From a virus, in the IMG/VR virus record IMGVR_UViG_3300042691_011578, positions 1 through 21,005 of that record: a stretch of 21,005 nucleotides of DNA. One strand, 5' to 3'. Position numbers and translations under genes: made by a program. This document shows positions 1 through 21,005 of this stretch, piece by piece (positions within the stretch are counted from its first letter, which is position 1; the number at the start of each line of letters is the position of its first letter). The notes beneath the pieces are model-generated. The model worked only from the letters and a program-made list of their open reading frames with translations, was not told the DNA's origin and made no database searches.

Positions 1-92
1 TCAATGCTGCTGGTGTTCCTACCATCACCGCTGGTGGTCCTGGAAGCACTGGTACTGCTCAAAGAACCGTCGAGTTAAGCGTATTCAAGTGA
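1..92 (+). CDS. C-terminal end of an unidentified protein (5' partial)
   Basis: An open frame enters from the left edge (first full codon at position 3) and ends at the TGA at 90-92, giving 29 residues rich in Gly, Thr, Ala and Pro and ending in the hydrophobic residues VELSVFK. The stop overlaps the GTG start of the next gene (GTG at 89-91, TGA at 90-92), so the two are probably translationally coupled. Gly/Thr-rich tails of this kind occur in phage fibre and other virion proteins, but too little is visible to name it. Confidence 0.6.
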   Translation, partial: NAAGVPTITAGGPGSTGTAQRTVELSVFK

Positions 93-451
93 GACACATA
101 ACTCCCGCTTTGCTGCTAGCAGCGGGATTTATTTCTCCCTGCTATGCGGCACCAGTCACTCCCAACTTTACGAGTGGCACGATTACTTCTGAGACCAGAA
201 CTCGCACTGAGGTGGTTGAAGTTATCAAACAAATAGAATATACAACTGGGACATCTTATACTGTCACTGGCACAAATATCAACATTCCTGGAACACCATC
301 TCCAGGAGCGAACTACACCATTATCAATCAAGGTGCTCCGTTCCAGTTTAGTGAAACTCACTTGACTCCTGGAATTGCGAAAGAAACATGGATAGATCGC
401 AAAACGGTAGAAGACTCTACCACAAATACATTATCGGTCTTTACGCAATAG
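89..451 (+). CDS. Small secreted protein of unknown function (signal peptide)
   Basis: This 120-residue protein is not recognised. Residues 1-20 form a classical Sec signal peptide: a basic start (MRH), a hydrophobic core (ALLLAAGF) and a likely cleavage after CYA. The mature part is rich in Thr, Ser, Asn and Pro and looks beta-structured. The start is a GTG overlapping the upstream stop; the signal peptide right after it supports this choice. Its 3' end overlaps the next gene by 64 nt. It probably acts in the periplasm or outer envelope of the infected cell, which is inference from the leader. It groups with the other exported proteins at this end of the window. Confidence 0.7.
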   Translation: MRHITPALLLAAGFISPCYAAPVTPNFTSGTITSETRTRTEVVEVIKQIEYTTGTSYTVTGTNINIPGTPSPGANYTIINQGAPFQFSETHLTPGIAKETWIDRKTVEDSTTNTLSVFTQ

Positions 452-984
452 TATTTGCTCTACCAGCAACTGCTCAGCAAGCACCGTCTAATACTAACAT
501 AGCAGGACCCTCAGCATCTGCGACTGGTAATGTAACCAACCAGGCAGTTCAGGTGCTTCAGGGTCCTTTTGCTATGAATACTTATGGTGGTGGTGTGTCT
601 TGCCAGGGTCCAACATTAAACTTACAAACCTTTGGTTACAATAGTCTTGCGGGCAGTACAGATCCAACATCATATCAGAGCAATTCATTTAATGGAGGAC
701 TATCTGCAGGGTTCTCTATACCTCTTGACGGATCTTTCCAAGAACTTTGTAAGGCAAGAGTCAAAACTGAAATCACAAGGCAACAAGCAGAGGCAGATAA
801 GGCACGACTTGATTTTGAGTTAGTCAGATTGTTGAAATGTGGTGAAGCAATCAAGTCAGGTATCAGTTTTCATCCAGAGAGTCCCTACGCAAAAATATGT
901 GCTGATGTCGTTGTTAGGTATCCAAAAGTACAAGATGTAGTCAATGGAAATAAAACCAATCAGGTCTCCGTCCGTAAGAATTGA
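388..984 (+). CDS. Secreted protein of unknown function with C-terminal helix and Cys residues
   Basis: This is a 198-residue protein. A longer than usual N-region (about 12 residues, basic) leads into a hydrophobic core (IIGLYAIVFALPA) with probable signal-peptidase cleavage near ATA-QQ at residues 28-31. A Gly/Ser/Asn-rich middle follows, then a charged helical stretch (about 120-150) and Cys residues near 63, 121, 150 and 171 that could form disulphides after export. The ATG at 388 lies inside the previous gene, and the C-terminus overlaps the next gene by 41 nt. The family is unknown to me by function. The export signal is the clearest visible property; periplasmic location is inferred. 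Confidence 0.65.
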   Translation: MDRSQNGRRLYHKYIIGLYAIVFALPATAQQAPSNTNIAGPSASATGNVTNQAVQVLQGPFAMNTYGGGVSCQGPTLNLQTFGYNSLAGSTDPTSYQSNSFNGGLSAGFSIPLDGSFQELCKARVKTEITRQQAEADKARLDFELVRLLKCGEAIKSGISFHPESPYAKICADVVVRYPKVQDVVNGNKTNQVSVRKN

Positions 985-1627
985 CGAACCACCAATTATT
1001 TCTACGATAGAACCTCCTGTAACTCGGAGAGCACAGAAAACTGTGATACCTGAAATTGATATGCCGATTATTAATATGCCTGATACAACTGTCAAATATC
1101 CTGTGATTGATGTTCCCACACAAGAAGAGTTTGATGCTGCGGTAAGAGCAGAACAAAAGAAACAAGAAGAAGAAAAACAAGAGAAGACTAGGGGACTTCC
1201 AGACACTACCCCAGTATTACCACAAGTCCAAATTCCTGTTCAAGAAAAGCAGGATAATCGGATTATTTCCGATGATGCCCCCAAAACTAATCTAGGAGTA
1301 CCCGTCATTGAAGTGCCAATCATCGGAGAAGTTCCCATTCCACCTAAAGAGCAAGTTATTCTTGCTGGCACCACTGCTACTGCTTCTGTCGCTGCGGCTC
1401 TTGTTGGGAAATCTGTGGTGGAATGGTTGGTAGGTAAGATGAAACCTATTGTTCAACAGATATTCGTAAGGGGCAAGAAACTCTTGAACAGAGACCTTAC
1501 CCCATATGAACTTCAAGTGTTCTTTGCCTTTGAAAAAACTGCTTCTCTTAAGAAAGTTAATAAGTTGCTGAAGAAAGAACAGAAGAAAGAGAAAAAAGAA
1601 CAATACAAAAAGTTTCACGAGAAGTGA
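944..1627 (+). CDS. Pro/Val-rich repeat protein with one membrane segment and basic tail, unknown function
   Basis: In this 227-residue protein, residues 1-60 and 85-145 carry short Pro-Ile/Val repeats (for example IPEIDMP, INMPD, PVIDVP, PVIEVP, GEVPIPP), separated by a Glu/Gln/Lys-rich coiled-coil-like stretch at about 65-85. A hydrophobic, Ala/Val/Thr-rich segment at about 148-172 could cross a membrane. The C-terminus is strongly basic (KKEQKKEKKEQYKK). No signal peptide is present, unlike the two genes before it. The stop TGA (1625-1627) directly abuts the stop of the convergent nuclease gene at 1628. Function not recognised; a membrane-anchored, periplasm-spanning or virion role would fit the Pro-rich design but is speculative. 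Confidence 0.6.
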   Translation: MEIKPIRSPSVRIDEPPIISTIEPPVTRRAQKTVIPEIDMPIINMPDTTVKYPVIDVPTQEEFDAAVRAEQKKQEEEKQEKTRGLPDTTPVLPQVQIPVQEKQDNRIISDDAPKTNLGVPVIEVPIIGEVPIPPKEQVILAGTTATASVAAALVGKSVVEWLVGKMKPIVQQIFVRGKKLLNRDLTPYELQVFFAFEKTASLKKVNKLLKKEQKKEKKEQYKKFHEK

Positions 1628-1635
1628 TTACTTCT
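1620..1635. terminator. Small palindrome across two convergent stop codons
   Basis: AGAAGT (1620-1625) and ACTTCT (1630-1635) form a 6-bp stem with the 4-nt loop GATT. The palindrome contains both convergent stop codons (TGA 1625-1627 and TAA 1630-1628). It has no adjacent U-tract on either strand, so it would be a weak bidirectional terminator at best. Confidence 0.3.
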
Positions 1636-2041
1636 TACGCTTCTCTAACAATACACTAAAGTTTTTATCTTTTGTTCCCCCATCATAAGCAAGAGCATAA
1701 CCTTCGTCAATCATTTGATTATTCAATGAGGTCTCTTGTCCATTAATAAACAAATGCCCGATGATTCTTCCATACTTCTCTGTACTGTCTGGAAGTTCGG
1801 TCTTGATAATAATATCTTTAGCACCTTCAAGTTTTTTTTTCAACCATTCTTTTGATTCAAGACCCATTGCCTTCTCTTTGAGATCCGTTGTTCTACTTTC
1901 GGGAGTATCAACCCCAGCAAGGCGAATACGTTTAGTGAGAGATATATCAAACCCTAAATCAATATCCGCGTCAATCGTATCCCCATCGACTACCTTATGA
2001 ATCTCACGAATTCTGTAAATATATGGGTCTCTATCCGCCAT
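1628..2041 (-). CDS. Thermonuclease-like protein (staphylococcal nuclease homologue)
   Basis: This 137-residue protein spans essentially one SNase domain. Visible family motifs in order: VVDGDT (residues 17-22, Ca2+ ligand D21), RIRLAGVDTPE (38-48, catalytic R40 and E48, with D45 and T46 for metal binding), and EKYGRIIGHLF (88-98, second catalytic Arg R92). All active-site residues match the canonical enzyme, so it should cleave DNA and/or RNA in a Ca2+-dependent way. There is no signal peptide, so it probably acts in the host cytoplasm, for instance in nucleic-acid breakdown, or is carried in the virion (inference). The start codon ATG is 1 nt after the upstream stop and lacks a clear Shine-Dalgarno site, suggesting coupled translation. 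Confidence 0.85.
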   Translation of the reverse strand: MADRDPYIYRIREIHKVVDGDTIDADIDLGFDISLTKRIRLAGVDTPESRTTDLKEKAMGLESKEWLKKKLEGAKDIIIKTELPDSTEKYGRIIGHLFINGQETSLNNQMIDEGYALAYDGGTKDKNFSVLLEKRKK

Positions 2042-2042
2042 A

Positions 2043-2252
2043 TTAGAATAATTTAAACTTCTCAGTATTTAGTTTAGGGATTGGTAGTTTCTCAAATGCT
2101 TTATTGACCTGTTTCTCTACAACAGCACCAACAAACTCTTCTGGATTGTCCAGAATCTTCTGTGCTTTCTGATAAGTCACATAAGCACCGTAACAAAGTG
2201 CTCCACTAATCGCCAGACTCGTCGCTGACAGAATGATTGCTAGATTCTTCAT
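2043..2252 (-). CDS. Small membrane-anchored protein, unknown function
   Basis: The 69-residue protein has an N-terminal hydrophobic segment (about residues 4-26, Leu/Ile/Ala/Ser-rich, ending CYGAYVTY) followed by a charged amphipathic region (KAQKILDNPEEF) and a Lys/Leu/Pro tail. The N-terminal segment could be an uncleaved anchor or a signal peptide. The 5' end overlaps the 50-aa gene upstream by 47 nt and its stop is 1 nt before the nuclease start, so it sits in a tight minus-strand operon. I do not recognise a function. Confidence 0.6.
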   Translation of the reverse strand: MKNLAIILSATSLAISGALCYGAYVTYQKAQKILDNPEEFVGAVVEKQVNKAFEKLPIPKLNTEKFKLF

Positions 2253-2358
2253 CTTTCATTTCCTCAAATGCTAACCTTAATATGTAGTAAATGATATATG
2301 CGACAAAAGTAAGTCCGCAACTAAGTATAATTAATACTCCCCACGGAAACTCAGACAT
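2206..2358 (-). CDS. 50-residue single-pass membrane micro-protein
   Basis: ATG at 2358-2356 and stop TAG at 2208-2206. The N-terminal half is a strong transmembrane segment (about residues 6-30, Leu/Ile/Tyr-rich, with IIYYILRL), and the C-terminal half is hydrophilic and acidic (EEMKDEESS, SDESGD). The ATG shares one base with the TGA of the metallopeptidase-like gene upstream (TGATG), the same coupling used by its neighbours, which supports it as a real gene. Its last 47 nt overlap the next gene in another frame. Lysis-associated functions (holin or spanin-like) are possible, but there is no direct evidence. Confidence 0.6.
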   Translation of the reverse strand: MSEFPWGVLIILSCGLTFVAYIIYYILRLAFEEMKDEESSNHSVSDESGD

Positions 2359-3104
2359 CAATACTTACCTTCTACACAATAATCTGATTTTTTGTTTGGT
2401 GTATATTCTTTATGCCCTTCCTGTGGTTTCATCCACCCACAACCAATCAACCACTCCATTGTCATAGGTGTTGGTCTTACCTGTTCCCACAAAGGACCTT
2501 TAGCACACATTTCCAAATGCTTCACAGTTTGACCAGACTGTTCTTCTGCCCAGTTGGCATCTGCTTCCCAAGGCACAGCACGACTCTGACCCATAGATTC
2601 ATAAGAAAGTCGTGTGGTTTTCATTATCCAAGATGGAATCTCTGAGTCCTGATGAACCTGCGCCATAAATGAGGTTTCTATTCCACCGCCCATACAGTCC
2701 TGAACCACGTGCCATCCTTCGTGTCTCATCGTTCCTAAGAACTCTCTAGGATCTTTGAGTAGTTCTTCATTCACAAAGAAACGATTATACTTCGGTTTGT
2801 AAAGTCCTACTGTTCTTGGAGTGAAGTATCTACTTGGAGCAAGATACACAGGAACGTTAACTTTGTTAAGTGCTTTGAGAATGCTTTTGATTTCTTCTCG
2901 GAATATATCAAAAGATTTATCTAAAAGTAAAGCAGAGTCTGGAGTAAGTTGTTCCACTCCATTTGTACATTCTCTGAGTATCATACAACCCATAGCAGCA
3001 AGGCTATATGCTGGAACTGTCGGTTGTTTCTTTTCTAATGAACTAGCAAATGTGGGAAATGCCAGAGTTAATGATAAACCAAATGCCGCAAAGAGTTTTT
3101 TCAT
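2358..3104 (-). CDS. Secreted zinc-metallopeptidase-like protein (HEGWH)
   Basis: This 248-residue protein has a clean Sec signal peptide (residues 1-20: MKKLF, hydrophobic core, cleavage near TFA-SS). The mature part contains RHEGWHVVQ at 127-135, a zinc-binding HExxH motif (H128, E129, H132), and 48 residues later PWEADANWAEE (178-188), whose Glu180 is a plausible third zinc ligand as in gluzincin-type peptidases. Several Cys (40, 46, 137, 200, 222, 243) fit an exported, disulphide-bonded protein. It may cleave envelope or cell-surface protein, or peptidoglycan peptides (inference). The ATG overlaps the stop of the gene upstream by 4 nt (ATGA), and its stop overlaps the next start by 1 nt. 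Confidence 0.65.
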   Translation of the reverse strand: MKKLFAAFGLSLTLAFPTFASSLEKKQPTVPAYSLAAMGCMILRECTNGVEQLTPDSALLLDKSFDIFREEIKSILKALNKVNVPVYLAPSRYFTPRTVGLYKPKYNRFFVNEELLKDPREFLGTMRHEGWHVVQDCMGGGIETSFMAQVHQDSEIPSWIMKTTRLSYESMGQSRAVPWEADANWAEEQSGQTVKHLEMCAKGPLWEQVRPTPMTMEWLIGCGWMKPQEGHKEYTPNKKSDYCVEGKY

Positions 3105-3295
3105 TCTCTTCCCTCTTGTTTATGAATCCAAACCTTCAAATCTTTTACATACTTTCTTAATATTTCTGCTTGTGATAAGTGCCAGTCATCTCCTGTTTTA
3201 ACATATGCCTTGATGTGCTCATCAACAGCATCAAGGCACTTTTTAATTACAGGATTCCAAGGTTCCCGAATTGGAGTATTCCATTCGCGTGGCAT
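3101..3295 (-). CDS. Small protein of unknown function, Trp-rich and helical
   Basis: 64 residues: a Pro/Trp-rich N-terminus (REWNTPIREPWNP) followed by two predicted helices (CLDAVDEHIKAYVKTG and LSQAEILRKYVKDLKVWI). There is a good ribosome-binding site: GAGGT four bases before the ATG at 3295. It overlaps the metallopeptidase-like gene by 4 nt (ATGA). No enzyme motif is visible. Confidence 0.6.
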   Translation of the reverse strand: MPREWNTPIREPWNPVIKKCLDAVDEHIKAYVKTGDDWHLSQAEILRKYVKDLKVWIHKQEGRE

Positions 3296-3308
3296 AATAC
3301 CTCATATA

Positions 3309-3422
3309 TCACTTTTTCTTACCACCATTCTTCGCCTTTTTAGCAGTCGCATTGCCTTGGTTCTGCTTGGGTTGTTTTCCCCCAGCAGAACCTTTCTTAC
3401 CCTTATTGGCAGACTTAGACAT
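3309..3422 (-). CDS. 37-residue very basic protein (Lys/Gly/Asn-rich)
   Basis: ATG at 3422-3420, stop TGA at 3311-3309. The product is almost only Lys, Gly, Asn, Ala and Gln (MSKSANKGKK at the start, NGGKKK at the end), so it is disordered and strongly positive and may bind nucleic acid or an acidic partner. The start shares one base with the TAA of the holin-like gene upstream (TAATG), and the next gene starts 14 nt downstream, so it fits the overlap pattern of this operon. Its acidic neighbour (tail of the 3422-3760 product) could be a partner, but this is speculation. Confidence 0.5.
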   Translation of the reverse strand: MSKSANKGKKGSAGGKQPKQNQGNATAKKAKNGGKKK

Positions 3423-3760
3423 TATGCTCCTGGGGTACGTGGTTGAACTTGACCCTCTTCAAGAGCTTCAACTCTTTCTTCAAGAGATTGTGCTACTGCT
3501 TCAGGGGCAGGTGGTTCTGGTGGAGTTTCTACAAAGTCTTCTCTTTTAGGTTCTGTTTTTTTTTCATCTTCTTCATCACCACCTTTCTTCATCGTGTTAA
3601 TACCAAAGGTAGCAGCAGAAGCAGTAAAGACCGTCGCAATGAAAGTGGGGTCCATCTTGGATAGAGCCCCAGCATAACTTGCGGTGAGAAGAGCAGCAGA
3701 CCATCCTAGGATGGCAATACGAATTACTTGCCCCAAAGCATTCTCCTTTTTCTTATCCAT
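3422..3760 (-). CDS. Two-transmembrane protein with acidic tail, holin-like candidate
   Basis: In this 112-residue protein, a short basic N-terminus (MDKKKENALG) precedes two hydrophobic segments (about 12-33 and 38-56) joined by a tight turn (SKMDP). A long, charged, Pro/Glu-rich soluble tail (57-112) follows, including a short coiled-coil-like stretch (SLEERVEALEE). Small size and two membrane spans fit class II holins, and it lies one gene downstream of the cell-wall enzyme cassette, but the long acidic tail is atypical, so the assignment is tentative. A late-promoter-like CCTAAATA lies 24 nt upstream. The gene begins 35 nt after the barrel-protein stop. Confidence 0.55.
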   Translation of the reverse strand: MDKKKENALGQVIRIAILGWSAALLTASYAGALSKMDPTFIATVFTASAATFGINTMKKGGDEEDEKKTEPKREDFVETPPEPPAPEAVAQSLEERVEALEEGQVQPRTPGA

Positions 3761-3784
3761 CAGTCCGTGTGATGAAGTCTGTCT

Positions 3785-3792
3785 TATTTAGG
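3785..3792 (-). promoter_or_regulatory. Weak late-promoter-like octamer CCTAAATA
   Basis: The minus strand reads CCTAAATA 24 nt upstream of the 3760 start, the same distance range as better matches to the T4 late consensus TATAAATA elsewhere in the window. It also forms part of one arm of the hairpin at 3787-3807, so it may be fortuitous. Confidence 0.3.
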
Positions 3793-3807
3793 TTTTTAGA
3801 ACCTAAA
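3787..3807 (-). terminator. Hairpin at the end of the barrel-protein gene
   Basis: TTTAGGTT (3787-3794) and AACCTAAA (3800-3807) form a perfect 8-bp stem with a 5-nt loop. The stem includes the final codons and the TAA stop (3798-3796) of the 622-aa gene. No U-tract follows on the minus strand, so it may protect the 3' end or terminate weakly rather than act as a standard intrinsic terminator. Confidence 0.4.
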
Positions 3808-5664
3808 CTTGACTTTAGCAGCAACAGAATTATTAGTGACTCCATTATTCACACCGTGAGATGCTTCAACAATTAACATCTCTTTATAGTCTACTTCAGC
3901 AGCAACTCCATAAGAATTATCAGTTCCATAAGCACCTTCTACACTGACACCAAACAGATCCTTCTTCTTACCACCAAAACGAGTTTCAAGTTTGAGACCC
4001 GCTTCACCAATATGAGTGGTTTGATTAAACTCACCAACACTTCTTGCAGACTGAATAGACCCAGTTTCAGTATAAGCATTTCTGTTTACACTCTGAACAG
4101 TATATCCAACAAATGGTTTTACTGCCTTGTGAAGATGCCAGTATAAACGATTAGAAACCCACCACTCATAACCAGTTGTTTCACCAGCATTATTAAAGAC
4201 ACCTTCTACATTTCTATTGTACTTATAATTACTGTTTGCAATCGCAGCATTAGTATTCAGGGTTAAAGTATTACCTCTCAATTCACTGAATACACCGAAG
4301 TGGTCTTTATTCTGTTGTGTGCTTGAGTCAACACCATTGAGGTTTACGTTGACTCTATTATACTGACCACCAAGAGTCCAACCTTTGGTTACATCAAACT
4401 CAAAACCACCACCGAAAATCTTGGAATCAGCAGTGTATCCATCAGCATTATAGGACTGAACGAATCTGTTGTTCTCAAATACTCTTAATCTTTGCTTACC
4501 TGAAGTTGGTTCGTGATTCAGAAGTCCATTGATACCATCATTGATTCCATCAAGAGTTTCTAGTTGATCTACTCTACCAAAGTAATCTCTGTAAGTGTTA
4601 GCAACTTCAACAGTTGCAGCACCAAATGTAACTTGAGTAGCAGCACCGTTGGTGAATACTCTTGTGTACACAGGTGTAGTTGTAGTTGTGGTAGTTGTAT
4701 GTGCATTGATTTTCTGTCTTCCACCACTTTCAGATGCAGTGTGATTTACTGCAGAAACAGGAACAACACTAAAAGTTCTAGTTCTTACCCAATCAGATAC
4801 AGTTGCTTGAGTTATAACAGAAGTTCCAGCATTGTCGTCAGTTGTTACTGTAGTTACAACTGGAGTTCCATTTGTTGTGGTAGTAGAATTATCGGACCAA
4901 GTTGTAACTGTTACTGGAGTTGTTGTGGTAGTAACTGTGGTTGTAGGAATCGTAATAACTTCTGTATCGGTGTAATGGGTTTCAGTTTGATTTCCATTCG
5001 CATCAGTTCCCATTATATGACGATGAGGATTATTTGTTACATTTCTGGTTCCAGCAGTTGTGCTAGTCGTAACAATATTCGCACCAGCAGCAGTTGATAC
5101 TACTGTTGGTGCTGGTGGAGGTGTTCCACCAGTTTCGTAAATATCAAGAATACCATTCAGGTTAGCGTCACCAGAAAGAAGACCAGCAGAAAGAGTTACT
5201 GTACCTGTGCGAATAACTTGCGATGATGGATCCCAGTCCATCGTTGGTTGTGCGATTGGGTTATAAGTAAACTGATAATCTCCAGCAGACAAGCTGGTAA
5301 ATGTAACACCCTGCCAAGTGTAACTATCCATTCCATATAATCTGGCAGGATCCCCATAAGGAATAAGATTATTTCCATCAGACTGGAAATAGTTTGTACC
5401 AGGAATTAATCCGTCTGGTGTTGTATTTTGAAGAAGTGTCCAGTTGACGGTTGTTGGTGTAAATGTGGTTCCGTTGACGCCCTGTAAAGTCATAGAACCT
5501 TCTGTGAAGGTAGTTCCCGAGTGCCAAGAACCATACCAAAATGTAACTGTTCCGCCGCTGGCACCAACATATCCGATAGAGTTGGTGTGAGACAATGCTG
5601 CTGTTGGCACTCCAAGAAGAAGCGCAGACGCTGCAGCCAGCGCCTTTTGCGTATTGGTGGACAT
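3796..5664 (-). CDS. Secreted Thr-rich protein with EF-hand-like loop and C-terminal beta-barrel
   Basis: In this 622-residue protein, residues 1-25 form a Sec signal peptide (Ala/Leu core, TAALS). A beta-rich domain with many Gly, Thr and Trp follows (26-160), then a perfect EF-hand/dockerin-type calcium loop at 166-177 (D166, N168, N170, I172, D174, E177), a Pro spacer (TPPPAPT), and a long Thr/Val-rich linker (about 188-335) with runs such as TTTVTTTTT. From about 390 the chain shows alternating hydrophobic/polar strands and ends in KFRF. A terminal aromatic after such strands is the classic outer-membrane beta-barrel/autotransporter signature. It therefore may be exported and inserted in the host outer membrane, or be a surface or virion adhesin. 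The leader (5665-5767) carries unusual alternative hairpins; no Shine-Dalgarno is seen before the ATG. Confidence 0.65.
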   Translation of the reverse strand: MSTNTQKALAAASALLLGVPTAALSHTNSIGYVGASGGTVTFWYGSWHSGTTFTEGSMTLQGVNGTTFTPTTVNWTLLQNTTPDGLIPGTNYFQSDGNNLIPYGDPARLYGMDSYTWQGVTFTSLSAGDYQFTYNPIAQPTMDWDPSSQVIRTGTVTLSAGLLSGDANLNGILDIYETGGTPPPAPTVVSTAAGANIVTTSTTAGTRNVTNNPHRHIMGTDANGNQTETHYTDTEVITIPTTTVTTTTTPVTVTTWSDNSTTTTNGTPVVTTVTTDDNAGTSVITQATVSDWVRTRTFSVVPVSAVNHTASESGGRQKINAHTTTTTTTTPVYTRVFTNGAATQVTFGAATVEVANTYRDYFGRVDQLETLDGINDGINGLLNHEPTSGKQRLRVFENNRFVQSYNADGYTADSKIFGGGFEFDVTKGWTLGGQYNRVNVNLNGVDSSTQQNKDHFGVFSELRGNTLTLNTNAAIANSNYKYNRNVEGVFNNAGETTGYEWWVSNRLYWHLHKAVKPFVGYTVQSVNRNAYTETGSIQSARSVGEFNQTTHIGEAGLKLETRFGGKKKDLFGVSVEGAYGTDNSYGVAAEVDYKEMLIVEASHGVNNGVTNNSVAAKVKFRF

Positions 5665-5670
5665 AAAAAT

Positions 5671-5758
5671 ACAGTGAGTTGGTGGTTTGAGATTCTCTAG
5701 AACCTACAAATCACAACTCACTGTGGTGGTGGAGTTGTTTTCAACTCAATGGTTGAAA
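5671..5758 (-). promoter_or_regulatory. Attenuator-like leader with alternative hairpins
   Basis: Reading the minus strand 5'-3', four arms alternate between GAGTTG (5747-5742), CAACTC (5737-5732), GAGTTG (5719-5714) and CAACTC (5681-5676). Arm 1 pairs with 2 (6 bp, loop AAAA). Arm 2 pairs with 3 (7 bp, 12-nt loop). Arm 3 pairs with 4 as an 11-bp perfect stem (5724-5714 with 5681-5671, 32-nt loop) followed by AUUUUU and then the AUG at 5664. UUUCAAC (5758-5752) with GUUGAAA (5745-5739) is a further alternative 5' hairpin. The exclusive pairings resemble a transcription attenuator; the control signal is unknown. Confidence 0.5.
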
Positions 5759-5759
5759 C

Positions 5760-5767
5760 TATTTATC
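5760..5767 (-). promoter_or_regulatory. Late promoter octamer GATAAATA
   Basis: Seven of eight bases match the T4 late consensus TATAAATA. It contains the TAA stop of the lysozyme gene (5765-5763) and lies about 95 nt upstream of the barrel-protein AUG, so transcripts from it would begin just before or within the alternative hairpins. Confidence 0.5.
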
Positions 5768-6431
5768 CTTTTTTCCAAGCTTCACCTTCTGCTTTTCTTC
5801 TGCGAGCAAGTCCTGCTTCTACATTTGAACCAGGATTACGATAAAGATAGAGAGCATCAGGAACTAAATCCCACTCCTTATTCTTCAGGCGTTTAGTAAT
5901 AGTATTAAAGTTAGCACCGTTGTAAAAACCGGCACCAAGATTATAAGCAAAGCTGAGCAGAGCTCCTCTTTTTCCATCTGACATTTCACTCCAAAAGGGA
6001 ATTTTTCTTAAAGCAGGTAAAAACTCATTCTTGCACTGTTCAATGAGAAGTGCATCTGCTTCTGCCTGTGTGAGAGTATCACCAAGTTTAAATGCTGATC
6101 CATCCTTCTTGCGGGTAGAGCCCCAACCAATTGTGATTGGAAGTCCACCAGTCAAAGGGTCAGGATATGCCTTTAGATGGCATCCTTCAAACTCTTTTAT
6201 CAACTTGATGCCCATTTGTGGGACATCATCACCACCTGTTACAGGAGCTGCAGCAGCGGCAGGGGCTGATGCAGCACTAGTCTTTTTTCCTCTAAAAATC
6301 TCCGCCCAATCAACATTATCTTCTAGATACTTGACTGGTAGGTTATCTTCTAACCATTGAACTGCTTTAACGTGATTTGGATTTCTTTCATCATAGAACT
6401 GAAAGAAATTGTGTAGATCAACTCTTGCCAT
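5763..6431 (-). CDS. Endolysin: GH24 lysozyme with N-terminal shared module
   Basis: This is a 222-residue protein. Residues 1-47 are a module (LHNFFQFYDERNPNH, AVQWLEDNLP, DWAEIFRG) shared with the C39-like peptidase two genes upstream. An Ala/Pro linker (about 50-70) follows, then a glycoside hydrolase 24 (T4/P22-type) domain: IKEFEG with catalytic Glu82, Asp91 in AYPD, Thr100 in TIGWG, and the C-terminal EAGLARRRKAEGEAW typical of the family. It should cut the glycan strands of peptidoglycan for lysis. There is no signal peptide, so it needs a holin or another export route. A GGAGG five bases before ATG 6431 supports the start, which overlaps the preceding 45-aa gene by 14 nt. The shared module may be a targeting or binding domain (inference). 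Confidence 0.88.
   Translation of the reverse strand: MARVDLHNFFQFYDERNPNHVKAVQWLEDNLPVKYLEDNVDWAEIFRGKKTSAASAPAAAAAPVTGGDDVPQMGIKLIKEFEGCHLKAYPDPLTGGLPITIGWGSTRKKDGSAFKLGDTLTQAEADALLIEQCKNEFLPALRKIPFWSEMSDGKRGALLSFAYNLGAGFYNGANFNTITKRLKNKEWDLVPDALYLYRNPGSNVEAGLARRRKAEGEAWKKG
6337..6366. repeat. 30-bp direct repeat, copy 1 (in lysozyme gene)
   Basis: Thirty bases here are identical to 7110-7139. Both copies encode the same part (AVQWLEDNLP) of the shared N-terminal module in the same codon frame. The surrounding roughly 85 bp are also similar but with many third-position changes. Confidence 0.9.
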
Positions 6432-6555
6432 GTGGTCCTCCGAAATACTTTTGATACAATTGATTTGCTTCCACGTGCTTACCGTGATTTGTAAGATCCT
6501 TAATGACCTTAAGCATCTTTCTCTTAAAATTAGTCGAAGATTCTTCCCCAGCCAT
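6418..6555 (-). CDS. 45-residue protein between two cell-wall enzymes, unknown function
   Basis: The chosen start is the second of two tandem ATGs (6555) because AGGAGG lies five bases before it; the first ATG (6558) would leave only two bases. Longer upstream reading is possible in the same frame but lies entirely inside the peptidase gene. The product (MAGEESSTNFKRKM start) is helical with many Lys, His and Asn (NHGKHVEANQLYQKYFGG). It overlaps the peptidase gene by 26 nt and the lysozyme gene by 14 nt, and so is probably translated with both. No known domain is visible; a lysis accessory role is only suggested by position. Confidence 0.6.
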   Translation of the reverse strand: MAGEESSTNFKRKMLKVIKDLTNHGKHVEANQLYQKYFGGPHGKS

Positions 6556-7201
6556 CATTGCCTCCTGGACACCAGCGGTGCTTAAGCATTGCCTTGGTAT
6601 AAATGGTCTTCTTACCATTTGTTACTGGACCAGTGTAATTATCATTACATGAACCATATGGATCATTGCAATAGTAACCTTTACCATCTGGAGTCTTACC
6701 GATGACTACAACCATGTGCCCACCAGTAGGAGAAGATAAAGAACCACGATGCAAGATACCAATAACAACAGGTTTCCCAGCATCAAGACTCTTATCAATG
6801 TCAGCAAAAGAAAGATTGTAACTAAAGTGTGACTTAACTCCATAACCTGCCAGAACTTTTGTCTGTACCGAATGGTCAGTCGTGTCGCCAATCGCAAATA
6901 CTTTCTTAACATATTCGTCGTCACCCTTAATCGATCCTGGCTTAAGGAAAGCAAGGCACATTGCACACGATGAACTGTTACAAGTTCTATGTGCATCTCT
7001 GTAGTTGTCTACTTGATTGAAATAAGGAACTGCTAAAACCTCTGGAGTTGGTGGTTTTGTTCTGAAAATACCAATCCAGTCAGTTTCTGCATCATCTAAA
7101 AACTGAGCAGGTAGGTTATCTTCTAACCATTGAACTGCTGCTACGTGATTTGAATTTTTTTCGTCGTAAAACTTAAAAAAGTTATGAAGATCTAATGTCA
7201 T
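6530..7201 (-). CDS. C39-like (papain-fold) peptidase with N-terminal shared module
   Basis: In this 223-residue protein, residues 1-47 repeat the module found in the lysozyme (LHNFFKFYDEKNSNH, AVQWLEDNLP, DWIGIFR). Residues 56-223 look like a C39_2-type cysteine peptidase: VPYFNQVDN (58-66), Cys74 in the TCNSSSCAM segment as likely nucleophile, His162 in TGGHMVVVIG, and Asp180 in CNDPYG completing the triad. In a lysis cassette it most likely cuts peptide bonds in peptidoglycan cross-links, complementing the glycan-cutting lysozyme; processing of a phage protein is an alternative. A GAGG lies just before the ATG, which is inside the end of the upstream gene (20-nt overlap). Confidence 0.75.
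   Translation of the reverse strand: MTLDLHNFFKFYDEKNSNHVAAVQWLEDNLPAQFLDDAETDWIGIFRTKPPTPEVLAVPYFNQVDNYRDAHRTCNSSSCAMCLAFLKPGSIKGDDEYVKKVFAIGDTTDHSVQTKVLAGYGVKSHFSYNLSFADIDKSLDAGKPVVIGILHRGSLSSPTGGHMVVVIGKTPDGKGYYCNDPYGSCNDNYTGPVTNGKKTIYTKAMLKHRWCPGGNDGWGRIFD
7110..7139. repeat. 30-bp direct repeat, copy 2 (in C39-like peptidase gene)
   Basis: Identical to 6337-6366, 773 bp away. Recombination between the copies would join the start of this gene in frame to the lysozyme catalytic part. Confidence 0.9.
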
Positions 7202-7382
7202 CTTCCTCTCCTATGAATTCTAATGAGAAAATATCATGCTCTGGAATATCTGGATTCAACCATTCACTAAACTCAGATTGAATCGCATGGGCATCTTCAA
7301 TATTTTTTTCTTCACATAGGAAATGTATACGATCAATTGCCCAATCATGTGATTGTTTCAGAGTCTTTTCCAAAGTTTCCAT
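7182..7382 (-). CDS. Small acidic helical protein, unknown function
   Basis: 66 residues, strongly acidic, with helical stretches (LEKTLKQSHDWAIDRIHFLCEEK and the EDAHAIQSEFSEWL region) and an acidic C-terminus (GEEDD). Its pattern is loosely like that of the 45-aa protein in the same cassette: short, helical, with a central Asn/His/Ala-rich turn. It overlaps the GIY-YIG gene upstream by 38 nt and the peptidase gene downstream by 20 nt. No function is recognised. Confidence 0.6.
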   Translation of the reverse strand: METLEKTLKQSHDWAIDRIHFLCEEKNIEDAHAIQSEFSEWLNPDIPEHDIFSLEFIGEEDDIRSS

Positions 7383-7794
7383 AATCTTTTCGCATGTAGC
7401 GTCCTAGGATATTACTATTGTAATACGCTGGACTCCCATCGTCAAGAGACTCGATCAACACATTATTTAGGAAGAGCTGTTTTGTTTCTTCGTAGTTGCA
7501 CTGTCCTTTGGTTTTATGGAGGCTAAGTATTGTTCTGTCGCAGGATGCTTTTCCCCAAATGTTAATATCGGATTTGAGTTCAGGACAGGAGCCGTAATAT
7601 GCTTTCCAATCGGACTCTGACTTAACTTTTCTAGATTTTCCTCTTGGTGTGCGGAAAGACCAGAAATACTTTCTACCAATATAACTACGACCAGTTTTAT
7701 TGCAGTGAATATGATAAACAAAACCAAAATTATCTTGAATATCAGAAGACTCAAATATTTCCCCATTGAATCTCCAAGGGTTTTCATAACTCAT
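7345..7794 (-). CDS. GIY-YIG superfamily endonuclease-like protein
   Basis: In this 149-residue protein, GFVYHI (residues 24-29) and SYIGRKYFW (37-45) form the two-strand GIY-YIG core, with Arg41 the likely catalytic Arg. ESDWKAYYGSC (60-70), the LSLHKTKGQCNYEE block (90-103, candidate catalytic Glu102/103) and NNVL (110-113) match a family widespread in T4-like phages. It is free-standing, with no DNA-binding tail such as the NUMOD repeats of homing enzymes visible, so it could act in host DNA degradation or recombination rather than homing (inference). A late promoter octamer (GATAAATA) lies 22 nt upstream, putting it first in the transcript that runs into the cell-wall enzymes. Confidence 0.7.
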   Translation of the reverse strand: MSYENPWRFNGEIFESSDIQDNFGFVYHIHCNKTGRSYIGRKYFWSFRTPRGKSRKVKSESDWKAYYGSCPELKSDINIWGKASCDRTILSLHKTKGQCNYEETKQLFLNNVLIESLDDGSPAYYNSNILGRYMRKDYGNFGKDSETIT

Positions 7795-7816
7795 ATTAAA
7801 GGTCTTTATGAGATAT

Positions 7817-7824
7817 TATTTATC
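7817..7824 (-). promoter_or_regulatory. Late promoter octamer GATAAATA
   Basis: It matches the T4-type late consensus TATAAATA at seven of eight bases, 22 nt upstream of the GIY-YIG gene and about 30 nt after the terminator at 7854-7877. It would drive the GIY-YIG, C39-like peptidase and lysozyme cassette. Confidence 0.6.
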
Positions 7825-7853
7825 TTCAACCCTAGCAAAGCGATTCTAGCAAT

Positions 7854-7877
7854 AAAAAAGGGGGTTTGTCAACCCCC
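7854..7877 (-). terminator. Intrinsic terminator after the 7967-8980 gene
   Basis: On the minus strand, GGGGGTT (7877-7871) pairs with AACCCCC (7866-7860) across a 4-nt loop, followed by six Ts (7859-7854). A GC-rich 7-bp stem with a U-tract is a standard Rho-independent terminator. It closes the transcript from the 8980 promoter. Confidence 0.85.
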
Positions 7878-7898
7878 AAGTGTTATGTTAAACTTTTA

Positions 7899-7958
7899 TC
7901 AACCAGAATAATCACCTTTATTCATTCTACCTTGTCTTTCAACTTGCCCAACACTCAT
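7899..7958 (-). CDS. 19-codon micro-ORF or -1 frame extension downstream of the 337-aa protein
   Basis: After the stop of the gene upstream (7969-7967), the -1 frame stays open from a TGA at about 7991-7989 to the TGA at 7901-7899. It encodes a 25-residue run (LKTGMSVGQVERQGR and ending GDYSG). The only ATG is at 7958, giving 19 residues. The composition is protein-like and the reading ends just before the terminator. It could be a separate micro-protein, the product of a -1 frameshift from the 337-aa gene, or the remnant of a once longer C-terminus. No good Shine-Dalgarno and no classic slippery heptamer is seen. Confidence 0.3.
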   Translation of the reverse strand: MSVGQVERQGRMNKGDYSG

Positions 7959-7966
7959 ACCAGTTT

Positions 7967-8980
7967 TTAGTTTTGCCTTTCCGCAATATCACGAATGACT
8001 TCTGCATCCATTTCCATCATTACATAGAGTGCTTCATCTACGGTCTCTACGTGCCCGTTGTCGATGAGATACTCAAGGACTAAATCAAAAGCATCATACT
8101 CATAGGACTGGTTTAGCATCTTCTCTCTAGCGGTCTGTCTGGGCGCTACAGGGGTTGGTTTAGGGGTTGCAGCAAGGGCAGCGGTCTGCTTAACTTCAGG
8201 TGCTTTAAATGCTGATGCACCTGGAGTTGGTGATGAAAATGCTTTAGCACCAGCAGATTGACCTGCTGATTGAATTTTAGCAGTGGTGCCCGCAGCCTTT
8301 GCTGCCTGAAGTGCTTTTTCTGGAGAAGCACCAGATGCTCTTGCTGCTTGTGCTGCCTTTAATTCGGCAGAGGTTGGAGTTCTTCTTTCGAATGAAGTTT
8401 TGCCCAACATTCCGGTTGCAGGTTTTGCAGGTGCTGCAGGTCTAGTGGGGGCAACTTTAGCTACATTAGTAGGAGCAGCACTACCACCACGAGCAGTATA
8501 ACGTGCCTTCTCAGCACCTGTAAAGGCACCTGCAGTGAATTTACCAGTAGACTTATCTAACTTACCCTCTACCCCACCTTTCTTTGCCAAGACTACTGAA
8601 GAAGGAGCTGGTTTAGCAGTTGCAGGAGTAGCGGATCTAGCAGGAGTAGCAGGTGTTGCTGCTCTAGCGGGGGTAGCAGGAGTAGCGGGTTTACCACCAG
8701 CGGGTTGCATTCCCTTTGTGAAAAATTTAGTTGCTGCTGCTTGTGTAGTCTTAGTATCAGATACTATTTTATCAAAAGCACCCTCCATTCCCTTTCTTGG
8801 TTGTTGTGCTGGTTTTTGTCCGGTAAAAACTGGAGATGGGGTACTTTTAATAGCAGAAAATACATCCATTTTTTCATCAATTTGCTCAACTTCTTCTGAA
8901 AGATTTTCTTGTTGAGGAGCACACATCGATGTATATACTTCCATCAATTTACGTGCTTCACTGGTTGAAAGTTCCGACAT
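7967..8980 (-). CDS. Ala/Pro/Thr-rich modular phage protein, probably virion-associated
   Basis: This is a 337-residue protein. The N-terminus (SEARKLMEVYTSM, then an acidic stretch SEEVEQIDEK) and the C-terminal block (YDAFDLVLEYLIDNGHVETVDEALYVMMEMDAE, about 291-330, an acidic helical module) are of types that recur in marine T4-like phage proteins. Between them lies a long low-complexity region, mainly Ala, Pro, Thr, Lys and Gly, with short tandem repeats such as PATPARAATPATPARSATPA (about 97-116). The middle is basic and disordered, the ends acidic and folded. A perfect late promoter lies 27 nt upstream and a terminator follows, making it a single-gene late unit. Its job is unknown; an internal or scaffold-like structural role is a guess. 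Confidence 0.65.
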   Translation of the reverse strand: MSELSTSEARKLMEVYTSMCAPQQENLSEEVEQIDEKMDVFSAIKSTPSPVFTGQKPAQQPRKGMEGAFDKIVSDTKTTQAAATKFFTKGMQPAGGKPATPATPARAATPATPARSATPATAKPAPSSVVLAKKGGVEGKLDKSTGKFTAGAFTGAEKARYTARGGSAAPTNVAKVAPTRPAAPAKPATGMLGKTSFERRTPTSAELKAAQAARASGASPEKALQAAKAAGTTAKIQSAGQSAGAKAFSSPTPGASAFKAPEVKQTAALAATPKPTPVAPRQTAREKMLNQSYEYDAFDLVLEYLIDNGHVETVDEALYVMMEMDAEVIRDIAERQN

Positions 8981-9007
8981 TTTTTTCTTTTATTTCTTTT
9001 ATAATTT

Positions 9008-9015
9008 TATTTATA
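9008..9015 (-). promoter_or_regulatory. Late promoter, perfect TATAAATA
   Basis: The minus strand reads TATAAATA, an exact match to the T4 late consensus, 27 nt upstream of the 8980 start. Its first T is the last base of the U-tract of the terminator directly upstream. Confidence 0.75.
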
Positions 9016-9040
9016 AAAAAAGAGGGTCCCGAAGACCCTC
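9015..9040 (-). terminator. Intrinsic terminator of the primase-nrd operon
   Basis: On the minus strand, GAGGGTC (9040-9034), loop TTCGG, GACCCTC (9028-9022), then seven Ts (9021-9015). The stem starts within the stop codon of the 53-aa gene. It separates nucleotide metabolism genes from the late gene downstream. Confidence 0.88.
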
Positions 9041-9200
9041 ATTTCACATCATCACTACATTTACCCAACCATTCTTTTGAGTAATCATAATCACCAAACA
9101 AGTATTCATCACATTCTGCTGCTTCTTGATATGCGTTCAGGATTGCTTGCTCGCACCATTCATCATAGTTGGAATCCTGAGAAAGTATCTTTGGTAACAT
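9039..9200 (-). CDS. Small acidic protein overlapping the 3' end of nrdB
   Basis: 53 residues from ATG 9200 (MLPKILSQDS) to TGA 9041-9039. The product is acidic and rich in aromatic residues (DEWCEQA, ECDEYLFGDYDYSKEW) with three Cys. The frame is open further upstream inside nrdB, but that part reads as out-of-frame nrdB sequence, so the start was placed at 9200, giving a 38-nt overlap with nrdB. A GGAGG lies 11 bases upstream, which is rather far. The terminator stem follows directly, so this is the last gene of the primase-nrd operon. No thioredoxin or glutaredoxin CxxC motif is seen; function unknown. Confidence 0.55.
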   Translation of the reverse strand: MLPKILSQDSNYDEWCEQAILNAYQEAAECDEYLFGDYDYSKEWLGKCSDDVK

Positions 9201-10344
9201 CCTGTTTGATTCCTCCAACAATGTAAGACTCGACCTCTGTTTCCTGTGGTGCCACTTGAAGACCCTTAGAGGAAATCCAATGCTCAGTCCAAGGAAGTGG
9301 ATTATTCTTCGCAGAAATATCATAAAGTGGTTTGAGACCAATTGCTTTCATTCTACGGTTTGCGATCCATTCAACATACTGCTGAAGAAGTTTATCATTT
9401 AAACCAATCATAGAACCATCCTTGAACAGATACTCTGCCCAAAGTTTTTCTTGATTGACAGCATTCTCAAAGGTCTTGTAGAACCATTGCTCTTCTTCTT
9501 TGGAGATACGTGCCATCTCAGGGTCATCACCCTCTTTCCATTTGTTCAGAATATTCTGAGTGATAACCAAATGTTGGTTCTCATCACGGGCAATCAGTGA
9601 GATGATTTTTGCACTTCCTTCCATAAGTTTGAGTTCGCCAAATGCAAAACTACAAGCGAAACTGACATAAAAGCGAATACCTTCAAGAATATTAACGTTT
9701 GCAACTGCTCTAAACAGTTTTCTTTTGAGTTCATACCTTGCTTCTCGTGCGTATGGGACTTGTTCTAACGCATGAATCCACTCACTAGAATTATCATATT
9801 GATGAGCACTGTTGATGAAATCGTTGTATGCCTGAGTCACACTCACGGCACGTTCCATAATACGATCCTCTTTCAGAATCGTATCAAAAACTTCAGATGG
9901 GTCTGAATAAACATTCTTGATGATATAAGTGTATGAACGGGAATGAATCATTTCCATAAACTCCCATACCTTCATACACGCTTCTAATTCAGGTAGTGAA
10001 CAGTATGGAGCAAATGCCATACCAGGACCACGACCCTGAACTGAGTCCAGCATCACCTGATATTTCAGGTTACTGGTAAAAATATGCTTCTGCTCTGGAC
10101 GAAGCGTTTGATAGTCTGCCCTATCTTTTTGCAGAGAAACCTCTTCAGGTCTCCAAAAGTATCCTAATTGTTGAGTTGTTAGTTTGTCGAAGATTGGGTA
10201 TTTGTAAGAATCATATCTTTGTATTCCTAGTGGTTGACCAAAAAACATTGGCTGTTTTCTAGTGTCTACTTCTTGAGAATTAAAAACGGTCATTGATTCG
10301 ACCATTGATTTTTCCTCTGAATTTTTCTTAAAACTAAAAACCAT
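9163..10344 (-). CDS. nrdB: Ribonucleotide reductase class Ia, beta (small) subunit
   Basis: In this 393-residue protein, the diiron/tyrosyl-radical site is complete and spaced as in E. coli NrdB: Asp100 in YQVMLDSVQGR, Glu131 and His134 in EMIHSRSY, radical Tyr138, Glu221 in ILEGIRFYVSF, Glu255 and His258 in RDENQHL. It supplies the radical to NrdA for making deoxynucleotides for phage DNA. ATG 10344 follows a GAGGG ribosome site; later in-frame Mets (14, 18) are possible starts. It follows nrdA after 49 nt. The C-terminus, which docks to NrdA, is intact (DTFSGFQL). The presence of the radical Tyr argues for the Fe-Tyr type rather than a Tyr-lacking subclass. Confidence 0.97.
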   Translation of the reverse strand: MVFSFKKNSEEKSMVESMTVFNSQEVDTRKQPMFFGQPLGIQRYDSYKYPIFDKLTTQQLGYFWRPEEVSLQKDRADYQTLRPEQKHIFTSNLKYQVMLDSVQGRGPGMAFAPYCSLPELEACMKVWEFMEMIHSRSYTYIIKNVYSDPSEVFDTILKEDRIMERAVSVTQAYNDFINSAHQYDNSSEWIHALEQVPYAREARYELKRKLFRAVANVNILEGIRFYVSFACSFAFGELKLMEGSAKIISLIARDENQHLVITQNILNKWKEGDDPEMARISKEEEQWFYKTFENAVNQEKLWAEYLFKDGSMIGLNDKLLQQYVEWIANRRMKAIGLKPLYDISAKNNPLPWTEHWISSKGLQVAPQETEVESYIVGGIKQDVTKDTFSGFQL

Positions 10345-10393
10345 ACTTCCCTCAACAAATTAACTTTAACTCACACTCTAATATTTAACTGAA

Positions 10394-12694
10394 TCAGATT
10401 TTGCAACTTTCGCAGTCTTCTTCACCATTATTCATAATGTCGTCCAAAATTGATTCAAGTTTTTGTTTCTTTTCTTCGACCACTTCATCAGACTTATTAT
10501 CATAAGTATTTTGATAATAACTTGTCTTCCAACCCAATTTATAGGTCATTAGAAGATCCTGTGCCATTACTGAAGTAGGAACCTCATTATCTGGGTAATT
10601 TTCTGGATTATAGGACCAATTTCCAGAAATCGCTTGATCAAAGAACTTTTGCATAACAGCAACAATATGAATATAACCGCGATTGCTAGGCATATCCCAC
10701 AGAAGCGTATAATTATTCTTAAGTGTTTGATACTGGGGAACAATTTGCTTAAGTGGACCCTTCTTTGACTTTTTAACGGACAAGTATCCGCGAGGTGGTT
10801 CGATTCCATTTGTTGCGTTTGACACAACGGAACTGCTCTCCGATGGCATCTGTGCGGACAATGTTGAGTTCCGTACACCATACTGGATTACCTGCTGCCT
10901 AAGACTTTCCCAATCATACTTCAATTCATTAGGTACAATTTCATCAACATCCTTCTTGTAAGTATCTATGGGAAGAATACCTTGCCCATACTTAGTTCGG
11001 TGTGAATATTCACAAGCACCTTTTTCTTTTGCAAGATCAACAGTTGCCTGAATCAGATAATACTGGAATGCCTCAGTCAAATCGTGGACCAGTTTCCAGG
11101 CACCAGGATCATCATAATGCTCACCGTGCTTGGCGAGATAGTGAGCAAGACCAATGAAACCTACCCCAAGTGAACGACGTGCTCTGGTGGCGATTTCTGC
11201 TGCTTTAACGGGGTATCCTTGAAAATCAATAAGTTCATCGAGACTCCTAACAGCAAGATCACAAAGAACTTCAAGATCCTCAAGATCCCTGATTTTGCCA
11301 ATATTAATAGCAGAAAGGATGCAAAGAGCAATTTCACCATCAGGATCATCAATATGCTGAATAGGTTTGGTAGGCAGAGTAATTTCTTGACACAGATTGC
11401 TCATCTCAACTTTATCCATAAAGGAAGAGTGAGAGTTACAATGGTCAATGTTCATAATATACAAACGACCAGTTTCAGCACGTTCTTTCAGGAGGTCCAA
11501 AAAGAGTTCTTGACCGCCGATAGTTTTTCTTGGAACAGACTGATCTCGTTCATAACGAACATACAACTCGTCAAATCCATCAGTGCCAAAAGCATCATAC
11601 AGACCAGGAACGGAGTGGGGAGAGAAGAGAGAAATCTCTTCGTTGCGGATGAATCGTTCATAGAAGAGTTTGGAGATTTGGATACTATAGTCTAACTTAC
11701 GAACACGATTATCTTCGGTTCCTTTATTATTTTTTAGTACTAGAATATCTTCTATTTCTTGGTGCCAGATGGGGAAGTGGACAGTTGCTGATCCACCTCT
11801 GATGCCATTTTGAGTGCAGCATCGGACAGTTGCTTCAAACTTTTTGAGGAAAGGGACAACACCTGTGTGCTGAACTTCTCCACCTCTGATTTTAGCGTTG
11901 ATGCCCCTGATGCGACCTGCGTTGATACCGATTCCCGCCCTTTGTGCAACATATTTGCCGATAGCCATATCAGAACTAAAGATGCTATCGAGGGTGTCAT
12001 CAACATCAACAAGAACACAGCTAGCATATTGTCGAAGTGGAGTTCTAACCCCTGCCATGATAGGTGTGGGAATGTTGATTTTGTGTTTGGAGATTGCATC
12101 GTAGTACTTCCTAACGTAGTCTAAACGTGTTTCTTTAGGATACTTGGAAAAAATAGTTGCCGCAATCAAAAGGTACATAAACTGTGGTGTTTCATAAAGT
12201 TCGTTAGAACTTCTGTCCTGCACGAGGTACTTATCAACGACTTGACGTAGACCTGCATAAGTAAACAGATAGTCACGACTATGATCAATGAATGACTGAA
12301 GTTTATCAAACTCTTCATCGGTATACAGGTCAAGGATTTCTGAGTCATAGACACCTCTACCAACGGCACGAAGGACGTGCTGCTTAACCGTAGGGCATTC
12401 GTGCATACGCCCAAACAACTGCTTGCGGAGAGCAAACAGAAGCAGACGAGCGGCGACGAATTGATAGTTGGGGTGATCCAAATCGATCAGGTCAGAAGCA
12501 GAACGAATCAGAATTTCCTGAATCTCTGCGGTAGTGATACCATCATAAAATTGGATGCCTGACTGCATCTCTACCTGAGATGCTGATACACCTGCTAGGT
12601 CTTTGCAGGCTTCTTCCACCATAACGTGGAGTTTATTTAGATCAAGGGGTTCAGTTTTACCATTTCTCTTAACGACTTTCGTTCCGTTGCTCAT
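10394..12694 (-). CDS. nrdA: Ribonucleotide reductase class Ia, alpha (large) subunit
   Basis: 766 residues from ATG 12694. A TTG at 12706 would add four residues, but the ATG overlaps the primase stop by 4 nt (ATGA), the usual coupling here. Domains: an ATP cone at about 5-95 (VVKRNGKTEPLD, allosteric activity site), then the ten-stranded catalytic barrel. Catalytic residues are all present: Cys226 (YASCVLVD) and Cys458 (LCILSAINIG) as redox pair, the NLCQE motif with Asn433, Cys435 (thiyl radical) and Glu437, the radical-relay pair Tyr726-Tyr727 (TSYYQNT), and C-terminal reductant Cys761 and Cys764 (CESC). It reduces ribonucleoside diphosphates together with NrdB. Retention of the ATP cone implies dATP feedback is possible. 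Confidence 0.97.
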   Translation of the reverse strand: MSNGTKVVKRNGKTEPLDLNKLHVMVEEACKDLAGVSASQVEMQSGIQFYDGITTAEIQEILIRSASDLIDLDHPNYQFVAARLLLFALRKQLFGRMHECPTVKQHVLRAVGRGVYDSEILDLYTDEEFDKLQSFIDHSRDYLFTYAGLRQVVDKYLVQDRSSNELYETPQFMYLLIAATIFSKYPKETRLDYVRKYYDAISKHKINIPTPIMAGVRTPLRQYASCVLVDVDDTLDSIFSSDMAIGKYVAQRAGIGINAGRIRGINAKIRGGEVQHTGVVPFLKKFEATVRCCTQNGIRGGSATVHFPIWHQEIEDILVLKNNKGTEDNRVRKLDYSIQISKLFYERFIRNEEISLFSPHSVPGLYDAFGTDGFDELYVRYERDQSVPRKTIGGQELFLDLLKERAETGRLYIMNIDHCNSHSSFMDKVEMSNLCQEITLPTKPIQHIDDPDGEIALCILSAINIGKIRDLEDLEVLCDLAVRSLDELIDFQGYPVKAAEIATRARRSLGVGFIGLAHYLAKHGEHYDDPGAWKLVHDLTEAFQYYLIQATVDLAKEKGACEYSHRTKYGQGILPIDTYKKDVDEIVPNELKYDWESLRQQVIQYGVRNSTLSAQMPSESSSVVSNATNGIEPPRGYLSVKKSKKGPLKQIVPQYQTLKNNYTLLWDMPSNRGYIHIVAVMQKFFDQAISGNWSYNPENYPDNEVPTSVMAQDLLMTYKLGWKTSYYQNTYDNKSDEVVEEKKQKLESILDDIMNNGEEDCESCKI

Positions 12695-13662
12695 ACCTTC
12701 TTCCAATTGTTAAACTTAATTTTTGCTTCTAAACCTGTGTATGTATTTGATTTTAACACATCCATAACATTAAGTCCAGCTAAAACCATATCATTAATAT
12801 CTTTTTGCTGGATACTTGTTGGCCAAATAATTACCTTGTCTCCTCTGTTGATGGTTTTTGATATTCGGTTGACGATTTCTCGATTACGTGGTTCGTTATC
12901 AAAAACGTAAATATAATCGCTCCAATTAAACGACCCAATATCAACGTCGGACCCACACATAGCAACAGCATTTTTGATAAACGTGGAGTCAAAGGGTCCT
13001 TCAACAATGTAAATGGGTTCCGAAGAATCCACTTGGTCCAGTCCATAAAGTTTGGGCGCTTCATCAGAGAGCATCACAGTAATGTATTTAACAGGGTTAG
13101 GTCCCAGTGCTCTTCCCTGAAAACCTATTAAGTTGGAGTCTGTATCATACATTGGTATAATAATGCGACTCTCATCCCTACCGATAGTGTCAAAAGTAAC
13201 CTTTTGAGTGTTTGTCCACTGCTTAAATTTGTCAGCAAAATAAAACTTTTCTGGATTCAATTTCCTCCTTTCCAGATACTCTCTGGCAATGGGAATCTCT
13301 GATGCTTTGGGTAAATCCAGTTTCTTTTTAAAGACTGGTTTCGCAAACTCAAACTTGGGTTCCTCAACCACAAAGTTTCTACCAGTGTGCCCTTCCTTAA
13401 ACTTTTCCAGAGTATATTGCTTATGAAGAGTAGGATCTAACTCTTTGAGAAAGTTATTGAAAGATAAACTTGCTCCGCAGTTATGACACTTAAAGTTTGT
13501 ATTGTTCTTAACTGGATATAAGTATCCTCTTGATTTATTCTTGTTTCTTTGAGAGTCCCCACATATAGGGCAGCGGAAGTTGTAGAGATCTGCCTTGACT
13601 CTCTTAAACTTTTGTAGTCGTGACGAAACGAGTCCAATGTACTTGGAGTCAATCAAATCCAT
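12691..13662 (-). CDS. DNA primase, T4 gp61-like (zinc finger plus TOPRIM)
   Basis: This 323-residue protein has an N-terminal zinc-binding domain: CPIC at 31-34 and CHNC at 59-62. A central linker (about 70-160) follows, then the RNA-polymerase core with RIIIPMYD (166-173) and a TOPRIM domain: IYIVEGPFDS (217-226, catalytic Glu221), YVFDNEP (252-258, Asp255), and KDINDM (287-292, Asp288/Asp291). This makes RNA primers for lagging-strand synthesis and in T4 works with helicase gp41, the C-terminus of which lies at the right edge of this window. It is followed at once by nrdA (4-nt overlap), joining priming and dNTP supply in one operon. The length fits the T4-like family. Confidence 0.9.
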   Translation of the reverse strand: MDLIDSKYIGLVSSRLQKFKRVKADLYNFRCPICGDSQRNKNKSRGYLYPVKNNTNFKCHNCGASLSFNNFLKELDPTLHKQYTLEKFKEGHTGRNFVVEEPKFEFAKPVFKKKLDLPKASEIPIAREYLERRKLNPEKFYFADKFKQWTNTQKVTFDTIGRDESRIIIPMYDTDSNLIGFQGRALGPNPVKYITVMLSDEAPKLYGLDQVDSSEPIYIVEGPFDSTFIKNAVAMCGSDVDIGSFNWSDYIYVFDNEPRNREIVNRISKTINRGDKVIIWPTSIQQKDINDMVLAGLNVMDVLKSNTYTGLEAKIKFNNWKKV

Positions 13663-13674
13663 TATAAAGGTGCT

Positions 13675-14097
13675 TTACTTCGCTCTTTCTATTGTAGCAG
13701 GGGTAGAAGCAGGAGTCAATAAAGAAGTTGCGGTGGGAATGACTCCGATTAGAAAAGCAACAATTGCGATTGCTCCTACTGCTTTCCATTTAAACTGTGA
13801 TATTTCTTCTACCTTTTCTTCAACCTTTTCTATTCTTTCACCAAGTTCTTTACTAATTGCTTCGTGTTGCTCTTTTGATGATACTTTAATATCCTCAATC
13901 ATCTTTACGATAATATTGTCTGTTCGGTTACACTGTTCAATCTTTTCATTATGAATAGCAAGCATTTGACTGATATTTTGACTTGTCTCTCCTATCTTTT
14001 GAATTGCAGTATCAATACGCTCCATCATCTGCTCATAAACGTTGATACGCTCTTCAAGCAGTGCTATTTTTGTTTCTGTCGATGATGGGTTAAACAT
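13675..14097 (-). CDS. Coiled-coil protein with C-terminal membrane anchor
   Basis: 140 residues from ATG 14097; an upstream TTG (14136) would add 13 residues but overlaps the preceding gene. Residues 8-100 are almost continuous charged heptads (IALLEERINVYEQ, NEKIEQCNRTDN, ELGERIEKVEEKVEE), a long coiled coil. A hydrophobic segment at about 104-122 (WKAVGAIAIVAFLIGVI) and a short Ser/Thr/Pro tail follow. It is a tail-anchored protein of a kind common in phages, sometimes near lysis genes, so a spanin- or holin-related role is possible but not shown. It starts 8 nt after its neighbour's stop and ends 12 nt before the primase start. Confidence 0.6.
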   Translation of the reverse strand: MFNPSSTETKIALLEERINVYEQMMERIDTAIQKIGETSQNISQMLAIHNEKIEQCNRTDNIIVKMIEDIKVSSKEQHEAISKELGERIEKVEEKVEEISQFKWKAVGAIAIVAFLIGVIPTATSLLTPASTPATIERAK

Positions 14098-14105
14098 TGT
14101 TCTAA

Positions 14106-14315
14106 TTATTGTGGTGGTTTCCTTCTTTGTAACCAACGAGAACGAGACCCTTTTCCACCATAGATATATCTTTTCTTTGGTGCGGGCATTACGGGATCAT
14201 AACCCGCAACAGGACCTTTGGGGTCGGCAGAGCCAGTGAATCCCCCAGCACCTACAACCATACCTTCCTCTTTAAGATTACGAATAATTTGAATTACTCT
14301 ATCTAATTTATTCAT
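14106..14315 (-). CDS. Small Gly/Pro-rich conserved phage protein, unknown function
   Basis: 69 residues from ATG 14315, whose A is shared with the TAA of the gene upstream (TAATG); a GTG at 14342 would add nine residues and is less likely. A short helix (LDRVIQIIRNLKEE) precedes a Gly/Ala/Pro-rich segment (GAGGFTGSADPKGPVAGYDPVM) and a basic, aromatic tail (KKRYIYGGKGSRSRWLQRRK). A Gly/Ala/Pro-rich segment ending in GYD followed by a basic tail is a pattern I have seen in small marine T4-like phage proteins, but no function comes with it. The basic tail may bind nucleic acid or a capsid surface (speculation). Confidence 0.6.
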   Translation of the reverse strand: MNKLDRVIQIIRNLKEEGMVVGAGGFTGSADPKGPVAGYDPVMPAPKKRYIYGGKGSRSRWLQRRKPPQ

Positions 14316-14686
14316 TAGATTTTTTGCAATTGAGAAAGACACTCATTATCTTCTACGATATCATGAATTTGAGTTTTTGGATATTCTGGAAAGCGGTTTA
14401 AAAATAAAAGGAAACTCTTAATTGATGGCCACAAATCACTATCTAAGTTATAAAATAACAAAGGCACAGCAGCATCATTAAAGACATTAAACAATATTGT
14501 TAAATGATTTAAAATAAGATGAGTTCTTAACTCTCCTGTATTTTTATATCTTTTTAATAATCTTTTAACATAACGAATTCTTTTCAAATCAGTTTCAAAA
14601 TCCTCCATTGTTACTGACTGAGGATTATCGTAGAATTTTATAGCAAATAACAAATAGTTATTTTCATTCAACTCATCAAATCTCAT
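14315..14686 (-). CDS. Conserved T4-like phage protein, unknown function (all-helical)
   Basis: The 123-residue protein begins MRFDELNENNYLLFAIKFYDNP and continues with helical, Leu/Phe/Asn-rich sequence (RTHLILNHLTILFNVFND, SFLLFLNRFPEYP). The general pattern is one I associate with a protein conserved in marine T4-like phages, but I know no function. There is no signal peptide or clear membrane span; the hydrophobic helices look amphipathic. It lies 10 nt after the beta-rich protein gene and is coupled by a 1-nt overlap to the next gene, so it is probably transcribed from the late promoter at 15285. Confidence 0.65.
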   Translation of the reverse strand: MRFDELNENNYLLFAIKFYDNPQSVTMEDFETDLKRIRYVKRLLKRYKNTGELRTHLILNHLTILFNVFNDAAVPLLFYNLDSDLWPSIKSFLLFLNRFPEYPKTQIHDIVEDNECLSQLQKI

Positions 14687-14696
14687 ACATCAATTA

Positions 14697-15251
14697 TCAG
14701 CTATCTGGGAATCTTGTATCGTCATTAGCATCACCAGTAATGCTGCTTCCAGCTACCAGAGTTTCCGATTTAACTCTGAAGTTGCCGTGGTTATCAACAT
14801 AAGTTGTAACACCAACCCAACCAGCGTGTGCTACTGCGTAAGCGGCATTCTTTCCACCAACAGTAGTTCCAGCAGCAACAGTTGCTTCAGTAGTGCCAAC
14901 ACCAAATACAGCAGAAAATCTGTTTGCTTTTACATCAGGAGCATTGTATTGCCCATCTTCAAGAGTATACTTTGGTTTTTGAGTTACCGTATAAGCAACA
15001 CCTGCAATTGCACCATTAAGAGGAATCAGGAATTGCGTTGATGCGATTGAAATTTGAGTAGCAGAGGTTACACCTGAAATTACTGCTTGACCATAAGTAG
15101 CGCCGACGCCAACCACTAAAATATCACCAGTTGAAATTCCAGCAGTTACGAAAGTGGTACCACTTCCTGTTACTACTTTAGTGCTCAAATTAATTGTAAT
15201 ATTTCCGGTGAGTCCTGTGTTAAAAGAATCTCTATTGCCCCAAAGAGACAT
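14697..15251 (-). CDS. Beta-rich, probable virion protein
   Basis: This 184-residue protein begins MSLWGNRDSFNTGLTG. Residues 15-90 consist of short alternating Thr/Val/Gly/Ile strands (VVTGSGTTFVTAGISTGDIL, SGVTSATQISIAST). A Lys/Tyr-rich segment (TQKPKYTLEDGQYN), then GVGTTEATVAAGTT and AHAGWVGVTTYVDNHGNFRVKSETLVA, follow. A terminal stretch (DANDDTRFPDS) is acidic. Repeated strands of this type and a MSLWGN-like opening are features of small virion or decoration proteins in marine T4-like phages as I recall them; function is otherwise unknown. It is driven by a perfect late promoter 33 nt upstream, which supports a structural role. Confidence 0.65.
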   Translation of the reverse strand: MSLWGNRDSFNTGLTGNITINLSTKVVTGSGTTFVTAGISTGDILVVGVGATYGQAVISGVTSATQISIASTQFLIPLNGAIAGVAYTVTQKPKYTLEDGQYNAPDVKANRFSAVFGVGTTEATVAAGTTVGGKNAAYAVAHAGWVGVTTYVDNHGNFRVKSETLVAGSSITGDANDDTRFPDS

Positions 15252-15284
15252 GTTTCTTACCCTGTAAATTTCTTTTTATACTGA

Positions 15285-15292
15285 TATTTATA
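15285..15292 (-). promoter_or_regulatory. Late promoter, perfect TATAAATA
   Basis: An exact T4-type late octamer on the minus strand, 33 nt upstream of the 15251 start. As at 9008-9015, its first T is the last base of the upstream terminator's U-tract. Confidence 0.75.
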
Positions 15293-15321
15293 AAAAAAGG
15301 AGACCTTTAGTTTTGGTCTCC
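15292..15321 (-). terminator. Intrinsic terminator before the 15251 gene
   Basis: On the minus strand, GGAGACC (15321-15315), a 9-nt loop, GGTCTCC (15305-15299), then seven Ts (15298-15292). It ends the transcript of the 59-aa gene and genes upstream. Confidence 0.85.
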
Positions 15322-15334
15322 CTTCTTATTTCAA

Positions 15335-15514
15335 TTACGGAGTTAAATCTTTAGCACCTTTATTCTTCAGTTGTCCTTGAAGTTGTAAAAGGATGAGTGA
15401 AAGAATACCGTTTGATTTGACTTTTGGGTTTGCTCCAAGTGCTTCCGAAACTGCAAAAAGAACAGTTGCGATAAGAGCCTGATTTGCTAAACACCAAGCG
15501 ACGACTGCCGACAT
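15335..15514 (-). CDS. 59-residue hydrophobic protein, unknown function
   Basis: ATG 15514 with GGAGGT six bases upstream, stop TAA 15337-15335. The N-terminal half (about residues 3-28) is hydrophobic (VVAWCLANQALIATVLFAV) and could span a membrane once. The second half has a second hydrophobic helix (NGILSLILLQLQGQL) and a short basic tail. The strong ribosome-binding site and a late-promoter-like octamer 30 nt upstream argue for a real, well-translated late gene. Two hydrophobic helices in a small protein make a holin one possible role, but it lies far from the lysis enzymes. The terminator at 15292-15321 follows its stop by 13 nt. Confidence 0.65.
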   Translation of the reverse strand: MSAVVAWCLANQALIATVLFAVSEALGANPKVKSNGILSLILLQLQGQLKNKGAKDLTP

Positions 15515-15544
15515 GATGACCTCCGTGTGAAGAGTATCCTGTGC

Positions 15545-15552
15545 TATTTAGC
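15545..15552 (-). promoter_or_regulatory. Late-promoter-like octamer GCTAAATA
   Basis: Six of eight bases match TATAAATA, 30 nt upstream of the 15514 start. The mismatch at position 2 (C for A) is shared with the candidates at 3785 and 19512, so it may be a variant used by this phage or chance. Confidence 0.35.
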
Positions 15553-15554
15553 AA

Positions 15555-17204
15555 TCAGTCGGATTCACCAGCTCTTGGTTTGTACATATCTTGAGATCTT
15601 TTTTCTGCAGATGCTTGTTGTGCCTTTCTTCTGGAAAGTCTATCTGCAGTAGTCTCCCCTTGAGATGTAGGAGCTCCCGGAGTCTTTTTAACTCCCCGCT
15701 CACCTTCATGCTGAGCAACAGTTTTGCCACTTCTGGTCATAAGACCTTGACGAGTGCTTGGCATTTTTCTTAGCATTTCTATAGCACGATCACGTGGTTT
15801 TCTTGCAATTCCTTTTTCTTCACGTCTTCTTTCGTCAAGAATTTCAGTTTCTTCTGTTGAAACCATCACAATAGGATTTTTAGCACCCATCGCTCTTGCA
15901 TAATTTTTAGCAAGATTAACTGCGGTTGGAATGGATCTAGGATCCTTTTCTTCCATTTCTTTTTTTGCTTTTTTATCCGCTTGGGTAACGTTTTCTTCCT
16001 TCATCGATGCTGATGGTTTCATTTTCGCACCAGCTTGTGTTTGAGGAGCTCTGGGATTTACAGTTTGTCCTCTTAAATTATATTTTGCCTCATCTTTTCT
16101 TTGTGCTTCGGGTGTAGGAAAGTATCCAGATTCTTTTACAGTTTCTGGAAGACCTTTATGAGAAGTTGTAGCAAACTTTTTAGCTTCCTTTTTACTCATT
16201 CCAGCAGCTGCTTTTGCCACCTCCGGAGACGCTGGCATTTCACCTTTCTTTGCAGCATAAACCATTCCCATAAACTTTTGTTGCGATTTGCTTACCGCTT
16301 TCTCTACAACAAAAGATCCTTCCATATCATAATGTGCTAATTGCATACCATAATTAGATTTTCCACTATTTGATCCTGGCGCTTCAGGATTAACCTTTAC
16401 TGTATTTTTTCCTTTCATTACATCAATCTTTGCTGCATTTGCATCGGGATTGGATGATTCATCATTAACTTCACCAATATATTCTTCCTTTACACTTGAG
16501 GTATCTTGACCGTCTGATTTTCCACCTTTTTTACGCTGAATAGCATTGTGAACTGCACCACGATATTCTTTAGCACCACTTTCTACTTTACCATCCCCAT
16601 CATAATCTTTTCCTGCTTTTGCTCTTGCAGTTTGCTCCCCCTTCTTCTTTTCGCCCTCATAAGGTTCGCCATAACCAGTCATCTCAACCGATTCAATATT
16701 TGAGTTTGCACGAAGTTCACTAATCTTTTGACGATCTGCGTATCTTACATAAGAACGCCCATCTTTTCCAGTGACTCTAACCTTATATTTCTTGTGCTCG
16801 GAAGTTTCTAACTTCTCCATATAAGTTAGACGAATTGGTTCCTGCTCTTCCTGAACCCCCTCAACAAATACTTTAAAGAGTGCGTTTGCTAAGCTAGAAG
16901 AAGCCAAATCTTCAATATTGAAATCTTCTGCTTGAACTCCAGCCTTTCCAAAAAGTTTCTGTTTTACCATTGTTTTTTCCTGCTGACTCATGCTACTGTT
17001 TTGCATGTATTGTGAATATGCTTGGCGAATAGGAAGTTCTTCTCTCCTAGCTCTGTAACGAATATCGTAAATTGCTTGCTTTACTCTTTTCTCTGGTGTT
17101 TTACCGCCTTCTTTTTTTCCTTCTTCGCCACCTTTCTCAGATGAAGGTGCCTCAGCAGGGGAGTGTTTTCTTGCTGGAAGCTCTTCAGCAATATGTTTTT
17201 TCAT
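15555..17204 (-). CDS. Large modular phage protein (EF-hand-like and SKxQQ modules), unknown function
   Basis: A hydrophilic 549-residue protein. After a charged N-terminus (1-45) come a helical region (45-125) and then recognisable modules: YKVRVTGKDGRSYVRYADR plus ISELRANSNIESVEM (140-175), GKDYDGDGKVESGAKEYRG (198-216) with an EF-hand-like D200-x-D202-x-D204-x-x-x-E208 loop, and AVSKSQQKFMGMVYAAKKGE with MSKKEAKKF and SHKGLPE (303-354), resembling a small widespread family (DUF3008 as I recall). These modules recur in different combinations in marine phage proteins. The C-terminus is basic and disordered. CATAAATA lies 32 nt upstream, inside the previous gene, suggesting late expression. 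A virion or DNA-packaging-associated role is plausible but unproven. Confidence 0.65.
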   Translation of the reverse strand: MKKHIAEELPARKHSPAEAPSSEKGGEEGKKEGGKTPEKRVKQAIYDIRYRARREELPIRQAYSQYMQNSSMSQQEKTMVKQKLFGKAGVQAEDFNIEDLASSSLANALFKVFVEGVQEEQEPIRLTYMEKLETSEHKKYKVRVTGKDGRSYVRYADRQKISELRANSNIESVEMTGYGEPYEGEKKKGEQTARAKAGKDYDGDGKVESGAKEYRGAVHNAIQRKKGGKSDGQDTSSVKEEYIGEVNDESSNPDANAAKIDVMKGKNTVKVNPEAPGSNSGKSNYGMQLAHYDMEGSFVVEKAVSKSQQKFMGMVYAAKKGEMPASPEVAKAAAGMSKKEAKKFATTSHKGLPETVKESGYFPTPEAQRKDEAKYNLRGQTVNPRAPQTQAGAKMKPSASMKEENVTQADKKAKKEMEEKDPRSIPTAVNLAKNYARAMGAKNPIVMVSTEETEILDERRREEKGIARKPRDRAIEMLRKMPSTRQGLMTRSGKTVAQHEGERGVKKTPGAPTSQGETTADRLSRRKAQQASAEKRSQDMYKPRAGESD

Positions 17205-17213
17205 GAGAAAACT

Positions 17214-18530
17214 TTACTTCTTATTTTTTCTATACTTATTTATGAAATTAAGACCGTATGCTCGTCCACCTTTCTGAAGATTCTCCTTCCCTGTGCCAAT
17301 TGCTCCAGGTGTTTGTTTTGCAGCATACTTAAAATATCCTAAAGTTCCAACTAACGTATTTGGTTTTCCTGGTTGACGATATGCTTTATCCATCTTCACT
17401 TCACTATATTCACGCAAGTCTTTAATCCAAGATTTAAACATTTGACCAGATTCAGTAACACAAATAAGGTAATTAGTTCCTCTACGAATAATGCGCCCGA
17501 CCAATCCAGTATTTAAATTCTCAACAATCTCATTAATTCTAAAAATAGATTCTGTAATATAATTCTCACGAAGAGATTGAAAATCAAGTTTTGGCGCAAT
17601 CTCCCAAATATCCCAACCTTCTTTTACATTCATCGCACCGCGAAGAATATTGAAAAGTTCTTTTGCTTCTGCTGGTTTAACTTCTGGGGGAAGACCTGAA
17701 CGGAAAGTTTTAAAATCTCCTTCTGCAGCAGCAAGTCTCATTCTTGATGCAGACATTCCTTCAACACCTTTTGCATCAGGATCTCTATCCCCAGAAGAAA
17801 CTACTTCGATATTATCAAAATTATACAGTTGCCCATTATATTGATTGGAAAGTTTTTCAAACTCTTTAACTCTATCTCCACCTCCAATAATTCTTACGCC
17901 TGCATATCCATTATTATGTGCCATTTTTAAGACATCAAAGACTGTCTTTGTATTGGCATCATTTACAATATTACCAGCATGATTTGGATAAAACTTTTGC
18001 ATATAGGCAATCTTTGTATCAGGATCAAGAGGATTCTTTTTCTTATCCTGACTTCTCGATGGGAATATCAAATACTGACCATCTTTATCTTGAGACGCTG
18101 CCTGCGCTGCAACATCCATTAATTGTTGGTGTCCAATTGTAGGAGGATTAAAACGACCAAAAGCGACTGTTAAAGTCCCCTTTGTCTTAGGAACTGGAAG
18201 ATATTGTGCGGGAGGTTGTTCTTGTGCTGCTGCTTGTGCTTCTGGTGCTGGCGGTTGTTCTACTGGTTCTTGCTGCTGTGTTGGTTGCTGAGCAGTTTCT
18301 GGATCTTGATATCCGGGAGAAGCAACAGTTTTTTCCTTTTCTGTTTGCTTAGGATCTTTTGCTCCAACTCTTTGTCGCTTGTTATAAAACTTAAGTTGCC
18401 CACCCTCTGTTTTAGCAACAAATTCACCTTGACGATCATACCATCCACCATGCCCATCTCCGACAAGACCAAGACGCTGTGCTTGTTGTGAGGCAGATGC
18501 TTCTGATATGAATTGGAAAAAACTTTTCAT
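17214..18530 (-). CDS. Nucleotidyltransferase-domain modular phage protein (cytidylyltransferase-like)
   Basis: This is a 438-residue protein. N-terminal module: AQRLGLVGDGHGGWYDRQGEF (18-38). A Gln/Pro-rich linker (75-115) follows, then a Rossmann-like nucleotidyltransferase domain (118-300): TVAFGRFNPPTIGH (121-134) with the (H/T)xGH motif T131-x-G133-H134, a GGGDR turn (216-220), and GMSASRMR (258-265) in the place of the ISSTxxR motif. Downstream modules are IVENLNTGLVGRIIRRGTNY with MFKSWIKDL (335-372) and a basic C-terminus with TPGA (407-410). The domain should bind a nucleotide and transfer a nucleotidyl group; the acceptor is unknown. NMN adenylyltransferase-like or cytidylyltransferase-like activity is possible. 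AATAAATA lies 40 nt upstream. Confidence 0.75.
   Translation of the reverse strand: MKSFFQFISEASASQQAQRLGLVGDGHGGWYDRQGEFVAKTEGGQLKFYNKRQRVGAKDPKQTEKEKTVASPGYQDPETAQQPTQQQEPVEQPPAPEAQAAAQEQPPAQYLPVPKTKGTLTVAFGRFNPPTIGHQQLMDVAAQAASQDKDGQYLIFPSRSQDKKKNPLDPDTKIAYMQKFYPNHAGNIVNDANTKTVFDVLKMAHNNGYAGVRIIGGGDRVKEFEKLSNQYNGQLYNFDNIEVVSSGDRDPDAKGVEGMSASRMRLAAAEGDFKTFRSGLPPEVKPAEAKELFNILRGAMNVKEGWDIWEIAPKLDFQSLRENYITESIFRINEIVENLNTGLVGRIIRRGTNYLICVTESGQMFKSWIKDLREYSEVKMDKAYRQPGKPNTLVGTLGYFKYAAKQTPGAIGTGKENLQKGGRAYGLNFINKYRKNKK
17237..17244 (-). promoter_or_regulatory. Late promoter octamer CATAAATA
   Basis: It matches TATAAATA at seven of eight bases, 32 nt upstream of the 17204 start, embedded in the last codons of the nucleotidyltransferase-domain gene. 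Confidence 0.5.
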
Positions 18531-18570
18531 TATTTACTTTAAATTATGTATCAGATACTCTTATAATATG

Positions 18571-18578
18571 TATTTATT
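18571..18578 (-). promoter_or_regulatory. Late promoter octamer AATAAATA
   Basis: It matches TATAAATA at seven of eight bases, 40 nt upstream of the 18530 start and directly after the stop codon (18581-18579) of the gene before. Confidence 0.5.
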
Positions 18579-19502
18579 CTAGACATATCTTTGTATATTT
18601 CTTCCACCAACCGGTTGAATAATAACTCTTGCACCTTTTATGCCATGATCACTCCTATCTCCCTTATAAACAGCCAGAAAAACTGGTTCATAACTTCCGG
18701 AAATTCTATCACCATTATTGAGTTTATGCCCAGAACAAGTTAACTCATAATACCTACCCCTATTCTGCACACTCAACACTCCTTGCATGGTAACATCCAC
18801 ATTATTTTCACCCTTTACGCCCCCATATCCACTTCCATAAACTGCCATTTTCTTCAAATTTTCGTCTTGTATCCTTCTGCCTACTGTAGTTGCCGAAGGT
18901 ATACCATTAGGAAACATATCTTGCAATGTAGATATAAATGCTTGTGTTTCTGGATGTGCAAATATCAATGGTTCAGATCTCTGAGATGTGCCCGCCCACT
19001 GTTGAAACGCTCTTGCACCGTCACCAGCCTTATGAGATACATGCCCAACATATCCACCAACTCCCCTAAAATGGAAATCACACTTAGGAGTGCCAGGAGT
19101 ACTTTCACACAGACCAACTTGATATGTTGTATTTCCAACCTTTAACGGTATAATTTCGGAACCAATTTTATCAAATATTGCAGTTAATTGTTGGTTTACT
19201 CTTATAATTTGAGCATCTTCCTGAGCGGTAGTTGCCTGTGTTCTTCCTGAAAATTCAGAATCTTTATAAATCTGAGTGATGTTTATATATTGTCCAGTAG
19301 TTGTCGGAAGCATTATAGATCTTCCACTTTTAAATCTATCAAATTGGTTAACAGAACTCAAATTAGTTAATATAGATTTATCTAATTTAACCTTTTGACC
19401 ATTTGCTTCAGATAAAGTAAAATCCTGCCCTGTTCTTATTCTAGTCAAAAAAATGTTGAAATTATTTCTCTTTGCAAGTTCACTAGGATTTAACGTCGCC
19501 AT
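18579..19502 (-). CDS. Protein with possible PD-(D/E)XK nuclease-like core
   Basis: The 307-residue protein begins MATLNPSELAKRNNFNIFL. The middle carries TPGTPKCDFHF (135-145), then GHVSHKAG (153-160) and ARAFQQWAG (163-171). A (G)xPKxD(F/I) motif, a short gap, then a beta strand with SxK and a Gln/Gly-containing helix resembles the catalytic core of a phage subgroup of PD-(D/E)XK nucleases (here Asp142 and Lys158), but Glu is replaced by Ser156 or another residue, so activity is uncertain. The C-terminal third (RYYELTCSGHKL and onward) is beta-rich. It follows the two tRNA genes. DNA repair, recombination or host DNA degradation would fit; a purely structural role cannot be excluded. Confidence 0.5.
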   Translation of the reverse strand: MATLNPSELAKRNNFNIFLTRIRTGQDFTLSEANGQKVKLDKSILTNLSSVNQFDRFKSGRSIMLPTTTGQYINITQIYKDSEFSGRTQATTAQEDAQIIRVNQQLTAIFDKIGSEIIPLKVGNTTYQVGLCESTPGTPKCDFHFRGVGGYVGHVSHKAGDGARAFQQWAGTSQRSEPLIFAHPETQAFISTLQDMFPNGIPSATTVGRRIQDENLKKMAVYGSGYGGVKGENNVDVTMQGVLSVQNRGRYYELTCSGHKLNNGDRISGSYEPVFLAVYKGDRSDHGIKGARVIIQPVGGRNIQRYV

Positions 19503-19511
19503 TTTTATTTT

Positions 19512-19519
19512 TATTTAGA
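19512..19519 (-). promoter_or_regulatory. Weak late-promoter-like octamer TCTAAATA
   Basis: Seven of eight bases match TATAAATA, but it lies only 9 nt before the 19502 AUG, leaving almost no leader, so it may be chance in an A/T-rich gap. Confidence 0.2.
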
Positions 19520-19521
19520 AA

Positions 19522-19601
19522 TGCCCAAGAGAGGACTCGAACCTCCACGCCGAAGCACTTGATCCTAAGTCAAGCGTGTATACCAATTTCACCACTTGGG
19601 C
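19522..19601 (-). tRNA. tRNA-Leu (anticodon UAG)
   Basis: The 80-nt minus-strand gene folds as a cloverleaf: acceptor GCCCAAG (19601-19595) with CTTGGGC (19529-19523), anticodon stem CTTGA/TCAAG around the loop CTTAGGA (anticodon TAG), a class II variable arm (TGCTTCGGCGT), and a T-arm GGAGG-TTCGAGT-CCTCT. The discriminator is A and CCA is not encoded. The UAG anticodon reads CUN codons. Confidence 0.93.
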
Positions 19602-19603
19602 AA

Positions 19604-19676
19604 TGGAGAATAGGAGATTCGAACTCCTGACCTCCTGAATGCAAATCAGGCGCACTACCAACTGTGCTAATTCCCC
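19604..19676 (-). tRNA. tRNA-Ala (anticodon UGC)
   Basis: The 73-nt minus-strand gene has acceptor GGGGAAT (19676-19670) pairing with ATTCTCC (19611-19605) including one G-U pair, anticodon stem CCTGA/TCAGG around TTTGCAT (anticodon TGC), and a T-arm with TTCGAAT. The discriminator is A and CCA is not encoded. Only 2 nt separate it from tRNA-Leu, so both are probably cut from one transcript. Confidence 0.95.
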
Positions 19677-19691
19677 AGTAAAACCATTATA

Positions 19692-20090
19692 TCATCGAAG
19701 GGGCATAAGGTCAAATAGTTCTGGATGAAGTCTTCCATACTTCCTCATAATTTCACCTGCTTTAGCATTTGCTTGATTTTCAGCAGGACTTCCTGGATGT
19801 GATGTAATTTTTTTACCATCCATCAATTGCTTATAATGTATAAACTCGTGAGATACCGTTCTCAAAATGTCAATGGGATGACGATTGACAATGCTAATAT
19901 AGAGCACGTTTTTTTTCATCATCCCAAATGTCATATGGTCTTTAGCAAAATCAGAATCATCTATTAAAACATATGGAATGTCATATGTTAAACGAAGTTC
20001 CCCTTTAAGAAAAACTAAAAATCTCTTAAGAAGAGCATCAAACTGCATTCTTGTAGTTGGTCTCCCCTTTCTTTTGCCAATCAAAGACAT
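19692..20090 (-). CDS. HExxH zinc-metalloprotease-like protein
   Basis: 132 residues, no signal peptide. TVSHEFIHYKQ (78-88) holds an HExxH zinc motif (H81, E82, H85), and GSPAENQANAKAG (100-112) gives Glu104, 19 residues after H85, a spacing typical of a third zinc ligand in gluzincin- or SprT-like domains. The N-terminus is basic (IGKRKGRPTTR). I associate this general pattern (HExxH, then a GSPxEN block, then a KYG-HPELF-like end) with a conserved protein of T4-like marine phages, substrate unknown. It may process a phage or host protein in the cytoplasm. It starts 15 nt after its neighbour's stop and ends just before the tRNA-Ala gene. Confidence 0.65.
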   Translation of the reverse strand: MSLIGKRKGRPTTRMQFDALLKRFLVFLKGELRLTYDIPYVLIDDSDFAKDHMTFGMMKKNVLYISIVNRHPIDILRTVSHEFIHYKQLMDGKKITSHPGSPAENQANAKAGEIMRKYGRLHPELFDLMPLR

Positions 20091-20099
20091 TTTTTTAAA

Positions 20100-20107
20100 T
20101 ATTTATT
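20100..20107 (-). promoter_or_regulatory. Late-promoter-like octamer AATAAATA
   Basis: Seven of eight bases match TATAAATA, but it lies only 9 nt before the 20090 AUG and overlaps the stop codon of the gene upstream, so its use as a promoter is doubtful. Confidence 0.25.
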
Positions 20108-20291
20108 AGACACCAATAACAGCACCAATATTGTCATCAATATCTTGAATGACTGCACGAATATCAGAAATACGGGGAGGAACACTCAGTTCATCATAAG
20201 TATATCCTTGTTGTGCCTCAAAAAGGACTTGACGAATTGCAGCGGCAGCACGAACATCCATTTTAATTGTTACTTTCTTTTCTTTAGTCAT
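20106..20291 (-). CDS. Small protein of unknown function next to mazG-like gene
   Basis: 61 residues with a basic N-terminus (MTKEKKVTIKMD), a helix (RAAAAIRQVLFEAQQGYTYDE), a short Pro turn and an acidic helix (IRAVIQDIDDNIGAVIGV). The ATG overlaps the stop of the MazG-like gene by 4 nt (ATGA), so it is coupled to it and possibly a partner. No catalytic motif is visible. Confidence 0.6.
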   Translation of the reverse strand: MTKEKKVTIKMDVRAAAAIRQVLFEAQQGYTYDELSVPPRISDIRAVIQDIDDNIGAVIGV

Positions 20292-20701
20292 CGGTCGTCA
20301 GCAGCACGGTTTTCGGAGAAATAAACATCAAAAGCACCTTCAGGATAACGCTTCAGAAGTTTTTGAACATTACGAGCAACAACTTCGTCAAGAGTGACAT
20401 CAAGTGCAATACACGCTTGAGCAACGTACCACATAATATCACCCAACTCAATAATCAGATGCTCACGGTTATCTTCACTATAAGGTTTGCCCTGAAATAT
20501 CATCTTCTTGACAATTTCCATAAATTCTCCACCTTCTGCATTGATACCAACAGCACCAGTTAGAAGTCGCTCAATATTTGCACCCTTTTCGTCCAGAGCA
20601 ACTAGACGGTCAGAAAGTGCAAGAAAATCTTTAGATGCATCAGATGTGACTACATCAACAAACTCAGCATACTTATCAAAATTAACGTGTTTGGTTTCCA
20701 T
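20288..20701 (-). CDS. MazG-like nucleotide pyrophosphohydrolase
   Basis: In this 137-residue all-helical protein, the metal-binding MazG pattern is present as EGGEFMEIVKK (56-66, with Glu56, Glu59, Glu62) and ELGDIMWYV (85-93, with Glu85 and Asp88). The NREHLIIELGD and DVYFSENR segments fit a MazG-like subgroup of T4-like phages more than the short host-derived cyanophage MazG. It should hydrolyse (d)NTPs or a related nucleotide (possibly ppGpp, as proposed for phage MazG; unproven here), in keeping with nucleotide-pool control alongside nrdA/nrdB. ATG 20701 shares one base with the TAA of the helicase gene. Confidence 0.8.
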   Translation of the reverse strand: METKHVNFDKYAEFVDVVTSDASKDFLALSDRLVALDEKGANIERLLTGAVGINAEGGEFMEIVKKMIFQGKPYSEDNREHLIIELGDIMWYVAQACIALDVTLDEVVARNVQKLLKRYPEGAFDVYFSENRAADDR

Positions 20702-21005
20702 TAAAATTTAAATCCTTCAAACGACTTTTTAGGTTTCTTGTCTTCGTTGTCATTATACTCGTCTTCGTTTCCAGAGTCAAGTATATCTTTTTGTGCTGAC
20801 TGCTCACAATCATACAGTCTCATTTTAGCACGGTCAATACCCACAATGAAACGCTTGTAAATGGTGGGGTCATTATATCGATTCTTCAATTGCTTCACCA
20901 TAATCTGTCCCAACTGCTCAAGCTCTTCAGTGCTAATAAGGGCAAACATAAGATCAGCAGTAGCAGGCAAACCAAAGGACTCACTAGTATCAGTAAGTTC
21001 AACAT
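20701..21005 (-). CDS. C-terminal end of a DnaB/T4 gp41-like replicative helicase (5' partial)
   Basis: The frame is open to the right edge; about 100 C-terminal residues are visible, ending at TAA 20703-20701. The piece SFGLPATADLMFALIS, then LGQIMVKQLKNRYND and FIVGIDRAKMRLYDCEQSAQ, matches the end of T4-type gp41 helicases: the strand that precedes the arginine-finger region (VKQLKNR) and the last strand of the RecA fold. An acidic then basic tail (NEDEYNDNEDKKPKK) follows. The hexameric helicase unwinds DNA at the fork and recruits the primase, encoded at 12691-13662. Other RecA-like phage proteins such as UvsX are possible, but the KQLKNRYND motif favours gp41. Confidence 0.72.
   Translation of the reverse strand, partial: VELTDTSESFGLPATADLMFALISTEELEQLGQIMVKQLKNRYNDPTIYKRFIVGIDRAKMRLYDCEQSAQKDILDSGNEDEYNDNEDKKPKKSFEGFKF

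Follow-up and report, generated by a model that had tools for sequence, protein, structure and literature searches.

An RNA leader with two hairpins precedes the gene for an autotransporter-like protein in a freshwater cyanophage, and its most likely role is to restrain synthesis of this phage surface protein, not to switch off transcription. The leader lies on the minus strand of a 21-kb virus record (21,005 nucleotides, referred to as the window) from a freshwater T4-like cyanophage; the closest annotated relatives of this phage are DSL-LC02 and DSL-LC03, which are metagenome-assembled members of the Kyanoviridae (PMC10611076). Together with its relatives it represents two apparently undescribed structured RNA leaders, which are common in freshwater cyanophage contigs and were seen solely upstream of a single family of autotransporter-like phage genes. 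It is likely that the leader exerts translational control of some kind. The specific mechanism that we tentatively favour is a timed one, in which the leader would fold during transcription such that the start is open in young RNA and shut in the finished molecule.

The leader and its autotransporter-like gene

The features of this region, in the direction of transcription, are listed below.

5763..6431, minus strand: phage lysozyme gene (Phage_lysozyme, PF00959), upstream of the leader, with its stop inside the late promoter motif
5760..5767, minus strand: late promoter motif NATAAATA (GATAAATA), containing the lysozyme stop TAA (5765-5763)
5739..5758, minus strand: helix P0, formed by arm 0 TTTCAAC (5758-5752) with GTTGAAA (5745-5739), in competition with hairpin 1
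5732..5747, minus strand: hairpin 1 (arms 1:2), 6 bp with loop AAAA, the loop being variable in relatives
5747-5742, minus strand: arm 1, GAGTTG
5737-5732, minus strand: arm 2, CAACTC
5714..5737, minus strand: alternative pairing 2:3, CAACTC (5737-5732) with GAGTTG (5719-5714), predicted transient partner of the 5' arm of the terminal stem
5671..5724, minus strand: terminal hairpin 2 (arms 3:4), an outer stem of 11 bp enclosing inner helices, with 6 nt between the hairpin base and the AUG
5724-5714 with 5681-5671, minus strand: perfect 11-bp outer stem
5719-5714, minus strand: arm 3, GAGTTG
5681-5676, minus strand: arm 4, CAACTC
5665..5670, minus strand: AUUUUU between stem and AUG, without a Shine-Dalgarno (SD) sequence
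5664-5662, minus strand: start codon ATG
3796..5664, minus strand: autotransporter-like gene (622 aa) with a signal-peptide-like N-terminus (by eye), a passenger, a helix (367-382) and, at the C-terminus, a barrel that ends in KFRF

The four alternating arms, the 11-bp stem, the AUUUUU tail and the adjoining AUG that made up the original prediction are all present at these positions, as is the late promoter motif with the lysozyme stop inside it (ATAAATA at 5766-5760 encloses TAA). The motif NATAAATA is that reported for S-PM2 (PMC2984593). A fifth arm, arm 0, had been overlooked, and its partner overlaps arm 1. We take transcription to start at A5754 (minus strand), a position predicted from the T4 spacing rule; arm 0 is the only arm upstream of it, and helix P0 is possible only in RNA initiated further upstream. 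Among 20,000 dinucleotide shuffles, 8 contained four ordered hexamers of the form w, w', w, w' and 50 contained a perfect 11-bp inverted repeat. The folding calculation proposed with the original prediction gave -32.2 kcal/mol for the 108-nt leader (z = -4.9), and none of 200 shuffles was equally stable. All folding energies are ViennaRNA values at 37 C, and the folds of incomplete RNA come from prefix folding, which is not equivalent to a kinetic simulation. The minimum-energy fold holds 1:2 and 3:4 together, so the mutual exclusion that had been claimed for all three pairings is limited to neighbours, with 2:3 excluding 1:2 on one side and 3:4 on the other.

The 622-aa product gave no sequence match in Pfam, PHROG or PDB. 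Its AlphaFold model (mean pLDDT 79.7, pTM 0.49) consists of a passenger, an alpha-helix (367-382) and a C-terminal barrel. Among solved structures, the translocator of the NalP autotransporter matches the model best (1uyn; E 1.1e-7, TM 0.72 by target length). The best viral matches are uncultured-phage proteins named "autotransporter beta-domain", and nearly all full-length homologues terminate in KFRF or KFKF. On this evidence the product is predicted to be autotransporter-like with a NalP-type barrel; the beta-barrel assignment made from the DNA alone is retained for the C-terminal part of the model and refined in this sense. The predicted structure has the layout of a type V autotransporter, namely a passenger, a helix and a C-terminal translocator barrel ending in F. 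A SegE-like GIY-YIG homing endonuclease is encoded at 7794-7345 (minus strand), not far upstream of the lysis genes; its best PHROG is labelled NAD synthetase, a family that is apparently misnamed.

Two leader classes and their conservation

IMG/VR contigs and two phage records yielded 127 distinct leaders, nearly all of them from metagenomic contigs, each adjoining an ATG that is followed by homologous signal-peptide codons. TAAATA is found upstream of the leader across the whole set, its presence having been a condition of selection. The four-arm design with the 11-bp stem is seen again in 31 distinct leaders (type A, window-like), and the other 96 were assigned to type B, which is heterogeneous, measures approximately 100-150 nt, is unrelated in sequence to type A and includes the leader of DSL-LC02. 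Both types nevertheless share one design, in which a late promoter is followed by a 5' hairpin and by a long terminal hairpin that closes the start codon, the base of this hairpin lying 0-6 nt from the AUG. The leader behind the late motif is 95 nt in the window and 138 nt in DSL-LC02, compared with 9-51 nt for most genes behind the motif.

Each record, searched whole, carries one copy of one leader type on the sense strand, and a repeated phage-wide element was rejected on this basis. The leader alone gave no convincing match to annotated phages other than DSL-LC02 (type B), and a scan of bacterial and archaeal genomes with two short patterns confirmed no relative. Rfam at the gathering threshold returned only tRNAs from the whole window, and relaxed searches with seven type B loci and the leader returned only tRNAs and sub-threshold chance matches. 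The passengers are swapped among homologues (the window gene, L066, L068, L072, L075, L084, L115 and L132), while the leader with the signal peptide, and the C-terminal barrel, are constant; at least four kinds of passenger occur (HTNSIGYVG, DTISGTDFEGG, LQGNYVKIG/LQGNCVKIG and DNVFVIDVGY), several of them behind both leader types. In L113 a type B leader is cut inside the terminal hairpin and fused to passenger sequence that has no start codon or signal peptide, which may represent a recombinant, a deletion or an assembly artefact.

Covariation was assessed in 19 distinct type A leaders and 48 type B leaders. In type A, 98% of the outer terminal stem is paired; double changes (AU to CG, GC to AU) affect C5723-G5672 and A5722-T5673 among its pairs, and one more lies in the inner helix. 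Hairpin 1 and pairing 2:3 are each 100% paired with G-U changes only, 2:3 showing zero double changes, so covariation neither confirms nor refutes them; for P0, 99.3% of cells are paired, with zero compensatory changes. The covariation anticipated for all four arms is therefore present in part: arms 2 and 3 stay complementary and 3:4 is compensatory, but hairpin 1 and 2:3 contribute none, and together with P0 they leave the type A intermediate unproven by this measure. For type B the RNAalifold consensus on the raw alignment was poor, and the leaders were consequently realigned with a covariance model. In the resulting alignment 96% of cells pair in the terminal structure, and double changes occur at 17 of 40 pairs compared with 4.8 in shuffles, a figure somewhat favoured by an alignment that was fitted to the structure. 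Just before the type B stem, 43 of 48 leaders conserve the sequence ACAUA, for which UAUGU over the start codon is a possible pairing partner. The strongly diverged leaders L318, L319, L357, L234 and L400 retain a terminal hairpin beside the AUG and would extend the covariance models.

Termination and upstream signals

The original prediction interpreted the leader as a transcription attenuator, with 3:4 as intrinsic terminator and 2:3 as antiterminator. As in trp-type attenuators, the arms are ordered and neighbouring pairings are mutually exclusive; a stable stem is followed by five U, and 2:3, which competes with both 1:2 and 3:4, is strongly favoured before arm 4 is made when arm 0 is present. 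The tail, however, scores 2.5, against 5.0 and 4.8 for the two canonical terminator-like sites of the window:

9040-9022, minus strand: canonical terminator-like site, with a late promoter motif ATAAATA within about 50 nt after it
7877-7860, minus strand: canonical terminator-like site, with a late promoter motif ATAAATA within about 50 nt after it

These two sites have stems of 7-8 bp, loops of 3-4 nt and runs of T6-T7. The leader hairpin, which spans 54 nt and has an A preceding the U run, looks unlike them. The U run is interrupted in the relatives L248 and L325 (ATCTTCATG, ATTTCCATG), the long-span stem touches the AUG, and type B buries the SD and the start codon instead. In contrast to trp-type attenuators there is no leader peptide, the U tract is poor and the stem lies beside the AUG. 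The absence of a leader peptide had been recognised from the start, and it extends to the listed open reading frames (at least 50 aa) and, by eye, to any ATG within the leader; no known ligand site, or other signal, was found in the leader either, although a protein might conceivably act as the sensor. Judged by its sequence, 3:4 does not appear to be an intrinsic terminator with a conserved U tract, and we consider attenuation improbable. The pairs of terminator-like hairpin and late motif elsewhere in the window span 9040-9008 and 7877-7817 (minus strand), and ATAAATA has seven matches in the window, all on the minus strand.

A ribosome at the lysozyme stop had been suggested as a possible signal. 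It is unlikely to serve as one, because the upstream gene differs in L026, L028, L051 and L200 with the leader kept, and because a ribosome at this stop is estimated to leave about 5 nt uncovered before arm 1. The suggestion that read-through and promoter-initiated transcripts could enter the leader differently fared better. In prefix folding of the window RNA before arm 4, the probability of 2:3 is 0.54 when the RNA begins at the predicted +1 and 0.95 when it includes arm 0, since arm 0 pairs with 5745-5739 and thereby removes arm 1.

An arrangement of the kind known from T4, in which the hairpin would silence early read-through RNA and late RNA would start inside the hairpin and escape, is documented for I-TevI, segB and mobE, where a hairpin sequesters the ribosome binding site (RBS) in early RNA; soc and e are likewise reported to have a sequestered RBS (PMC2988022). 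The likeness extends to a T4-like phage, a late motif and translational control by a stable hairpin over the initiation region, and such a structure is indeed found here. In the T4 family the late promoter is placed such that late RNA is free of the inhibitory structure (PMC2988022), whereas the only NATAAATA near the present gene sits upstream of all the stem arms, with no second motif in the leader, so that late RNA carries both complete hairpins. The internal-promoter scheme was rejected for this reason, and it is highly improbable that the leader operates in this way. The seg43(25) gene of Aeromonas phage 25 is similar in having a very stable hairpin directly upstream of the RBS and a start just past the stem base; it is a homing endonuclease gene, and a second hairpin or alternative pairing is not described for it in the available portion of the report (PMC2988022).

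Occlusion of the start and competing folds

At 15.1 kcal/mol, the start region of the window leader is the costliest to open among 24 window genes (chosen open reading frames, mean 7.8), and that of DSL-LC02, at 21.2 kcal/mol, is the costliest among 72 selected annotated genes in the first 100 kb of that phage (mean 8.1, sd 4.0). The cost is high in all the leaders measured, with means of 12.2 in 19 type A and 20.8 in 70 type B leaders. The type B terminal hairpin also buries the SD. In type A an SD is found neither between stem and AUG nor upstream of the stem, and several other genes of the window phage likewise have none. The occluded start, the weak U tail, the potential ACAUA-UAUGU pairing and the length of the leader together favour translational control. 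T4 genes 38 and 25 also have a hairpin just before the AUG, but theirs brings a distant SD to the start and so aids translation, whereas the type A stem has no SD upstream (PMC3014915).

Both leader types contain competing folds. In type A, 2:3 is populated before arm 4 is made; in the finished RNA 3:4 always wins and 2:3 falls to approximately 1e-7, so the competing arms are physically real, with 2:3 occupied only until arm 4 emerges. Across the 19 type A leaders, 2:3 in the complete RNA from +1 costs 5-13 kcal/mol. In type B a local hairpin, CCGAGUC-CUCUGN-GACUUGG, can form within the 5' arm of the terminal stem; 96% of its cells are paired, although the excess over shuffles is modest. Such local folding of the 5' arm is predicted for 87 of 96 type B leaders when the last 30 nt are held open. 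The CC bases used by the local hairpin only are kept in 46 and 42 of 48 leaders among variable neighbours, and bases 68-69 are retained where their long-stem partners mismatch. Both folds are preserved despite different sequence in L260 and L044 (UCACG..CGUGA, CACG..CGUG) and in L318, which has GUAC around a UUCG loop, and L319, L059 and L082 also keep both. A search for a local hairpin in the 5' arm of type A found none; the counterpart there is arm 2, as the earlier partner of the same 5' arm.

The terminal hairpin might instead reduce initiation on all transcripts alike, in which case the alternative pairings would be by-products and not parts of a switch. The finished hairpin dominates at equilibrium in the complete RNA of every leader (2:3 no more than 3e-4) and the type A alternative pairing lacks covariation, both of which suit such a constant brake; the type B local hairpin, however, survives large sequence changes, and bases exclusive to it are conserved, which makes the explanation unlikely. 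Somewhat less likely again is an element for RNA processing or stability, either an RNase III-like site or a 5' protector, in which a cut within the 3' arm would release the start codon. RNase III-like cleavage frees the start codon in some T7 and lambda leaders. Both types form a near-continuous helix of about 20 bp with small internal loops, and in RNA starting 14 nt before the AUG the opening cost falls from 12.2 to 0.7 (type A) and from 20.8 to 5.5 (type B) kcal/mol; the conserved alternative hairpin of type B and the ACAUA before its stem would be left unexplained. We rank attenuation below both.

In the timed brake that we favour, late transcription would start just upstream of hairpin 1. 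Until the 3' arm is made, the 5' arm of the terminal hairpin would be occupied elsewhere, by arm 2 in type A and in type B by the local hairpin that it forms itself, leaving the start region unstructured. As the 3' arm emerges, the far more stable terminal hairpin would form and close the start-codon region; in type B this would bury the SD, and the AUG could be covered by pairing of ACAUA with UAUGU. The autotransporter would then be translated little from finished RNA and preferentially from young transcripts, or where conditions or factors hold the earlier fold. We infer that ribosomes use this early window, and that the purpose may be to cap or time a surface protein encoded beside the lysis genes. 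We count in favour of this timed brake the double changes in the terminal stem, the occluded starts, the type B local hairpin, the 2:3 pairing before arm 4, the long leader behind the late motif, the single sense-strand copy per record and the precedent of MS2. Against it we count the type A intermediate without covariation, the modest excess of the type B local hairpin and the type A start without an SD.

Along with the T4-family hairpins that hide a start region, the MS2 maturation-gene leader comes closest to the present leaders in its mode of action. The MS2 maturation gene has a documented open fold in nascent RNA, where a shorter hairpin leaves the start accessible that the finished fold hides (PMC6071253). 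Here an occluding finished fold and an open nascent alternative are likewise predicted, in a system that differs from an RNA phage without a late promoter. Co-transcriptional folding has also been proposed to gate translation of the Helicobacter pylori aapA3 toxin mRNA, although its early metastable hairpins close the SD, whereas the early fold of the present leaders would leave the start open (PMC6733600). A bolder extension, which we regard as rather doubtful, is that two sequence-unrelated leader classes converged on, or were exchanged for, one folding race that admits ribosomes only to young autotransporter mRNA, the type A race differing between read-through and promoter-made RNA through arm 0.

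If the timed brake holds, it would show a T4-like phage adjusting a single late surface protein, encoded next to its lysis genes, with no dedicated regulator. With its two states and its natural covariation, type B in particular is an RNA in which co-transcriptional control of translation could be tested directly for a DNA phage.
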